From assembly GCF_018860825.1 (NCBI RefSeq), contig NZ_JAHKPZ010000030.1, forward strand, positions 466,934-530,933: a stretch of 64,000 nucleotides of DNA, read 5' to 3'. Numbering within the stretch: position 1 is the stretch's first letter; every line of letters begins with the position of its first letter. Of this stretch, positions 1 through 64,000 are shown in pieces. The notes below the pieces were generated by a model. The model searched no databases, had not been told where the DNA came from, and saw only the letters and a list, made by a program, of their open reading frames with translations. Position numbers and translations under genes: made by a program. This DNA comes from Lacinutrix sp. C3R15 (lineage in GTDB: Bacteria > Bacteroidota > Bacteroidia > Flavobacteriales > Flavobacteriaceae).

Positions 1-13
1 ATATTTTTAAAAC

Positions 14-43
14 AAAAAAGCCGAAACTTTCGTTTCGGCTTTT
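14..43 (-). terminator. Intrinsic terminator of the tRNA unit
   Basis: A perfect 12-bp stem (16-27 with 32-43, core GCCGAAAC) with a four-base loop lies just after tRNA-Leu when read on the minus strand. The adenines at 14-19 form the T-run on that strand. The position fits the end of the two-tRNA transcript. Confidence 0.8.
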
Positions 44-49
44 CATCTG

Positions 50-133
50 TACTGAAGACGGGACTTGAACCCGTACGTCCTAATGGACATTGGATTTTAA
101 GTCCAACGTGTCTACCAATTCCACCACTTCAGC
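50..133 (-). tRNA. tRNA-Leu (anticodon UAA)
   Basis: On the minus strand the sequence begins GCTGAAGTGGTGGAATTGG and has a TTGGA/TCCAA anticodon stem with loop CTTAAAA, giving anticodon TAA. The variable arm is long, as in class II tRNAs, and the T-arm reads GGGTTCAAGTCCC. The acceptor stem GCTGAAG pairs with CTTCAGT (one G-T pair) and position 50 supplies discriminator A. No CCA is encoded. It lies 48 bases after tRNA-Gly on the same strand and shares its promoter and terminator. Confidence 0.95.
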
Positions 134-181
134 ATTTCGATTTATAAAAAATCGCTTGGTATATTTTTCAGAAAGTCTCAG

Positions 182-253
182 AGCGAAAGACGGGATTTGA
201 ACCCGCGACCCCCACCTTGGCAAGGTGATGCTCTACCCCTGAGCTACTTTCGC
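182..253 (-). tRNA. tRNA-Gly (anticodon GCC)
   Basis: On the minus strand the gene starts GCGAAAGTAGCTCAGGGG. The anticodon stem-loop is TCACC-TTGCCAA-GGTGG, giving anticodon GCC, and the T-arm reads GGGTTTGAATCCC. The acceptor stem GCGAAAG/CTTTCGC is perfect and is followed by discriminator T, typical of glycine tRNAs. No CCA is encoded. It is the first gene of a two-tRNA unit that continues into tRNA-Leu. Confidence 0.95.
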
Positions 254-292
254 AGTCTTTTAAATGAACGTGCTATATTGCTATTGCGAGTG

Positions 293-322
293 CAAATTTA
301 AAACAAATCTTAGAACTACAAA
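293..322 (-). promoter_or_regulatory. Bacteroidota-type promoter for the tRNA unit
   Basis: Read on the minus strand, TTTG (322-319) is followed after 18 bases by TAAATTTG (300-293). This matches the Bacteroidota housekeeping consensus TTTG-N19-TAnnTTTG. Transcription would start about 30 bases before the 5' end of tRNA-Gly. Confidence 0.7.
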
Positions 323-352
323 GCTTTTTTTTAAAAATTATTTATTTTTTTT

Positions 353-2965
353 TCAAACTGGCTTTTTCTTCACCAACATTCGCTTAATTTCATTGAGTTT
401 CATTAAGGCTTCAACAGGTGTAAGCGTATCAATATCAGTGTGTAATATTTCATCTTTAATTTCTTCTAATAAAGGATCATCTAAATTAAAAAAACTTAAC
501 TGCATTTCATCTTTTATTGATTTCACTTTATCTGTTAATTCTTCACTAGAATGCGATTTTTCTAATTTCTTTAATATTTTATTTGCTCTATGCAAGACCT
601 GTTGCGGCATTCCGGCCATTTTGGCTACATGAATACCAAAACTATGCTCACTTCCTCCTGCAACAAGTTTACGTATAAACAATACATTATCTTTAAGTTC
701 TTTTACTGAAACATTGTAGTTTTTAATTCTTGTAAATGTTTCGGTCATTTCATTTAACTCATGGTAATGGGTTGCAAAAAGTGTTTTAGGTTTTGTAGGA
801 TGCTCATGTAGATACTCACTAATTGCCCAAGCTATAGAAATACCATCATAGGTACTTGTTCCTCTTCCTATTTCATCTAAAAGAACCAAACTTCTATTAC
901 TAATATTATTCAAAATAGAAGCGGTTTCATTCATTTCTACCATAAAAGTTGATTCTCCCATAGAAATATTATCACTCGCTCCTACTCTAGTAAATATTTT
1001 ATCTACCAAACCAATTCTAGCTGCTTTTGCTGGCACAAAACTTCCCATTTGTGCTAATAATACAATTAAAGCTGTCTGGCGCAAAATAGCAGACTTACCA
1101 GACATGTTTGGTCCAGTAATCATGATGATTTGCTGTGTGTCTCTATCTAAAAACACATCATTGGCTATGTATGGTTCACCAATTGGTAATTGTTTTTCAA
1201 TTACTGGATGACGTCCTTCTTTTATTTCTAAATCGTGTGTATCATCTATAATTGGGTAGATATACTTATTATCTTTTGCTAATTGCGCAAAACCTGCTAA
1301 GCAATCTAACTGACCAATTAAATACGCATTTTGCTGTACTGGTTTTATGTATTGATTCATCCAAGCAACCAAGTCTGCAAATAATTGCTGTTCTATTGCT
1401 AGAATCTTCTCTTCTGCTCCTAAAATTTTACTTTCGTATTCTTTAAGCTCTTCGGTAATATAACGCTCTGCATTTACTAAAGTCTGCTTACGTATCCATT
1501 CTTCTGGCACCTTATCTTTATGCGTATTACGTACTTCAATATAATAACCAAACACATTGTTAGATGCTATTTTAAGCGATGTAATTCCTGTGCGTTCACT
1601 TTCGCGCTGTAACATATTATCTAGATAATCTTTACCTGAAGTAGATAAAGCGCGAAGCTCATCTAACTCTGTTGAAAAGCCTGCTGCAATAGTGCTTCCT
1701 TTTAAAACATTTACAGGAGCATCTTCATTAAGCATGGTTTTAATCTTTTCGCGAAGCACATCACAACTTTGTAATTTGTCTCCTATTATTTTAAGAGACT
1801 CATTATCGCAATGTGACGATAATGCTTTTATTGGTATAATTGCTTCTAAGGAGTTTTTAAGCTGAATTACCTCTCTAGGGTTTACCTTTGCAGTTGCTAC
1901 TTTAGAGATTAAACGTTCAATATCTCCTATATGCTTAATATGATTTTGTATTTTTTGAAGCGTAGTATTGTCTTTAGTAAAGAAGTTAACTACTTCATGA
2001 CGTTGTTTTATTTTCTCTACATTTTTTAAAGGCAGAGCCAACCACCTTTTTAACAAACGTCCTCCCATTGGAGAAATTGTTTTATCTATTACATGCAAAA
2101 GGGTAACAGCATTATTGTTGGTAGAACTGTAAAGCTCTAAATTTCTAATAGTAAATCTATCCATCCAGACATAGTCATCTTCTGCTATTCTAGAAATAGA
2201 GGTTATATGCTGTAGTTTATTATGTTGTGTTTCGCCTAAGTAATGCAAAACAGATCCTGAAGCTATTATACCTTCCTGCAAATCTGCAATACCAAAACCT
2301 TTAAGTGTCTTGGTATTAAAATGTTTAATTAGCGTTTCATTTGCGTAATCGGTTTGATATACCCAATCTTCTAAATAAAAGGTATGAAAATCAGCACCAA
2401 AGGTTTCGTTAAAAAGAGTACGCTTTTGTTTAGAAACCAAGACTTCACTCGGACTAAAATTTTGCAGTAATTTATCTATATATTCTGCATTTCCTTGTGA
2501 GGTTAAAAACTCACCTGTAGACACATCTAAAAAAGAAATTCCTATTTTATTTTTTTCAAAATAAACCGAGCATAAAAAATTATTAGATTTAGAAACTAAA
2601 ACCTCATCATTAAGAGCAACTCCTGGAGTCACCAATTCGGTAACACCACGTTTTACTATAGTTTTGGTTTGTTTAGGGTCTTCTAACTGATCACAAATAG
2701 CAACGCGCTCTCCCGCTTTTACCAGTTTAGGCAAATAGGTATTTAAAGAGTGGTGCGGAAAACCTGCAAGTTCAATTTCACTTTCGCTTCCTGCACCTCT
2801 TTTAGTTAAAATAATACCTAATATTCCTGCAGTTTTAATAGCATCTTCACCAAAAGTTTCATAAAAATCTCCAACACGAAATAACAACAAAGCATCAGGA
2901 TATTTTGCTTTTATCGCGTTGTACTGCTTCATTAAAGGTGTTACTTTTTTTGCTTTTTTTGCCAA
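353..2965 (-). CDS. mutS: DNA mismatch repair protein MutS
   Basis: MutS recognises base mismatches and small loops in new DNA and recruits MutL. The 870-residue length is normal for the family. The mismatch-contacting Phe-x-Glu motif is at F34-Y-E36 inside GDFYETF. The C-terminal ATPase has Walker A GPNMSGKS near residues 616-623 and Walker [15 protein letters not shown]. The Walker A glycine that follows Met in E. coli is Ser here. The A-rich leader carries no Shine-Dalgarno sequence, and the start ATG precedes the Lys-rich [10 protein letters not shown]. The gene stands alone between the tRNA unit and the divergent DUF1573 gene. Confidence 0.97.
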
Positions 2966-3121
2966 TGGAAAGTGCTTTTATTTATTAAAACTTAAATACC
3001 ATGCGAATTTAGTTAAATAAATAGTTGTGATAAAATAATGTTAAAAATTAAATTGTAACAGTAAAGACCTTCTGTTTTAGTAAATTTATACTCTTATTTT
3101 CAAAATCAAAACCATTTATAT

Positions 3122-3565
3122 ATGAAAAAAGCAATTTTATTAAGTTTTGCTATGTTCGCCATGACTGCTGTTGGTGTAGCACAAAACGACACAAACACAA
3201 CCGAATCAGAAACTGTAGCGACTGAAAACGGAGCAAAAATTGAGTTTGAAACAGAAACTATTGACTACGGAACCATTGAAAACAATGCCGACGGAAATAG
3301 AGAATTTACTTTTACAAACACAGGTAACACGCCTTTGGTTATAACAAACGCTAAAGGTTCTTGCGGTTGTACAGTACCTACTTGGCCTAAAGAGGCAATT
3401 GCTCCTGGTGAGTCTGCTGTTATTGGTGTGCGTTATGCAACAAATAGAACTGGTTCTTTTTCTAAAAGTATCACTTTAACTTCTAATGCTATTAATGCTC
3501 CTAAAAAAGTAATACGTATTAAAGGTACAGTTAAACCTAAACCAACAGAAGAAAAAGATATTTAA
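3122..3565 (+). CDS. Exported DUF1573 protein
   Basis: This 147-residue protein has an N-terminal signal peptide (about residues 1-20, ending VGVAQ). An acidic Thr/Glu-rich linker follows, then a DUF1573 domain of immunoglobulin-like beta-sandwich type (about 38-140). Family hallmarks visible are the FTFTNTGNTPLVI strand, the SCGCT motif and the IAPGESAVIGVRY segment. DUF1573 proteins are common in Bacteroidota; their role is unknown, but they are probably exported to the periplasm or outer membrane. The gene is followed directly by an intrinsic terminator, so it is probably monocistronic. Confidence 0.88.
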   Translation: MKKAILLSFAMFAMTAVGVAQNDTNTTESETVATENGAKIEFETETIDYGTIENNADGNREFTFTNTGNTPLVITNAKGSCGCTVPTWPKEAIAPGESAVIGVRYATNRTGSFSKSITLTSNAINAPKKVIRIKGTVKPKPTEEKDI

Positions 3566-3585
3566 CTTATTTTTTTATAATTATA

Positions 3586-3617
3586 AAACTTCCTTTTTTT
3601 AAAGGAAGTTTTTTTTT
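3586..3617 (+). terminator. Intrinsic terminator after the DUF1573 gene
   Basis: The stem AAACTTCCTTT (3586-3596) pairs with AAAGGAAGTTT (3601-3611) around a TTTT loop and is followed by a T-run to 3617. It ends 13 bases before the ATG of the next gene. Confidence 0.85.
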
Positions 3618-3630
3618 GAATATTTGCAGT

Positions 3631-4164
3631 ATGAGAAAATTAAGAAACAACGAACTAGATAGACTGAGTGTAGAAGGTTTTAAAACTGCTACCAAAACAC
3701 CTATTATTATTATTTTAGATAATATTAGAAGTTTAAATAATATAGGCTCTGTGTTTAGAACTAGTGATGCTTTTTTAGTTGAAAAAATCTATCTCTGCGG
3801 AATCACTGCAACTCCACCACATAAAGACATACACAAAACAGCTTTAGGAAGCACAGACACAGTTGCTTGGGAATATGCAGAAAACACTTTAGATGTTGTT
3901 GAAAAGCTAAAAAATGAAAACGTAAAAATATGTGCTATCGAGCAAGCCGAAAATGCTACTATGCTAAATAATTTTAAACCGGAAACACACACTAAATACG
4001 CTTTAGTTTTTGGCAACGAGGTAAAAGGTGTTGCACAAAATGTGGTTAGCGCAAGTGACGTGGTTATTGAAATACCTCAATTTGGAACCAAGCATTCCCT
4101 TAATATTTCGGTGAGTTGTGGCGTTGTAGTTTGGGATGTTTTTAGTAAACTTGAAAAGCTATAA
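3631..4164 (+). CDS. TrmH/SpoU-family RNA 2'-O-methyltransferase
   Basis: This 177-residue SAM-dependent methyltransferase of the knotted SPOUT fold probably acts on tRNA or rRNA ribose. The three SpoU motifs are visible: LNNIGSVFRTSDAF near residue 35, LVFGNEVKGV near 125, and IPQFGTKHSLNISVSCGVVV near 148. It is short and lacks the N-terminal substrate-binding domain of RlmB-type enzymes, so the target base cannot be named. An upstream in-frame TTG at 3616 lies in the preceding terminator and a promoter-like AATATTTG (3619-3626), so ATG 3631 is preferred. That would leave a very short leader. Confidence 0.9.
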   Translation: MRKLRNNELDRLSVEGFKTATKTPIIIILDNIRSLNNIGSVFRTSDAFLVEKIYLCGITATPPHKDIHKTALGSTDTVAWEYAENTLDVVEKLKNENVKICAIEQAENATMLNNFKPETHTKYALVFGNEVKGVAQNVVSASDVVIEIPQFGTKHSLNISVSCGVVVWDVFSKLEKL

Positions 4165-4309
4165 ACTAATAACACTAAACTTTATTTTAAATTTTAGATA
4201 CTAGCTTATGCTTACCTACTAGATGTAAAAGAAAACTTTTTTATTAACTTTATTCAAAAGCAGAAAGAACAACAGGTTCTAGCAGCACCAATCTTATTAA
4301 AAAAAAGCA

Positions 4310-5437
4310 CTACTCGCAAATCTTATCTATAATCCAAAGATAGTCTGCTCTATTTTTTACAAAGTCTTTTTCAGAGATATCAATAATTTTTACATTTAAT
4401 TCGGTTTGTTCTTTTAAGAACTCTAAATAACCCGAATTAATTTTTTCTAGATAATCGTTTTTAATATCCTTCTCGTAATTTCTACCTCTTTTTTTAATAT
4501 TCGCCTGAAGCCTTTCGGTGTTTTGATATAAATACACATACAAATCTGGTTTTGCTATATCTTTATACACTTGATAAAAAAGTTTTCTGTAGAGTTTAAA
4601 CTCATCTTCTGGCAAAGTGATTTTTGAAAATATTAAAGACTTAAACACATCATAATCACTAACTATAAAATCTTTAAACAAATCTAACTGTGATAAATCA
4701 TCACTAATTTGTTGGTATCTATCTGCTAGAAAAGACATTTCTAATGTAAACGCATAACGTTTAGGTTCTTTATAAAATTTTGGTAAAAAAGGATTATCTG
4801 CAAAACGCTCAAGAATAAGTTTGGCATTAAAATCTGATGCCATTTTATTACTTAAGCTTGTTTTTCCTGCTCCTATATTTCCTTCAATAGCTATAAAGTT
4901 ATAGTTAGAAAAATCATACTGCTTACTCGGGTTTTTTAGCCAAATATTTATAGGTTCTAAAACACTGGTATCTCCACACTCTTCTAACAAAACACTTATA
5001 TTTTTCTTTAAAACTGGGTGCTCTACTTTAGACGCAACGTTAAATAAAGGCTGTAACACAAACTTGCGTTTTTGCATTTCAGGATGCGGAACTTGCAACG
5101 TTTTAGTATCTACAACTTCATCTTCATAAAACACAATATCTAAATCTATTATTCGCGCTTGATAACCAGGAGCATTTGTTCTAACTCTTCCTAATTGTTT
5201 TTCAATATCTAAAAGCAACTTTAATAGCCTGCTTGGCTTTAAATTGGTTTCTAAAATTAAACAGGTATTATAAAATGCTTCGCCTTCAAAACCAAAAGCA
5301 GGTGTTTTATATACTTTAGATATTATTTTTATATTACCAACTTGTTCATGAATACAATCTATAGCGTTTTGCAAATTTTTAAATTTGTCGCCTTTATTAC
5401 TTCCTAGTGATATATATGCTTTTTTGGGTTGGCTCAT
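4310..5437 (-). CDS. folK: Fused HPPK (FolK) and deoxynucleoside kinase
   Basis: The N-terminal half (about residues 1-160) is 6-hydroxymethyl-7,8-dihydropterin pyrophosphokinase of folate synthesis. It shows YISLGSNKGDK, the TPAFGFEGEAFYN segment, the metal and substrate site RIIDLDIVFY, and VPHPEMQKRKFVLQPL. The C-terminal half (about 172-375) is a deoxynucleoside kinase with P-loop EGNIGAGKTSL, the substrate-loop-like ERFADNPFLPKFY and a Lys/Arg lid-like RLQANIKKRGR. The reading frame is continuous. The start is taken at MSQPKKAYISL (5437); four upstream in-frame codons seem superfluous. Folate and dNTP supply are thus joined in one polypeptide. Such fusions are, to my knowledge, seen in flavobacteria; the kinase's nucleoside preference is not readable here. 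Confidence 0.93.
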   Translation of the reverse strand: MSQPKKAYISLGSNKGDKFKNLQNAIDCIHEQVGNIKIISKVYKTPAFGFEGEAFYNTCLILETNLKPSRLLKLLLDIEKQLGRVRTNAPGYQARIIDLDIVFYEDEVVDTKTLQVPHPEMQKRKFVLQPLFNVASKVEHPVLKKNISVLLEECGDTSVLEPINIWLKNPSKQYDFSNYNFIAIEGNIGAGKTSLSNKMASDFNAKLILERFADNPFLPKFYKEPKRYAFTLEMSFLADRYQQISDDLSQLDLFKDFIVSDYDVFKSLIFSKITLPEDEFKLYRKLFYQVYKDIAKPDLYVYLYQNTERLQANIKKRGRNYEKDIKNDYLEKINSGYLEFLKEQTELNVKIIDISEKDFVKNRADYLWIIDKICE

Positions 5438-5638
5438 AAGTGACAGCAAAATAACTAAAACAATTTTTAATGGTTTATATTTATCTTAGCTATTTATTCA
5501 CAATTTAATCGCAAGCATTTTTAGACTTGAAATTTATTGCATCAAATAATGCTACACAAAGGATATTTAATACCAAAGATTGCAATGGTGAATTATTAAA
5601 AAACAAAAATCTAGATCACTACCTTAGTAGGAAATATT

Positions 5639-6343
5639 ATGACATTAAAAGACACACTTGCGGCACAACGTATCTACTTATTACTTGGCGCTTTATTTAT
5701 TACCTCGTTGGTAGTTTCTAATTTAATTTTTCAGAAGTTTTTTTACTGGTATCCTTTTAATATTGAAGTTTTTGGTGTCAAGCTTTTTGAACTCTCGGTT
5801 GGTATTTTACCTTATCCTATTACTTTTTTAATAACAGATTTAATAAGTGAAATTTATGGTAAAAAGCGAGCAAACCAAGTAGTTATTGCTGGTATTTTTG
5901 CTTCTTTTTTTTCTATGTTAATTGTTTTTGTTGGCAATATTGTACCTGCTACAAACTGGTCTCCTGTAAACGACAAACTATTTACAACTGTTTTTGGAAG
6001 CACTGTAATTGCTGTTTTTGCAAGCATGATGGCTTACTTATTTGCACAATTTGTAGACATACAAATTTACCATTTCTGGAAACGCTTAACCAACGGAAAA
6101 CACTTATGGCTACGTAATAATTTCTCTACTTTTTTCTCACAGTTTGTAGATACGTTTACCATTTTAATACTACTATGCTCTTTTAATATAATTGCTTGGA
6201 ATAAGTTTGCAGGCTTACTTGTTGCAGGTTTTGTTTTTAAAGTACTCATAGCTGTTTTTGATACGCCTTTTTTATATTTAAGCGTGTACCTTTTTAGAAA
6301 ACGTTTTCAACTAAAAGTTAACGAAGAAATAGCTTTAGCTTAA
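5639..6343 (+). CDS. yhhQ: Queuosine-precursor transporter, YhhQ/VUT family
   Basis: This 234-residue integral membrane protein has about six hydrophobic helices (for example around residues 13-33, 75-98, 115-140 and 170-215). It carries family features such as SNLIFQKFF near the first helix, ILPYPITFLITDLISEIYGKK, and RNNFSTFFSQFVDTF near residue 160. The family takes up queuosine precursors (preQ0/preQ1) for tRNA modification. The 5450-5638 leader was inspected for a preQ1 riboswitch and none was convincing. The start ATG follows GGAAATATT, a weak purine stretch. Confidence 0.88.
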   Translation: MTLKDTLAAQRIYLLLGALFITSLVVSNLIFQKFFYWYPFNIEVFGVKLFELSVGILPYPITFLITDLISEIYGKKRANQVVIAGIFASFFSMLIVFVGNIVPATNWSPVNDKLFTTVFGSTVIAVFASMMAYLFAQFVDIQIYHFWKRLTNGKHLWLRNNFSTFFSQFVDTFTILILLCSFNIIAWNKFAGLLVAGFVFKVLIAVFDTPFLYLSVYLFRKRFQLKVNEEIALA

Positions 6344-6365
6344 ATGCTAAACTTTTACTAAAGCG

Positions 6366-6373
6366 TATCTTTG
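6366..6373 (+). promoter_or_regulatory. -7 promoter element (TATCTTTG) for the AsmA gene
   Basis: TATCTTTG is a perfect match to the Bacteroidota -7 box TAnnTTTG. It lies 61 bases before ATG 6434 and overlaps an upstream in-frame TTG at 6371, which argues against that TTG as the start. I see no good TTTG at the expected -33 distance. Confidence 0.5.
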
Positions 6374-6433
6374 CAACATCTAAATATAGTATTATTACGT
6401 AAATACTTACACAATCAAATTTGTATTATTTTT

Positions 6434-9124
6434 ATGAAAAAAGCTTTAAAAATTTCTGGTATTACAGTACTAATTATTGTGGCAATATTAATTGCCATTC
6501 CCTTTATGTTTAAGTCGCAAATAAAAGACATGGTAAAACGTTTTATTAACGAAAACTTAAACGCTAAAGTAGAATTTAGCGACGTAGGCTTAAGTTTAAT
6601 AAGTAGTTTTCCGCAAGCACATGTTAGTGTAGACGATTTAATAATTACTAATTTTGAACCTTTTAAAGACGAAACTTTTGCAACCGTAAAATCTATTACT
6701 TTTGACATGTCTTTAAAAGAATTATTTAAAAAAGCAACTGATGGACCCATTGTTGTTAACGCCATAAATGTTAACGAAGCCTTAATAACATTAAAAACCA
6801 ATAAATTTGGAGATGTTAATTATGATATTGCTAAAAAAACAGACAGCGAACCAGAAACCGTTAACACAGAAACCGAGTCTAGTTTTAGCTTTGACATACA
6901 AGATTATGCCATAAACAATAGTGCATTCACTTATTTAGATGAGCAGTCTAACATTACATTTTACATCACAGAATTAAACCATTCTGGAAAAGGAACCTTT
7001 TCTGGCAATGTATCAGAATTAGACACAAACACAGAGGCCAGAGTAAGTTTAAGCTTAGATAGCACAGCATATTTAAATAACAATACTATAAAACTAGATG
7101 CTTTAATTGATTTAGATTTAGAAAACAGCAAATACACTTTTAAAGAAAACAAAGCTGTAATTAATCAATTACCATTAGCATTTCAGGGTTTTGTACAAAT
7201 GGTAGATGAAGGACAAAACATTGATATTACATTTGAAAATTCTGGTTCTGATTTTAAAGATTTTTTAGCTGTTATTCCTGAAACATATTCTAAAAACATA
7301 GAAAATGTAGCAACAACCGGAAACTTTAAGATAAAAGGAATGGTAAAGGGCTTAAGTAGTGATACTACTATACCTCATCTAGATATTAATGTAGCATCAA
7401 ACAATGCGTCATTTAAATATCCTGACTTACCAAAAAGCGTAGAAAACATTGTTATAAATGCATCGTTAAAAAACGATGATGGAAACATTGACAACACCTA
7501 TTTAAACTTAGAAACTTTAAATTTTAAAATAGATCAAGATGTTTTTAAATCTTCTGCTACATTAAAAAACATAACCAAAAACATGTTAGTTAATGCTAAT
7601 ATTGATGGTGTTTTAAATTTAGCAAACATTACAAAAGCCTATCCTGTAACATTAGACAAAGAATTAAGTGGAATTTTAAAAGGAAAACTACACACTTCTT
7701 TTGATATGAATGCGCTAGAAACCAACGCATACCAACGTATTAAAAACGATGGAAATGTAAGTATCACTGATTTTATTTTTTCAAGTGAAGATATTGTTAA
7801 CCCTATTCATATTAACAACGCAGATATTACCTTTAGCCCAGGAACAGTTTCCTTAAATAGTTTTGATGCAAGAACAGGTACTAGCGACTTAAATGCTACT
7901 GGAAACATTCAAAATTTATTAGGATTCTTACTAAGTGATGGTAATTTAAAAGGAAATTTTAATGTAAAATCTAATGCTTTTGCTGTAAATGATTTTATGG
8001 TTGCAGAAACCGAAACGGCTTCTAATAACAAAACCACCACAGCAGAAGAATCTCTTAAAATTCCTGCGTTTTTAGACTGTACCATTCAAGCAGATGCAAA
8101 AACTGTTTTATATGATAATTTAACCCTTAAAAATGTAAAAGGAACTCTAAAAATAAAAGATGAACAAGCTACTTTACAAAACCTTACTTCTAATTTGTTT
8201 GATGGAGAGATTACAGTTTCTGGTTTGGTAGATACCAAAGAGAAAACACCGCTTTTTAATATGGATCTTGGTATAAAAGATTTTAATATTTCAGAATCTT
8301 TTAAAGACTTACAATTACTAAAAAGCTTAGCTCCTATTGCAAAAATACTACAAGGAAAATTAAACACAACCATTAATCTTTCGGGAGCTTTAGACCAAAG
8401 TTTTTCGCCTGACTTATCTACAGTTTCTGGTAATGCTCTTGCCGAATTATTAACAACAAATATTTCTTCTGAAACCGCTCCTTTACTAAGCAAACTAGAT
8501 GGCGCTTTTAGCTTTATAGATTTTAATAAACTTGACTTAAAAGACTTAAAAACCAAACTAGATTTTAAAGACGGAAAAGTAAACGTAAAACCTTTTGATA
8601 TTAAATACCAGGACATTAATATTACTGTTGATGGTTCACATGGTTTCGATAAAAGCATGGCTTATAATGCCGTTTTACAAGTACCTGCAAAATATTTAGG
8701 AAGCGATATTAACCAACTAATAGGTAAAATAGATGATCCTGAGGTAAGCAATATTACCATTCCGGTAACCGCAACCATTGGTGGTACTTTTACAGCACCA
8801 ACCGTTAAAACAGATTTAACAAGTGGTATTACCAATTTAACAAAACAGTTAATTGAAATACAAAAGAAAAAACTTTTAAATCAAGGCTCACAAGAACTCC
8901 AAAACTTAATAAGTGATGCTATTGGAGGCACTAAAAATGATTCGACAAAAACACAAACAAGTAATCCTATTAAAAATGTACTAGATGATATTACAGGAAA
9001 TAATAGTACAAATACAGAATCACCAACAAAAAACACAACGGTTGAAGAAGGTGTAAAAAATATTCTAGGTGGTCTTATAAAAAATAACAAGAAAAAAGAA
9101 ACCGTTAAAGACTCTGTAGAATAA
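6434..9124 (+). CDS. AsmA-family protein (envelope biogenesis)
   Basis: This 896-residue protein has one N-terminal membrane helix (about residues 4-25, ISGITVLIIVAILIAIPFMF) followed by a long repetitive beta-rich region. The first part has the AsmA signature (basic segment after the helix, then VEFSDVGLSLISSFPQAHVSVDDL). The second half (about 600-830) resembles the AsmA C-terminal region, with LSGALDQSFSPDLSTVSGNA and VNVKPFDIKYQDI. AsmA-like proteins are thought to be bridge-type lipid-transport proteins between inner and outer membrane. The end is a low-complexity Asn/Thr/Lys tail that may be shortened by a frameshift (see 9123-9188). Start chosen at MKKALKIS because the upstream codons overlap the promoter. 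Confidence 0.87.
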   Translation: MKKALKISGITVLIIVAILIAIPFMFKSQIKDMVKRFINENLNAKVEFSDVGLSLISSFPQAHVSVDDLIITNFEPFKDETFATVKSITFDMSLKELFKKATDGPIVVNAINVNEALITLKTNKFGDVNYDIAKKTDSEPETVNTETESSFSFDIQDYAINNSAFTYLDEQSNITFYITELNHSGKGTFSGNVSELDTNTEARVSLSLDSTAYLNNNTIKLDALIDLDLENSKYTFKENKAVINQLPLAFQGFVQMVDEGQNIDITFENSGSDFKDFLAVIPETYSKNIENVATTGNFKIKGMVKGLSSDTTIPHLDINVASNNASFKYPDLPKSVENIVINASLKNDDGNIDNTYLNLETLNFKIDQDVFKSSATLKNITKNMLVNANIDGVLNLANITKAYPVTLDKELSGILKGKLHTSFDMNALETNAYQRIKNDGNVSITDFIFSSEDIVNPIHINNADITFSPGTVSLNSFDARTGTSDLNATGNIQNLLGFLLSDGNLKGNFNVKSNAFAVNDFMVAETETASNNKTTTAEESLKIPAFLDCTIQADAKTVLYDNLTLKNVKGTLKIKDEQATLQNLTSNLFDGEITVSGLVDTKEKTPLFNMDLGIKDFNISESFKDLQLLKSLAPIAKILQGKLNTTINLSGALDQSFSPDLSTVSGNALAELLTTNISSETAPLLSKLDGAFSFIDFNKLDLKDLKTKLDFKDGKVNVKPFDIKYQDINITVDGSHGFDKSMAYNAVLQVPAKYLGSDINQLIGKIDDPEVSNITIPVTATIGGTFTAPTVKTDLTSGITNLTKQLIEIQKKKLLNQGSQELQNLISDAIGGTKNDSTKTQTSNPIKNVLDDITGNNSTNTESPTKNTTVEEGVKNILGGLIKNNKKKETVKDSVE

Positions 9125-9188
9125 AAAAAAAGTTGAATCTATAAAAGACAAGTTCAACAAACTATACGCTACAGGTACACAAGAGTAA
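9123..9188 (+). other. Possible frameshifted C-terminal tail of the AsmA gene
   Basis: The AsmA frame stops at TAA 9122-9124, at the edge of a run of nine A. In the frame shifted by one base, reading continues without a stop as KKKVESIKDKFNKLYATGTQE and ends at TAA 9186-9188. The residues are charged and resemble the preceding Lys-rich tail. This could be the original C-terminus cut off by a one-base change, a sequencing error at the homopolymer, or chance. Confidence 0.4.
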
Positions 9189-9290
9189 AAATGGCATCTA
9201 AAAAAACGACTTTTTAATTGAATTTTAGTTTTTTATCCATTTTTTAAGAAAAAAAAGTAAATAAATATTATAAAATAAAAATAATTAATT

Positions 9291-9298
9291 TACTTTTG
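9291..9298 (+). promoter_or_regulatory. -7 promoter element (TACTTTTG) of rpsU
   Basis: TACTTTTG matches TAnnTTTG and lies 23 bases before the rpsU ATG. The upstream region is almost pure A/T and lacks a clear TTTG at -33. The predicted leader is short (about 15 bases) and contains no GGAGG-like sequence. Confidence 0.5.
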
Positions 9299-9320
9299 CA
9301 TCCACAATTAAAGAATCATT

Positions 9321-9515
9321 ATGTTAAGAATAGAAATAAAAGAAGGCGAAAATATAGAACGTGCTTTAAAACGTTACAAGCGTAAACACAGAAATGTGAA
9401 AGTTATGCAGAATTTAAGAGAAAACCAGTTTTTCACAAAACCATCTGTAAAACGTAGACGTCAAGTACAAAAAGCATCTTACATTCAAGGTTTAAGAGAC
9501 GCTGAAGATATTTAG
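9321..9515 (+). CDS. rpsU: Small ribosomal subunit protein bS21
   Basis: This 64-residue basic protein of the 30S subunit platform shows family sequence throughout: MLRIEIKEGENIERALKRYK, KVMQNLRENQFFTKPSVKRR and KASYIQGLRDAE. In Bacteroidota, bS21 helps bury the 3' end of 16S rRNA so that ribosomes ignore Shine-Dalgarno sequences; the tyrosine implicated in flavobacterial bS21 corresponds to Y54 here. The gene has its own promoter-like element and a strong terminator, so it seems monocistronic. Confidence 0.97.
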   Translation: MLRIEIKEGENIERALKRYKRKHRNVKVMQNLRENQFFTKPSVKRRRQVQKASYIQGLRDAEDI

Positions 9516-9540
9516 TAGTTACTTCTTTATACATATATAA

Positions 9541-9574
9541 AAAAACACGCTTTTATTTAAAAGCGTGTTTTTTT
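9541..9574. terminator. Bidirectional terminator between rpsU and the DUF2797 gene
   Basis: A perfect 14-bp stem (9541-9554 with 9559-9572, core ACACGCTTTT) with loop ATTT is flanked by A on the left and T on the right. It can end both rpsU and the convergent DUF2797 transcript. Confidence 0.85.
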
Positions 9575-9584
9575 GTTTATGTAT

Positions 9585-10379
9585 TTAATCTACTCCTAGC
9601 TCTACAACCAAACCTTCGTTTGATCGTATATTAAAAACGGTTTGATCTTCAAAAATCAGGTATTGTCCTTTTATGCCAACTAGCTTTCCAGAATAACTTC
9701 CTTCTTTTTTAATATTTAAACTTTTTGGTTTTAAAGGATATTGTAAAACCGGAAACTCTATATTAGTTTCCGTATTATTTTCAATATAATACTCTTTTGC
9801 TTCGTCTGGAATAAACTCTTTTAAGCGCTCTCGCCATTCTACCAAATTTTCATCTACCAAATCATTCTTTAACATGGTTCGCCAATTAGTTTTATCTGCA
9901 ACATAGTCTTTTAGAGCAACTTCGGTAATTCCTGCTAAATATCTATTTGGCACTTCTACAATTTCAATAGCTTCATGCGCTCCTTGATCTATCCAACGTG
10001 TTGGCACTTGGCTTTTTCTAGTAACACCAACTTTTACATTGCTAGAATTAGCTAAATATACGATATGTGGTTGCAGTTGTACTTTCTTTTCATAAGCCAA
10101 ATCTCTGTCTTCTTTATCTAAATGCGCAGTACTTAATTCTGGACGCATAATCCAATCTGCAGCTTGCGGTATATCAAAAAAGCAACTCTTACAAAATCCC
10201 TGTCTGTAAATCACTTTATTTAAACCACAGCTTAAACATTGATACTTCACAAATTTCAAATGTATGTTTTTGTCTATCAACTGGTTCATGTTTAAAAAAT
10301 CATTTTCAAACACTAAATAATATTGAATAGGTTTTGTAAATTCGGTTTCCATTTTTGTTAAAACACCTTGGTAGTACAT
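9585..10379 (-). CDS. DUF2797 protein with four-Cys zinc site and GIY-YIG-like core
   Basis: This 264-residue cytoplasmic protein resembles the DUF2797 family of unknown function. A probable zinc site is formed by C48, C51, C63 and C66 (CLSC and CKSC). Residues about 105-160 read like a divergent GIY-YIG nuclease core: HIVYL, then VKVGVT at 115-120, an Arg at 128 and a Glu at 153, in the order expected for that fold. No partner gene gives a clue, as it lies alone between two terminators or intergenic gaps. The family call is fairly secure from pattern; the nuclease idea is inference. Confidence 0.72.
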   Translation of the reverse strand: MYYQGVLTKMETEFTKPIQYYLVFENDFLNMNQLIDKNIHLKFVKYQCLSCGLNKVIYRQGFCKSCFFDIPQAADWIMRPELSTAHLDKEDRDLAYEKKVQLQPHIVYLANSSNVKVGVTRKSQVPTRWIDQGAHEAIEIVEVPNRYLAGITEVALKDYVADKTNWRTMLKNDLVDENLVEWRERLKEFIPDEAKEYYIENNTETNIEFPVLQYPLKPKSLNIKKEGSYSGKLVGIKGQYLIFEDQTVFNIRSNEGLVVELGVD

Positions 10380-10516
10380 AAAAAAAAAGTCTTATTTTTA
10401 TCATTGAAGATACTTAGTAAAAATCGTGTGATTTTAAGTGCATTTCACCCTTAAAATTTTAGCAATTAATCGCATTTTTACAAGCAAATCTAATTAAGAA
10501 TAAAGATAGTATAAAT

Positions 10517-12031
10517 ATGCCAATTCCTATAGTCAATTCTATTGCTTCCTGGTTTTTAAAAAAACGTTTTCACCAAATCGATTTATTTTTAAAATACCCA
10601 AATGAAGTACAAACAGAGTTATTACTAGAACTTATAGAAACCGCTAAAGATACTGAAATTGGGAAGCAATACGATTTTGCTTCTATTAAAAACTATAAGC
10701 AATTTGCAGATCGTATACCCATTTCTTGTTACGAAGATGTACAACCTAGTATAGAGCGCTCAAGAAAAGGTGAAAATAATATTTTTTGGCCAACACCTAT
10801 TAAATGGTTTGCAAAATCTAGCGGAACCACAAATGCTAAAAGTAAATTTATTCCTGTAAGCACAGACTCTTTAGAAGATTGTCATTATGCAGCAAGTAAA
10901 GATTTACTGTGCATGTATTTAAATAATAATGAAAACTCACAACTCTTTACTGGTAAAAGTTTACGTCTTGGCGGAAGCAAAGAACTATATAAAGAAAACG
11001 GAACTGTTTTTGGGGACTTAAGTGCTATTTTAATTGACAACATGCCTTTTTGGGCAGAATACAGCAGCACACCTAGCAGCAAGGTTTCTCTTATGAGTGA
11101 TTGGGAACATAAAATGCAAGCAATTGTAGACGAAACCATTAACGAAAACGTTACAAGTCTAGCAGGTGTTCCTTCATGGATGCTAGTTTTACTAAATAAT
11201 GTTTTAGAAACCACAGGCAAAAATAGCCTACACGAAGTATGGCCAAATTTAGAAGTGTATTTTCATGGTGGTGTAAGTTTTACTCCATACCAACAACAAT
11301 ACAAAAACATACTACCTAATAACGATTTTAGGTATTATGAAATTTATAATGCTTCAGAAGGTTTTTTTGCTATTCAAGACCAAAACAATTCTAGCGAATT
11401 ACTTTTAATGCTAGACTACGGAATTTTCTATGAATTCATTCCTATGGATACTTACGGAAGTAAGGAACAAAAAATCATTCCGCTTTCTGAAGTAGAATTA
11501 GACAAAAACTACGCTGTTATAATAACAACAAACGCAGGATTATGGCGTTACAAAATTGGTGACACCGTTAGGTTTACATCTATTACACCTTACAGAATAA
11601 AAGTTTCTGGTCGTACCAAACACCATATAAATGTTTTTGGGGAAGAACTAATTATTGAAAATGCAGAAAACGCACTAAAAGAAGCATGTATAAAAACAGC
11701 TTCTGAAATTGTAGATTATACTGCTGCTCCTATTTTTATGAAAGAAAAGGAAAAGGGATCTCATGAATGGTTGATAGAATTTAAAACACCTCCTAAAGAC
11801 CTCAACAAATTTAGTGAACTGTTTGACAATGCTTTAAAAACCGTAAATTCTGATTACGAGGCGAAACGTTTTAACAACCTTACACTTAATAAACCAACAG
11901 TACATATCGCTAGAGAAAAACTATTTTATGATTGGCTAAAACAAAACAATAAACTTGGCGGACAGCATAAAATACCAAGACTATCAAACTCTAGAGATTA
12001 TATGGAAGAATTAATAAAATTGAATGAATAG
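10517..12031 (+). CDS. GH3-family acyl-adenylating enzyme
   Basis: This 504-residue protein resembles the GH3 family (ANL superfamily), known in plants for joining amino acids to jasmonate or auxin through an acyl-adenylate. The ATP-binding loop is SSGTTNAKSK at residues 101-110. The second motif is YNASEGFFAIQ near 275, and the third is LWRYKIGDTVRF near 345, followed by KVSGRTKHHINVFGEEL. The length is slightly below plant enzymes. Bacterial GH3 proteins are widespread in Bacteroidota, but I know of no firm substrate. It is probably a single-gene unit, ending before the terminator at 12165-12195. Confidence 0.87.
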   Translation: MPIPIVNSIASWFLKKRFHQIDLFLKYPNEVQTELLLELIETAKDTEIGKQYDFASIKNYKQFADRIPISCYEDVQPSIERSRKGENNIFWPTPIKWFAKSSGTTNAKSKFIPVSTDSLEDCHYAASKDLLCMYLNNNENSQLFTGKSLRLGGSKELYKENGTVFGDLSAILIDNMPFWAEYSSTPSSKVSLMSDWEHKMQAIVDETINENVTSLAGVPSWMLVLLNNVLETTGKNSLHEVWPNLEVYFHGGVSFTPYQQQYKNILPNNDFRYYEIYNASEGFFAIQDQNNSSELLLMLDYGIFYEFIPMDTYGSKEQKIIPLSEVELDKNYAVIITTNAGLWRYKIGDTVRFTSITPYRIKVSGRTKHHINVFGEELIIENAENALKEACIKTASEIVDYTAAPIFMKEKEKGSHEWLIEFKTPPKDLNKFSELFDNALKTVNSDYEAKRFNNLTLNKPTVHIAREKLFYDWLKQNNKLGGQHKIPRLSNSRDYMEELIKLNE

Positions 12032-12164
12032 CAACATTTACAACAATACCTTATTACAACGAGAATTACCTATGCTTCATCTAAAACACTTTTACATTTA
12101 TTAATATAATAACTACCTTGGTGTGCTATTAGTAGATAATTTTATAAAATAATTATCGTTATAC

Positions 12165-12195
12165 AAAAAAAACCAAGCATATTGCTTGGTTTTTT
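12165..12195. terminator. Bidirectional terminator between the GH3 gene and the MerR gene
   Basis: AACCAAGCA (12171-12179) pairs with TGCTTGGTT (12183-12191) around a TAT loop. An A-run on the left and a T-run on the right let it act for both convergent transcripts. Confidence 0.8.
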
Positions 12196-12206
12196 ATTTA
12201 CAGGCT

Positions 12207-13076
12207 TTATTTTTTAAGACAACTTATTAAATCCTTTGGATGCGATAAATGAAAAATTCTACTATCTCCTTCCACTTTTTCTAAACCTATAGGGTTACCT
12301 GAAAAAAGAAGTGGCACATCTTCTGCCTGATTTAATATAGTAGCTATAGTAGTATTAATTGTATCTTCGGCTGGTGTAACAAACATGGTTAACAGGTATT
12401 CTGGCTTAATTTCTTCAACCACTTGTTTTATATTATCAATAGGTACATTTTGTCCTAAATAATACACTTTCCAACCCATTTCTCTAGCTATATAATACGC
12501 AAGAAGCAACCCAATTTCATGGTGTTCGCCTTCAACTAGAAACATTAATATACTAGGACTATCTTTATGAGGATAAGGAAGTAAATCTATAGAAGCAAAC
12601 ATTTTTTTCTTAATTAAATTAGAAATAAAATGCTCTTGGGCAGGCATTACTTTATTCATTCCCCAAAGTACTCCTACTTTATTTAAAAAAGGATATACTA
12701 ATTCAGTAATCGTTGCTAAAAGCCCATTTTTAACTATATGTGTTCTAAGGAGTTCATTAAATCTAACCTCATCCATATCAAGCATACTAATAACTAGCGC
12801 ACTAATTTCATCTTCATAATCACCTTCTTCTAAACTATCTGAAATGATTTTATAAATTTCATCATCAGACATTTTATCTATTTTAGAAATTCTATACCCT
12901 TTTCTAGTTAAGACACTTATATTCAGTAATTTTTTTAATTGTAAATCTGAATAATACCTAATATTTGTATCTGTTCGTTCTGGATCTAAAAAATTATATC
13001 TAGTCTCCCATTTACGTAAAGTATGCGCTTTAACACCTGTTAAAGTTACTATTTGGGCCATTGTATATCTACTCAT
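12207..13076 (-). CDS. CarH/LitR-like MerR regulator with B12-binding light-sensor domain
   Basis: This 289-residue DNA-binding protein has three parts. An N-terminal MerR winged helix (about 1-72) contains YTMAQIVTLTGVKAHTLRKWE. A helical bundle (about 85-165) follows, then a Rossmann-type cobalamin domain (about 173-289). Both signatures of CarH photoreceptors are present: W138-x9-E148-H149, which covers the adenosyl group, and E184-x-H186-x-x-G189, with H186 as the expected lower cobalt ligand. In Myxococcus and Thermus, CarH represses carotenoid genes in the dark and is released by light. Here the gene is divergent from a fasciclin gene and next to crtIBZ, and repeated motifs lie between. 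Light and B12 response is inference from these residues. Confidence 0.9.
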   Translation of the reverse strand: MSRYTMAQIVTLTGVKAHTLRKWETRYNFLDPERTDTNIRYYSDLQLKKLLNISVLTRKGYRISKIDKMSDDEIYKIISDSLEEGDYEDEISALVISMLDMDEVRFNELLRTHIVKNGLLATITELVYPFLNKVGVLWGMNKVMPAQEHFISNLIKKKMFASIDLLPYPHKDSPSILMFLVEGEHHEIGLLLAYYIAREMGWKVYYLGQNVPIDNIKQVVEEIKPEYLLTMFVTPAEDTINTTIATILNQAEDVPLLFSGNPIGLEKVEGDSRIFHLSHPKDLISCLKK

Positions 13077-13094
13077 GTCTAATTATTTACCAAA

Positions 13095-13108
13095 CAAAGT
13101 TAAACAAA
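13095..13108 (-). promoter_or_regulatory. Predicted operator copy 1, overlapping the regulator's own -7 box
   Basis: On the minus strand this reads TTTGTTTAACTTTG, close to two other copies at 13142-13155 and 13194-13207. Within it TAACTTTG (13102-13095) is a perfect -7 box for the MerR gene, about 19 bases before its start codon. Binding here would give autoregulation. The expected -33 TTTG is not clear. Confidence 0.5.
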
Positions 13109-13141
13109 AAAAATAAACACACTAAATATTACAAAAAAAAT

Positions 13142-13155
13142 TTTGTCTAACTTTT
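13142..13155 (+). promoter_or_regulatory. Predicted operator copy 2 of the CarH-like regulator
   Basis: The sequence TTTGTCTAACTTTT matches the shared pattern TTTGTyTAA(A)CTTT. It lies about 12 bases upstream of the -33 element of the fasciclin promoter, a plausible second binding site. Confidence 0.45.
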
Positions 13156-13166
13156 ACATTATTTTA

Positions 13167-13197
13167 GTTGACAAATAGAAATATTTTTATATATTTG
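13167..13197 (+). promoter_or_regulatory. Promoter of the fasciclin (and perhaps crt) transcript
   Basis: GTTG (13167-13170), exactly 19 bases, then TATATTTG (13190-13197) is a near-perfect Bacteroidota promoter. Transcription would start about 10-20 bases before the fasciclin ATG at 13228. Operator copy 3 overlaps the -7 box, so a bound regulator would block it. Confidence 0.65.
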
Positions 13198-13207
13198 TCT
13201 AAACTTT
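13194..13207 (+). promoter_or_regulatory. Predicted operator copy 3, overlapping the fasciclin -7 box
   Basis: TTTGTCTAAACTTT shares the motif of copies 1 and 2 with one extra A. Its first four bases are the last four of the -7 box TATATTTG. A further partial inverse, CTAGACA, lies at 13219-13225 just before the start codon. Confidence 0.5.
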
Positions 13208-13227
13208 AAACATTTAAACTAGACATT

Positions 13228-14643
13228 ATGAAAACGAAATTCTTTTTTATCGCACTTTTTAGTCTATCCTTATTAACAATTTCATGTAGTAATGATGACG
13301 ATGGCTCAAACAACACAACTACAGAACCTAACATTGTAGAATTAGCTGTAGCTAATCCAGATTTAAGTTCTTTAGTAGCTGCATTAACTAGAGCAGACGG
13401 AAACTTAACATCAGTATTAAGTGGTAACGGACCATTTACAGTATTAGCACCTACAAATGATGCCTTTGCGGCTTTCTTATCTGCTAACGGATTTGCTTCT
13501 TTAGAAGCTGTACCAACAGATGTATTATCACAAATACTTTTAAATCACGTAATCATGGCTGATGTATCATCAAGCGACTTAATTGGTATGGGTTCTGGAT
13601 ACACTTCAGGAAGCGCTAGTGGTGCTGACGGCTTAAATATTAGTATTTACTTTGATACAAGTAGCGGTGTAACATTTAACAATGCAGGAACAGTTACAAC
13701 AGCAGATGTAGATGCTTCAAACGGAACCATTCACGTAATTGACGGCGTTTTAGGCTTACCAACTATAGTAGACCATGCAGTGGCAAACGCAAGTTTTTCA
13801 AATTTAGTTGCTGCTTTAGGTGCCGCAGATGGTGATTTAGTAAATGTGTTAAGTGGCGACGGACCATTTACAGTTTTAGCACCAGACGACAATGCTTTTA
13901 GCACATTTTTAAACGGAGCAGCATTAGGAGATGTTGACACAGCTGTTCTTTCTCAAATATTACTAAACCATGTAATTATTGGGTCTACAGTAACTTCATC
14001 AGCTTTAGTAGATGCTGGAGCAGGATACACCAATACAGGTGCATCAGGACCTGCTGGAAATGCAATGAGTCTATATTACAATACATCAAACGGAGTAGTA
14101 TTTAATGGAATAGCAACAGTTACTCAAGCAGATGTGGTTGGTACAAATGGTATTATTCACGCTGTAGACACTGTAATTGATATACCAACAGTAGTAACTT
14201 TTGCAGCAGCAGACCAAACCTTTTCTACATTGGTTCAAGCATTAACAACATTAACACCTGCTACAGATTTTGTTTCTATTTTATCAAGAACAGAAATTGG
14301 AAATGCAGATATGATAGACCCAAGCTTTACAGTATTTGCTCCAACAAATGATGCCTTTGCAGCTTTAGCAGCAATTCCTGAAGAAGCTGCTTTAACGCAA
14401 GTACTATTACACCACGTAATTAAAGAAGCAAACATTACTTCAAGCATGCTTAATAATCCTGGTGATACAACTGCTGCAACTATTGAAGGAGACAACATTA
14501 CTATAACACTACCTGGTACAGGTGATAATATTGCAGATATAACAGATGGATCTGGCGCTACAGATATAGGAATTATAGCAGTAGATGTTCAAGCTGGAAA
14601 TGGTGTAATACATGTAATTAACAAAGTAATGATTAATAACTAA
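13228..14643 (+). CDS. Lipoprotein with three fasciclin (FAS1) domains
   Basis: This 471-residue protein has a lipoprotein signal (LTISC, lipidated C20) followed by SNDDD, an acidic stretch like the surface-export signal of Bacteroidota lipoproteins. Three FAS1 domains follow at about residues 35-178, 179-324 and 325-471. Each repeats GPFTVLAPTNDAF-like and ILLNHVI-like motifs and ends in an IHVID-like strand. FAS1 domains mediate adhesion or bind small ligands; some FAS1 proteins bind carotenoids. The gene is divergent from the CarH-like regulator and 81 bases upstream of crtI, so it may be co-expressed with pigment synthesis. Confidence 0.9.
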   Translation: MKTKFFFIALFSLSLLTISCSNDDDGSNNTTTEPNIVELAVANPDLSSLVAALTRADGNLTSVLSGNGPFTVLAPTNDAFAAFLSANGFASLEAVPTDVLSQILLNHVIMADVSSSDLIGMGSGYTSGSASGADGLNISIYFDTSSGVTFNNAGTVTTADVDASNGTIHVIDGVLGLPTIVDHAVANASFSNLVAALGAADGDLVNVLSGDGPFTVLAPDDNAFSTFLNGAALGDVDTAVLSQILLNHVIIGSTVTSSALVDAGAGYTNTGASGPAGNAMSLYYNTSNGVVFNGIATVTQADVVGTNGIIHAVDTVIDIPTVVTFAAADQTFSTLVQALTTLTPATDFVSILSRTEIGNADMIDPSFTVFAPTNDAFAALAAIPEEAALTQVLLHHVIKEANITSSMLNNPGDTTAATIEGDNITITLPGTGDNIADITDGSGATDIGIIAVDVQAGNGVIHVINKVMINN

Positions 14644-14673
14644 CACCAAGCTAAATCAGCGTATTTAACTGAT

Positions 14674-14710
14674 AAATAGACCGATAGCGTTTTTTGTTGT
14701 CGGTTTATTT
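14674..14710 (+). other. Intergenic hairpin without T-run between the fasciclin gene and crtI
   Basis: AAATAGACCGA (14674-14684) pairs with TCGGTTTATTT (14700-14710), 11 bp with one G-T pair. The loop is 15 bases, and no T-tract follows. It could be a weak terminator, an RNA-processing site or a stability element that separates fasciclin from crt expression without blocking read-through. Confidence 0.45.
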
Positions 14711-14724
14711 AATTAAATTATACC

Positions 14725-16194
14725 ATGAATTTGAAAAAAATTGTAATAATAGGTTCTGGATTCTCCTCACTATCTGCATCGTGCTATTTAGCTAGCAAAG
14801 GTTTTGATGTCACTATTTTAGAAAAAAATAAAACAGTTGGCGGAAGAGCTAGACAGTTAAAAAAAGAAGGATTTGTTTTTGATATTGGTCCCACTTTTTA
14901 TTGGATGCCTGATGTGTTTGAACGTTTTTTTAATGATTTTAACACCTCTACCAAAGACTTTTACAATCTACACAAACTAAAACCTGCATACCAAATTTAC
15001 TTTGGAAAAAAAGATTCTATTAGTATTACAGATAACTTTGAAGCGATTAAAAACACCTTTGAAAACATTGAAAAAGGTAGTGCAAATAAACTACAACAGT
15101 TTATTGATAAAGCACAAAAAAACTACGATATTGCTATAAAAGATCTAGTTTACAAACCTGGAGAGCACGTTTTTGAAATTATAAACAGTAAAACTATTTT
15201 AAAGTTATATGAGTTTATTTTAACTATTAAGAAACAGGTTTCCGGTTATGTAAAAAACAAAAAACTGCAGAAAATTTTAGAATTTCCAGTCTTGTTTCTT
15301 GGCGCCAAACCAAGTAATACTCCCTCTTTTTACAATTTTATGAATTATGCCGATTTTAAATTAGGCACCTGGCATCCTGAAGGAGGCATGTATGAAGTTG
15401 TAAACGCAATGCATAGTCTCGCTACAAGTTTAGGTGTAAATATTATTACCAATTGCGCAGTAAAACAAATAAACACAGAAAACAATAAAGTAATTAGTGT
15501 TACCACTAGTAAAAAAAATTATGCTTGCGACATTTTATTAAGCGGAGCAGATTACCACCATACAGAAACCTTACTACCAAAAGAACTAAGACAATACACT
15601 GAAAACTATTGGAACAAAAAAACCTTTGCTCCTTCTGCCTTATTATTCTATGTTGGATTTAACAAAAAACTAAAAAACGTTTCGCATCATACTTTATTTT
15701 TTGACACTGATTTTGATGCACATGCAAAAACAATTTACGACACAAAAGAATGGGCAGAAAAACCTTTGTTTTACGCTAGCTTCCCTAGTATTACAGATGC
15801 TTCATCAGCGCCTCAAGGTAAAGAAGCGGGTATTTTTTTAATTCCTATTGCTCCAGATGCAGAAGACACACCAGAAATTAGAGAACACTACTTTAAACAA
15901 CTTATAGAACGCATTGAAAAAATGACTGGTGAAACTATTAAAAACAACATTCTTTTTAAAGAATCTTATTGTGTAAAAGACTTTAAGGAAGATTACAATT
16001 CTTATAAAGGGAATGCTTATGGTTTGGCAAATACTCTAACACAAACACATGTACTTAGACCAAAGCTAAAAAGTAAAAAAGTTTCTAATTTATATTTCTG
16101 CGGACAATTAACAGTTCCAGGACCAGGAGTTCCTCCTTCATTAATTTCAGGTAAGATAGTAAGTGATTTAATTTTAAAACACAGCATAATATGA
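14725..16194 (+). CDS. crtI: Phytoene desaturase CrtI
   Basis: This 489-residue FAD enzyme converts phytoene to lycopene. The N-terminal nucleotide-binding motif is IIGSGFSSLSASCYLA (residues 6-21), in which the usual third glycine is Ser, and is followed by VGGRARQLKKEGFVFDIGPT. The C-terminal carotenoid-oxidoreductase signature is LYFCGQLTVPGPGVPPSLIS (about 458-477). It is the first crt gene, and crtB starts four bases before its stop, so the two are translationally coupled. The number of desaturation steps cannot be read from sequence, but the downstream cyclase implies lycopene. Confidence 0.95.
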   Translation: MNLKKIVIIGSGFSSLSASCYLASKGFDVTILEKNKTVGGRARQLKKEGFVFDIGPTFYWMPDVFERFFNDFNTSTKDFYNLHKLKPAYQIYFGKKDSISITDNFEAIKNTFENIEKGSANKLQQFIDKAQKNYDIAIKDLVYKPGEHVFEIINSKTILKLYEFILTIKKQVSGYVKNKKLQKILEFPVLFLGAKPSNTPSFYNFMNYADFKLGTWHPEGGMYEVVNAMHSLATSLGVNIITNCAVKQINTENNKVISVTTSKKNYACDILLSGADYHHTETLLPKELRQYTENYWNKKTFAPSALLFYVGFNKKLKNVSHHTLFFDTDFDAHAKTIYDTKEWAEKPLFYASFPSITDASSAPQGKEAGIFLIPIAPDAEDTPEIREHYFKQLIERIEKMTGETIKNNILFKESYCVKDFKEDYNSYKGNAYGLANTLTQTHVLRPKLKSKKVSNLYFCGQLTVPGPGVPPSLISGKIVSDLILKHSII

Positions 16195-17027
16195 AAGCGT
16201 TATTTGATACTTCCAGTTTAAAATGTAGCAAAATTGTTACCAATAGCTATAGCACATCCTTTTCTTTGGGCATTAAATTATTTGCACCATCAATACGCCC
16301 TGCAATCTATGCTATTTATGGATTTGTACGTTATGCAGATGAAATTGTAGATTCTTTTGAAGCATATCCTCAAGAAGAACTATTCTATGATTTTGTTACC
16401 GATTACCAAAAAGCATTAGAAAGAAAAATTAGTTTAAACCCTATTATTAATTCGTTTCAAGAAGTTGCACATAAATATCATCTACAAAACTATGCCGAAG
16501 ATTTTTTAAAACGAATGGAAGCAGATTTAAAAGTTACAGATTATACCACAAAAGAGGCATATGAAAACTATATATATGGTTCTGCAGATGTAGTAGGTCT
16601 AATGTGTTTAAGAGTATTTGTAAATAATGACGATAAAAAATTTGAAGCACTAAAAGCATCTGCAACCCATTTGGGGTCTGCATTTCAAAAAGTGAATTTT
16701 TTACGAGATATTAAAGAAGATACAGAAAACTTAGGACGCTCCTATTTTCCTAATTTAAACACCAACTCTTTAAATAACGCTACGAAACAAGAAATAATAA
16801 AAGACATAGAAAAAGATTTTCATGAAGCATATAAAGGCATCATCAAATTACCTATAGAAAGTAGACTTGGTGTATATATAGCATATAGATACTATTTAAA
16901 ACTTTTAAAGAAACTGAAAAAAGCAGATTCTGAAAAGATTTTAAAAGGAAGAATTAGAATATCTAACTCCTTAAAATTATTTATTCTTACTAAATCGTAT
17001 ATACGATATAAGTTAAATGCTTTTTAA
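16191..17027 (+). CDS. crtB: Phytoene synthase CrtB
   Basis: This 278-residue squalene/phytoene synthase joins two geranylgeranyl diphosphates into phytoene. Both Asp-rich Mg-binding motifs are present: DEIVD at residues 50-54 and DIKED at 173-177, the latter in NFLRDIKEDTENLGRSYFP. The ATG overlaps the crtI stop (ATGA). No geranylgeranyl diphosphate synthase gene is in this window, so the substrate must come from elsewhere. Confidence 0.95.
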   Translation: MKALFDTSSLKCSKIVTNSYSTSFSLGIKLFAPSIRPAIYAIYGFVRYADEIVDSFEAYPQEELFYDFVTDYQKALERKISLNPIINSFQEVAHKYHLQNYAEDFLKRMEADLKVTDYTTKEAYENYIYGSADVVGLMCLRVFVNNDDKKFEALKASATHLGSAFQKVNFLRDIKEDTENLGRSYFPNLNTNSLNNATKQEIIKDIEKDFHEAYKGIIKLPIESRLGVYIAYRYYLKLLKKLKKADSEKILKGRIRISNSLKLFILTKSYIRYKLNAF

Positions 17028-17055
17028 ATTTTAAACATATTAAGTAACTTACAAT

Positions 17056-17514
17056 ATGATTATTATACAATACATACTAATTACAATAGCCACTTTTATT
17101 TGCATGGAAGCGGTTACATGGCTTACACATAAATATGTCATGCACGGATTTTTATGGTATTTACACGCAGATCACCACCAACCAAAATATCCGCATGCTT
17201 TTGAAAAGAATGATGCTTTTTTTGTAATTTTTGCCATTCCTAGTATCTTACTATTATACTTTGGACTACTACCAAACTTAAACTTTATGTTCTTTATTGG
17301 CTTAGGTATTTTCTTTTATGGTGTTTGTTATTTTTTAATACATGATGTACTTATTCACCAACGTTTTAAATGGTTTAAAAATACCAAAAACAAATACCTT
17401 ATAGGATTACGAAAAGCACACAAGGTACACCATAAACATTTAGGAAAAGAAGAAGGGGAATGCTTTGGAATGCTGTTTGTACCAAAAAAATACCATAAAA
17501 TTTTTAAAAAATAA
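17056..17514 (+). CDS. crtZ: Beta-carotene hydroxylase CrtZ
   Basis: This 152-residue di-iron membrane hydroxylase of the fatty-acid hydroxylase superfamily adds hydroxyl groups to both beta rings to give zeaxanthin. The histidine clusters are HKYVMH (about 25-30), HADHH (37-41), HDVLIH (96-101) and HKVHHKH (122-128). Membrane helices lie at about 3-22, 52-72 and 77-95. It starts 28 bases after crtB and ends three bases before the cyclase gene. No crtW ketolase is nearby, so zeaxanthin is the expected end product. Confidence 0.93.
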   Translation: MIIIQYILITIATFICMEAVTWLTHKYVMHGFLWYLHADHHQPKYPHAFEKNDAFFVIFAIPSILLLYFGLLPNLNFMFFIGLGIFFYGVCYFLIHDVLIHQRFKWFKNTKNKYLIGLRKAHKVHHKHLGKEEGECFGMLFVPKKYHKIFKK

Positions 17515-17517
17515 TTC

Positions 17518-18213
17518 ATGCAACCATACACCTATCTTCTTATAGATTTTGCTTGCATTAGCATTCCTTTTTTAGCTAGTTTTTATAAAAAACACGCGTT
17601 TTACAAAGAGTGGCTACCTTTTTTTAAAGCAAACATAATTATTGCTTTACTATTTATTGTATGGGATTCTATTTTTACAAACATTGGTGTTTGGGGTTTT
17701 AACACAGACTATTTAACAGGCTTTCATATAGGCAATTTACCTATTGAAGAAATTCTATTTTTTATCTGTATTCCGTATTGCTGTGTTTTTACTTTTTTTG
17801 CTTTAAAACATATTATAAAAAAGAATCCTTTAGAAAAAACTGCGTCTGCTTTAAGTTATTTATGTATACTAGTGTTTGGTATAGTAGGGCTTTTACACAC
17901 AGAAAAACTATACACTTCTATTACGCTTTTAAGCACTTCTATTTTCTTGATATATTTAAAAGTTAAAAAAGTAAACCTCTCTTATCATTATTTAACTTTC
18001 TTTTTAATTCTACCTTTCTTTTGTATTAGTAATGGTATACTTACTGGAAGTTTTTTAGTTAAAAAACCAATCGTTTGGTATAATAATGCAGAAAATTTAG
18101 GAGTACGAATAAGTAATATTCCTATTGAAGATTCTATTTATGGTATGCTTCTTATTTTTATGAATATTGAGTTATACCGTTATTTTAAAAACAAAAAAAC
18201 CATTTATAAATAA
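17518..18213 (+). CDS. Fused lycopene cyclase (CrtYc-Yd type)
   Basis: This 231-residue membrane protein of about seven helices consists of two tandem cyclase domains of about 100 residues, like the heterodimeric CrtYc/CrtYd of actinobacteria joined into one chain. Each half has the signature NLPIEE (P75-E78) or NIPIED (P202-D205) at the start of a helix. It closes the ends of lycopene to beta-carotene, the substrate of CrtZ. It is the last gene of the crt run; its final codons lie within the transcription terminator. It is unrelated to the FAD-dependent CrtY. Confidence 0.9.
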   Translation: MQPYTYLLIDFACISIPFLASFYKKHAFYKEWLPFFKANIIIALLFIVWDSIFTNIGVWGFNTDYLTGFHIGNLPIEEILFFICIPYCCVFTFFALKHIIKKNPLEKTASALSYLCILVFGIVGLLHTEKLYTSITLLSTSIFLIYLKVKKVNLSYHYLTFFLILPFFCISNGILTGSFLVKKPIVWYNNAENLGVRISNIPIEDSIYGMLLIFMNIELYRYFKNKKTIYK

Positions 18214-18230
18214 CTTTATAAATGGTTTTT
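18195..18230. terminator. Bidirectional terminator between the crt operon and clpX
   Basis: A perfect 16-bp stem (18195-18210 with 18215-18230, core ACCATTTATAAA) has loop TAAC, an A-run on the left and a T-run on the right. Its left arm forms the last codons of the lycopene cyclase. Confidence 0.85.
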
Positions 18231-18251
18231 TATACTTACAAAAACTAAAAA

Positions 18252-19484
18252 TTAAGAAACAGCCTTTAGTTTTTTAATGGTTGTTTTAGTAAGTTTTTCT
18301 TCTGCATAAGCTTTAGTTACATTTAAACTTTTCTCGTTGCTACCTGGTAATTCAAACATAGCATCTGTTAAAATTTCTTCGCAAAGCGAACGTAAACCAC
18401 GAGCTCCTAACTTATACTCTATTGCTTTATCAACAATAAAATCTAAGGCACCATCTGTAATGCTAAATTCAATATCATCCATTTCAAACAATTTCTTATA
18501 TTGTTTGATGATTGCATTTTTAGGTTGTGTTAAAATAGCTCTTAAGGTTTTTGCATCTAAAGGATCCATGTAAGTTAACACAGGAAGACGACCAATAATT
18601 TCTGGTATCAATCCAAAATCTTTTAAATCTTTAGGTATAATATATTGTAGTAAATGGTTTTGATCTACAACAGTATCACTCATTGATGCGCTATAACCTA
18701 CTGCTTGCATGTTTAATCTTTTAGAGATTACACGTTCTATACCATCAAAAGCTCCTCCAGCTATAAATAGTATATTTTCGGTATTTACTTCAATAAATTT
18801 TTGATCTGGATGCTTACGCCCTCCTTTTGGTGGTACGTTAACAACAGTTCCTTCTAAAAGTTTTAGTAAAGCTTGTTGTACACCTTCACCAGAAACATCA
18901 CGAGTTATAGATGGATTATCACTTTTTCTAGCAATTTTATCTATTTCATCAATAAAAACAATTCCTTTTTCTGCTTTTTCTAGGTTGTAATCTGCAGCCT
19001 GCAATAATCTGGTTAAAATACTCTCTACATCTTCACCAACATAACCAGCTTCTGTTAAAACAGTAGCATCTACAATTGCTAATGGTACGTTTAGCATTTT
19101 AGCAATGGTTTTAGCCATTAAGGTTTTTCCTGTTCCTGTTTGCCCAACCATAATGATATTTGATTTTTGAATCTCGATATCATCATCACTTGGTGGCTGT
19201 AATAACCTTTTGTAGTGGTTATATACTGCAACAGACATTACTTTTTTTGTAGATTCTTGCCCAATTATATATTCGTCTAGAAAGGAATTTATTTTTTGTG
19301 GTTTGCGTAAAACTAATTCTGCAGAAAGGTCACTATTATCTGTTTGCTTAGATTCTTCTATAACAATACCATGTGCCTGCTCAATACAACGATCACATAT
19401 ATGCGCATCTAATCCTGCAATTAATAAATTGGTTTCTGGCTTTTTACGTCCACAAAACGAACACTCTAAATCTTCTTTTGCCAT
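18252..19484 (-). CDS. clpX: ATP-dependent Clp protease ATP-binding subunit ClpX
   Basis: This 410-residue AAA+ unfoldase feeds proteins to ClpP. The N-terminal zinc-binding domain has C8, C11, C30 and C33. Walker A is GQTGTGKT (114-121), Walker B is IVFIDEIDK, and the pore region includes GYVGED and GGRKHPDQ. The loop that docks on ClpP reads VGY where E. coli has IGF. It is transcribed after clpP and tig on the same strand, with 141 bases between clpP and clpX, so partly separate expression is possible. Confidence 0.97.
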
Positions 19485-19625
19485 TTTTCAAGTTATGAAT
19501 TAAAAATTACGAGTTAAAAGCTTTCACTCTTACTTATAACTTTTACTTAATTTTTTAAATTCAAGAAAACCAACAGTTTTTTTTGATACTACTCAAAACA
19601 ACTTTCATTTTCTACTTGACTATTT

Positions 19626-20300
19626 TTAGCTTCTAACTAAAATCTCATCAATCATTCCGTACTCTTTAGCTTTATCAGCTTTCATCCAGTAGTCACGGTC
19701 ACTATCTGCATACACTTTGTCGTAATCCTGCCCAGAATGTTTACTAATAATATTATAAAGTTCTTCTTTTAATATTAAAATTTCACGAGCAGTAATTTCT
19801 ATATCACTAGCTTGCCCTTGTGCACCACCTAAAGGTTGGTGAATCATAACACGCGAATGTGTTAAACCACTACGTTTTCCTTTTTGTCCTGCACATAATA
19901 AAACAGCTCCCATTGATGCTGCCATTCCTGTACAAATAGTTGCAACGTCTGGCTTAATAAATTGCATGGTATCATAAATACCTAGTCCTGCATATACACT
20001 TCCTCCTGGAGAGTTTATATATATTTGAATATCTTTATTAGCATCTGTACTTTCTAAGAACAATAATTGTGCCTGAATGATATTAGCAACTTGGTCATTA
20101 ATACCTGTTCCTAAAAAAATGATTCTATCCATCATTAAACGCGAAAACACATCAAAAATAGCGATGTTCATTTGGCGTTCTTCAATTATATTTGGTGTCA
20201 AGTTAGTTGGGTACATGCTACTAATAATCTTGTTATAGTAGGTACTGCTAATTCCTTGATCTTTTATTGCGAATTTTTCGAATTCTTTTCCGTAATCCAT
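19626..20300 (-). CDS. clpP: ATP-dependent Clp protease proteolytic subunit ClpP
   Basis: This 224-residue serine protease forms the double-ring chamber that works with ClpX. The catalytic triad is S129 (GMAASMGA), H154 (VMIHQPLGG) and D203 (SDRDYW). The [16 protein letters not shown] substrate-channel segment (about 96-111) is intact. The N-terminal stretch of about 45 residues before the mature-like core may be a propeptide. A hairpin separates it from tig upstream. Confidence 0.97.
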
Positions 20301-20330
20301 ATGTTGATATAAAAATTATAGTTATTAAAA

Positions 20331-20360
20331 AGGCGTTAAAACGTAAAAGTTTCAACGCCT
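20331..20360 (-). terminator. Likely terminator between tig and clpP
   Basis: AGGCGTT pairs with AACGCCT, extended by AAAC/GTTT after one mismatch, around loop GTAAAA. The minus-strand continuation is TTTTAATAAC, a short T-run. It would reduce read-through from tig into clpP. Confidence 0.5.
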
Positions 20361-20428
20361 AAATATAAGGATTTATTCTTTAAAATTATGTTAACACTTT
20401 AATAAGCCAAGTGTACTAATTTTACCTC

Positions 20429-21757
20429 TTATTTATCTCCGTAAACTTCTTTTACAAAGTCTTCGTAAGTTAATTCTTTAGTTTTAATATTAGCTTTTTC
20501 TTTATAGACATCTAACAATCTTTGGCTAATAATTTGCTCTGATATTTTTCGCGCTTCCTCTTGGTTAGATAGTACACGAGCAGCAATATCATCAAGTTCT
20601 TTTTCTGAAGGGTTCATTTGCCCAAATTGAGCCATTTGCATTCTAATCATGTTTTTAGCATGCCCTTGAATTTCTTCTAAAGTTACTTGTATTTTATTGT
20701 CTGTAATTAGTTTCCCTTCAATTAACTGGTAACGTAAGCTTTTTTCAGATTTTTCGTATTCTTCTTTTGCTTGGTCTTCTGTTAATGGTTGCTCACCTGC
20801 TGTTTGCATCCATTTTTGTAAAAATGCTGCTGGTAAATCAAATTTAGTATTCTCTACTAAGTATTCTGTTACGTCATTTAAAAGCTTTTGATCACCTTGT
20901 TGCACGAATTGTTTTTCGGCATCTTCTTTAATCTTTTCTTTTAATTCTGATACAGAGGTTACACTACCATCTGCAAATAATTTATTAAACAATTCTTGGT
21001 CTAAATCTGCAAGCTCGCGTTTGTTAATTTCTGTAATGGTAAAAGTTACTTCAATATCTAAACCATGTGCATCATCATGTTGTATTTTTAACGCATGCAT
21101 TAATTCATGATCATCACTATATAGCCCTTTTGTTTTTAAGGTAATTACATCTCCAACTTTAGCACCAACAAATTTCTTAGCATTTGCTGCTCCTTTAAAT
21201 TTATCTAAAGTTAAAGTTACTGTATTTTCAATTTCTTTTTCTTCATTTTTAAAAGTTCCAGTAATTTCACTGTCTTTTTCAACTTCGGTTTGCGAAATTA
21301 ATTTACCATATTGTTTCTGGATATTAACAACTTGATCATCAATCATTTTATCTCCAGCAACAATGTTATAATGTGTTATTGCTTTTTTACTTTTTAAGTC
21401 TACATCAAATTCTGGTGCTAAACCTAGTTCGAATTCAAAAGAGAAATCTTCTGCATCCCAATTTATTTCTTCTTGCACTTTTGGTAATGGTTGCCCTAAA
21501 ACATCTAACTTTTCTTCTGTTAAATATTTATTTAAAGCATCTTGTAAAAGTTTGTTTACCTCATCTACTAAAACGGCTTTACCATATTGTTTCTTAACCA
21601 TTCCCATTGGTACGTGACCTTTTCTAAATCCAGGAATGTTAGCAGTTTTTCTGTAATCTGTTAAGATTTTTTCAATTTTATCGCTATAATCTTCTTTTGC
21701 GATATCTACTTTTACTACTGCATTTAATGCATCAATGTTTTCTCTTGTAATATTCAT
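20429..21757 (-). CDS. tig: Trigger factor
   Basis: This 442-residue ribosome-associated chaperone binds nascent chains at the exit tunnel. The N-terminal domain has the ribosome-docking signature IPGFRKGHVPMGMVKKQYG (about 41-59). The middle peptidyl-prolyl isomerase-like domain (about 145-235) is strongly diverged, and the C-terminal helical arms follow. The start is MNITRENIDA at 21757; an upstream in-frame ATG adds seven hydrophobic residues unlikely to belong. It lies upstream of clpP-clpX as in many bacteria, with its own clear promoter. Confidence 0.95.
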   Translation of the reverse strand: MNITRENIDALNAVVKVDIAKEDYSDKIEKILTDYRKTANIPGFRKGHVPMGMVKKQYGKAVLVDEVNKLLQDALNKYLTEEKLDVLGQPLPKVQEEINWDAEDFSFEFELGLAPEFDVDLKSKKAITHYNIVAGDKMIDDQVVNIQKQYGKLISQTEVEKDSEITGTFKNEEKEIENTVTLTLDKFKGAANAKKFVGAKVGDVITLKTKGLYSDDHELMHALKIQHDDAHGLDIEVTFTITEINKRELADLDQELFNKLFADGSVTSVSELKEKIKEDAEKQFVQQGDQKLLNDVTEYLVENTKFDLPAAFLQKWMQTAGEQPLTEDQAKEEYEKSEKSLRYQLIEGKLITDNKIQVTLEEIQGHAKNMIRMQMAQFGQMNPSEKELDDIAARVLSNQEEARKISEQIISQRLLDVYKEKANIKTKELTYEDFVKEVYGDK

Positions 21758-21883
21758 TATAAATGATATAAAGCCCAAAATAGGGCATTTAACACTAGTT
21801 TAGATTTCCATTTTCACGGAAAACCATTTTAATAGATTTATAAAAAGTGTTTCTTTTTATTGTTTTTCTATTAAAAAGGAGTG

Positions 21884-21914
21884 CAAAAATACTACTTTTT
21901 TACTCTACAACAAA
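21884..21914 (-). promoter_or_regulatory. Bacteroidota-type promoter of tig
   Basis: On the minus strand TTTG (21914-21911) is followed after 19 bases by TATTTTTG (21891-21884), an exact consensus match. The leader would be about 120 bases and contains a small AGCCC/GGGCA hairpin near 21771-21788. Confidence 0.7.
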
Positions 21915-21944
21915 GTTTTTAACGTATTGAAAACAAGCCTGCTT

Positions 21945-22286
21945 TTAATCTTGTTTTAAAAAAGATTGCAAGAAAGATTGCAAGATGCTTAAAAGCACAC
22001 TAAAAAGCATTGCTACCCAGAAGCTATCTACGTAAAAACCATCTATAAATTTATCTGCTAAAAGTATAATACATGCATTAATAACAAACATAAATAAACC
22101 TAAAGTTACAATGGTAATAGGTAAGGTTAAAACAACTAAAACCGGTTTTACAATTAAGTTTAAAATAGATAGTACTAAAGCAACAACCACAGCTGTTGCA
22201 TAGCCATTTACGTTTACACCATTTAAAACATTTGCTAAAACAAAAACAGCAATAGCATTTAAAAGTAGTCTAATAATTAAATTCAT
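21945..22286 (-). CDS. Four-helix membrane protein of the phage-holin-IV-like family
   Basis: This 113-residue hydrophobic protein has four predicted membrane helices (about 2-22, 28-50, 54-76 and 85-108). The pattern NLIIRLLLNAIAVFVLANVL and SILNLIVKPVLVVLTLPITI matches the family named after mycobacterial phage holin superfamily IV (YvlD-like). These are chromosomal proteins of unknown function, and no phage genes are nearby. It lies 27 bases downstream of the alpha/beta hydrolase gene and probably shares its transcript. Confidence 0.8.
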   Translation of the reverse strand: MNLIIRLLLNAIAVFVLANVLNGVNVNGYATAVVVALVLSILNLIVKPVLVVLTLPITIVTLGLFMFVINACIILLADKFIDGFYVDSFWVAMLFSVLLSILQSFLQSFLKQD

Positions 22287-22313
22287 AGTCTTTCTTTTTT
22301 AGGTTAGTAAGTA

Positions 22314-23084
22314 TTAATTAGTTACAAAATATATCACAGCTTTATAAAAATCTTCAGGGTTTTCTGCATGCAACCAATGTCCTGCATTAGCAATGGTTGT
22401 AATTTGTGCTGTTGGAAAATGCCTTGTAATTAAAGCTTCGTCTTGTAATGCAATATATTCGCTTCTATCTCCACGAAGAAACAAGGTGTCTTTAATAAAT
22501 TTTGCATGTATAGGTAATGCTTCGCCAACTTCGCTAACATTATTTTTTAAAACCTCTAGATTTATACGCAGAGCTAGTTTTCCTTTTTCAATCCAATATA
22601 AATTTTTAAGTAAAAATTGTCTGGTTCCAAAATCGGAAACATAATTAGACAATTCTTTATCTGCTGCTCCTCTAGATTTTAATTCTTCAAAATTTAAACT
22701 ACTTAAACCTTCTAAAATAGCATCATGATGTACTGGGTAAAATCTTGGTGAAATATCTGCTACAATTAATTTAGAAACTAGTTCTGGATATTCTGTAGCA
22801 AAAAGCATGGCTGTTTTTCCTCCCATAGAATGCCCTAATAAAATTATATCTTCTAGGTTCTGGTCTTTACAATAACACTTTAGGTCTTCTACTAAAACAT
22901 CATAATTAAAAAGTGCATCATGAAAACTTCTGCCATGATTACGTTGGTCTACCAAATGCACTTGAAAACCAGCTGCACTAAATTGAGTACCTAGTGTTTT
23001 CCAGTTATCACTCATTCCTAAAAAACCATGAAGAATTATAAATGGTTTTCCTTCTCCTATAATATTAGAATATAATGTTGCCAA
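22314..23084 (-). CDS. Alpha/beta-fold hydrolase, YbfF-like esterase
   Basis: This 256-residue alpha/beta hydrolase has the nucleophile elbow LLGHSMGGKTAM (Ser near residue 88). The oxyanion HGFLG motif is near residue 19 and the catalytic His is in GHWLHAENP near residue 238. The sequence is close to the YbfF-type acyl esterases. There is no signal peptide, so it is cytoplasmic. The natural substrate is not known. It lies between pdxJ and the four-helix membrane protein gene, all on the minus strand. Confidence 0.88.
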   Translation of the reverse strand: MATLYSNIIGEGKPFIILHGFLGMSDNWKTLGTQFSAAGFQVHLVDQRNHGRSFHDALFNYDVLVEDLKCYCKDQNLEDIILLGHSMGGKTAMLFATEYPELVSKLIVADISPRFYPVHHDAILEGLSSLNFEELKSRGAADKELSNYVSDFGTRQFLLKNLYWIEKGKLALRINLEVLKNNVSEVGEALPIHAKFIKDTLFLRGDRSEYIALQDEALITRHFPTAQITTIANAGHWLHAENPEDFYKAVIYFVTN

Positions 23085-23168
23085 TGTTTTATTAATTTAA
23101 TAAGATTTAGTTTGCGTGCAACCCAAACATTTATTGATTTTTTTAACTCTTTACAGCTAGAAAAATGT

Positions 23169-23882
23169 TTATTTTAGTTTTTGTAAATACATTTGTATTA
23201 CGTTTTCTACACCAAGATAAAGGCTTTCAGAAATTAGTGCATGCCCAATAGAAACCTCTAATAAACCAGAAATATTTTCTTTAAAGAATTTTATATTATC
23301 TAAAGATAAATCATGCCCTGCATTTATACCTAAACCTAAGGTATTACTTAACTCTGCACATGCGGCATATGGCTTAATAGCATCGTAATTTCCTAAACCA
23401 TACTGGTGTGCAAAAGCTTCAGTGTACAATTCTATTCTATCTGTTCCAGTTTCTTTAGCTCCTTCTATTTGTGCTACATCTGGATCTACAAAAATTGAGG
23501 TTCTAATTCCGTTGGCTTTAAATTCTTTAATTACTTCAACTAAAAAATCTTTATGCTTAATGGTATCCCAGCCTGCATTACTAGTAATAGCATCTACGCT
23601 ATCTGGAACCAATGTAACTTGTGTTGGTTTAATAGCTAAAACCATATCTATAAATTTAGGAATAGGGTTTCCTTCAATATTATATTCTGTGTATACTTCA
23701 GGTTTTAAATCGTACGCATCCTGGTAGCGAATATGCCTTTCGTCTGGTCTTGGGTGAATAGTTACACCTTCTGCTCCAAAACGCTGCACGTCTTTAGCAA
23801 ATTGTACTACATTAGGCAAATCTCCTCCTCGTGAATTTCTTAAAGTAGCTATCTTATTAATATTTACACTTAATTTTGTCAT
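23169..23882 (-). CDS. pdxJ: Pyridoxine 5'-phosphate synthase PdxJ
   Basis: This 237-residue TIM-barrel enzyme closes the pyridoxine ring from 1-deoxyxylulose 5-phosphate and aminoacetone phosphate. Family motifs are VNINKIATLRNSRGGDLPNV at the start, GVTIHPRPDERHI (about 36-48), QVTLVPDS, and GLGINAGHDLSLDNI near residue 190. Length is normal. A -7-like TATTTTTG is seen on the minus strand at 23909-23902. No other B6 genes are close. Confidence 0.96.
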   Translation of the reverse strand: MTKLSVNINKIATLRNSRGGDLPNVVQFAKDVQRFGAEGVTIHPRPDERHIRYQDAYDLKPEVYTEYNIEGNPIPKFIDMVLAIKPTQVTLVPDSVDAITSNAGWDTIKHKDFLVEVIKEFKANGIRTSIFVDPDVAQIEGAKETGTDRIELYTEAFAHQYGLGNYDAIKPYAACAELSNTLGLGINAGHDLSLDNIKFFKENISGLLEVSIGHALISESLYLGVENVIQMYLQKLK

Positions 23883-23974
23883 TCTTTAACGTATTATAGT
23901 ACAAAAATACAAACTAGAACAGGCTTATTGACTATTTTTTTGATTAATTTGCAGAAGCTAAAAAGAAGAATAAA

Positions 23975-24634
23975 ATGAATCTTTCTAATTATATAATAAA
24001 CGACATTAAACCACCTACATTAACCAATAGTGTACGTGATTTACAGGTGCTATTTCAACAACTTACTTATTCTCATATTCCTATTAAAAACGAAGAAGGT
24101 GTATATTTAGGTTGTATTTCTGAAACAGACATTCATTGTTTTGAAACTACAAAACTGGTAAAAGACATCCTCTATTCTGCAGAAGGTTTTTTTGTGAGAG
24201 AAGACACAAACTGGCTAGATACCTTAGAAGCATTTGCACAAAATGCAACTAACATTATGCCTATTTTAAATAAAAAAAACAACTACATAGGCTATTATGA
24301 ACTGAAAGACATTATTAGTTTATTTAATGAAACCCCATTTTTCTCTGAAGCTGGAGCAATATTAATAATAGAAAAAGGCTTAACAGATTATTCTTTTAGC
24401 GAAATAAGCCAAATAGTAGAGTCTAACAACGGAAAATTACTAGGTGCTTTTGTTTCTAAAATAGAAAATGATATTGCAGAAATAACGCTAAAAATAGGAA
24501 ATACAGGACTAAACGACATCATGCAAACTTTTAGAAGATATAGTTATAATGTTGTTTCTGGACATGAAGAAGACAGCTATATGGAAAGTTTAAAAGAACG
24601 ATCAGACTACCTTAACAAATATCTAAACATGTAA
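23975..24634 (+). CDS. CBS-domain protein with ACT-like C-terminus (AcuB-like)
   Basis: This 219-residue cytoplasmic protein has a CBS pair (about 1-120) with LTYSHIPIKNEEGVYLGCISETD and NIMPILNKKNNYIGYYELKDII. Residues about 128-195 look like an ACT fold (LIIEKGLTDYSFSEISQIVE). That order matches AcuB-type regulators, whose ligands are adenosyl compounds. It ends one base before nadK, so the two are almost certainly co-translated. A role in tuning NAD(P) supply by sensing adenylates is an inference from this linkage. Confidence 0.82.
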   Translation: MNLSNYIINDIKPPTLTNSVRDLQVLFQQLTYSHIPIKNEEGVYLGCISETDIHCFETTKLVKDILYSAEGFFVREDTNWLDTLEAFAQNATNIMPILNKKNNYIGYYELKDIISLFNETPFFSEAGAILIIEKGLTDYSFSEISQIVESNNGKLLGAFVSKIENDIAEITLKIGNTGLNDIMQTFRRYSYNVVSGHEEDSYMESLKERSDYLNKYLNM

Positions 24635-24635
24635 T

Positions 24636-25505
24636 ATGAAGATAGCTATCTACAGTCAATATTATCCTGAAAAGTCGTTTGATGCATTTCATCATTTATT
24701 ACAAATACTTTTAAACGAAAAAGCAGAAATTTTTATAGAAGAAGCATTTTTAAGCCATTTTAAAACCTTAAAAAACACCTCTATAAAACCATTTACAGAA
24801 CTAGATAAAAGTTTTAACCTGCTAATAAGTATTGGTGGAGATGGTACCATTTTAAGAGCTATAACTTACCTCAAAGATTTAGGCATACCTATAGTAGGTA
24901 TAAACACAGGCCGCTTAGGTTTTTTATCTACCATACAAACAAATGACATTGAAGCTGCTATTAAAAATATTTTAAACAAAAATTATAAAATATCAGAACG
25001 TAGTTTATTAAGTATTGAAACACTACCAGAAAACAACAAAATTAAAGAAACAAATTTTGCGCTAAATGAAATTGCAATAAGCAGAAAAAACACCACCTCA
25101 ATGATTACTGTAGACACCAAACTTAACAATGAGTATTTAACCTCTTATTGGAGTGATGGTTTAATAATATCTACACCAACAGGATCTACAGGCTATTCCT
25201 TAAGTTGTGGCGGACCAGTAATAACTCCAGACACCAATAGTTTTGTATTAACACCTATTGCACCTCATAATTTAAGCGCAAGACCTTTGGTAATACCTGA
25301 CTCTACAGAAATAGAATTAAAAGTAGATGGTAGAGAAGAACAACATTTAGTATCTTTAGATTCTAGAATTGCAACATTAAATAACAATACTATAATAAAA
25401 ATAAAAAAAGCACCATTTACTATTAAAATGTTAGAATTGGTAGAAGAAAGTTTTTTAGATACACTCAGAAAAAAACTACTTTGGGGAGAAGATAAACGAA
25501 ATTAA
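24636..25505 (+). CDS. nadK: NAD kinase
   Basis: This 289-residue enzyme phosphorylates NAD to NADP. The catalytic GGDGT motif is at 67-71 (ISIGGDGTILRA). The NAD-binding TPTGSTGYSLSCGGPV stretch is near residue 182, followed by TPIAPHNLSARPLVIPD. Length is normal. It follows the CBS gene by one base and is followed by an envelope gene run (DUF6089, uppS, bamA). Confidence 0.97.
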   Translation: MKIAIYSQYYPEKSFDAFHHLLQILLNEKAEIFIEEAFLSHFKTLKNTSIKPFTELDKSFNLLISIGGDGTILRAITYLKDLGIPIVGINTGRLGFLSTIQTNDIEAAIKNILNKNYKISERSLLSIETLPENNKIKETNFALNEIAISRKNTTSMITVDTKLNNEYLTSYWSDGLIISTPTGSTGYSLSCGGPVITPDTNSFVLTPIAPHNLSARPLVIPDSTEIELKVDGREEQHLVSLDSRIATLNNNTIIKIKKAPFTIKMLELVEESFLDTLRKKLLWGEDKRN

Positions 25506-25579
25506 ACAATATTTCAACCGAAAAACTGTTTAATTCACATACAATTTGCTTCAAATTGTTATTGGCCAATCTTATTTAT

Positions 25580-25587
25580 TATATTTG
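25580..25587 (+). promoter_or_regulatory. -7 promoter element (TATATTTG) of the DUF6089-uppS-bamA run
   Basis: TATATTTG matches TAnnTTTG exactly and lies 17 bases before the DUF6089 start. A TTG at 25556-25558 precedes it by 21 bases, a little more than the usual spacing. Confidence 0.5.
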
Positions 25588-25604
25588 CAAACTTTTAATC
25601 GTAT

Positions 25605-26297
25605 ATGAGGTACTTTATTATTATTCTAATCAGCGCTTTAACTTTTCAGCTAACGCAAGCACAAACTTATGAAATAGGTTTGTATGCAGGAGGCAGTAAT
25701 TTTATAGGTGATGTTGGTGCTACCAACTACATATCGCCAAACAAGCCTGCAATTGGTGGTATTTTTAAATGGAATAGAAGCGCAAGACACTCTTTTAGAT
25801 TTTCATTAATTTACACAGAATTAGAGGCTTTAGACAGCAAATCTGATGACCCAAGAAGAATAGAAAGAGATTACAAATTTACAAATCCTATAATTGAAGC
25901 TTCTGTAGGTTTAGAATTTACTTTCTTTGATTTTAATTTACATAGCAGAAAAACAAACGCTACTCCTTATTTATATACAGGAATAACCGTTGCCAAACAC
26001 GACAACTTTCATTTTAGTAATAGTGGCGAACTAATAGACGATCAAACCTCAAGTTTAGCTTATGGCCTACCAATGGTTTTAGGATATAAATTTCAAATAG
26101 CACAAAAGTTTATACTTGCAGCAGAAATTGGTGCACGCTACACTTTTACCGATGAAATTGATGGTAGTGTACCAGATGCAGAAGAAGCATATGACAGAGC
26201 TGCTTTTGGAAATTTAAATAATAATGACTGGTATATGTTTACTGGTATTACATTAACTTACACTTTTGGTGAAACACCATGTTATTGTTCATTTTAA
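25605..26297 (+). CDS. DUF6089-type outer-membrane beta-barrel protein
   Basis: This 230-residue exported protein has a signal peptide (about 1-20, ending LTQAQ) and alternating amphipathic strands typical of small outer-membrane barrels. Examples are YEIGLYAGGSNFIGDVG, HSFRFSLIYTELEA and the last strand WYMFTGITLTYTFGE. The family is found next to uppS and bamA in many Bacteroidota and has no known function. The uppS ATG immediately follows its stop codon, so expression is coupled. Its constant place before bamA suggests a role in, or dependence on, envelope assembly (inference). Confidence 0.8.
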   Translation: MRYFIIILISALTFQLTQAQTYEIGLYAGGSNFIGDVGATNYISPNKPAIGGIFKWNRSARHSFRFSLIYTELEALDSKSDDPRRIERDYKFTNPIIEASVGLEFTFFDFNLHSRKTNATPYLYTGITVAKHDNFHFSNSGELIDDQTSSLAYGLPMVLGYKFQIAQKFILAAEIGARYTFTDEIDGSVPDAEEAYDRAAFGNLNNNDWYMFTGITLTYTFGETPCYCSF

Positions 26298-27038
26298 ATG
26301 AGTTTAAAAGAAAAAATAAATACAAATAAGTTACCGCAACATCTAGCTATTATAATGGATGGTAACGGAAGATGGGCAAAACAAAAAGGTATGCTTCGTG
26401 CTTTTGGTCATGAAAACGGAACAAAATCTGTTAGAGAAACCGTTGAAGCTTCAGCAGAACTTGGTATAAAAAACCTAACTCTTTACGCGTTTTCTACAGA
26501 AAACTGGAACAGACCAAAGCTAGAAGTGCAAACCCTAATGAAACTTTTAGTTTCTGCTTTAAAAAAAGAAATTAAAACACTTCAAGAAAACAACATTAAA
26601 CTATCTGCTATTGGTAATTTATCAGCTTTACCAACTAAAGCACATAAAGAACTTCTAGAAGTAATAGATAAAACAAAAACAAACAATAGAATGACACTCA
26701 CCTTAGCTTTAAGCTATGGTTCTAGAGAAGAATTACTAAATACAGTTAAAAAAATAGCAATTAAAGTTAAAAATAATATAATTTCGCCCGAAAGTATTGA
26801 TGAATCATTTATTAATGAGCATCTTTACACGCAAAATTTACCAGATGTAGATTTGCTTATAAGAACTAGTGGTGAACAACGTATTAGTAACTTCTTGCTT
26901 TGGCAAATTGCCTATGCAGAATTGTATTTTACTGAAACCTTATGGCCAGATTTTACAAAGCAACATCTATATGAAGCCATAATAGAATATCAAAAAAGAG
27001 AAAGAAGATTTGGGAAAACAAGTGAACAACTTAGCTAA
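26298..27038 (+). CDS. uppS: Isoprenyl transferase (undecaprenyl diphosphate synthase)
   Basis: This 246-residue cis-prenyltransferase makes the C55 lipid carrier for peptidoglycan and surface polysaccharides. The catalytic MDGNGRWAKQK motif carries D21. Further family blocks are TLYAFSTENWNRP and the C-terminal DLLIRTSGEQRISNFLLWQIAYAEL. It sits between the DUF6089 gene (no gap) and bamA (four-base gap), clearly one operon. Confidence 0.97.
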   Translation: MSLKEKINTNKLPQHLAIIMDGNGRWAKQKGMLRAFGHENGTKSVRETVEASAELGIKNLTLYAFSTENWNRPKLEVQTLMKLLVSALKKEIKTLQENNIKLSAIGNLSALPTKAHKELLEVIDKTKTNNRMTLTLALSYGSREELLNTVKKIAIKVKNNIISPESIDESFINEHLYTQNLPDVDLLIRTSGEQRISNFLLWQIAYAELYFTETLWPDFTKQHLYEAIIEYQKRERRFGKTSEQLS

Positions 27039-27042
27039 GTTA

Positions 27043-29655
27043 ATGCCTTTAAAAGCAATTACTAAACATTTTTTAGCGCTAACAGTAACCATATTTAGTT
27101 TAAGCACATTTGCTCAAGAAACTACATTTACAAAAGGCAACAAATACACTATTGAAGAAATAACTGTTAATGGTAACACTTCATTTAGTGAACAAACCAT
27201 TATTACCTATTCTGGTTTAAGAAAAGGAAGTGAAGTACAAATTCCTGGTGAAGAAATAAGTAATGCAATAAAAAAACTGTGGAACTCTAACCTTTTTAAT
27301 GATATAGATATTTATCTATTAAAAGTAGAAGGTAACAATGCCTTTTTAGAAATTAGGTTATCAGACTTACCAGAACTTAATGCTGTTAAAATAACAGGTG
27401 TTAAAAAAGGTAAAAAAGAAACTATCATTAAAGAAAACAAGTTAGATAAAGGTGTAAAAGTTACAGAAAACCTTATTACTACTACAAAAAACTACCTACA
27501 AAACAAGTATAAAAAAGATGGTTTTACTAATGCTAAAGTAAACATCAATACTATTGAAACTTCAGATTCTATTCAGAGATCTAAAGTGAATATGGTTTTA
27601 GCCATAGACAAAGGAAAAAAAGTAAAAGTAAAAGACATTGTGTTTACTGGTAATTCTGTTTTAACAGACAGCAAACTAGGTAGCGCAATGAAAAACACTA
27701 AAAAAAGAAACTTTTTAAGAATTTACAAGCGTTCTAAATATATAGAAGAAGACTATAAAACAGATTTAACTAGTATTATAGACAAATACAAAGAAAACGG
27801 TTATAGAGATGCCAGAATACTATCAGATAGCTTAATTATAAATAATGATAACACCATTACACTAAACATAAATTTAGAAGAAGGTGAAAAATATAGCTTT
27901 GGTGACATTTCTTTTATTGGTAACACAGTTTATACAGACCAACAACTTAAAAGAGTTTTACGTATAAATAAAGGCGAAACTTATAATGGTGTTTTATTAC
28001 AAGAAAGAATTGCCGACAATAGCAGACCAGATGCAGAAGACCTAACTAACTTATATCAAAATAATGGGTATTTATTCTCTACTATAAACCCTGTAGAAAC
28101 TAATGCAGAAGGTAATGTTATTGATATGGAAATTAGAATTTCTGAAGGTAAACCTACCTACTTCAATAATGTAACCGTACATGGTAATGAAGTAACTAAT
28201 GACAAAATTATTTATAGAGAACTACGTACTCGTCCTGGCCAATTATATAGTAAAGCAAATGTGGTACGTACCATTAGAGAATTAAGTCAATTAGGATTTT
28301 TTGATACAGAACAAATTACTACAGACTTTAAAAACCCAAACCCAAATGAAGGTACTATAGATTTACAATATGGTGTTGTAGAAACTGGGTCTAGCCAAAT
28401 TGAATTACAAGGTGGTTATGGTAGCGGAAGTTTTATTGGTACACTTGGTTTATCCTTTAATAACTTTTCTATAAAAAACATATTAAACCGTAAAGCTTAC
28501 AAACCAGTACCTCGTGGTGATGGTCAAAAACTTGCTCTGCGTTTACAAGCTAGTAGATTTTACCAAACCTATAGTTTTTCTTTTACAGAACCATGGTTAG
28601 GTGGTAAAAAACCAGTACAATTTTCTACCTCTATATCACATTCTAAACAATTTTTATACGATTATACAACAGGAAATGCAGATAAAGACAAACGTTTTAA
28701 TATTACAGGTATATCTGTTGGTTTAGCAAAAAGACTTTCTGTACCTGATGATTATTTTACTTTATCACAAGCCTTAAGTTACCAACATTATAACTTAAAA
28801 AATTATAACACTGGACTATTTACTTTTGGTGATGGTTACTCTAACAACTTAGCATATACCATTGGTTTAAGCAGAAACAATACATACAATGACCCAGTGT
28901 ACCCAACTGGTGGTTCTAACTTTAATATTAGTGCTAAACTTTCTATACCTTACTCCCTATTTAATAATGTAGATTACGCAGCATTAAGTGATGAAAGAGC
29001 AGAACAAGAAGAAATCTATTATGATGCAAATGGTGAATATACAGATATACAAAGTACAAATGCATACACCAGAATGGGAGAAATTGATCAAGAACGATAC
29101 AAATGGTTAGAGTTCTATAAAATTAAATTTAAAGCAGATTGGTATACAAGAATTGTAGATAAGTTAGTATTACGCCCAAGTTTAGAATTTGGTTTCTTAG
29201 GAGCCTATGATAATGATAGAGGTGTTATTCCTTTTGAGCGTTTCTTTCTTGGTGGTGACGGTTTAGCTAGTTATAGTTTAGATGGTAGAGAAACCATAGC
29301 ATTACGTGGTTATGAAAACCAGTCTTTACAACCAGTTGATGAAGATGGTAATGTAACCAGTGATGGTGGTTCTATATACAACAAGTTCTCTTTAGAACTA
29401 CGTTACCCAATAACATTAAAACCAGCCGCTAAAATTTATATGCTAGGTTTTCTTGAAGGTGGTGTATCTTATAACAATTTTAAAGACTATAATCCGTTTG
29501 ATCTTAAAAGATCTGCAGGTTTAGGTTTACGTTTATTCATGCCTGCTTTTGGTTTATTAGGTATTGATTTCGGTTACGGATTTGATTCTGTACCAGGACA
29601 AGGAACAACAGTAAGTGGTTGGCAAACACACTTTATAATAGGACAACAATTTTAG
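27043..29655 (+). CDS. bamA: Outer-membrane protein assembly factor BamA
   Basis: This 870-residue Omp85 protein folds barrel proteins into the outer membrane. A signal peptide (about 1-24, ending STFAQ) precedes about five POTRA domains (about 33-420). A C-terminal 16-strand barrel follows and contains the lid-lock motif ALRGYENQ near residue 751, where E. coli has VRGF. It ends in an aromatic residue (IIGQQF), the usual barrel C-terminus. An in-frame TTG lies upstream at 27010 inside uppS, but ATG 27043 directly precedes the signal peptide. Two Skp-like chaperone genes follow, a typical arrangement. Confidence 0.96.
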   Translation: MPLKAITKHFLALTVTIFSLSTFAQETTFTKGNKYTIEEITVNGNTSFSEQTIITYSGLRKGSEVQIPGEEISNAIKKLWNSNLFNDIDIYLLKVEGNNAFLEIRLSDLPELNAVKITGVKKGKKETIIKENKLDKGVKVTENLITTTKNYLQNKYKKDGFTNAKVNINTIETSDSIQRSKVNMVLAIDKGKKVKVKDIVFTGNSVLTDSKLGSAMKNTKKRNFLRIYKRSKYIEEDYKTDLTSIIDKYKENGYRDARILSDSLIINNDNTITLNINLEEGEKYSFGDISFIGNTVYTDQQLKRVLRINKGETYNGVLLQERIADNSRPDAEDLTNLYQNNGYLFSTINPVETNAEGNVIDMEIRISEGKPTYFNNVTVHGNEVTNDKIIYRELRTRPGQLYSKANVVRTIRELSQLGFFDTEQITTDFKNPNPNEGTIDLQYGVVETGSSQIELQGGYGSGSFIGTLGLSFNNFSIKNILNRKAYKPVPRGDGQKLALRLQASRFYQTYSFSFTEPWLGGKKPVQFSTSISHSKQFLYDYTTGNADKDKRFNITGISVGLAKRLSVPDDYFTLSQALSYQHYNLKNYNTGLFTFGDGYSNNLAYTIGLSRNNTYNDPVYPTGGSNFNISAKLSIPYSLFNNVDYAALSDERAEQEEIYYDANGEYTDIQSTNAYTRMGEIDQERYKWLEFYKIKFKADWYTRIVDKLVLRPSLEFGFLGAYDNDRGVIPFERFFLGGDGLASYSLDGRETIALRGYENQSLQPVDEDGNVTSDGGSIYNKFSLELRYPITLKPAAKIYMLGFLEGGVSYNNFKDYNPFDLKRSAGLGLRLFMPAFGLLGIDFGYGFDSVPGQGTTVSGWQTHFIIGQQF

Positions 29656-29728
29656 TTTGGCACGATATTTTCTATTAACAATTTGATTATTTACAACAAG
29701 AATTAAAAAATTTAAAATTAAAATTTGT

Positions 29729-29736
29729 TAATTTTG
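29729..29736 (+). promoter_or_regulatory. -7 promoter element (TAATTTTG) before the first OmpH gene
   Basis: TAATTTTG matches TAnnTTTG in the 176-base gap after bamA and would give a leader of about 90 bases. No TTTG is found at the right -33 distance, so this is tentative. Confidence 0.35.
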
Positions 29737-29831
29737 AAAAGCTTAATTCAAGAAGTGACAGAATACTAGTAATAATCATCTGTACATTTTTAGAATTTAT
29801 AAAGCCAATAAATTATAAAAACATAAAACAG

Positions 29832-30911
29832 ATGAAAATAAAAGTTCTTTTTTTACTGGCAATTGTATTTATGCTTAGTGTAACCACTACTCAAGCACAA
29901 CGTGGTGTTAGAATAGGTTATATAGACACAGAATACATTTTAGAAAACATACCTGAATATCAAGAAGCAACAACGCAACTAGATGGTAAAGTTCAAAAAT
30001 GGAAATCTGAAATTGAAAATCGTTTAAGTGTAATAGAACAAAAACGAAAAGATTTAAGCAATGAAAAAACACTTTTAACTAGTGAACTTGTTAAAGAACG
30101 TGAAGAAGACATCCATTTTGAAGAACTTGAAATATTAGAATATCAACAAAATAGATTTGGTCCTAATGGTGATTTAATGATCCAGAAAAGACAACTTATT
30201 CAACCTATACAAGATCAAATATTTGCTGCAGTACAAGATATTGCTGCAACTAAAAAATATGATTTTATATTTGATAAGTCTGCAGATGTAGTTATGCTGT
30301 ATTCCGCAGATAGATTTGATATAAGTGAACAAGTTATAAGAGCAATTGTACGTACCGCAAAACGTGATCAAGCAAATTCTAAAAAAGAAAGAAGAGAAGC
30401 TAAAGACGAAGATGTAGTACCTGAAGTAAATGAAACATTAGACGCAAGAAAACAAGCATTAGAAGATAAAAAAGCAGCTCGTGCAGCAGAAGCAGAACAA
30501 CGCAGAAAAGAAATTTTAGAAGCACGTGAAGCTAAAAAAGAAGCAGCACAAAGAAGAAGAGATAGTATTATTGAAGCTAGAAAACAATTAAAAGAAGAAA
30601 CGCTTAAACAAAGAAATAATACAACAGATGATGCTATTGATGCAGAAGAAAATGTAGCAGAAAACAATAAAGAAGAAGGTGTAACAACTGAAACTGAGAA
30701 TGTAGAAAAAACAGCTGAAGAAACAACAACAGATAAAGAAGCTAGTGCTACTGAAGAAGAAGATGAAGAAGATGCAGCCGCAAAAAAAATAAGTGATAGA
30801 GAAGCACGTAAACAAGCATTAGAAGAAAGAAAAAGAAAAATACTAGAAGAACGTAAAAAAGCAAAAGAAGAACGTGAAAACAACAATGCCACAGAAGGCG
30901 AAGACAATTAA
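29832..30911 (+). CDS. Skp/OmpH-family periplasmic chaperone with long charged tail
   Basis: This 359-residue exported protein has a signal peptide (about 1-22, ending TTQAQ). An OmpH/Skp domain (about 23-175) starts RIGYIDTEYILENIPEYQ and continues in heptad-like helices. Family members usually end near residue 170. Here about 185 further residues follow, almost entirely Lys, Glu, Arg and Ala. They include two nearly identical segments, ARKQALEDKKAA and ARKQALEERKRK, consistent with a long coiled coil with internal duplication. It lies between bamA and a normal-length OmpH gene. Confidence 0.9.
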   Translation: MKIKVLFLLAIVFMLSVTTTQAQRGVRIGYIDTEYILENIPEYQEATTQLDGKVQKWKSEIENRLSVIEQKRKDLSNEKTLLTSELVKEREEDIHFEELEILEYQQNRFGPNGDLMIQKRQLIQPIQDQIFAAVQDIAATKKYDFIFDKSADVVMLYSADRFDISEQVIRAIVRTAKRDQANSKKERREAKDEDVVPEVNETLDARKQALEDKKAARAAEAEQRRKEILEAREAKKEAAQRRRDSIIEARKQLKEETLKQRNNTTDDAIDAEENVAENNKEEGVTTETENVEKTAEETTTDKEASATEEEDEEDAAAKKISDREARKQALEERKRKILEERKKAKEERENNNATEGEDN

Positions 30912-30941
30912 CAATTTATTACACACATTAAACTATTAAAA

Positions 30942-31451
30942 ATGAAACAAATTAAAACTTTATTATTAGCAGTAGCTTTATTTATTGGTGGAACTAGCTT
31001 TATGCAAGCACAAACTAAAGTTGCTCATATTAACACCCAAGAGCTAATTGCTGCAATGCCTGACATGAAAGCTGCACAAGCAGAAATGGACAAGCTAGGT
31101 AAAACTTATGAAGCAGACATTAAAGCAATGGTTACAGAGTACCAAAACAAAATGAAGTTATACGAAGCTGAAGCTACTACTAAAACAGACGAAGAAAACC
31201 AAAAGCGTTTAGTAGAAGTACAAACTATGCAACAAAACATACAACAATACCAAGGGCAAGCACAACAAGACATGCAAAAGAAAGAAGTAGACTTATTAAA
31301 GCCTATTACTGAAAAAGCAAAAGCTGCAATTTTAAAAGTAGCTAAAGCGCAAGGTTTTAACTATGTGTTAGATTCTACTCAAGGTGGTGGAGTTATTATG
31401 GCAGAAGGTACAGACTTACTTGCAGATGTTAAAAAAGAATTAGGTTTCTAA
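30942..31451 (+). CDS. Skp/OmpH-family periplasmic chaperone
   Basis: This 169-residue protein has a signal peptide (about 1-23, ending FMQAQ). The OmpH domain opens KVAHINTQELIAAMPDMKAAQ, continues in long Gln/Lys/Glu-rich helices and closes with GFNYVLDSTQGGGVIMAEG. Skp holds unfolded outer-membrane proteins on their way to BamA. It starts 30 bases after the longer OmpH gene and is followed by a strong terminator, so both chaperones are probably on one transcript. Confidence 0.93.
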   Translation: MKQIKTLLLAVALFIGGTSFMQAQTKVAHINTQELIAAMPDMKAAQAEMDKLGKTYEADIKAMVTEYQNKMKLYEAEATTKTDEENQKRLVEVQTMQQNIQQYQGQAQQDMQKKEVDLLKPITEKAKAAILKVAKAQGFNYVLDSTQGGGVIMAEGTDLLADVKKELGF

Positions 31452-31471
31452 TAAACCTTAAATAATTTTAT

Positions 31472-31504
31472 AAAAAAGCTGTCTTCTACAAGACAGCTTT
31501 TTTT
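31472..31504 (+). terminator. Intrinsic terminator after the second OmpH gene
   Basis: AAAAAAGCTGTCT (31472-31484) pairs with AGACAGCTTTTTT (31491-31503) around a six-base loop, ending in a T-run. It closes the bamA-ompH region. Confidence 0.85.
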
Positions 31505-31605
31505 ATGTGGTTAATTTTAAAAGTATATATTATATCTACTAAAATTTTAAATCTCTAAATGTATTTAAAAGTAATTATTTACTTTTATAAACAATATGTA
31601 TGTAT

Positions 31606-32385
31606 ATGAGTAAACAACCTATTGGTGTTTTTGATTCTGGCGTTGGTGGCACTTCTATTTGGAAAGAACTTCATGCATTACTACCGCATGAAAACACTAT
31701 TTATTTAGCCGATAGCAAAAATGCTCCTTATGGCAATAAAAACAAAAATGAAATTCTTGCTTTAAGTAAAAAAAACACAGAGTTATTACTTGATAAAGGC
31801 TGTAAACTTATTGTAGTTGCATGTAATACAGCAACTACAAACGCGATTAACTATCTACGTGAAAATTACAACATACCCTTTATAGGTATTGAACCTGCAA
31901 TTAAACCAGCTGCATTAAATACCAAAACAAAAGCCGTTGGTATTCTTGCCACAAAAGGTACACTCTCTAGTGAATTGTTTTATAAAACCACTAATATATT
32001 TACAGATAAAATTAAAATTATAGAACAAGTTGGTGAAGGTATTGTTCCTTTAATTGAAAGTGGTAATGTAGAATCTAGCAAAATGAAAGATCTCTTACAG
32101 CTATACTTAAAACCAATGTTAGATGCAGATATAGATTATTTGGTTTTAGGCTGTACACACTACCCTTATTTAATTCCGCAGTTATTAAAAATACTACCTA
32201 GTCATGTTAAAATTATAGACTCTGGTGAAGCTGTTGCAAAACAAACAAAAGCTGTTTTAAGACAAAATGAACTTTTAAACAATAAAACAAATAAACCTAA
32301 ATTGCAATTTTATTCTAACGCAAACCCTAAAGTAATGATGCAACTTTTAGGTGAAGGTTTTCATGTTGATTATCTAGATTTTTAG
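31606..32385 (+). CDS. murI: Glutamate racemase MurI
   Basis: This 259-residue enzyme makes D-glutamate for peptidoglycan. The catalytic cysteines are C73 (VVACNTATT) and C183 (LGCTHYPYL), and the N-terminal motif is GVFDSGVGG with D10 and S11. Of three closely spaced ATG codons (31596, 31600, 31606) the last is chosen because MSKQPIGVFD fits the family start; the ATG at 31600 is in frame and would add two residues. It stands alone, with no cell-wall operon. Confidence 0.96.
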   Translation: MSKQPIGVFDSGVGGTSIWKELHALLPHENTIYLADSKNAPYGNKNKNEILALSKKNTELLLDKGCKLIVVACNTATTNAINYLRENYNIPFIGIEPAIKPAALNTKTKAVGILATKGTLSSELFYKTTNIFTDKIKIIEQVGEGIVPLIESGNVESSKMKDLLQLYLKPMLDADIDYLVLGCTHYPYLIPQLLKILPSHVKIIDSGEAVAKQTKAVLRQNELLNNKTNKPKLQFYSNANPKVMMQLLGEGFHVDYLDF

Positions 32386-32730
32386 ATTTTTTTCATTTTA
32401 ATTACTTCTGCTTTCACAGAAATACTTACTACTTTTTTTAATGCTATATTTTTTTGGAGTTTCTTGAATTGCTTTGCAGAAAGAAATAATGAAAAGTGTA
32501 CTAACACATAACCTTAGTAAACTAGAAACAACATAAAAAAACAAAGGAAACAGTATGACATTTTTTATCAAGTGTTTCCTTTGCAAGTCGTATTCCTATT
32601 TTGGCATTATCCAATCAAGTACAATGAGTATATTCTCAGCCACTAATGTAAGTTTAGGCACCTCAATACAACAGATTAAATATAGTAAATATTTTTTATA
32701 TAAACAACTGATTTTTAAAGTCTTAACATT
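32386..32730. other. 345-base intergenic region between murI and the gamma-carbonic anhydrase gene
   Basis: No credible coding frame was found; the short frames on both strands lack family-like sequence and overlap each other. The one clear element is a long inverted repeat that looks like a minus-strand terminator (32534-32583). The 147 bases between it and the end of the carbonic anhydrase gene show nothing I can name. Confidence 0.5.
32534..32583 (-). terminator. Probable minus-strand terminator with 11-bp perfect stem
   Basis: CAAAGGAAACA (32542-32552) pairs perfectly with TGTTTCCTTTG (32573-32583). The 20-base interval can add a small inner TGA/TCA pairing. On the minus strand a run of T follows the stem (adenines 32534-32541). 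It would end the gamma-carbonic anhydrase transcript about 150 bases past the stop codon. Confidence 0.6.
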
Positions 32731-33246
32731 TTACTCTTTAAACCAACTAGAATACTTGACGTAATTATCTGCTATTCTATTAATTTCACCAGAAATTAGC
32801 GCTTTGCTAATATCTTTAACTTTCTTTGCTGGTACACCAGCATAAATAGTTCCTGCCTCTACTCTGGTGTTGGCTGTTACTACTGCTCCTGCAGCTATTA
32901 TACTATTGCTTTCTATTACACAATCATCCATAACAATGCTTCCCATACCAATTAAAACATTATCGTGAATGGTACAACCATGTACAATGGCATTATGCCC
33001 AATAGAAACGTTATTACCAATGGTTGTTGGCGATTTTTGGTAGGTTGCGTGTATTACTGCACCATCTTGCACGTTCACTTTATCTCCCATTTTTATGTAA
33101 TGTACATCACCTCTAATTACGGCGTTAAACCATACACTACATGCTTTTCCCATAGTAACTTCTCCAACTATAGTAGCGTTTTCTGCTACATAGCAATCTT
33201 CAGGAATTTGTGGATATTTGTTGTTTACTGGTTTTATTATTGGCAT
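32731..33246 (-). CDS. Gamma-carbonic-anhydrase-family hexapeptide-repeat protein
   Basis: This 171-residue left-handed beta-helix protein is built from hexapeptide repeats (for example ATIVGEVTMGKACSVWFNAV and NVLIGMGSIVMDDC). The three zinc-ligand histidines of gamma-carbonic anhydrases are in place: H66, H84 and H89. Length and pattern match YrdA/PaaY-like members, many of which lack measured carbonic anhydrase activity. The start is MPIIKPVNNK at 33246; the 25 upstream in-frame codons are poorly conserved in character. It lies 28 bases downstream of the LytTR regulator gene. Confidence 0.9.
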   Translation of the reverse strand: MPIIKPVNNKYPQIPEDCYVAENATIVGEVTMGKACSVWFNAVIRGDVHYIKMGDKVNVQDGAVIHATYQKSPTTIGNNVSIGHNAIVHGCTIHDNVLIGMGSIVMDDCVIESNSIIAAGAVVTANTRVEAGTIYAGVPAKKVKDISKALISGEINRIADNYVKYSSWFKE

Positions 33247-33274
33247 TTTTATAGTTTTAAGTTGTTGGCTAAAA

Positions 33275-34009
33275 TTACTTAAAAAAAGCAAGTAAACCTG
33301 CTTTTTTAGACGCAGAAACAAGTACTTCTTTTCCGTTGCTTAGCAACACGTGACCTCCTTTTCCTTTTACATATTTGGTAATTTCATTTACGTTTACCAA
33401 ATAGCTTTTGTGTACTCTTGCAAAACTAGAATCTTGTAATGCTTCTTCAAAATATTTTAAAGTTTTGCTTACTAATTTCTTTTTGTTATTATTTAAATAT
33501 ATTTCGGTGTAATTATCGTCTGCCTTACAATACAAGATGTTTGCCGTTTCAATAACTTCAAATCCATCTTGTTGTGGTATAGTAATTTTTCCGTTTACGG
33601 TATTTGTATTTGGTACTAAAACTTCATCTTGCAAGGCATCTTCTTTGGTTTTAATTTCTACTACATAATCTACTGCTTTTATAAGTGCATCAATAGAAAT
33701 TGGTTTCATCAAGTAATAGCTTGCATGTGCGTTTAAAGCATCTATAGCATAATGGTTGTAGGCTGTTACAAAAATAGTTTCAAAGCTTGCGTCTCCTACT
33801 TTATCTAACAGATCAAAAGCATTTCCATAAGGCATTTCTACATCTAAAAACACAACATCTAAATGGTTATTTCTAATAAGTACTAAAGCTTCATCTACAT
33901 TTTCTGCTTCACCTAAAATATTTACATTAGGGCAATATTTAGCCAGGTATTTTTTTAATATATCTCTGCTTGTTTTTTCGTCTTCTACTATTATGGCGTT
34001 TAGTTTCAT
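33275..34009 (-). CDS. LytTR-family response regulator
   Basis: This 244-residue two-component regulator has a receiver domain (about 1-120; acidic pocket near D10 and phospho-acceptor D56 in VVFLDVEMP). A LytTR DNA-binding domain (about 143-244) follows, with EIYLNNNKKKLVSKTLKYFE and ARVHKSYLVNVNEITKYVKG. It is downstream of a LytS-type sensor on the same strand, 102 bases away, and they should form a pair. Start is placed at MKLNAIIVEDE; five upstream codons are in frame but unlike family starts. Confidence 0.94.
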   Translation of the reverse strand: MKLNAIIVEDEKTSRDILKKYLAKYCPNVNILGEAENVDEALVLIRNNHLDVVFLDVEMPYGNAFDLLDKVGDASFETIFVTAYNHYAIDALNAHASYYLMKPISIDALIKAVDYVVEIKTKEDALQDEVLVPNTNTVNGKITIPQQDGFEVIETANILYCKADDNYTEIYLNNNKKKLVSKTLKYFEEALQDSSFARVHKSYLVNVNEITKYVKGKGGHVLLSNGKEVLVSASKKAGLLAFFK

Positions 34010-34111
34010 GTACATTTGCTGCAAAGGCAGGAACTTTATTAATATTATTACTACTGTTTTGTTTTAAAAGAACTCTTTAAAGTAACTGAGCTTAAGATTT
34101 CTATTGTAATA

Positions 34112-36286
34112 TCAATCCTTTTTTAGCGTGACTACTACTTTGGTTCCTTTGTCTCCTTCGGCTTGATAATCATCTATAAATACATCTACTTTGTCTTTAT
34201 ACATTTCGTTTAAAATAGCAACACGTTTTTTTATGTTGTTCATGCCTTTAGAGTTTTGTTTCTTTTGATTTTCGGTTTTTAAAGATTTAGACTTTTCTCT
34301 TCCTATTCCGTCATCTATAATGGTAATGGCAATTTCGTCTATATTTTTTTGTGCTATTTTAATTTCTAGTTTTCCTTTTTCTTGTTTATAACGCAAGCCA
34401 TGCCATACAGCATTTTCAATATAAGGCTGCAAAAGCATTGGCGGAATTTGAAATTGGTTCACTGCAACGTCTTCATTTACAATAATGCTATAGTCAAACT
34501 TATCTTTAAACCTAAAATGTTCTAGCTGTGTGTATAGTTCTAATAATTCTACTTCTTTTTGAAGCGGAATAAAATCTTGCTCACTATTTTCTAAAACAGC
34601 TCGCATAAGTTGTGAAAAATCAGACAGATATCTATTTGCTGTTCGCTCGTCATTAGAAGCTATAAAGCTGTTTACCGAGTTTAATGCATTAAAGATAAAA
34701 TGCGGATTCATTTGGCTTCGTAAAGACTTTAATGCTAAAAGGTTGTTTGCTAATTTTTGTTGCTTGATGTATTTATACATTACATATGCAACAATTAGCA
34801 ACAGAAGTACACCTCCAAAAAGCGAATAAATGACTAATTTTTGACGTTTACTTTGCTCTACAGAAAGTTGATAATTAGTTTGGGTTAATGCTCTATCGCT
34901 TTCTAAACTGGTAATACGATTTTGTTTTTCGGCAATGTTTTTATTAAATCTTGCTGCTTGTGTAATTTCCTGCTCCATTTTAGCATACAAAGCATCTACA
35001 GTTTCTTGATAGGTTTTATAGGTTTCTAAGGCTTCTGTATAATTACCAGCATCTCTATAGGTTTCAGAGAGCTTACGCACAGCATCTTTTTTAACCAATA
35101 AATCTTCTTTATTACCTGCTTCTTCTATACTTTTTTCTAAATACGGAATAGCATTTTTATAATCCTGCTGTTGGTAATATGCGTTACCAATTTTATAGTT
35201 TTGCTTTTGTAATGTTAAGGCACTTTCGTTTTCTATTAAGGTATCGGTTTCTAATTCTGAAATTTCTTTAATCGCTTCTTTACGTAACTGAATTTCATTT
35301 TCATAAGCCATATTATCATTCTGAAAATCGGCTACTTTCACCTTTTCTTCTACAGCTCTTTTTTTATTTTCTTGTGATGCTAAGTCTAAAGCATTTTCAA
35401 AATAAGTATTTGCTTCATTTAGCTTTCCGCTTGTATTATATGCTTCACCAATTTTAGAATTTAAGTCTGTTATTTTAGGTTTAATAAGATGTTTTTCGGC
35501 AATAGTTAGTCCTTTCTTATAGTTAGAAATTGCAGTATCTAACTGTATTATTTTTGTGTATACATCACCTAATCCTTCATAATACACGGTTTTTTGGTAA
35601 TTAGAAAGACTGCTTTCTTTAATGCTTTGATATGTTTGTAGGCTTTCTTGGTAATCTTTATTTTTATAATATGCCTTTGCTAATTTTAAAACTACTTCGT
35701 TTAATTTATTATTTTGAAGGCTAATTTTATAGTTAGAAACTGCCAAATCATACTGTTTCCAATGCATATATACGTCTGCCAGTACTTCATAAGCTTCTGC
35801 ATTTTGGTTGGTAGAGTTGCTTTGCGCTAAAGCTTCGGTTATAAATAAAATACTTTTTTCTGCATCTTTTTTAAGATATACTTCTGCAGAATCTATACTA
35901 CTATTAAAAGGTTTAAGTGAAATTTTTCTTTTATAAACCGTCTCTTCACCCTCAGTTATTGGCTTAACCTCAACGGTTATCCTTTCGTCATCTTTAATGG
36001 TATAAAAAACAGTTTTAATGTCTTTATGCGCAATGGTTAGCTCATCTCCTTTTTTAACTTGAATTCTAAAATCACCAGAAAGATTAGTTGTGGTATATAC
36101 TCCGCCATTTACAGAAATTTGCACATTTGTAATGGGTTTACGTGTATTGCTTTCTACTACAGAGCCTTTTACTATAAAACTAACTTCTTCTTTACCTGCT
36201 GTTGTTTCCGCATTTTGCTGAGCAAAGAAATTACTAGAAAGAAACAGAAAGCCGAAAAGGATACTATATTTTAATAAGTATTTCAT
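34112..36286 (-). CDS. LytS-type sensor histidine kinase with TPR repeats and CarboxypepD-like domain
   Basis: This 724-residue membrane sensor begins with a signal peptide (about 1-22). A carboxypeptidase-regulatory-like beta domain (about 32-100) contains FIVKGSVVESNTRKPITNVQ. About six to eight TPR repeats (about 125-440), a coiled region, one membrane helix (about 484-504) and a LytS-type kinase follow. The phospho-acceptor is H529 in NPHFIFNALNSVN, and the ATP lid region has DDGIGREKSK. The sensing part is thus periplasmic. It pairs with the LytTR regulator downstream and is divergent from two exported-protein genes. Confidence 0.92.
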   Translation of the reverse strand: MKYLLKYSILFGFLFLSSNFFAQQNAETTAGKEEVSFIVKGSVVESNTRKPITNVQISVNGGVYTTTNLSGDFRIQVKKGDELTIAHKDIKTVFYTIKDDERITVEVKPITEGEETVYKRKISLKPFNSSIDSAEVYLKKDAEKSILFITEALAQSNSTNQNAEAYEVLADVYMHWKQYDLAVSNYKISLQNNKLNEVVLKLAKAYYKNKDYQESLQTYQSIKESSLSNYQKTVYYEGLGDVYTKIIQLDTAISNYKKGLTIAEKHLIKPKITDLNSKIGEAYNTSGKLNEANTYFENALDLASQENKKRAVEEKVKVADFQNDNMAYENEIQLRKEAIKEISELETDTLIENESALTLQKQNYKIGNAYYQQQDYKNAIPYLEKSIEEAGNKEDLLVKKDAVRKLSETYRDAGNYTEALETYKTYQETVDALYAKMEQEITQAARFNKNIAEKQNRITSLESDRALTQTNYQLSVEQSKRQKLVIYSLFGGVLLLLIVAYVMYKYIKQQKLANNLLALKSLRSQMNPHFIFNALNSVNSFIASNDERTANRYLSDFSQLMRAVLENSEQDFIPLQKEVELLELYTQLEHFRFKDKFDYSIIVNEDVAVNQFQIPPMLLQPYIENAVWHGLRYKQEKGKLEIKIAQKNIDEIAITIIDDGIGREKSKSLKTENQKKQNSKGMNNIKKRVAILNEMYKDKVDVFIDDYQAEGDKGTKVVVTLKKD

Positions 36287-36492
36287 TTATAAGTATTACA
36301 AAGTATAAACTTACACACTTTAATCTACACTTAAAAACTACGTTACTTATCTTTTTGGTTTTTTCAAGCCTAAAAAGTTAGGTTACCTAACTATAAAAAA
36401 GGGTTTACGTATTGCATTGCCGCTTTCACTCATTTGTAGTTTTTAATAAAAAACTTTGATAATAGGTTTACTAAGAATTTAAAAAATTACCT

Positions 36493-37506
36493 ATGAAAAA
36501 GTTTATTATTACCACTTTAATTATTTTATATACTGCAACTAATTTTGCGCAAATAAAAGGAAATGCAATTTCTATATCTAGACAAAATATAGCATCTAAA
36601 GATCTAGGAAACGGTTATGTATACGGAAACAATTACAACCATTTTACATCTGCAAACTTAATTCCTAATCCTACTATAAATTTAGAAGTTAAAGCCTTAA
36701 GCAATATTATAGCTTCGTCTTACACAGCTGTTTTTAATGTTACACAAATTGGTAAAACCTCTGAAGAAACCAATAATTTAATAAAAGAACGTACACAAAA
36801 ATTAAAAAGCGATTTAGCAGCAAAAGGGCTTTTAACCAACGATTTTATTATAGATGTTATTTCTTTTGTTCCTGTTTATGAAACTATTGTTGAGAAAAAA
36901 TTATTCAGTAAAAAATATGTTGAAGTGCCTAAGGGGTTTGAGCTACAGCAAAACATTCATATTAAATTCACTAAAGTAAATCAGTTTGAAACAATTTTAG
37001 CTGCTTGTGCAAATAACGAAATTTACAACCTAGTTAAGGTAGATTATTTTATAGATAACCTGCAAGAAGTATATAAGCAACTACGCATAGAAATTTTAAA
37101 AGAATTAAAAGTAAAACAAGAGTTCTATAAAAACTTAGGTTTTAATTTAATAGAATACACACCAATAATAGCAGACAATAAGTATTGTTATTTTCCTAGA
37201 GATTTTTACAAAAACTACCAAGCTTTTAATAGCGTTTCTATGGAAGCTTTAAAGAAAAACAGAGGTGTTTATCAAGTAAAAAAACAAACTTCATATTACT
37301 ATGATCCTATTTCGTTTAGAGATTATGATGTTGTAATAAACCCATCTATTGTAGAACCTGTAATACAAATAGGAATGGAAATTAAACTACAATATACACC
37401 TAAGCCAAAACAAGAAAAATCAACAGAAAAAGAAGTAATTAAAAATAAATATTACATCATTTCTCCTGATGGAAGCATAGATATAAAAGAAATAAAAACA
37501 ACATAA
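36493..37506 (+). CDS. Exported protein resembling the SIMPL (DUF541) family
   Basis: This 337-residue protein has a signal peptide (about 1-19, ending TNFAQ). The pattern of the following region suggests a SIMPL domain: SSYTAVFNVTQIGKTSEETNNLIKERT, then a LKSDLAAKGLLTNDFIIDVIS block and QQNIHIKFTKVNQFETILAACANN. A later helix has many Lys/Glu and precedes a C-terminal beta region. The match is by eye and moderate. It is divergent from the LytS sensor gene (206-base gap) and 17 bases upstream of the VWA lipoprotein gene, so these two likely form an operon possibly governed by the sensor. Confidence 0.55.
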   Translation: MKKFIITTLIILYTATNFAQIKGNAISISRQNIASKDLGNGYVYGNNYNHFTSANLIPNPTINLEVKALSNIIASSYTAVFNVTQIGKTSEETNNLIKERTQKLKSDLAAKGLLTNDFIIDVISFVPVYETIVEKKLFSKKYVEVPKGFELQQNIHIKFTKVNQFETILAACANNEIYNLVKVDYFIDNLQEVYKQLRIEILKELKVKQEFYKNLGFNLIEYTPIIADNKYCYFPRDFYKNYQAFNSVSMEALKKNRGVYQVKKQTSYYYDPISFRDYDVVINPSIVEPVIQIGMEIKLQYTPKPKQEKSTEKEVIKNKYYIISPDGSIDIKEIKTT

Positions 37507-37523
37507 CATTAAAAACAAAAACA

Positions 37524-38681
37524 ATGAAAACCATATTTAAAAAAAGTATACTAGCATTATTTTTTGTTAGTCTCACAGCTTGTCAAGCAAAGACAGCAAA
37601 AACAGAAACATCGTTAGCAATAAAGCCTCCTGCAACCCATAAACCAAATAAACAATTTATTAAAGTGGCCTTGCTATTAGATACTAGTAATAGTATGGAT
37701 GGCTTAATAGATCAAGCAAAAGCACAGCTTTGGGAAATTGTAAACGAGCTTTCTTACGCTAAATGCAATGATGCCAAACCAAACCTTCAAATTGCATTGT
37801 ATGAATATGGCAATGATAATTTAAATGGAAACGAAGGCTTTATACGTCAGGTATTAGCATTTAGTCAAGATTTAGACGAGATTTCTAAAGAATTATTTTC
37901 ACTAACTACAAGAGGAGGAAATGAATATTGTGGTTACGTTATTAAAACAGCATTAGATCAATTACAATGGGGAAATAACACAGAAGACTTAAAACTTATT
38001 TTTATTGCAGGAAACGAGCCTTTTAACCAAGGAAGAATTAATTATAAAGTTGCTGGCCAATTAGCACATAACAAAGACGTAACTGTAAACACTATTTTTT
38101 GTGGTGCTTATAACCAAGGAATCTCTAGCTACTGGAAAGATGGAGCAGATATAACGCATGGTAATTATATGGCAATTAACCACAATCATGAAACTGTGCA
38201 TATAGCTTCGCCTTATGATGCTAGTATTTTACAATTAAACAACAAACTAAACAAAACTTATGTGGCTTATGGAAGCTACGGAAAAGATAAAATAAAACGC
38301 CAAGCAGAACAAGATGCAAATGCGCAAGGCTATAGTGAAGCCAATGCAGTAAGTAGAACTGTAAGTAAGAGTTCGCATTTATATAAAAACGCTTCCTGGG
38401 ATTTAATTGATGCTAGTGAAGATGCTTCTTTTTCTTATAAAGAATTAAAAGAAAACGAATTACCAAATGAACTACAAGGTAAAACGGAAGCAGAAATAAA
38501 AACCTATTTAGATAAAAAACGAAAAGAGCGTGAAGCCATACAGGAGCAAATTCAAGATCTAAATATAAAACGAAAGCAATATGTTGCTCAACAACAAAAA
38601 GAAGGAAATGATAATTTAGAAAATGCTATGTTAGGAGCAATTAAAAAACAAGCAAAAAACAAGAATTATAAATGGAAATAA
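37524..38681 (+). CDS. Lipoprotein with von Willebrand factor A domain
   Basis: This 385-residue protein has a lipoprotein signal (SLTAC, C20) and a VWA domain at about 45-240. The metal-ion-dependent adhesion site is D53-x-S55-x-S57 (LLLDTSNSMDG), with a further TTRGGNEYCG segment that could supply the Thr. The C-terminal third (about 300-385) is Lys/Glu/Gln-rich and helical. VWA lipoproteins bind other proteins through the metal site; the partner is not known. It forms an operon-like pair with the SIMPL-like gene and ends at a strong terminator. Confidence 0.85.
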   Translation: MKTIFKKSILALFFVSLTACQAKTAKTETSLAIKPPATHKPNKQFIKVALLLDTSNSMDGLIDQAKAQLWEIVNELSYAKCNDAKPNLQIALYEYGNDNLNGNEGFIRQVLAFSQDLDEISKELFSLTTRGGNEYCGYVIKTALDQLQWGNNTEDLKLIFIAGNEPFNQGRINYKVAGQLAHNKDVTVNTIFCGAYNQGISSYWKDGADITHGNYMAINHNHETVHIASPYDASILQLNNKLNKTYVAYGSYGKDKIKRQAEQDANAQGYSEANAVSRTVSKSSHLYKNASWDLIDASEDASFSYKELKENELPNELQGKTEAEIKTYLDKKRKEREAIQEQIQDLNIKRKQYVAQQQKEGNDNLENAMLGAIKKQAKNKNYKWK

Positions 38682-38690
38682 TGCCCAATA

Positions 38691-38722
38691 AAAAAGCCTT
38701 TCGGTAATCCGAAAGGCTTTTT
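38691..38722. terminator. Bidirectional terminator between the VWA and PorP/SprF genes
   Basis: A perfect 14-bp stem (38691-38704 with 38709-38722, core GCCTTTCGG) with loop TAAT has A-run and T-run flanks suitable for both convergent transcripts. Confidence 0.88.
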
Positions 38723-38744
38723 TATATATACTACATTTAGTGCA

Positions 38745-39746
38745 TTAGTTAACTGCAGGACAGTTACAATGGTATTTCTCTTTTCTACAGTTAAAGTTTA
38801 AACCTAGTGTTATTTGATGAAAACCTGCATTATTAAACACTACAGAGTTTGCTTGGTATGCATAGGTATATGCAAACATAAAGTTGTTATAGTTAATACC
38901 TAATATTGGCGATATATACTGTGCTTTTTGGCTATTAATGCTTGACCCATCAATATATTCTGCACCATCTAAACTACGTCTGTAAGATAATCCTCCCCAA
39001 ATTTGACCAAACTCCATTTTTTTATACGTCTTAAAGTTTAAGTCAAAAGAAGCTTCTTTGGTACCATCTTTATATTGAAATAAAATAGAAGGCTCATAAG
39101 ACCAATCGCTACCAAACTTACCAAAACCGTAACCAGCAGAAAATAAATAACGTCTTAAGTTACTAGTAATTTCCACATCGTTATTAATACCATCATTATT
39201 TAACACATTTTTTACGGTTGCATGCGCATAAAAGTTATATAAGTTATAAGAAAAACCTAAATCAATATTAAAGTTGGTAGAACTTTGCTCGATACCGTAA
39301 ATTAACGGATCAAAAGGTTCGTTTAAAAAAGCAGTTTCATCTAATTTATATTGTATCATACCAACACTTAAACCAAAAGAAAGTTGATTTAAGTCAATTT
39401 CATTTCTTGAAAACATTAGGTGATGTGCATACGTTAAGTACACGCCATTTTGAGAATGGTATCCATTTTTATCAGAATATACTATTGCTCCTATTGCAGA
39501 TGGTGTATCACCAATTCTGCTATTAACACTTATGGTTGCTAATTGAGGTGCATCTTCTTGCCCAAACCATTGTTGTCTTCCTGTTACTCTTAACTTTGCA
39601 CAGTTAGCAGCTCCAGCCATAGAAGGGTGTATTAGGTAATAATTATCTGTTAAATAATCTGTATAGATAGGAAGTCCTTCTTGGGCGTTTACAAACTGAG
39701 AGCAAAATACAACAACAGCTAAAAGGTATAACTTTTTTAAATTCAT
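38745..39746 (-). CDS. PorP/SprF-family type IX secretion membrane protein
   Basis: This 333-residue outer-membrane barrel has a signal peptide (about 1-21, ending FVNAQ) and the family opening GLPIYTDYLTDNYYLIHPSMAGAANC. Repeated beta strands follow, with typical segments such as LTYAHHLMFSRNEI and FNIDLGFSYNLYNFYAHATVKN. PorP/SprF proteins anchor cargo adhesins at the surface in type IX secretion and gliding. Usually a large adhesin gene is adjacent; none is seen here. The start is ATG 39746; an upstream in-frame TTG is rejected. Confidence 0.9.
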   Translation of the reverse strand: MNLKKLYLLAVVVFCSQFVNAQEGLPIYTDYLTDNYYLIHPSMAGAANCAKLRVTGRQQWFGQEDAPQLATISVNSRIGDTPSAIGAIVYSDKNGYHSQNGVYLTYAHHLMFSRNEIDLNQLSFGLSVGMIQYKLDETAFLNEPFDPLIYGIEQSSTNFNIDLGFSYNLYNFYAHATVKNVLNNDGINNDVEITSNLRRYLFSAGYGFGKFGSDWSYEPSILFQYKDGTKEASFDLNFKTYKKMEFGQIWGGLSYRRSLDGAEYIDGSSINSQKAQYISPILGINYNNFMFAYTYAYQANSVVFNNAGFHQITLGLNFNCRKEKYHCNCPAVN

Positions 39747-39959
39747 AATTTTAATTTTCAAGGAAGCTAGGTTAAATGCACTTTTTATAAGTATTTTAAC
39801 TTAATATTTTTAATTTTATTATTATAAGTCACCAAATATATAAAATTTAGTTTTTATAAATTATGATATAAAAGTTAAAGATTTAAGTTGTTTGTCGTAA
39901 ATCAATAATAATACCTATAAGAAATGCTAAATATATAGATAACTCTTGAGTTCTTTTAG

Positions 39960-39967
39960 TATTTTTG
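39960..39967 (+). promoter_or_regulatory. -7 promoter element (TATTTTTG) of the NifU-like gene
   Basis: TATTTTTG matches TAnnTTTG and lies 18 bases before ATG 39985. A TTG at 39946 is too close to serve as a canonical -33 element. Confidence 0.45.
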
Positions 39968-39984
39968 CAAAAAAATAATTGACT

Positions 39985-40887
39985 ATGAATACGTTTAAAG
40001 TTTCTGTAAAAGAAACTAACAATCCAACTATAATAAAATTTGAACTTAATCAATTCATTACCAAGCACCAAAGCTTTGAATTTAATAATATTGATGAAGC
40101 AAAAGCATCTCCATTAGCACAACAATTATTTTACCTTCCGTTTGTAAAAAAAGTATATATAACTAGTAATTTTATAGCTATAGAACGATATAGTATTGTA
40201 GAATGGCAAGATGTACAACAAGAAGTTGCAGAACAAATAGAAAGTTACCTAAATAATGGTGGACTTGTAGTTGAAGAAGAAGCAACTCCTAAAAAAGTAC
40301 CAGTAACTGTTTATGCAGAAAGCACACCTAACCCCTCGGTTATTAAATTTGTAGCCAATAAAAAACTAGTTGCAGCTACTTTTGAGTTTACTTCTATAGA
40401 TGAAGCGAAAGCCTCTCCTCTAGCTACAGAGCTATTCCACTTTCCGTTTGTAAAAAGTGTATTTTTAGATGAAAATTACGTTTCTATTACAAAATATGAA
40501 GTTGCAGAATGGAATGACATCACCATGGAACTTCGTGAATTTATTAGAGCTTTTATTGAAAATGGTAAAGAAATAGTAATTGCAAATGCACCAGAAGTTA
40601 TAGAAAAATCTACGGAAGCCTTAGATGAAACGTATGAAAACATGGATGATACTTCTAAAGAAATCATCAATATCTTAGAGGAGTATGTAAAACCAGCTGT
40701 TGCTAGTGATGGTGGTAACATTCAATTTGAATCTTATGATGCTACTACAAAAAAAGTAAAAGTTATTTTACAAGGAGCTTGCAGCGGATGCCCTTCTTCA
40801 ACATTTACTTTAAAAAATGGTATTGAAAACATGCTTAAAGAAATGATGAAAGGTAGAGTAGAAATTGTAGAAGCCATTAACGGATAA
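39985..40887 (+). CDS. NifU-like Fe-S scaffold with duplicated N-terminal domain
   Basis: This 300-residue protein carries two successive Nfu N-terminal domains (about 1-95 and 105-200), clearly a tandem duplication. Both contain an (F/I)DEAKASPLA core, a (Y/F)xPFVK segment and an EW(Q/N)D(V/I) segment. The C-terminal NifU domain (about 215-300) has the cluster-binding C266-x-x-C269 in GACSGCPSSTF. It should assemble or deliver iron-sulfur clusters in the cytoplasm. ATG 39985 is preferred to an in-frame TTG six bases upstream. Confidence 0.93.
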   Translation: MNTFKVSVKETNNPTIIKFELNQFITKHQSFEFNNIDEAKASPLAQQLFYLPFVKKVYITSNFIAIERYSIVEWQDVQQEVAEQIESYLNNGGLVVEEEATPKKVPVTVYAESTPNPSVIKFVANKKLVAATFEFTSIDEAKASPLATELFHFPFVKSVFLDENYVSITKYEVAEWNDITMELREFIRAFIENGKEIVIANAPEVIEKSTEALDETYENMDDTSKEIINILEEYVKPAVASDGGNIQFESYDATTKKVKVILQGACSGCPSSTFTLKNGIENMLKEMMKGRVEIVEAING

Positions 40888-41002
40888 ATAATTAAAAAAC
40901 CATTTATTTAACAGCTAAATTACTCTTATTCAAACTTTTATATTACTATTATTATTTGTAAATTTAGGTTTCAAGCAATTATTAACTTAAAAAAAACTTA
41001 AT

Positions 41003-41203
41003 ATGGCAATAATGAAAGTAATTGAGGTAATGTCTAATTCAGATAAAAGCTGGGAAGATGCAACTAAAAAGGCAATAAAACATGCCTCAAAAAGTGTAAA
41101 AAACATTAAATCTGTATTTGTACAATCACAAAGCGCAGTAGTTAATGATGATGAAGTAACAGAGTTTAGAGTAAACTTAAAATTAACTTTTGAAGTAAAA
41201 TAA
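41003..41203 (+). CDS. Dodecin family protein
   Basis: This 66-residue protein opens MAIMKVIEVMSNSDKSWEDA and shows the dodecin pattern KKAIKHASKSVKNIKSVFVQSQSAVV, with a C-terminal strand ending RVNLKLTFEVK. Dodecins form hollow 12-mers that store flavin or bind CoA. The usual aromatic flavin-stacking residue is hard to place: W17 of SWEDA is a candidate. It is monocistronic, followed by a terminator. Confidence 0.9.
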   Translation: MAIMKVIEVMSNSDKSWEDATKKAIKHASKSVKNIKSVFVQSQSAVVNDDEVTEFRVNLKLTFEVK

Positions 41204-41230
41204 ACTTGATTAAAGTATAATAACACAAAG

Positions 41231-41257
41231 GCGTTCTATAATAGAACGCTTTTTTTA
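41231..41257 (+). terminator. Intrinsic terminator after the dodecin gene
   Basis: GCGTTCT (41231-41237) pairs with AGAACGC (41243-41249) around a five-base loop and is followed by a run of eight T. Confidence 0.8.
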
Positions 41258-41271
41258 GCTATTAAATTAAC

Positions 41272-41279
41272 TAACTTTG
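41272..41279 (+). promoter_or_regulatory. -7 promoter element (TAACTTTG) of the DUF1304 gene
   Basis: TAACTTTG matches TAnnTTTG and lies 18 bases before the DUF1304 start codon. No -33 element is evident. Confidence 0.45.
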
Positions 41280-41297
41280 ATAGAAAAATAATACTAT

Positions 41298-41657
41298 ATG
41301 AAAATTGTAGCAACCTTATTAGTAGCCTTTGTAGCTTTTGAACATTTTTACTTTCTAGTACTTGAAATGTTTTTATGGACTACAAAAAAAGTAATTAAAA
41401 CCTTTGGTATAGAAAGTGTAGCGTTTGCCGAAAAAACAAAAGTACTAGCTGCAAATCAAGGATTGTATAATGGTTTTTTGGCAGGAGGTTTGGTTTTTGG
41501 TTTAGTAGATAACAATACCAACATGTTATTATTTTTATTAAGTTGTATTATTATTGCTGGAATATATGGCGCATATTCTACCCAAAAAATTAGATTGTTT
41601 TATTTTCAATCTATTCCAGCCCTTATGGCTTTAGCTTCAGTTTTATTTCTATTTTAA
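41298..41657 (+). CDS. DUF1304 membrane protein
   Basis: This 119-residue protein has four predicted membrane helices (about 1-20, 50-68, 72-92 and 98-119). It carries family sequence such as EHFYFLVLEMFLW near the first helix, NQGLYNGFLAGGLVFG, and IAGIYGAYSTQK. The family is of unknown function. It is a single gene with its own -7 box. Confidence 0.85.
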   Translation: MKIVATLLVAFVAFEHFYFLVLEMFLWTTKKVIKTFGIESVAFAEKTKVLAANQGLYNGFLAGGLVFGLVDNNTNMLLFLLSCIIIAGIYGAYSTQKIRLFYFQSIPALMALASVLFLF

Positions 41658-41781
41658 TTATAACGAAGAAATATGAATTTTACAGAATTAAACTTTAAAA
41701 TAACATTTGTTTAGCACATTTTATCGTTTTAGTTTTTAATTTCGCCTATTAAAATTATTAATAAATTATTAAACACAAATT

Positions 41782-42594
41782 ATGGAAATAGAGAAATGGA
41801 CAGAAAAAGGCTTTGAATTTATTTCAACCTATGGTATAAAAGTTATTGGCGCTATTGCCATTTGGATTATTGGTTCCTGGCTTATTAAAAAAATAATTAA
41901 GGCTGTTACTAAGGTAATGAACAGTAGAAATTATGAAGAAAGTCTTAAAAAATTCCTTTTAAACTTAATAGGATGGGCTTTAAAAATACTTTTAATAATC
42001 ACCATACTAGGTAATTTAGGTGTAGAAACCACTTCTTTTGCAGCCATTTTAGCAGCAGCTGGTTTAGCTATTGGTATGGCTTTACAAGGATCTCTTGGTA
42101 ATTTTGCTGGAGGTGTGTTACTAATGATTTTTAAACCTATAAAAATTGGAGATTTAATTGAAGCACAAGGAGAAATAGGTGTGGTAAAAGAAATTGAAAT
42201 TTTTACTACTAAACTTACAGGGCTTTCTAATAAAGAAATTATTATTCCTAATGGATCTTTATCTAACGGAAACATTGTAAACTATAGCACAGAAGGTACA
42301 CGTCGTGTAGATTTAACTTTTGGTGTAGGTTATGATTCTGATATTAAACAAACCAAAAACATATTAATGCAAGTACTTACTGCAAACCCAAAAGTACTTC
42401 AAACTCCTGCTCCAACAGTAAATGTTTCTGAACTTGCAGATAGTTCTATTAATTTTGCTGTAAGACCTTGGTGTAAAACAGAACATTATTGGGATGTATA
42501 CTTTGAAACAACAGAAAATGTAAAAGAAGCATTAGATGCTGCAGGTATAGAAATTCCTTATCCACATCAAGTAGAAATACACAAAGAATCTTAA
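41782..42594 (+). CDS. Small-conductance mechanosensitive channel, MscS family
   Basis: This 270-residue channel protein has three N-terminal membrane helices (about 18-37, 60-85 and 88-118). The pore-lining third helix has the Gly/Ala pattern ILAAAGLAIGMALQGSLGNFAGGVLLMIF. A cytoplasmic vestibule follows, with KIGDLIEAQGEIGVVKEIEIFTTKL and IIIPNGSLSNGNIVNYS. It protects against osmotic downshock by releasing small solutes. Length is close to E. coli MscS (286). It is monocistronic and ends at a strong terminator shared with tsaB. Confidence 0.95.
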   Translation: MEIEKWTEKGFEFISTYGIKVIGAIAIWIIGSWLIKKIIKAVTKVMNSRNYEESLKKFLLNLIGWALKILLIITILGNLGVETTSFAAILAAAGLAIGMALQGSLGNFAGGVLLMIFKPIKIGDLIEAQGEIGVVKEIEIFTTKLTGLSNKEIIIPNGSLSNGNIVNYSTEGTRRVDLTFGVGYDSDIKQTKNILMQVLTANPKVLQTPAPTVNVSELADSSINFAVRPWCKTEHYWDVYFETTENVKEALDAAGIEIPYPHQVEIHKES

Positions 42595-42613
42595 TTAGGT
42601 TTTTGATGTATAC

Positions 42614-42651
42614 AAAAGACCTTTCTGCTTTTAATAGTAGAAAGGTCTTTT
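42614..42651. terminator. Terminator between the MscS gene and tsaB
   Basis: AAAAGACCTTTCT (42614-42626) pairs with AGAAAGGTCTTTT (42639-42651), with a further G-T containing extension inside, then a T-run. The plus-strand T-run is long; on the minus strand it is shorter, so it may be weaker for tsaB. Confidence 0.8.
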
Positions 42652-42652
42652 T

Positions 42653-43330
42653 TTATACTTTAGGTTTTGGCTTTAATGCTACAAAATCTTTTAAATAATA
42701 GGGTTCAAAATAAGCAACATCTTCTATGTTGTTTTCTTGATACTTATTAAACGCAATTACCGACATTTCATTTGCAGAAGGTAATTTATCTTCTATAAAA
42801 ACAGCATTTTTATGGGTGATTAGTGTTTTGGTTTTTTCAACACCATTACCTATAAAATACACTTTTCCTTTTTCTAGATAGCTGGCAAAAGACTGTTCGT
42901 CTAGAATTTGTGCTTCAATTTCTCTTACTGTATTATAATTAGCATCAAATACAGCAGAATACACTTCCATACGTCTTGCATCAAGCATTGGTACAATAAG
43001 ACCTTGTTCTAGTTTAACCTGTCTAGCAAGTGCCTCTAAAGTAGAAACAGAAATTAAAGGTTTATTTAAAGCAAAACACAAACCCTTTGCAGCAGAAACT
43101 CCAATACGCAAGCCTGTATAAGAACCAGGTCCTTTACTTACTGCAATAGCGTCTATAGCTGAAGCTTGTAAATTATTTTGCTTTAGTAAGCTTTCTATAT
43201 ATACATGCAAACGCTCTGCATGTGAGTATTGCTTGCTATTATCTTCTTGTAAAGCAAAAGTCTCTCCTTCTTTAGAAAGAGAGACTGAGCAGTTTGTTGT
43301 TGCTGTTTCTATGTTTAGTATTATTGCCAA
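42653..43330 (-). CDS. tsaB: tRNA t6A biosynthesis protein TsaB
   Basis: This 225-residue ASKHA-fold protein partners TsaD in making the t6A modification next to the anticodon of ANN-decoding tRNAs. Family features are the opening MAIILNIETATTNCSVSLS, VSKGPGSYTGLRIGVSAAKGLCF (about 64-86) and VPMLDARRMEVYSAVF. Length is normal. It is the last gene of a minus-strand run behind the efflux genes, nine bases after the adaptor at 43340. This linkage seems positional rather than functional. Confidence 0.95.
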   Translation of the reverse strand: MAIILNIETATTNCSVSLSKEGETFALQEDNSKQYSHAERLHVYIESLLKQNNLQASAIDAIAVSKGPGSYTGLRIGVSAAKGLCFALNKPLISVSTLEALARQVKLEQGLIVPMLDARRMEVYSAVFDANYNTVREIEAQILDEQSFASYLEKGKVYFIGNGVEKTKTLITHKNAVFIEDKLPSANEMSVIAFNKYQENNIEDVAYFEPYYLKDFVALKPKPKV

Positions 43331-43339
43331 AATATAGTA

Positions 43340-44632
43340 TTAATCGTCTTGGTTTTTATCTTTTGTATCTTCTTCTTTTTTAATTTCTACAGCATCACCA
43401 TTTTTTAAAGACTTTGTAACCGTGTTGTATGGTCCTGTTATAATTTCGTCGTTTTCTTGCAAGCCTTCCATAATTTCAATATTAGTATTGTCTTGCACTC
43501 CTGTTTTTACAACGCGTAATTTTGCTTTGTCTCCATCTTTAACAAAAACACATTCAAATTTTTCTTCGCTATTGCTTTCAATAGCATCTTTTTTAATTGC
43601 TTTTTTTGTTGAAGAGGTGTCTGTTTTAATAACAATAGCGCTAATTGGCACACCAACAACATTTTCACGTTTGTTGGTAATGATATCTACAGTTGCAGTC
43701 ATACCTGGTCTAAAAGGCGAGTAATTTTCACTCTTTCCTTCTAATAAATCTTTATACGATTCTTCAAGTATTCTAACTTTTACTTTAAAATTTGTTACCT
43801 GATCAGAGGTTAAAACACCATCTGCAGAGTTTGCAATTTCAGTAACTAATCCTTTAAATTGTTTTTTTAAATATGCATCTACTTCAACAATGGTAGAGTC
43901 TCCAATATTAACTTTTACAATATCGTTTTCATTAACATCAACCTCAACCTCCATGTTGGTTAAATTAGCAACACGCATAATTTCTGTTCCTGCCATTTGT
44001 TGTGTACCAACTACACGCTCGCCCAACTCTACATCTAATTTAGAAATAGTACCAGACATTGGTGCGTAAATATTAGTTCTGTTTAGGTTGTCTTTAGCTT
44101 CATTTACAGTAGCAGCAGAACTTTGCACATTATAATAAGCAGACTGTTTGTTTGCTTGTGCTATTTCATAAGAAGAAATTACTTTGTCCCAATCTGCTTT
44201 AGAGATGATTCCTTTTTCATATAACTGTTGGTTTCTATCGTAGTTTGCTTTTGCTTCTTTAAGTGATGCTTCGGCCTGATTTAAACCTGCACGTACATTT
44301 TGTAAAGCGGCTTGTGTTCTGCTTAAACTAGATTGGTAAATATCTGGATTTACACGAACTAATAAATCTCCTTTTTTTACTTGTTCTCCTTCTACAATAG
44401 GAAGTTCAATAATTTCACCAGAAACCTCACTAGAAAGTTTTACTTCTATTTCTGGTTGAATTTTTCCAGTAGCAGAAACGGTTTCCACAATATCAATTTT
44501 AGTAATTTTTTTGGTTTCTACTTCTTTAAAATTACCTTGTTTACCAAACCATCCTGCTTTTTTTCCTCCAATTAAAAGAGCTAGCAATACAATTACTGCA
44601 ATTACAATTATGGTTACTGTTTTTTTACTCAT
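43340..44632 (-). CDS. Efflux periplasmic adaptor protein (MacA/HlyD type), second of the cassette
   Basis: This 430-residue membrane-fusion protein has one N-terminal helix (about 4-24) and a biotinyl-lipoyl-like domain with VSATGKIQPEIEVKLSSEVSGEI. A long alpha-hairpin (about 105-185) and beta-barrel domains follow, ending in an acidic/Lys tail. It bridges the inner-membrane ABC permeases to TolC. It is the second adaptor in the same operon (the other is at 46016-47179); the two are clearly different in length and sequence. It begins five bases after tolC on the minus strand. Confidence 0.92.
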   Translation of the reverse strand: MSKKTVTIIVIAVIVLLALLIGGKKAGWFGKQGNFKEVETKKITKIDIVETVSATGKIQPEIEVKLSSEVSGEIIELPIVEGEQVKKGDLLVRVNPDIYQSSLSRTQAALQNVRAGLNQAEASLKEAKANYDRNQQLYEKGIISKADWDKVISSYEIAQANKQSAYYNVQSSAATVNEAKDNLNRTNIYAPMSGTISKLDVELGERVVGTQQMAGTEIMRVANLTNMEVEVDVNENDIVKVNIGDSTIVEVDAYLKKQFKGLVTEIANSADGVLTSDQVTNFKVKVRILEESYKDLLEGKSENYSPFRPGMTATVDIITNKRENVVGVPISAIVIKTDTSSTKKAIKKDAIESNSEEKFECVFVKDGDKAKLRVVKTGVQDNTNIEIMEGLQENDEIITGPYNTVTKSLKNGDAVEIKKEEDTKDKNQDD

Positions 44633-44637
44633 GGTTG

Positions 44638-45966
44638 TTAGTTTAATGCTGTAATAGGAATTCCGAAATAGAATTCTAATACTTTCAATTTAAAAATATA
44701 ATCATATTTTGTTCTTACTACTTCGCTTTGTGCGTTTTCTAATCTATTTTTTGATTGATTAAAATCAAAAGCATTTAGCATACCTACATTATATCTTTCT
44801 TGCGAATAATTGAATGCTAGACTTCTTGCTTCTTCTGTTTTTAAAGCTGCTTCATATGCTTTTAAAGCGCCTTTAGCATCATTATAAGCTTGGTATACGT
44901 TAGTTTCTAAATCAAGATTTGCTTGTTCTAATTGATACTGTGCACTTAAAACATTTATTTCATTACGTTTTACATTATTTTTTACAGAAAATCCGTTAAA
45001 AATAGGAATGCTTAAACTTAGTGAAAATCCGTGACTTTTATTGTCTGAAACTTGGTCTGTAAATTCTGGTGTATCAAACAATTGAGATTTAAAATAATTG
45101 GTACCAAAGCTGTAAGAGCCACTTAATGTTGGTTGTAAAGCACCTTTAGCTATTTTAAGGTTATATTGGGCTATTTCACTATTGTTTTCTGCAATCTTAA
45201 TATCATATCTAACTTCTTTTGCTTTGGTAATAATAGCTTGAGCTGACTGGTTTAAAATAGATGTTGGTGGTACTTGATAATCATTATCTACAATATCAAA
45301 AGTTTCATAATCTTCTAATAAAAGTAATTGTGCCAAACTAATTTTAGATAAAAGAATAGCATTTTCTGCATTTACCACTTGTTGTTCTTGAGTTGCAATG
45401 GTTGCTTGAATTTCTAGCAAATCTCCTCTTGGTAAAGCACCTGCCTCTACTAAATCATTAGTACGCTGTAATTCTTGTTGGCTAATTTCTTGTTGCGCTT
45501 GTAATACTTTTAATTGTTCTTTATTAAATAATATTTGAAGAAAAGCATTTGCTATGTTTAGCGACATGTTATCTTTTATATTATCTAGTTGATATTGGCT
45601 AGCTAATATTTCTAGATTAGAACGACGTAATTGGTTTACGTTTCTTAAACCGTTATAAATATTTACCCCAGAACTAATACCTCCACTAAGGTTTCTTGTT
45701 GTAGAGTTTACGGCATCAAAAGTAACTGGATCTTGGTTTAAACCTATATTCCAAGAATGGTTTACACTTGCATTAAGCGATGGTAAAAAGTTACCAAAAG
45801 CATCCTTTTTGTTAAGCTCTGTATTTTGTAAATCTAACTCACTTTGTTTTACAGATATATTATTATCTAAGGCATATTCAACACACTCTTGAAGGGTCCA
45901 TTTTTTATCTTGGGCTTGTGTAGTAATGCTTAAAAAAGCAAGTAGTATAAAAATAAGTTTTTTCAT
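44638..45966 (-). CDS. TolC-family outer-membrane efflux protein
   Basis: This 442-residue protein has a signal peptide (about 1-18) followed by two outer-membrane efflux repeats of long helices. The first begins KWTLQECVEYALDNNISVKQ and the second follows near residue 240 with QAIITKAKEVRYDIKIAENN. A typical loop reads SLSIPIFNGFSVKN. It provides the outer-membrane exit duct for the ABC efflux cassette. It lies between the two adaptors, 49 bases after the first. Confidence 0.95.
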   Translation of the reverse strand: MKKLIFILLAFLSITTQAQDKKWTLQECVEYALDNNISVKQSELDLQNTELNKKDAFGNFLPSLNASVNHSWNIGLNQDPVTFDAVNSTTRNLSGGISSGVNIYNGLRNVNQLRRSNLEILASQYQLDNIKDNMSLNIANAFLQILFNKEQLKVLQAQQEISQQELQRTNDLVEAGALPRGDLLEIQATIATQEQQVVNAENAILLSKISLAQLLLLEDYETFDIVDNDYQVPPTSILNQSAQAIITKAKEVRYDIKIAENNSEIAQYNLKIAKGALQPTLSGSYSFGTNYFKSQLFDTPEFTDQVSDNKSHGFSLSLSIPIFNGFSVKNNVKRNEINVLSAQYQLEQANLDLETNVYQAYNDAKGALKAYEAALKTEEARSLAFNYSQERYNVGMLNAFDFNQSKNRLENAQSEVVRTKYDYIFKLKVLEFYFGIPITALN

Positions 45967-46015
45967 AATAAATGATAAGTCTTTATAAATGTAAATCTGT
46001 TACAAATATTTTTTA

Positions 46016-47179
46016 TTAATTCTCTTGTGCGTATTTAGGAACACCTTGTACTTGGTTCCAAACCTTTATTTTATCTTCTTTAGTAATGCCACTTTTTACT
46101 TCTACAAAAATACCATCACTAATCCCTAGTTCTATCTCTTTTTTATCAAATTGTTGGTCACCTGTTTCTATTTCTACAAAAGGCTTTTTTGTTTCAGAAT
46201 CATATTGTACTAAGGCTTCTTTAATAGCCAAAACATTTTCTACTTTATCTAGAATAATAGACGCATTTGCACTTAAACCTGCTCTTATAAATGTAGAATC
46301 TATTTTTTGAAGGGTTCCTTTAATTTCAAATTGAATAGCGCCATTTTCGGCAACACCTTTAGGAGCAATATAATCTAAAACAGCATCAAATTTTTTATCT
46401 TCAATAGCACCAACAGTGATTTCAAGTGGTAAACCTTCTTTTATTTTACCTACTTCACTTTCATCTACCTTACCTTCAAAAATCATTTTTTTAACATCTG
46501 CTAAAGATACAATAGAAGTACCTTCGTTAAAATTATTAGCTTCAATAACCTGGTTTCCTTCTTTAACAGGAACATCTAAAACCATTCCTGAAACGGTTGC
46601 TCTTACTTGGGTTTGTGCAATATTACCTAAACCACTTGTGGTTCCTGTTTTAACAATATCATAATTCTGTTTTGCTGTATTTACATTTATTTTGGCTTGT
46701 TCAACACTTTGTTTTGCTTGTAAATAACTGTTTTCAACAGCTTCAAAATCATTTGCAGAAATAACACCTTTATCAAATAATGCTTTTTGACGATCATAAC
46801 TTGTTTGTTGTGTTTGAAGGTTAATATTAGCAGTTTGTAAAGCTGTTTGATTAATAGCAATACTTCCTTTTGCGTTTGTTAATGAAGACACATTAGGGAT
46901 TACTCTAATTTGCGCTATTAAATCTCCTGCTTTTACATACTCTCCTGCTTCCACAAAAATTTCTTCAACCACACCAGAAATATTAGACTTAATTAAAACC
47001 TCGTCTTTTGGTAAAATACTTCCTGTAGCAACCGTTTTTACGGTTATGGTTTCTTCACTAGCTACATCTGTAGTATAGGTTACTGGGTCTTGTTGGTTTT
47101 TTTGCCATAAATAATATAGAGCTGTACCAAATACAAGAACTATTAGTGTTAATACAATTATGGTTTTGGTTCTTTTCAT
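46016..47179 (-). CDS. Efflux periplasmic adaptor protein (HlyD/MacA type), first of the cassette
   Basis: This 387-residue membrane-fusion protein has an N-terminal membrane helix (about 5-25). It contains the lipoyl-like IKSNISGVVEEIFVEAGEYVKAGDLIA and a helical hairpin with many Gln/Ala, then barrel domains ending in a short C-terminal tail. It is transcribed just after the second permease (129-base gap) and before tolC. With the ABC proteins it should form a MacAB-TolC-type pump. Confidence 0.92.
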   Translation of the reverse strand: MKRTKTIIVLTLIVLVFGTALYYLWQKNQQDPVTYTTDVASEETITVKTVATGSILPKDEVLIKSNISGVVEEIFVEAGEYVKAGDLIAQIRVIPNVSSLTNAKGSIAINQTALQTANINLQTQQTSYDRQKALFDKGVISANDFEAVENSYLQAKQSVEQAKINVNTAKQNYDIVKTGTTSGLGNIAQTQVRATVSGMVLDVPVKEGNQVIEANNFNEGTSIVSLADVKKMIFEGKVDESEVGKIKEGLPLEITVGAIEDKKFDAVLDYIAPKGVAENGAIQFEIKGTLQKIDSTFIRAGLSANASIILDKVENVLAIKEALVQYDSETKKPFVEIETGDQQFDKKEIELGISDGIFVEVKSGITKEDKIKVWNQVQGVPKYAQEN

Positions 47180-47308
47180 TTTTTGATAATTTATACTTTT
47201 GATTAATGATTACTTTTATTTTTTATGTTTCGATCCTATTTACCAATAGGAAGGAACATTGTTTTTTTTTTCTATTTCATGTATCTTCAACTTTTCACTG
47301 TATAATAA

Positions 47309-48565
47309 TTACTCCATACGTAAAGCATCTACAGGTTTCATTTTGGTAGCACTATTTGCAGGAATTAGACCTGCTAACAAACCAGAAATAATTAATATAA
47401 ATAATGCTGTAAAAATAACAGACATGCTAACACTTGGGTTTGCAAAGTTCTTTACAGGACCAATTTTATCTAATGTATAGTTGAGAATAAAAATAACAAA
47501 AGCGGCAAAGGATATACCTACCATTCCTGAAATGATAGTTAACAATAAACTTTCTTGTAATACTTGTGATTTTATAGACCAAGGAGAAGCACCTAAAGCG
47601 CGTCTTACACCAATTTCTCTAGTACGTTCTTTTACTACAATAAGCATAATGTTACTAATACCAATAATACCAGACATAAGCACTAAGGCGCCTACAAAAT
47701 AACCTACAACAGACAGAATAGAAAACAATCCGTTTATACGACCAAAAGCTTCCGACAAATCAAAATTACCAATAGCACGATCATCATCCGGATGTACTTT
47801 ATGGCTAGCTTTCATTAGTTCTAATATCTTTGGTTTAACAGAAGTTACTGAAATCCCGTCTTTAGCAGTAATTGCCATCCAACCAACACTATCTCCTCTA
47901 TTAAATGCTTGACCAAAAGTAGTAAAAGGCATAAAAATAGTATTTGCATCTTCCTCTTGATCACCACTATTTGCAGCTTTAAAAGTACCAATCACCAAAA
48001 AGTTAACGCCATTTACTTTTATATAAGAACCTAAAGGATCTTCGTCTTGGTCATACATAGCTTTCACTACATCTTCACCAATAACACAAACTTTACGTTT
48101 ACTATCTATGTCTGAGTAACTAATAAAGCGACCTTGAAGAATATCCATTGGTTGTTGATTAATAAATTCTGGATAGTCACCATAAATAGAAAAAGCCCCA
48201 GTTTTTGTACCTCTAATCACATTATTTGCACCATTAAAACCCCCTAATTGGTGTCTGGGCGAAACGTATTTTAATTCAGGGATTTCTCGTTTAAGCGTTT
48301 CAACATCGTTTAATTTAAAATTAAAGCGTCTTCCTTTAGGCAAGCCTTTATATGCTTTTGTAGTACTTTGAGTCCACATAAACATAGAGTTTGTAGCAAA
48401 GTTTCCAAAATCTGCAGTTACACCATTTTTTAATCCATTAGTTAGTGCAAGAAGAAGTACTAAAATGGTAATTCCCCAGAACACACCAAAGGCAGTCAAA
48501 AAAGTTCTAAACTTATTTGCTGTAAGTGCTTGTAATATTTCGTCCCAACGGTCTCTATTAAACAT
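47309..48565 (-). CDS. MacB-like ABC transporter permease, second
   Basis: This 418-residue permease has an N-terminal helix (about 17-40), a large periplasmic domain (about 45-280) with ISYSDIDSKRKVCVIGEDV, then three C-terminal helices. The FtsX-like motif is GIIGISNIMLIVVKERTREIGVRRALGAS, and the end is AGLIPANSATKMKPVDALRME. Its start follows the preceding permease by one base. The two permeases are homologous, so the pump is probably a heterodimer in the membrane. The substrate is unknown. Confidence 0.94.
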   Translation of the reverse strand: MFNRDRWDEILQALTANKFRTFLTAFGVFWGITILVLLLALTNGLKNGVTADFGNFATNSMFMWTQSTTKAYKGLPKGRRFNFKLNDVETLKREIPELKYVSPRHQLGGFNGANNVIRGTKTGAFSIYGDYPEFINQQPMDILQGRFISYSDIDSKRKVCVIGEDVVKAMYDQDEDPLGSYIKVNGVNFLVIGTFKAANSGDQEEDANTIFMPFTTFGQAFNRGDSVGWMAITAKDGISVTSVKPKILELMKASHKVHPDDDRAIGNFDLSEAFGRINGLFSILSVVGYFVGALVLMSGIIGISNIMLIVVKERTREIGVRRALGASPWSIKSQVLQESLLLTIISGMVGISFAAFVIFILNYTLDKIGPVKNFANPSVSMSVIFTALFILIISGLLAGLIPANSATKMKPVDALRME

Positions 48566-48566
48566 A

Positions 48567-49811
48567 TTATTCGTCTCTTAATGCTACAATTGGTTTAATT
48601 TTGGCGGCTCTATATGCTGGAATAAATCCTGCCAAAGCTCCTGCAAATACTAAAATAAAAACAGTGGTTATTGCTATATTAAAATCTACTTGTGGATATT
48701 TTATAAACTCACTATTAATTAAAGGCCCTACAATTTCAAGTAATCCTAAACCTAAAATAAGTCCAAATAACCCTGAAAACATGGTTACAAAAACAGACTC
48801 TTGCAAAATCATACTAACAATAGACCAAGGCTCTGCGCCTAAAGCTTTACGTATACCAATTTCTTTGGTACGTTCTTTAACAATAATTAGCATGATATTA
48901 CCAACACCTACAACTCCTGCTATAATAGTACCAATACCTACAAACCAAAAAACAGCAGCAATGGTTCCTATTAAAGAATAAATATCTTCTGCACGTTCTA
49001 GGGTATTATATACTCTTACAGCATTAGTATCATCAGGAGCAATGGTTTGCCTTAATTTAAGATCATTTTCAATAGCCGCAGAAATGGCTTGAGATTCTGC
49101 TACAGCTTGGTCAAAATCATCTGCCATTTTTAAGGTAAACATCATGTTTCTAATATTATCTGCACCATTAAAAGCCAGTTGTGCAGTAGGTAATGGTAAA
49201 AACACTTTGCTTTCGTCTCGTTCTCCTCCTGGATCATAAAAAACACCTACCACTTTAAAGCTAATACCATAAAGTGAAATATTTTTATCTAAAGGGTCTT
49301 CGTCTTTAAATAAATCTTTTGCTACTTTATTACCAATTACGGCTACTTTTTTTAAGTTATCTACATCAGCAATATTAATAAACCGACCTTTGCTTATATC
49401 TGCATTTTCAATAAATTGATTTCCTGGTAAGATACCTTGAATTCTATAATTTCCAGATTCATTTTTGTAGTTTACTAAACCTCCCCAAATAGTATAAAAT
49501 GCAGATTCATTTTCAATGCTTTCGGCATATTTATTAGAAATAGCATTAAAATCATTGTTTTTTAATTGAATACGTCTACCAGGATTTAAACCTTTATATT
49601 CTTTGGTTGTTGTACCAGCCCAAACACTCACTAAATTAGTAGCATCTCTTTCAAATTGTGACTTAACACCATTTTGAATACCTGTGCTAAAGCCTAAAAG
49701 TATGATTAATATAAAAATACCAGAAGCTACAGAGAGACCAGTTAAAAACGTACGAAGTTTGTTTTTACTTAAAGTTTCAAATATTTCTTGCCAACGTTCT
49801 AAATCAAACAT
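48567..49811 (-). CDS. MacB-like ABC transporter permease, first
   Basis: This 414-residue permease has the same layout as its neighbour: N-terminal helix, periplasmic domain with GRFINIADVDNLKKVAVIGN, and three C-terminal helices with GVVGVGNIMLIIVKERTKEIGIRKALGAE. It overlaps the ATPase gene by eight bases, pointing to translational coupling. The two permeases arose by duplication but are well diverged. Confidence 0.94.
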   Translation of the reverse strand: MFDLERWQEIFETLSKNKLRTFLTGLSVASGIFILIILLGFSTGIQNGVKSQFERDATNLVSVWAGTTTKEYKGLNPGRRIQLKNNDFNAISNKYAESIENESAFYTIWGGLVNYKNESGNYRIQGILPGNQFIENADISKGRFINIADVDNLKKVAVIGNKVAKDLFKDEDPLDKNISLYGISFKVVGVFYDPGGERDESKVFLPLPTAQLAFNGADNIRNMMFTLKMADDFDQAVAESQAISAAIENDLKLRQTIAPDDTNAVRVYNTLERAEDIYSLIGTIAAVFWFVGIGTIIAGVVGVGNIMLIIVKERTKEIGIRKALGAEPWSIVSMILQESVFVTMFSGLFGLILGLGLLEIVGPLINSEFIKYPQVDFNIAITTVFILVFAGALAGFIPAYRAAKIKPIVALRDE

Positions 49812-50505
49812 GTGCTATAGCTCTTACTTGTTCTACCTTACTATCATCTATAATTAAACCATCTTTTAAGTTTACTATACGTTTAGTCATTTGTGCAATA
49901 TCTGGCTCATGGGTAACTAAAAGTATGGTTTTACCTTCATCATTAATACCTTGAATAAGGTCCATTACTTCATAAGAAGTTTTGGTATCTAAAGCACCTG
50001 TTGGCTCATCTGCCAATAACACTTTAGGATCACTTGCTAGTGCTCTTGCTATAGCTACACGCTGTTTTTGACCACCTGAAAGCTCACTAGGTAAGTGGTG
50101 AGACCATTCTGCCAAACCAACTTTTTCTAGATAATGCATGGCTTTATCTGCGCGTTCTTTTCTTTTTGCTCCTTGATAATATAAAGGCAATGCCACATTA
50201 TCTAATGCAGATTTATAATTGATTAAATTAAAGGATTGAAAGATGAATCCTAAAAATTTATTTCTGTAGTTAGCAGCTATTTTTTCGTTTAGATTTTTAA
50301 TTGGAACATTATCTAGTGTATAAGAACCTTCATCTGCTTCGTCTAACATGCCTAATATATTTAGCAAGGTAGATTTACCAGAACCAGAAGAGCCCATTAT
50401 AGATACTAATTCACCTTCTTTTACATTAAAATTAATTCCTTTTAACACATGAAGGGAATTGTTTCCCATATGGTACGATTTATGTAAGTCTTTGATTTCT
50501 ATCAT
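49804..50505 (-). CDS. ABC transporter ATP-binding protein, MacB/LolD type
   Basis: This 233-residue ATPase has Walker A GSSGSGKSTLLN (about 39-50), signature LSGGQKQRVAIARAL (about 141-155) and Walker B VLLADEPTGALD. The switch His is in LLVTHEP. It is the first gene of the minus-strand run (ATPase, permease, permease, adaptor, tolC, adaptor, tsaB). Such stand-alone ATPases with FtsX-like permeases export antibiotics, peptides or lipids; I cannot tell which. Confidence 0.96.
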   Translation of the reverse strand: MIEIKDLHKSYHMGNNSLHVLKGINFNVKEGELVSIMGSSGSGKSTLLNILGMLDEADEGSYTLDNVPIKNLNEKIAANYRNKFLGFIFQSFNLINYKSALDNVALPLYYQGAKRKERADKAMHYLEKVGLAEWSHHLPSELSGGQKQRVAIARALASDPKVLLADEPTGALDTKTSYEVMDLIQGINDEGKTILLVTHEPDIAQMTKRIVNLKDGLIIDDSKVEQVRAIAHV

Positions 50506-50630
50506 ATTGAAAAATTAGCAATTACAATATTACTTAAACATTGAAATAATTTGTGCCAAAGAACTGTTAAGAAACATTAACACTACAGAAGTAAGACTCT
50601 TAAAACGAAAAAATGTTACAGTAAAATAAA

Positions 50631-50852
50631 TTATTCTGCTTTAGACTTTGAAAATTTTTTGTAGATAAAATAAGCGATTCCGGCTACCAATATGTACGGA
50701 ATAGCCATTAGATACACAATACCATTATTAACTCCTTCTGCTGTAGATTGGCCATCTTCACTCTCAAGTACTGCTCTACACATGGCACATTGGGCATTTG
50801 TTTGCAAAAAGATAAACAAAGAGAAAATAAAAAAAAGAATTTTTTGTTTCAT
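50631..50852 (-). CDS. Small exported CxxC membrane protein
   Basis: This 73-residue protein has a signal peptide (about 1-20, ending QTNAQ) and a CAMC motif (C22, C25) right after the cleavage site. A short soluble stretch and one membrane helix (about 46-64) follow, and it ends in a basic KKFSKSKAE tail. The family is not named that I recognise. The two cysteines next to SCO and cytochrome oxidase assembly genes suggest copper or haem handling or thiol redox work, but this is inference. It lies 42 bases after the DUF420 gene on the same strand. Confidence 0.7.
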   Translation of the reverse strand: MKQKILFFIFSLFIFLQTNAQCAMCRAVLESEDGQSTAEGVNNGIVYLMAIPYILVAGIAYFIYKKFSKSKAE

Positions 50853-50894
50853 ACTAGATGGTATTAAAATATTACACGACGCTTAGTATAACAT

Positions 50895-51434
50895 TTAATT
50901 GATATAATAAGGTGATATCATAAGATAAACAATAACACCTGTAACAGCAACATATAACCATAACGGAAAGGTTATACGTGCTATTTTTTTATGTCTTTCA
51001 AAATTTTTGGTGATTGCTCTTACATAAGTAATTAGCACAAAAGGTATGATTACAATAGACAATAAAATATGTGTAATAAGTATAAAGTAATAAACATATT
51101 TAACAACTCCTTCTCCTCCAAATTTAGTAGAATCACTTGTCATGTGATAAGCTACATAAAGCACTAAAAACAAGGCGGAACACATTACAGCTGTGGTCAT
51201 TAAGTTTTCATGAAGAATAACATTTTTTTTACGTATAGCAAAAAAAGCGATTACTAAAATAATTGCAGTAAAACCGTTTATTGTAGCATAAAGTGGTGGT
51301 AAAAAAGTTAGAGGCTCTACATTTGGTATTCTAACTCCAAATAAAATGGCGACAACAATTGGTACAACAATAGATAAAGTAACTATCCATTTATTATATT
51401 TTTGCTCGTCTTGTATGTTTTGATCTTGACTCAT
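50895..51434 (-). CDS. DUF420 membrane protein
   Basis: This 179-residue protein has five predicted helices (about 15-33, 43-63, 75-96, 112-135 and 154-175). It carries the family pattern LPPLYATINGFTAIILVIAFFAIRKK, HENLMTTAVMCSALFLVLYVAYH and FPLWLYVAVTGVIVYLMI. DUF420 (YozB) proteins occur with cytochrome c oxidase assembly genes and have conserved histidines that may bind copper or haem (H74 and H101 here). Function is unproven. It is directly downstream of the SCO gene. Confidence 0.88.
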   Translation of the reverse strand: MSQDQNIQDEQKYNKWIVTLSIVVPIVVAILFGVRIPNVEPLTFLPPLYATINGFTAIILVIAFFAIRKKNVILHENLMTTAVMCSALFLVLYVAYHMTSDSTKFGGEGVVKYVYYFILITHILLSIVIIPFVLITYVRAITKNFERHKKIARITFPLWLYVAVTGVIVYLMISPYYIN

Positions 51435-51511
51435 AATTGTTACTTTTCTATTTTAGTTTTAAAAAAGAAATACTAGTTCTTTACTTAAATTGAATAAGGT
51501 ATAGTATACTA

Positions 51512-52261
51512 TTATTCGTTTAGTAGTTTGTTAATATCTTCTTTAAGCATGGTAATTTGCTGTTCCTGACCTTCATCATCTACTTGTTCTTCTTCAGATA
51601 TCATTCCGTTATAATAAATAATAGGATTACCATTTACTAGTCTAGAACGAATAAAACCGTTTTTATCTACTAAAGCAAAGTTTCCAGAGTGCTCAAAACC
51701 ACCTTCTACTTCTGCTTCTTCTGCTGTGTATAAATTAAAACCTTTATTAGCTAAGTCATAGATTACCTCTTGATCTCCTGTCATTAAATGCCAGTTAGGA
51801 TTAGTTATTCCATATTTTTTAGCATAATCCTTTAATACTTCTGAGGTGTCATGTGCTGGATTTATAGTAAAAGAAGCAACACCAAAGTTTTTATTATCTG
51901 GAAATGTATTTTGAATATCTACTAAGTTTCTACTCATTCTTGGGCAAATGGTAGGGCAGGTTGTAAAGAAAAATTCAATAACATACACTTTACCAAGGTA
52001 ATCTTTGTTGGAAATGGTTTTACCATCTTGATTTTTAAAACTAAAGTCTGGTACTTTTTTAGGTTGTCCATTAATTTCTAGAAATGCTAAATCTGAAGTT
52101 CTTATGGTTCTATCTTCATTAGAAACACTTACGCTTCTACTCTCTTCTCTAGTAATATCTTTATTAGTAACTCTATCTACTATTTTAGGTATAAAAATAA
52201 TACCAAATACTAATATGGTTAGCGCTATACCAATATATGAATAATTTGATTTTTTGCTCAT
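51512..52261 (-). CDS. SCO1/SenC-family copper chaperone
   Basis: This 249-residue thioredoxin-fold protein is anchored by an N-terminal helix (about 9-26). The copper-binding pair is C102-x3-C106 (TTCPTICPRMSRN), and the distal His is in FEHSGNFALVD. SCO proteins help load the Cu-A centre of cytochrome c oxidase. It ends in a Gln/Glu-rich stretch. It is followed on the same strand by DUF420 and the CAMC protein, a common set. Confidence 0.93.
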   Translation of the reverse strand: MSKKSNYSYIGIALTILVFGIIFIPKIVDRVTNKDITREESRSVSVSNEDRTIRTSDLAFLEINGQPKKVPDFSFKNQDGKTISNKDYLGKVYVIEFFFTTCPTICPRMSRNLVDIQNTFPDNKNFGVASFTINPAHDTSEVLKDYAKKYGITNPNWHLMTGDQEVIYDLANKGFNLYTAEEAEVEGGFEHSGNFALVDKNGFIRSRLVNGNPIIYYNGMISEEEQVDDEGQEQQITMLKEDINKLLNE

Positions 52262-52354
52262 GTTGCTATTATGTATAATTTAAAAATAGGAAAACCTTAA
52301 ATTAAAAGACCACTTAATGGTATTTTAGGTAACATTCTCTTTATTTTAAGTGTA

Positions 52355-53071
52355 TTATTCGGTTAGGTTTTTTAAATCGTTTGCTCTTCTGGTTTCCGAA
52401 TTGAAATTCCCTTTACGTTTTTGTCTGTATTCTGTAAAAAGAATTCTTACATCTTCACTCATTTTATTTTTAAGCTCTGCTACTTCAATACAATTGTAAG
52501 ATTTTAATTGGTATGCAGGCTTGTTTTTTGCTTTCTCATTATCTGTTCTATCATCTATTCGTCCTCTTAAATGTAATTCTTTATCAATAATAACCACATC
52601 ATTAGTAGCAAGGTTTGCGTCTAAATCTTTAATTAGGTGTAGGCTATTATACACTTTTTTAATTTCTTGTTCGGAAGCAAAAACGTATTTCCAATACTCT
52701 AAGTATTCGTATTTACTAAGTTCCTTTTTAAGTTGCTCCACTTGAGATGTAGCACTTTGTGGAACAACCATAACTATTTGAAATTTTTTAAAACCTTTAA
52801 ACTTATCATACATCAACTCTTTTAAGTTAGACATAGCAATAAGTTTATCTATGGGTTTGTTACCTAAAAATCCAAGAATAGTAATATGATCTTTAAGTTG
52901 AATAGTATCTTTTTCTAAGGAAGAAAACGAAGTAATGTCTAAAACATTATCTTCTAATATATCTAAAGCAATGTAATTGTGTTTTGCAGGATATAAAAAC
53001 AGTAAAAATAACACTGGAAGGAAAAATAAAATTCCAAGTATTACATTTCTTTTAATCAGCTTTTTGTTCAT
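52355..53071 (-). CDS. Membrane-anchored SCO-like protein without the copper motif
   Basis: This 238-residue protein has one N-terminal helix (about 10-27). Its layout resembles a SCO/thioredoxin fold: ITILGFLGNKPIDKLIAMSN where SCO has its active site, KFQIVMVVPQSATSQVEQLKKEL, and VVIIDKELHLRGRIDDRTD near the end. The CxxxC pair is missing, and the only cysteine is late (NCIEV). It lies just upstream of SCO and just downstream of a terminator that ends the oxidase genes. The SCO relation is by pattern and context, so moderate. Confidence 0.6.
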   Translation of the reverse strand: MNKKLIKRNVILGILFFLPVLFLLFLYPAKHNYIALDILEDNVLDITSFSSLEKDTIQLKDHITILGFLGNKPIDKLIAMSNLKELMYDKFKGFKKFQIVMVVPQSATSQVEQLKKELSKYEYLEYWKYVFASEQEIKKVYNSLHLIKDLDANLATNDVVIIDKELHLRGRIDDRTDNEKAKNKPAYQLKSYNCIEVAELKNKMSEDVRILFTEYRQKRKGNFNSETRRANDLKNLTE

Positions 53072-53082
53072 AGTACAAAAAT

Positions 53083-53110
53083 AAAAAAAGGTGGTTTAAT
53101 AACCACCTTT
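53083..53110 (-). terminator. Terminator of the cytochrome oxidase transcript
   Basis: AAAGGTGGTT (53087-53096) pairs perfectly with AACCACCTTT (53101-53110) around loop TAAT. On the minus strand a T-run follows. It lies 30 bases after the subunit IV stop and before the SCO-like gene. Confidence 0.82.
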
Positions 53111-53139
53111 TATATATAATTTAACTGAAAATTCTTGTA

Positions 53140-53520
53140 CTAAAAATCGGTTTTAATGAAACCTGTTCTGTATACAGACTCAATATAACCACCTTCTTGT
53201 AAAAGAATAAATACAAGGTAAAATATTAAGAATACTGCAGTCCATACTACCATTCGTCTTAAAGGTTTTACTTCATCACGCATGTGCATAAAATCCCAAG
53301 TAATGTAATATGCTTTAACTATGGTTAAAATAATAAATATCCAGTTTAAGGCTTTCATACCTAAAACGTGCCCCATTAAAGCTTCTGGTTTTAAAATACC
53401 TAATACAACTTCTATAACAGTTACAAAAGTTAAGAATGCTAATACACCCCAAATTTTAGCTGTATTGGATTTAAATTTCCATAACCCTCTAAATATCTCT
53501 AATTTATGTTCGTGTGCCAT
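53140..53520 (-). CDS. Cytochrome c oxidase subunit IV-type protein
   Basis: This 126-residue protein has three membrane helices (about 25-45, 53-72 and 87-108), as in prokaryotic oxidase subunit IV. Typical segments are IWGVLAFLTFVTVIEVVLGIL and ALNWIFIILTIVKAYYITWDFMHMRDE. It follows the large subunit III gene by 25 bases on the minus strand. It assists assembly or stability of an aa3/caa3-type oxidase whose subunits I and II are not in this window. Confidence 0.9.
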   Translation of the reverse strand: MAHEHKLEIFRGLWKFKSNTAKIWGVLAFLTFVTVIEVVLGILKPEALMGHVLGMKALNWIFIILTIVKAYYITWDFMHMRDEVKPLRRMVVWTAVFLIFYLVFILLQEGGYIESVYRTGFIKTDF

Positions 53521-53545
53521 TTTTTTTAAATAAATCTTTAATTAA

Positions 53546-54523
53546 TTAAACTAGGTAGAAGAAAGTAAATACAAATACCCAAACTAAATCTACAAAGTGC
53601 CAGTAAAGTCCAACTTTTTCAACCATTTCGTAGCTTTTACGTCTTTCATAAGTTCCTAAAATAACATTAAAAAATATGATAATATTTAGTACAACTCCTG
53701 AAAATACGTGAAAACCGTGAAAACCTGTTATAAAGAAAAAGAAGTCTGCAAATAAAGGAGAACCGTATTCATTTACATGAAGGTTTGCACCTTGTACAAA
53801 TAGTTTTCCGTTTTCATTTAATTGTTTTATAGACTCTTCTCTAGACAATACTGTTTTCTTGCCTTCTGCATTTAAAATTTGTGTTCTTACTAAAACCTCT
53901 GGATGCGCTTCTAAACCTTTCGTTATTTCAGACATTGTAAATGCTGGCAACTCGCTTTCGCTTTCAAACCACAGACCATTTTTACTTTGGTGTTGTGTTC
54001 TTTGTCCAGCTTCTACTTTAGCAAAATCTGCTACAGCTACTCTGTGTCCATCAGTATCAACAAACTGTAAAATATTACCACCTTTAGTTTGTACAGCACC
54101 AAATTCACCTTTAATAAAAGTATTCCATTCCCAAGCTTGAGAACCAACAAATATTAAACCACCAATTACTGTTAAAAACATATAAATGGTTACTTTGGCT
54201 TTATTTAAATGGTGACCTGCATCTACAGCAAGTACCATGGTTACTGAAGACATAATAAGTACAAATGTCATGAAAGCAACATAATACATTGGTGCTTCTA
54301 CACCATGTAAAAAAGGAAAGTGAGTAAACACTTCATCTGCAATTGGCCAAGAGTCAATAAACTTAAATCTTGAAAAGCCATAGGCTGCTAAAAAAGCGGA
54401 AAAGGTTAATGCATCGGAAAGGATGAAAAACCACATCATCATTTTTCCATAACTTGCCTTAAGAGGTTTATTTCCTCCTCCCCAAGTTTTACCTTCTGTT
54501 CCAGTAGCTACTGTAGTATTCAT
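53546..54523 (-). CDS. Cytochrome c oxidase subunit III with large soluble insertion
   Basis: This 325-residue subunit III opens GKTWGGGNKPLKASYGKMMMWFFILSDALTF-like sequence in its first helix and has about five helices. Between the helix near 115-135 and the FFFITGFHGFHVFSG helix (about 263-277) lie about 115 mostly hydrophilic residues. These contain no cysteines and no cofactor motif that I recognise. Ordinary members lack this. The gene follows the shorter subunit III gene on the same strand. Confidence 0.92.
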   Translation of the reverse strand: MNTTVATGTEGKTWGGGNKPLKASYGKMMMWFFILSDALTFSAFLAAYGFSRFKFIDSWPIADEVFTHFPFLHGVEAPMYYVAFMTFVLIMSSVTMVLAVDAGHHLNKAKVTIYMFLTVIGGLIFVGSQAWEWNTFIKGEFGAVQTKGGNILQFVDTDGHRVAVADFAKVEAGQRTQHQSKNGLWFESESELPAFTMSEITKGLEAHPEVLVRTQILNAEGKKTVLSREESIKQLNENGKLFVQGANLHVNEYGSPLFADFFFFITGFHGFHVFSGVVLNIIIFFNVILGTYERRKSYEMVEKVGLYWHFVDLVWVFVFTFFYLV

Positions 54524-54660
54524 ATAATTGGTTTAGTTATTAAAGTTGCACAAAAATAATCATTTTATTTATCTAACGAAATATACAACAGTAAATTTTA
54601 AAGACTATAAACAAGCTTTAATGTATATTAAATAAATGATCTTTAAAAATGGGTTAAAAA

Positions 54661-55242
54661 TTATCTAACAAAATATAAAAACAAAAAGAGATATACCCAT
54701 AGAATATCAATAAAATGCCAAAAAGTTGCTGCTAGCTCAAAGCCTAGCATATTTGTTGCATTATACTTTTGTTTAAAATGATTATAAATTACTACTAACA
54801 AGCAAATAAGACCTACAATAACATGTATAATATGCACCATTGCTATTAAATAAATATAAGACATAGTAATATTACTGGCTGCACCAGTAAAATAATAACC
54901 TAAATCTATGATTTGCTGAAAGCCTTGAAATTGGTTAACAATAAAAACAACACCTAACGCTAAAGTGGCTAATAACCAAATAGTTGTTTGTTGTCTGTTA
55001 TTATTTTTTAGAGCACGTTTTGCTAAAATAAAAGTAATACTACTTATTACAATTACAACAGTACTCATAATAAAAGCATTAGGCAGTACAAATTCTTTTA
55101 ACCAATCTGGCCTAGCACTACTTACTACAAAAGCACTTGTCCATCCTGCAAAAGACATTACTAGTGAAATTATACCAAACCAAAGCATCATCTTTTTTGC
55201 TCTGCCGTGTTTTTCTTTTAAAGTACCTTGAGTTAAATCCAT
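54661..55242 (-). CDS. Cytochrome c oxidase subunit III, short form
   Basis: This 193-residue membrane protein has five helices (about 17-38, 52-70, 88-106, 130-152 and 172-192). The last reads AATFWHFIDILWVYLFLFLYFVR, the typical subunit III end. The ctaB stop lies just two bases upstream, so translation is coupled. Two subunit III genes of different size in a row suggest that both are kept in one complex or serve two oxidases. Confidence 0.93.
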   Translation of the reverse strand: MDLTQGTLKEKHGRAKKMMLWFGIISLVMSFAGWTSAFVVSSARPDWLKEFVLPNAFIMSTVVIVISSITFILAKRALKNNNRQQTTIWLLATLALGVVFIVNQFQGFQQIIDLGYYFTGAASNITMSYIYLIAMVHIIHVIVGLICLLVVIYNHFKQKYNATNMLGFELAATFWHFIDILWVYLFLFLYFVR

Positions 55243-55244
55243 AA

Positions 55245-56138
55245 TTAACGTAAAAATTTATCTAATACATACACTATTTGTAGTAGTGTAATGTAAGAAA
55301 CACTAGCAAGCATTAATGTTTTTGCTGCCTGTGTTGTTAATTTTTTATATAATTGAAAAGCATAATATAATAGTCCTAAACCTAGAAGCCCTACAATAAC
55401 TGCCGAAACAGGTGTTATATATAGTTTTCCTGTAAAACCAAAGGCAGGAATTAGCGAAGCTAAAACCGTCCAAACGGTATATATAATGGTTTGTGTTGCT
55501 GTTCCTTTATCTTTTTTTCTGGTAGGTAACATAAAGAAACCTCCTTTTTTATAATCGTCAAACAAAAACCAGCCAATTGCCCAAAAGTGTGGAAACTGCC
55601 AAAAAAACTGTATGGCAAATAAGGTTCCTGGTTCTATACCAAAATCATTGGTAGCTGCAACCCAACCTAACATAAAAGGTATTGCTCCTGGAATAGCACC
55701 TACAAAAACCGATAATGGTGTTTTTGTTTTTAATGGTGTATACACACAAGCATATAAAAAAATAGAAATCGCTCCAAACATGGCTGTTTGCGGATTTATG
55801 ATATATAAAATAACAATACCTAAAACAGTAAAAACAGAAGCAATGGCAAAGGCTGTGTTTACAGACATGCGTCCTGCAGCAACAGGTCTATTTTTAGTTC
55901 TATCCATTAAAGCATCTAGATCTTTTTCTATAATTTGGTTGAACGCATTAGATGCTCCAACCATAAAATAACCTCCAAAGGCTAATAAAATAAGGGTTTT
56001 ATAGTCAACAGTATCTACACCTAATAAATAACCAGCAAGCGAAGAAAACACTACACTTAATGCCAAGCGCATTTTGGTAATTTCTTTAAAATCTGAAATT
56101 ATGCTATGTTGTACTGTAGATGTGGCTGTTGTACTCAA
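55245..56138 (-). CDS. ctaB: Protoheme IX farnesyltransferase (haem O synthase)
   Basis: This UbiA-family membrane prenyltransferase of about 297 residues attaches farnesyl to haem b, giving haem O for the oxidase. The prenyl-diphosphate-binding motif is NAFNQIIEKDLDALMDRTKNRP, and the second Asp-rich loop is near DDYKKGG. No ATG lies before the conserved KMRLALSVVFSSLAGYLLG region except one inside it. The start is most likely TTG 56138 (LSTTATST), because a perfect promoter covers the codons upstream. It leads the oxidase operon. Confidence 0.9.
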   Translation of the reverse strand: MSTTATSTVQHSIISDFKEITKMRLALSVVFSSLAGYLLGVDTVDYKTLILLAFGGYFMVGASNAFNQIIEKDLDALMDRTKNRPVAAGRMSVNTAFAIASVFTVLGIVILYIINPQTAMFGAISIFLYACVYTPLKTKTPLSVFVGAIPGAIPFMLGWVAATNDFGIEPGTLFAIQFFWQFPHFWAIGWFLFDDYKKGGFFMLPTRKKDKGTATQTIIYTVWTVLASLIPAFGFTGKLYITPVSAVIVGLLGLGLLYYAFQLYKKLTTQAAKTLMLASVSYITLLQIVYVLDKFLR

Positions 56139-56162
56139 ATAAAACGCTTTGTTTTGCGAGTG

Positions 56163-56193
56163 CAAAGATACTTTGAAAAGTTTGTTTTACAAA
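56163..56193 (-). promoter_or_regulatory. Bacteroidota-type promoter of ctaB and the oxidase genes
   Basis: On the minus strand TTTG (56193-56190) is followed after 19 bases by TATCTTTG (56170-56163), an exact consensus match. The -33 end overlaps the last codons of the barrel gene at 56187. Transcription should begin near 56155, which fixes the ctaB start downstream of this point. Confidence 0.75.
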
Positions 56194-58310
56194 TCAAAAT
56201 ACCAATTAAATAAATCGGTTCTAATACCAAAATTAAACCAAACGGTATTATTACTAAAAGTAGTTGCCGTTTGTGCTTCTGGATTAAAATCTCTAAAGGT
56301 GATATCTGCAAATATCTTTAAATTGGTTGCAGGATTAATTAAGTAGCCTGCTTGTAGGTTTGTATAAAAGGTTTTGGTTTTGTTACCTTGACCAACTGTT
56401 ACACCTGTATCACTTGGTCTATTGTTATAGCTTAGGTAAATATTATTACCATAACTAATGGTATCATCAAAATCTAAACCTCTACTTCCTATATTTATTT
56501 TTGCATTTGCAAACCAGCGTTTATAGTGGTAACGACCAATTAGCACCAACTCGCTAAAGTTTGCTCCCCAAAGATGCGCCATAGATTGGTTGTTATGCCC
56601 ATAATTTAAAAAAGTACTGTTATGCGAATAAGTATAAGGCCTTACTCTGTTATATTCTGCTTGCAACATTAGGTTATTTACTTTAAAAGCGTTGTAATAT
56701 TTTAGCCCTAATTGGTAACCAAACTTATTTTTCCAGCTTTTTTCGCCACCAGTAATATCACTTAAAGAAAACTCATCTAACACAAACTGGCTGTATGCAT
56801 TGATGTTATCGTTAATTTTATATTTTGCCGATAACCCCATGATTGCATTTCCTGCATCTTGCCCAGTTTCAAACTCTATAGCACGATAAAAAATAATTGG
56901 GTTTAGGTAATTAATATCAAAACCTCTGTTTTGTGATTTTGCCCAAACAATAGATTCAAAAAAACCAATATTTAAACGTTTTGTAGCATTCCAACTTAAA
57001 AAATGGGTTGCCATGTATTTACTTAAATACGCACCTTCTTCATCTGTTCCTGCTGGTGTAACATCTTTTAACCACATCCAGGTATTGGTATATTTAATTT
57101 TCCAGAATTTGGTATTGATCTTTAAAAATGGTGAAGGACTAGCCACATCACTTACAAATAAAGAACGATACCCATCACCAATAAAGTTTTTACCATGACC
57201 AAACTGCACGTTTAAAAAATTGGTTGGTGAATAGGATAAATATGCTTCTGCAACCGGATAATCATAACCATCGTCTTTAAATCTTTTTGCAATACCACGA
57301 CCAGGAATAATTGCAACTTCATCTGAAGCTTTTATAGATTCTGCATATTGGTTATAATATTGTGCAAAGCGACCTTGACTTTCATACACCGAAGCATAGA
57401 AACTAAACTTTTTTCCCAATCCTCCTTGAATATACAGTCCTCTAGTATTATTGTAGGTTGAACTAAAATCTGCATCTGTATCTTTACCTACTTCTAAATC
57501 AAAAATAGGGTCTATAGTAAACCAATAATCTTCTGCTTGATAACGTACTAAATGTTCATTCCATAATTTTCTAGAAAGCAAGGTTTCATTTCCTTTTTGT
57601 AATTTTTCATTTTCTGCTTCAAAATTGTAATAATTTGAAACGTCTTCATATACAAATGGCTTAGACGCAGTATGGCTATTGGTACCAACTAAATTTATAT
57701 TTCTATCAAATTTAGCATAAGCACTATGCGTAAAAGGTATGTTTAATTGGCTAGTGAACTCTTTATTAGTATATGGAACCAGTTTTTTATTTACACTATC
57801 ATACTCTGTTTTAACAACCTCTTCAATAGATTGTTTTGTATTTTCTTCTTTTTCCTCTAAACTATGCACACTTGTGGTTTGTACATTTGCATTTGCAATT
57901 TTAGTTGCTTGATTTATAATAGGAATTTGAATAGGAATAGAATATTGTTTAAAAGTAGCTTTACCATTATAAGTACCTGGTTTAACTTTTGGTATTGCAT
58001 TAAAAACACGAGTTGCTTCTTCTTTTAGCTCTTGATACATAGCATCTACATAAATAACACGGAAGGCTCCTTCTTTATCTACTTCAAAAAGAACAACGAC
58101 TTGACCTATATAATTATCTTCAGTTACTATTTCTGGTGTTTTGAAGGTGTTATAAATGTGATTTAACACATTAGTATCAAAACAATTTTGAAGGTTATTA
58201 ATTTCTACAGATTCGCAATTAGGGAAAACTGGTGGCTTTTCTATAAATGTTTCTTCTTGCGAAAAGGAAAATATTGGAAGCAGAAGAAGTAAAAGAATGA
58301 ATCTCTTCAT
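56187..58310 (-). CDS. Outer-membrane barrel protein with N-terminal TonB-C-like domain (RemB-like)
   Basis: This 707-residue exported protein has a signal peptide (about 1-17, ending FSFSQ). An N-terminal domain (about 20-135) matches the C-terminal domain of the two neighbouring TonB proteins: PPVFPNCE, then C43, then VVVLFEVDKEGAFRVIYVDA and KVKPGTYNGK. The rest (about 190-707) is rich in aromatic beta strands and ends NYLFDWYFDL-like, typical of a large outer-membrane barrel. Its layout recalls proteins annotated as gliding protein RemB in flavobacteria. The function is not established here. It is followed on the same strand by ctaB with its own promoter. Confidence 0.7.
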   Translation of the reverse strand: MKRFILLLLLLPIFSFSQEETFIEKPPVFPNCESVEINNLQNCFDTNVLNHIYNTFKTPEIVTEDNYIGQVVVLFEVDKEGAFRVIYVDAMYQELKEEATRVFNAIPKVKPGTYNGKATFKQYSIPIQIPIINQATKIANANVQTTSVHSLEEKEENTKQSIEEVVKTEYDSVNKKLVPYTNKEFTSQLNIPFTHSAYAKFDRNINLVGTNSHTASKPFVYEDVSNYYNFEAENEKLQKGNETLLSRKLWNEHLVRYQAEDYWFTIDPIFDLEVGKDTDADFSSTYNNTRGLYIQGGLGKKFSFYASVYESQGRFAQYYNQYAESIKASDEVAIIPGRGIAKRFKDDGYDYPVAEAYLSYSPTNFLNVQFGHGKNFIGDGYRSLFVSDVASPSPFLKINTKFWKIKYTNTWMWLKDVTPAGTDEEGAYLSKYMATHFLSWNATKRLNIGFFESIVWAKSQNRGFDINYLNPIIFYRAIEFETGQDAGNAIMGLSAKYKINDNINAYSQFVLDEFSLSDITGGEKSWKNKFGYQLGLKYYNAFKVNNLMLQAEYNRVRPYTYSHNSTFLNYGHNNQSMAHLWGANFSELVLIGRYHYKRWFANAKINIGSRGLDFDDTISYGNNIYLSYNNRPSDTGVTVGQGNKTKTFYTNLQAGYLINPATNLKIFADITFRDFNPEAQTATTFSNNTVWFNFGIRTDLFNWYFDL

Positions 58311-58374
58311 AGTAAGTTTGCTATTTTATATAAAGTGGAAAGATACTATTTTTTTATAATTGTAAAGATTAAAA

Positions 58375-58408
58375 AAAAGTCGTTAACAATAACTTATTAA
58401 CGACTTTT
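58375..58408 (-). terminator. Terminator after the first TonB gene
   Basis: AAAAGTCGTTAA (58375-58386) pairs with TTAACGACTTTT (58397-58408) around a ten-base loop. The minus-strand T-run is eight bases. It separates the TonB gene at 58437 from the barrel gene. Confidence 0.82.
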
Positions 58409-58436
58409 ATATTATAATAAGGGTATTGTTACTTCT

Positions 58437-59225
58437 TTAATTTTGTGCGTTAAAAATTATGGGTTGCGAATATACCACAGATACATTTTTATTATGTTGT
58501 TTCCCTGGTTTCATTTTAGGCAATTTACCAATTACCGATTCTGCTTCTAACTTTAAGGCTTTATGCTTAGATATGGCAGTAACTTCTGTTATTTCACCAT
58601 ACTGATTAATTTTAAAACCAACGTTTATTCTTTGTCTACCAGACAAACCTAAATCACCAGCAATATCTGTATCAAAATATTTTTGAATATGTTTTGCTAT
58701 ATGTTTAGACATACATGCTTTTCTTTGGGCATTAGTTGTAGCGTTTTCACATCCTGGAAAAACAGGAACCACTTCTACAAAATCTACAGAGATTATTACA
58801 GGTTCTTCTGGCTCTTCTACTAAATCTCTAAAATCAGGTTCATTTGGTAATAGCGTTGTCGTTACTGGTTCTGTAATAATTTCTGGAGTATCTGCAACAG
58901 CATTATCATCTTCACTAATTACAGGGTTAGTAAAAACAATAGGTTTCTTTTTCTTTACAACCGCTACTTTTTGCTCTTCATAAACCTTAAATTTTTCGGG
59001 TACATAATCTATAGGTTCCTCTATAGTTTCTGTAAATTCTATAACATAGTTTTTACTAGCAAATTCCATTTCCAGCAGTACATAACTAAACAGTAAGCAT
59101 ACAATTAAACCAACCTGAAAATAAATGGTTGTGTTTTTTTGTAAATTTGCATCATGCTTTTGTGAATTTTTCACGTTTTCCTCTTTTTGGCCATTGAGGT
59201 CGTGAGATTTCATTTGATTTCTCAT
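58437..59225 (-). CDS. TonB-type energy transducer, first
   Basis: This 262-residue protein has a cytoplasmic N-terminus, one membrane helix (about 33-51), a Pro/Glu/Val linker (about 62-150) and a TonB C-terminal domain (about 152-262). The domain opens VPVFPGCE with C159, and C171 follows in RKACMSKHIAKHI. Later blocks are NVGFKINQYGEITEVTA and KLPKMKPGKQHNK. It passes energy from the inner membrane to outer-membrane receptors. No ExbB/ExbD genes are in this window. Confidence 0.9.
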   Translation of the reverse strand: MRNQMKSHDLNGQKEENVKNSQKHDANLQKNTTIYFQVGLIVCLLFSYVLLEMEFASKNYVIEFTETIEEPIDYVPEKFKVYEEQKVAVVKKKKPIVFTNPVISEDDNAVADTPEIITEPVTTTLLPNEPDFRDLVEEPEEPVIISVDFVEVVPVFPGCENATTNAQRKACMSKHIAKHIQKYFDTDIAGDLGLSGRQRINVGFKINQYGEITEVTAISKHKALKLEAESVIGKLPKMKPGKQHNKNVSVVYSQPIIFNAQN

Positions 59226-59284
59226 AATATTAAAAGTTTATATGTTAATATTATGCTAAATTCACAATAAGCATACCAAAAAAG

Positions 59285-59315
59285 AAATCCCGTTACAAAT
59301 AATGTAACGGGATTT
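59285..59315 (-). terminator. Terminator after the second TonB gene
   Basis: AAATCCCGTTAC (59285-59296) pairs perfectly with GTAACGGGATTT (59304-59315). On the minus strand a T-rich stretch follows. It ends the transcript of the TonB gene at 59341. Confidence 0.82.
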
Positions 59316-59340
59316 TAATTTATGAGTAAAAACGTATTGT

Positions 59341-60069
59341 TTAGTCTTGTACTTGAAATGATATTGGAAAACCGTAAGGTACTGTTACAGGTTTACCACG
59401 TTGCATACCTGGTTTCATTTTAGGTAATTGACTTACTACTTTTACAGCTTCTTGTTCTAGTTTTGGGTGTGGTGCTCTTGCTCGTACACTTACAATGTTA
59501 CCACTTTTATCAACTTTAAACTGAATACTAATTCTGTGTTTACCAGCATTTAAACCTAAATCTTGGGCTAGGTCTGTATTAAACTTTCTGTTTACAAATT
59601 TGCTAATTTTTTGAGACATACATTTTTTTCTTGCGTTGTTGTTAGGTTCTCCTTCACAACCAGGAAAAACAGGAACATTTTCAATAACTGCAAATGGCAC
59701 CTCAATATCTTCCTCTACTTCTTCAATTTCTTCAACTTCTTCAACCTCAACAATTTCTTCTTCTTGACTTGTTTCTGTAGATTCAATTACGGTTTCTTCC
59801 ACTTCTACTTCATCCTCAACAACCTCAATAACTTCTGGTGCTGCTGGTGGTGGTGGTGGTGGTGGTGGTGTTTGTATTTGTTCTGTAATTGGTACTTCTT
59901 CATCTAACTCTTCGTCAAGATTTAATTGACCTATATCAATTACAGTCTTATCATAAGTTTTATAATTAATTGCAAAATTTGTTAATAATAACATTAATGC
60001 TAAACCTACTAAAAAGTAGAGACCACTGTTTCTACCAACGTTTGCTTTAGGATTTTTCTTAAGTTCCAT
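59341..60069 (-). CDS. TonB-type energy transducer, second
   Basis: This 242-residue protein has an N-terminal membrane helix (about 15-33) and a run of eight prolines (68-75). A very acidic Glu/Val linker (about 78-125) follows, then a TonB C-terminal domain (about 130-242). The domain has VPVFPGCE (C138), RKKCMSQ (C150), ISIQFKVDKSGNIVSVRA and LPKMKPGMQRGKPV. It is more than half identical by eye to the domain of the first TonB, a likely duplication. The acidic linker differs from the Lys/Pro-rich linker of classical TonB. Confidence 0.92.
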   Translation of the reverse strand: MELKKNPKANVGRNSGLYFLVGLALMLLLTNFAINYKTYDKTVIDIGQLNLDEELDEEVPITEQIQTPPPPPPPPAAPEVIEVVEDEVEVEETVIESTETSQEEEIVEVEEVEEIEEVEEDIEVPFAVIENVPVFPGCEGEPNNNARKKCMSQKISKFVNRKFNTDLAQDLGLNAGKHRISIQFKVDKSGNIVSVRARAPHPKLEQEAVKVVSQLPKMKPGMQRGKPVTVPYGFPISFQVQD

Positions 60070-60129
60070 GTTTCTATTTTTTACTTGATGCTAAAATAAC
60101 CAATTATTTGGCAAAAAAGCAAGGGTTTA

Positions 60130-60504
60130 TTATTTTTTAACTAGTGCTTTCTTAAACAGTAAGAGAATTATTATAGTTAAGCTCACTCCTAAGGTGTTAG
60201 CTAAAATATCATTATTGTCTGCTACTCTTGTTTCTGTTAATACACCTTGTAGTATCTCAATAATTATACCAAAGACAACAGAAACGATAGCTGAAAGGAG
60301 TAATGCCTTATTAAAAGCCCACTTAAAATTATTGCTAAATGTAAGAAACCAAAACAACGTTAAACCACTGTAAGCAATAAAATGTAATATCTTATCTGAA
60401 TTGGAATAATTTAAATCTGGTAACCCTGTAACACTTATTAAACTAACTATTGTTAACATACAAGTGTAAAACAAAGCAATAACAAAAGTATATTTTTTAA
60501 GCAC
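60130..60504 (-). CDS. VanZ-like membrane protein
   Basis: This 124-residue protein has four predicted helices (about 6-24, 38-56, 66-86 and 104-120). The VanZ pattern is seen in [20 protein letters not shown] and [13 protein letters not shown], followed by [17 protein letters not shown]. VanZ-like proteins have no firmly known job outside teicoplanin resistance clusters. It overlaps gcvH by eight bases, so the two are translationally coupled. No resistance genes are near. Confidence 0.85.
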
Positions 60505-60877
60505 CTATAAGTGTTTTATACGCATCTGCACTCATTAAATTTTCAACCTCTGCAAGGTCTGAGCATTTTATTTTTATCATCCAACCATCTCCATAAGGGT
60601 CTGTGTTTACTTTTTCTGGCTCGTCTTCTAGAGCTTCATTAAAGTCTGTTATTTCTCCTGAAAGTGGTAAAAATAAATCGGAAACCGTTTTTACAGCTTC
60701 TACGGTACCAAATATTTCTTCTGCTTGTAATGTTTCGTCAACCGTTTCAACTTCAACATATACAATATCACCTAATTCACTTTGTGCAAAATCTGTAATA
60801 CCTATTGTTGCAATATCACCTTCTATTTTAACCCATTCGTGATCTTTAGTATACTTTAATTCTGATGGAATATTCAT
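60497..60877 (-). CDS. gcvH: Glycine cleavage system H protein
   Basis: This 126-residue lipoyl carrier has the lipoylated lysine K63 in [13 protein letters not shown]. Further hallmarks are [31 protein letters not shown]-like opening strands and [14 protein letters not shown]. It shuttles the aminomethyl group between GcvP and GcvT. Neither partner is in this window, so the system is split. A -7-like TACATTTG is present on the minus strand at 60912-60905. Confidence 0.96.
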
Positions 60878-60938
60878 TTTATTTTATTTAATTATTAGTA
60901 TTGGCAAATGTATTTAATTGTCTTTTAATTTTAAACTT

Positions 60939-63900
60939 TTAATTACCAAAATTGTATCTTAATGTTAAACCAGATCTAATGGTTGTTTGCGGAAAGGAAG
61001 TAGAAATTGCATATTCTGAAAAAGTATAATCAAAGTAAAAAATACCTGTTAGGTTTTTACTAAACGAATAATCTGCAGTAAACTTACCACTCCATAGCGA
61101 TTGGCCAGAGGTTATTTGAGTGTTTTCTAAATCTAAATATCTAATAATTGTTTTATTATCTCTAAATGAAACATCTGCTTTAAGGTTAATATCACTAATG
61201 ATTGTTTTATTAGGTCCTGCAAGTTTAGATTTCATTCTAACATCTTTAATTCTATATCCTAAACCTACTGTATATTCTTTACCTTGAATTTCTGTCACTA
61301 AATTATTATCAAAACTTAAGGAAAGCATTCTGTCTTTTTTCATTTCTAAAAGCACTTTAATAGCACTTTTAGATTCAAAATCTATACGAAATAAAGGACT
61401 AAACATTTCTGTTAGGTTAATATTACTGTATAAGTTTTTATTTTTAAAATCTCCGTTTTGGTCTAAAGCATCTGCGGGTTGGTTTATATACTCTTCTGAT
61501 GCATCAGGTTCTACATAATCTAAATTTGTACTAAACTGGTTAATGGTGTAGGCAGATCGATACCCATGAGATAAAGAGAAACGCTTAAATCGTTTTTTAA
61601 ACCAGTTCAATTTCATAAAACCAGTATACTTTAAATCCCAGTTTGGAATTGGTATATCTCTTAAGGCACTTGTTTTTGTTTTACTTGCATCTTGGCCTTG
61701 GTATGCTGCTAAAAAGGATGGTAATAATACAGCCTGACTAGTTTTACTAAATCCTTCTGGAAATCCATCTGCATCTCTAGTAAAGGTGTTATTACCATAG
61801 AATTTTTCAGCTAGTCTATTTGCTATTACTAATCTGTTTGATCTAAAATCTTCAAAAGATTTTGATTCATTTTCATCACTTTTACTAAATGCTGTTTTAA
61901 TTAACGCTGTAGAAATAGTAAGGTTTCCGTAAGTGTTTGGTGTTAAGGATTGGTACTCTAAATCACTATCTACGATATAGTTTTCGGTTAAATTTTCAGA
62001 GTAAATTCTATTACCTACTATATCAATTTTAAGATCATTAAAGGGTTCTACATTAACAGCGTAATCAAATTGTTTTGCATGTGTTTCTGTATATTGTTCA
62101 TTAAATTCTGGGTATTGTGTTAACCAACCATTACGTGCTGCTAATGCTCTAATATCATTTTGACTACCAAAGGTGTAACCAAAAGTAGGTTTTAGAGTTC
62201 CTGCAAATCCTGGTGTTTGTAAATATCCAGGAAGATAGGTACCATTAGATTCGTTATAATTTAACTGAATACGTTTAACACTTGTTAGTAAACCAATACC
62301 AAAATTTGCTAGTTTACTTGGTTTTTTAGTTGTTTTTTGTTTGTTTTCTTGGCCTGCTACTCCTGGAGGAGTTGCTCTTCTTGCTCTTTCTGCTCTACTT
62401 ACTTTACCGCTATTTCTACTTCTTGTTTGTTTTATACCAATGTATTTGTAAAACTTGCTCATATCTAAACTAGCATTAATATTATGCTGGTTTGCATTAG
62501 ATATAGAGTTACCTAAATCATACGTTACTCCGTCTAGCTCTATATCGCTATATAAATCAGAACCTTTTTGCCATTGAAACTCTCCGCTATAAGTATAGGT
62601 AGCATCAATAAAACTAAAGGTTGGTATTTTATTTATTGGTATTTGGTAATTTACACCAAGTTTTTGGTATTGTGTATTTGGGTCTCCAAAATCAAAAAAG
62701 TTATCCCAAACATCAAGTTCTGGGTCTTGACTTCCGTTTAAATCATTATCTATATAATAATTTCTAACAATTTTATTACTAGATGCCGTATAGTTAAAAC
62801 TTAATGATTTTGTTAAATTGTAGTTTAAAGTATATTGAAAATCATAGGTATAGTACCTGCTAAATAATTCTTCTAAACCAATATTATCTCCTGTTAAATC
62901 TACATCTCTAAATTTTTGTTTATTAAACTGTCTATTAAAATTAGAGCTAACTGTAAAGCTTGATGGCAAAGGATTAAAGTTAAAATCTTTTAATAGTTTC
63001 CAGTATTTACCTGTAAATAAAGAGTCGTTCTTTTTAAATGGCTCAATAGAAACTGGCGCAAAATTATAGGCATAGTTTGCTCCTGTACTTACTTGTTGAT
63101 CTAATGATCTTTCTATTTCAAAATCACGATATTCTTCTTTATTGTATGCGTAGTTAAAAGTTAGATTTTCTACATCATAAAATTGCGGTTTTTTATCTGT
63201 AGTTCTATTTTTTCTTACACCAATAAAGCTAATACTTTTTCTTTTGGTATAGGTTTGTGACTGTTCTAAAATTTGGTCTTTTTCTTCTTGTGTTTCTGCT
63301 GCATCTATTCTAGTCTGTAGTTCAATATCTTCATATAACTGGTCGTACTTAGGTGTAATACTTTCTTCTCCTTGTCCATAATTAAAAGGTATTTGTATTC
63401 CCCATTTTTTTGGTAATAATTGACCAACGTTAACATTAGTAACTACATCATATTGTTGTACGTCTTCTAAGCTACGTTCTTGCGGACCTTGTTCAATAGA
63501 TCCAAAACCTGAGGTGCTATAACTACCAGATGCACTAACACTTGCAAAATCTGCAATGTTTGCATCTGCACTTACAATAGTAGCCCAACCTCCTTCATTA
63601 TCCATATCTGCAAGACGAAGCTCGTTAAACCAAACTTCACCACATTTATCTGAATCGCTAACATTTTTTACACCAACCATTAAGCTTCTTATATCACCAA
63701 AACTAGGACTACCAAATATAGCTACACGTTGTTGCCCAACAACATATTCTGAAAATTCTGAAACAGGGTTATCACTTAAAACGCCATCTATTACATCATA
63801 AAATGTAGCTTCGGTAGCACTAAAATTATCTGCAATTGCTTTTGCTTTAATTTCTTGAATCACTTCTAAATCTACATCTAGTTCATTTGTTTCAGGCCAA

Positions 63901-64000
63901 AGCTCTGAACTTGTAGTTCCTGTAGAAACACTTAATGGTATTTCTATTTGATAATAGTTTTGAGAAAGGTCATTACCCATTCTAATAAAACCTACTAAAT
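60939..64000 (-). CDS. sprA: SprA type IX secretion translocon, C-terminal part (runs off window)
   Basis: About 1,020 residues of a very large outer-membrane protein; the frame stays open through 64000 with no start, reading LVGFIRMGNDLSQNYYQIEI across the last internal Met. Family sequence includes VGVKNVSDSDKCGEVWFNELRLAD, RSLEDVQQYDVVTNVNVGQLLPKKWG and the C-terminal strands TDLNLKADVSFRDNKTIIR-like and RSGLTLRYNFGN. SprA forms the giant barrel through which type IX cargo crosses the outer membrane and is needed for gliding in flavobacteria. The left end of the gene lies outside the window. It is downstream of gcvH in map order but on the same strand. Confidence 0.93.
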   Translation of the reverse strand, partial: LVGFIRMGNDLSQNYYQIEIPLSVSTGTTSSELWPETNELDVDLEVIQEIKAKAIADNFSATEATFYDVIDGVLSDNPVSEFSEYVVGQQRVAIFGSPSFGDIRSLMVGVKNVSDSDKCGEVWFNELRLADMDNEGGWATIVSADANIADFASVSASGSYSTSGFGSIEQGPQERSLEDVQQYDVVTNVNVGQLLPKKWGIQIPFNYGQGEESITPKYDQLYEDIELQTRIDAAETQEEKDQILEQSQTYTKRKSISFIGVRKNRTTDKKPQFYDVENLTFNYAYNKEEYRDFEIERSLDQQVSTGANYAYNFAPVSIEPFKKNDSLFTGKYWKLLKDFNFNPLPSSFTVSSNFNRQFNKQKFRDVDLTGDNIGLEELFSRYYTYDFQYTLNYNLTKSLSFNYTASSNKIVRNYYIDNDLNGSQDPELDVWDNFFDFGDPNTQYQKLGVNYQIPINKIPTFSFIDATYTYSGEFQWQKGSDLYSDIELDGVTYDLGNSISNANQHNINASLDMSKFYKYIGIKQTRSRNSGKVSRAERARRATPPGVAGQENKQKTTKKPSKLANFGIGLLTSVKRIQLNYNESNGTYLPGYLQTPGFAGTLKPTFGYTFGSQNDIRALAARNGWLTQYPEFNEQYTETHAKQFDYAVNVEPFNDLKIDIVGNRIYSENLTENYIVDSDLEYQSLTPNTYGNLTISTALIKTAFSKSDENESKSFEDFRSNRLVIANRLAEKFYGNNTFTRDADGFPEGFSKTSQAVLLPSFLAAYQGQDASKTKTSALRDIPIPNWDLKYTGFMKLNWFKKRFKRFSLSHGYRSAYTINQFSTNLDYVEPDASEEYINQPADALDQNGDFKNKNLYSNINLTEMFSPLFRIDFESKSAIKVLLEMKKDRMLSLSFDNNLVTEIQGKEYTVGLGYRIKDVRMKSKLAGPNKTIISDINLKADVSFRDNKTIIRYLDLENTQITSGQSLWSGKFTADYSFSKNLTGIFYFDYTFSEYAISTSFPQTTIRSGLTLRYNFGN

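Follow-up and report, generated by a model that had tools for sequence, protein, structure and literature searches.

The window analysed here, a stretch of 64,000 nucleotides (64 kb), encodes a CarH-like MerR/B12 regulator divergently from a predicted pigment operon headed by a fasciclin-domain protein, with an intergenic region of 151 bases (13077-13227) between the two genes. The features of the locus are as follows, the putative operators being given without a strand.

12207..13076, minus strand: CarH-like MerR/B12 regulator, 289 aa
13076..13106, no strand: putative operator O_R, TGTCTA (13076-13081)-N19-TAAACA (13101-13106), reaching from the regulator start codon to its putative -7 box; kept in relatives
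13095..13102, minus strand: TAACTTTG, putative -7 box of the regulator, within copy 1 (13095-13108) of the repeat in the first-pass annotation
13144..13173, no strand: putative operator O1, TGTCTA (13144-13149)-N18-TTGACA (13168-13173), whose right half-site is the -33 element; seen in the alignment
13167..13170, plus strand: GTTG, serving the fasciclin-crt promoter as -33 element and separated from TATATTTG by 19 bases
13190..13197, plus strand: TATATTTG, -7 element of the same promoter, sharing bases with the left half-site of O2
13196..13225, no strand: putative operator O2, TGTCTA (13196-13201)-N18-TAGACA (13220-13225), from the end of the -7 element to just before the fasciclin ATG
13228..14643, plus strand: fasciclin-domain protein, 471 aa, three domains (PF02469, three stretches), first gene of the predicted operon
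14725..16194, plus strand: crtI-type phytoene desaturase (NCBIfam CrtID, 727 bits)
16191..17027, plus strand: crtB-type phytoene/squalene synthase (PF00494)
17056..17514, plus strand: crtZ-like hydroxylase of the fatty acid hydroxylase family (PF04116), presumably crtZ, judging from context
17518..18213, plus strand: lycopene cyclase of the CarR-domain type, from profile matches

The regulator combines within one protein a MerR_1 HTH (residues 4-71), the four-helix part B12-binding_2 (93-159) and the Rossmann part B12-binding (176-262), which is the domain set of the CarH/LitR class I proteins. The first-pass annotation had credited it with both CarH photoreceptor signatures, and W138, E148, H149, E184, H186 and G189 indeed occupy the positions claimed; the domain matches and the conservation of these residues in relatives likewise bear out a CarH-type fold with photoreceptor residues. 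The Wx9EH motif is accompanied by the light signature GxxW, EH and GxxxP, and among the 110 regulators compared from relatives, GxxW, EH, ExH and GxxxP are retained in 107 and the Gly of GxxH in 58, the window regulator included. Relative to the classic B12 motif (D/ExHx2G/P-x41-SxT/V-x22-27-GG), ExHxxG is intact, M231-F-V233 differs from SxT/V and S259-G260 differs from GG. The NCBIfam CarH equivalog NF052513 scores 104.9 bits, below its curated cut-off of 400. An AdoCbl transferase (PF01923) was also found, which we count in favor of an AdoCbl-dependent repressor. At the position of His132 in TtCarH the regulator has Gly139, and a His occurs there in 1 of the 110 regulators; since TtCarH H132A does not monomerise (PMC11796333), release must differ from that of TtCarH. 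The Bizionia MerR protein MliR, described in the excerpted source as having 109 aa and no effector domain, is not the window regulator.

Within the intergenic region, the three copies of TTTGTyTAA(A)CTTT previously reported are all present (13095-13108 in reverse, 13142-13155 and 13194-13207), as are the elements they were said to overlap, namely the regulator box TAACTTTG (13095-13102, reverse) at copy 1 and the fasciclin promoter GTTG(13167)-N19-TATATTTG(13190) at copy 3, and the positions agree with a divergent, putatively autoregulatory layout in which operators would overlap both promoters. TAACTTTG is called a putative -7 box on the basis of TAnnTTTG, which we take to be the promoter consensus. 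The repeated unit itself had to be redrawn, as it is a half-site arranged in inverted N18/N19 pairs, and there are six half-sites rather than three. Three conserved half-sites in the opposite orientation had been missed, at 13076-13081 (regulator start), 13168-13173 (within the -33 element) and 13220-13225 (ahead of the fasciclin ATG). TnnACA occurs at all six conserved places and the outer A of nAnnTnnACAn at four of them (13076, 13101, 13144 and 13220). The first-pass annotation had considered the operator sequence undescribed for flavobacteria; taken alone, however, the half-site is already known, because it fits the CarH unit nAnnTnnACAn as published in the excerpted text of PMC8156234 and PMC9304148. 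The inverted-pair geometry and the common regulon do look new.

The start of O2 lies 52 bp after that of O1, or about five helical turns. O_R, O1 and O2 are the only matches to TGTCYA-N18/19-TNRACA in the 64 kb window, and TGTCTA-N18-TNGACA, which is found twice in the intergenic region, appeared at least once in 1 of 20,000 dinucleotide shuffles and twice in none. By itself, the 14-mer of the first-pass annotation is not enriched across the window (23 found with two mismatches allowed, 33.9 expected), so the motif alone proves nothing; the excess over chance lies in the clustering, geometry and conservation of the half-sites. No riboswitch or other Rfam RNA was found at 9000-20000 of the window.

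Half-site pairs recur next to orthologous regulators in intergenic alignments of relatives, a comparison chosen beforehand as a means of refuting the proposal. Among 32 related intergenic regions, the spacing is N18 in 36 pairs and N19 in 30, the next most frequent reaching 3, and TnnACA shows no same-strand spacing of 11 or 22 bp; inverted N18/N19 pairs having been found instead, a tandem 11-bp operator of the CarH type was rejected. Across 25 regulator-fasciclin/crtI loci of other genomes, 49 N18/N19 pairs fall within 4,376 intergenic bp versus 4 within the remaining 259,922 bp of these loci, and 23 of the 25 contain such pairs (L052 and L055 have none). When spacers of 4-28 were compared, N16 accounted for 36 of 75 among the matches listed, with the next best at 5. 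For the exact form TTGTYYAA-N16-TTRRACAA, 54 distinct sites of the 56 found were examined and 53 are intergenic; the single exact site within an ORF, in G056, was dismissed as chance. TAnnTTTG overlaps 26 of the 53 on the sense strand, compared to 8 antisense and 6.0 after shuffling. In the recognition helix, Lys22 accompanies TTGTC in 10 of 10 half-sites and Ile/Val22 accompanies TTGTT in 90 of 94, eight further half-sites, all TTGTT, being left out as the residue was not read. Lys22 arose once in the tree, where only one change is needed, so the correlation represents one event; an interpretation as protein-DNA coevolution was rejected on these grounds and the match is kept as weak support.

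The exact site is associated with the presence of the regulator. It was found in 26 of 41 regulator-bearing genomes (15 are without it) versus 0 of 19 lacking the regulator (p 9e-7), and, in a wider sample of 247 genomes, in 37 of 55 versus 9 of 192 (p 5e-22), both values ignoring shared ancestry. Discrimination was achieved only by this exact composite site. Looser patterns searched genome-wide in G000 did not exceed the reversed-pattern control (6+5 vs 16+10, 12 vs 17 and 71 vs 95), and single-motif and loose-pattern scans were dropped because overall they exceeded neither the shuffles nor the reversed pattern. One-mismatch sites in G000 at C4:50175 and C39:64897, which lie inside or border on open reading frames, were dismissed as chance, as were the N19 matches C4:172129 and C29:1027. 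The exact form is absent from the window genome, where the sites are one to two bases off, and 27 of 53 sigma-type loci have no exact site upstream of the regulator, sigma or crtI.

Sites precede crtI, fasciclin, ECF-sigma, photolyase and ABC1/SDR genes as well as the regulator gene itself. The photolyase operon, encoded elsewhere in the genome, has the order TetR-ABC1-SDR-...-TspO-SRPBCC-photolyase, and its TGTCTA-N18-TAGACA is kept in 4 of 5 aligned regulator-bearing congeners and is one base off in G003. G001 and G005 retain the site in spite of having no TetR gene in the operon. It is absent from the regulator-less G006, which has also lost the ABC1 gene behind the site, so this absence says little and was dropped as a natural control.

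Based upon these features, the regulator probably represses a photoprotection regulon in the dark in an AdoCbl-dependent manner, acting through an inverted-repeat operator common to many Bacteroidota. Without light, AdoCbl-loaded dimers, or a pair of such dimers, would bind the inverted half-sites TTGTCTAA-N16-TTAGACAA, a spacing equivalent to N18 when counted from the hexamer TGTCTA to the hexamer TAGACA. One operator would cover the regulator's own promoter and start, while two others, 52 bp apart, would cover the -33 and -7/+1 of the fasciclin-crtIBZY promoter, presumably keeping RNA polymerase off. Light would then break the Co-C bond and the protein would leave the DNA, upon which the pigment operon and the regulator would be expressed; the same regulator is predicted to control the photolyase operon. 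On a broader scale, we lean toward a distinct B12 photoreceptor regulon shared by many Bacteroidota, in which a CarH-like clade would read inverted TTGTYYAA-N16-TTRRACAA in antiparallel rather than tandem pairs, employ a His132-independent switch and co-control carotenoids, fasciclin surface proteins, photolyase/cryptochrome operons, itself and often an ECF sigma.

It is conceivable, though unlikely, that the same protein and sites constitute an activator or dual regulator in the manner of classical MerR proteins, with the bound protein reshaping the promoter upon a change in light or B12 status. The fasciclin promoter spacer is 19 bases, the excerpted literature describes MerR proteins as mostly activators of long-spacer promoters, and no TAnnTTTG lies over the photolyase-operon site in G002 or, by eye, in G000. 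However, a 19-base spacer is ordinary in flavobacterial promoters, the sites overlap the -33, -7 and start regions here with -7 boxes phased on them in 26 of 53 cases, which fits occlusion, and the characterized CarH/LitR proteins in the excerpted sources are repressors. There is a slightly slimmer chance that the protein binds its operators and responds not to light but to the amount of B12, to a different corrinoid or to a partner protein, since the His132 equivalent is missing in 109 of 110 regulators, the second and third parts of the B12 motif are degenerate, and the class II LitR PmlR2 is the effector of a LOV protein (PMC9758184, in excerpt). Yet the light signature GxxW, EH and GxxxP, plus ExH, is found in 107 of the 110, its putative targets function in photoprotection, light induces a flavobacterial crt cluster in Chryseobacterium lacus (PMC7064467, in excerpt) and CtMerR is still light-responsive with Arg at the His132 position; as this position is variable among other light-responsive proteins, it marks the chemistry of TtCarH rather than the family. 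We consider it quite improbable that the sites belong to a different factor co-occurring with the CarH-like gene, such as the ABC1-operon TetR, the crtI-linked ECF sigma or an unknown regulator. Some genomes do have a TetR gene first in the operon, many have an ECF sigma next to the regulator, and association does not equal binding, but the site persists where TetR is gone from the operon (G001 and G005), the regulator itself is preceded by sites, the half-site fits that of CarH, the residue 22 match points the same way, albeit as one event, and the symmetric site is unlike a sigma promoter. That the motif is a mere flavobacterial promoter element (TAnnTTTG plus TTG) with AT-rich chance is barely credible: two of six half-sites do overlap the -33 and -7 and the 14-mer lacks enrichment, but those at 13076, 13144 and 13220 are equally conserved without being promoter elements, and both the fixed N18/N19 spacing and the exact site in 0 of 19 regulator-less genomes contradict it.

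Among the matches listed from the open-access PMC literature (titles and starts of abstracts), no description of this operator was found. Flavobacteria are known to make carotenoids in response to light, but car/lit genes were not found in C. lacus, for which the authors proposed an unknown regulator (PMC7064467, in excerpt). Should the proposed Bacteroidota regulon exist, its CarH-like clade would supply the light regulator for which searches in light-pigmented flavobacteria had come up empty. With a candidate regulator named, its operator given to the base and target genes predicted in many Bacteroidota, light/B12 control in this abundant marine group becomes directly testable. Two further questions arise, namely how a single CarH half-site can serve tandem recognition in certain phyla and inverted-pair recognition in another, and by what mechanism the protein leaves the DNA when His132 is lacking.

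When compared to known systems, the regulator resembles the class I LitR/CarH proteins of Thermus thermophilus and Bacillus megaterium in its MerR DNA-binding, four-helix and B12 Rossmann domains, its Wx9EH and ExHxxG, its half-site TnnACA with an outer A, its operators overlapping promoter elements and its carotenoid target. Their operators consist of 3-4 tandem 11-bp direct repeats (excerpts of PMC9304148 and PMC8156234), whereas here there are inverted N18/19 pairs with no 11-bp tandem phase, and the protein has Gly for His132 and an NCBIfam CarH score of 105 bits vs the cut-off of 400. Like CarA/CarH of Myxococcus xanthus and other myxobacteria, it is a putative crt repressor, and the -35 TTGACA within a CarH repeat is comparable to the TTGACA at 13168; the myxobacterial systems differ in their 11-bp repeats (DR/dr) and a CarS + ECF pathway, although some Myxococcus operators are described with an inverted repeat (all from excerpts of PMC9304148). 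The class II LitR of P. putida (PplR1) and P. mendocina (PmlR2) differ in their sites (TRTACA-N12-TGTAYA), in having one of the two B12 domains only and in their LOV partner, and the excerpts of PMC9758184 do not mention a crt operon. According to the same excerpts, these proteins likewise use paired half-sites, and the regulon content here parallels the light-induced genes of the Pseudomonas LitRs, which include photolyase (phrB), cryptochrome (cryB), folE and SDR genes.

The region between the regulator gene and the divergent fasciclin gene contains a real and conserved operator, which together with a candidate regulon is found around CarH-like proteins in several orders of Bacteroidota, while DNA binding by the regulator and its B12 and light roles are what we infer from sequence. 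A first-pass annotation had proposed three copies of TTTGTyTAA(A)CTTT as operators. All three are present where it placed them, but the copies are half-sites belonging to opposed pairs, six elements rather than three, and the lone 14-mer with up to two mismatches is not enriched across the window (23 found vs 33.9 expected from shuffles). The same annotation had suggested looking for the motif beside orthologous regulators, and an alignment of nine orthologous intergenic regions indeed conserves all six elements, in alternating orientation:

13076, TGTCTA, at the regulator start codon
13101, TAAACA, at the regulator -7 region
13144, TGTCTA
13168, TTGACA
13196, TGTCTA
13220, TAGACA

These pair as TGTCTA-N19-TAAACA (O_R), TGTCTA-N18-TTGACA (O1) and TGTCTA-N18-TAGACA (O2), and the only matches to TGTCYA-N18/19-TNRACA on the + strand of the 64-kb window are these three operators. 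The narrower TGTCTA-N18-TNGACA occurs twice in the intergenic region; at least one match arose in 1 of 20,000 dinucleotide shuffles and two in none of 20,000.

The pair geometry is similarly constrained in relatives. Among 32 regulator-fasciclin/crtI intergenic regions (35 loci minus three duplicates, some of them close relatives), opposed half-sites are separated by N18 in 36 instances and by N19 in 30, with no other spacing exceeding 3. Successive operators lie mostly 52 bp (15 cases), 53 bp (3) or 66-68 bp (14) apart. Counting at 25 loci (L031-L056 without L051, whose region exceeds 330 bp) gave 49 pairs in 4,376 intergenic bp vs 4 in the remaining 259,922 bp of these loci, and 23 of the 25 have pairs. 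A second kind of locus (L058-L110, 53 loci), in many of which the gene order is regulator, ECF sigma, crtI, carries TTGTYYA-N18-TRRACAA upstream of one of these genes in 26 cases, amounting to 32 sites in 35,724 upstream bp vs 3 in 491,332 bp; when spacings of 6-30 were compared, N18 occurred 32 times, N19 10 times, and N16 and N30 once each. In Algoriphagus and Marivirga (L078, L090, L099, L103), twin operators stand 44 bp apart before the ECF sigma gene, a second fixed twin spacing beside the 52-53 bp of the fasciclin type.

The site is also associated with the regulator. The exact site, TTGTYYAA-N16-TTRRACAA, occurs in 26 of the 41 related genomes with a strong regulator match (E <1e-30) and in 0 of the 19 without (three of which have weak matches; Fisher p 9e-7, ignoring shared ancestry), with 56 sites in all 60 vs 6 for a control pattern read backwards. 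In a wider sample of 247 genomes from the phylum, the regulator (E <=1e-20) was found in 55 and the exact site in 46; 37 have both, 9 the site alone and 183 neither (p 5e-22, again ignoring shared ancestry). By manual count, regulator-bearing genomes hold 86 sites vs 10 reversed patterns, and the other 192 hold 9 vs 11. When any spacer of 4 to 28 was allowed in 12 site-bearing genomes, N16 accounts for 36 of the 75 listed matches (82 forward matches in total), the next spacing for 5. Counting against this reading, exact matches are absent from the window genome and from 15 of the 41 regulator-bearing genomes. Looser patterns showed no genome-wide enrichment either in the window genome (11 vs 26, 12 vs 17 and 71 vs 95, found vs control) or across 25 genomes, where results fell on both sides of the control. 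Our confidence derives from the spacing and association results.

The flavobacterial promoter consensus is TTG...TAnnTTTG. This downstream box overlaps exact sites on the sense strand in 26 of 53 cases and on the antisense strand in 8 (mean 6.0 after shuffling spacer and flanks), and is phased on them at positions 17 (12 matches), -4 (10) and 6 (5). At the window's fasciclin promoter, the -33 element lies inside O1, and O2 takes in the end of the -7 box. Such phased, sense-strand overlap favors a mechanism whereby the bound regulator would occlude RNA polymerase at the promoter.

A candidate regulon can be drawn from the surroundings of the sites, covered by 51 stretches (L168-L218, two pairs overlapping) plus a further six taken from the window's genus (L132-L137). 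Using simple ORF calls (>=70 aa), 53 of the 54 exact sites examined (of 56) are intergenic and one lies inside an ORF, and 50 of the 53 have a start codon no more than 111 bp away to one side or the other. Neighbors, named by Pfam for representatives and otherwise by eye, include crtI (8 loci), fasciclin-domain proteins (14 loci, two via Pfam), ECF sigma factors (3 genomes) and the regulator itself (G049), as well as TetR-ABC1-SDR operons, photolyase/cryptochrome, DUF2452 with a photolyase-type protein, TspO/MBR, CIA30, SRPBCC-like and GLPGLI-like (Porph_ging) proteins and some without a name. In the window genome, a site one base off exact (C35:354022) heads an operon of TetR, ABC1 kinase, SDR, small protein, SDR, GPx-like, TspO-like, SRPBCC-like, photolyase and a small gene, several named by eye. 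Among six aligned congeners (G004 left out), its TGTCTA-N18-TAGACA is intact in G000 (the window genome), G001, G002 and G005, and differs at a single base in G003. G006, which lacks the regulator, has no site there; it has lost the ABC1 gene as well and is therefore not a clean control, and dropping it left our confidence unchanged.

In many Bacteroidota an ECF sigma gene and crtI come after the regulator, often with the operator before the sigma gene (L168, L211, L213 and L058-L110, from G049, G039 and G055 among others), which suggests a light cascade replaced by the fasciclin gene in the window's clade. The window crtI (14725-16194) scores 727 bits against NCBIfam CrtID, a bifunctional phytoene desaturase/3,4-desaturase (cut-off 640), and adjoins crtZ-like and lycopene cyclase genes. 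A second G002 site (L137, C25) lies 226 bp upstream of a DUF2452-like gene, behind which comes a photolyase-type protein of 372 aa matching FAD_binding_7 as its sole domain; the best matches in the five other congeners searched are far more distant (<=30% identity). Secreted repeat proteins (C-ADAGTLTA...YTIHTLVYD type, by eye) follow sites in three genera (L132, G000:C8; L173, G023; L184, G025); the two scanned, from L132 and L173, had no Pfam match, and they could possibly constitute a new light-controlled surface protein family. Proteins of ~140 aa lie directly 3' of sites in two genera (L187, G019; L197, G031), the one scanned (L187) likewise having no Pfam match.

Among 110 regulators, the 36 of the window kind (L002-L009, L031-L057 and the window) form one clade (support 100/100), within which the window regulator belongs to a Lys22 subclade of 27 (100/96). 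Ile/Val22 genomes have TTGTT in 90 of 94 half-sites and Lys22 genomes (three congeners) TTGTC in 10 of 10, excluding 8 half-sites from three genomes whose residue was not read; since Lys22 arose once on the tree, this match represents one event.

Comparison with known systems places the regulator close to CarH. Its half-site matches the CarH unit given in PMC8156234 and PMC9304148 (nAnnTnnACAn, or nnnnTnnACAn), whereas the 11-bp tandem repeats of TtCarH and BmCarH have no counterpart here, same-strand spacings of 11 or 22 being absent from the intergenic regions examined. Of 110 regulators, 107 retain GxxW, EH, ExH and GxxxP. In the window regulator the classic B12 motif is degenerate in its second and third parts. 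The adenosyltransferase PF01923 is encoded in 11 of 11 genomes searched, the window's and G006 included. TtCarH has His132 as the upper ligand in the light state, a position that is Gly in the window regulator and His in 1 of 110. According to PMC11796333, an H132A variant of TtCarH does not monomerise, and light-responsive CtMerR has Arg there, so the release step probably differs from that of TtCarH. A search of open-access papers yielded no description of this operator. The flavobacterium Chryseobacterium lacus becomes yellow when exposed to light; its 8 induced genes include four crt genes, and no car or lit operon was found by the authors of that study (PMC7064467). Under the strict tests, the NCBIfam cut-off and the tandem operator, the window regulator is not filed as CarH proper; it falls within the wider CarH/LitR group as a CarH-like protein that would work like a CarH. 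The genes beside the sites resemble the light-induced phrB, cryB, folE and SDR set described for class II LitRs of Pseudomonas in PMC9758184.
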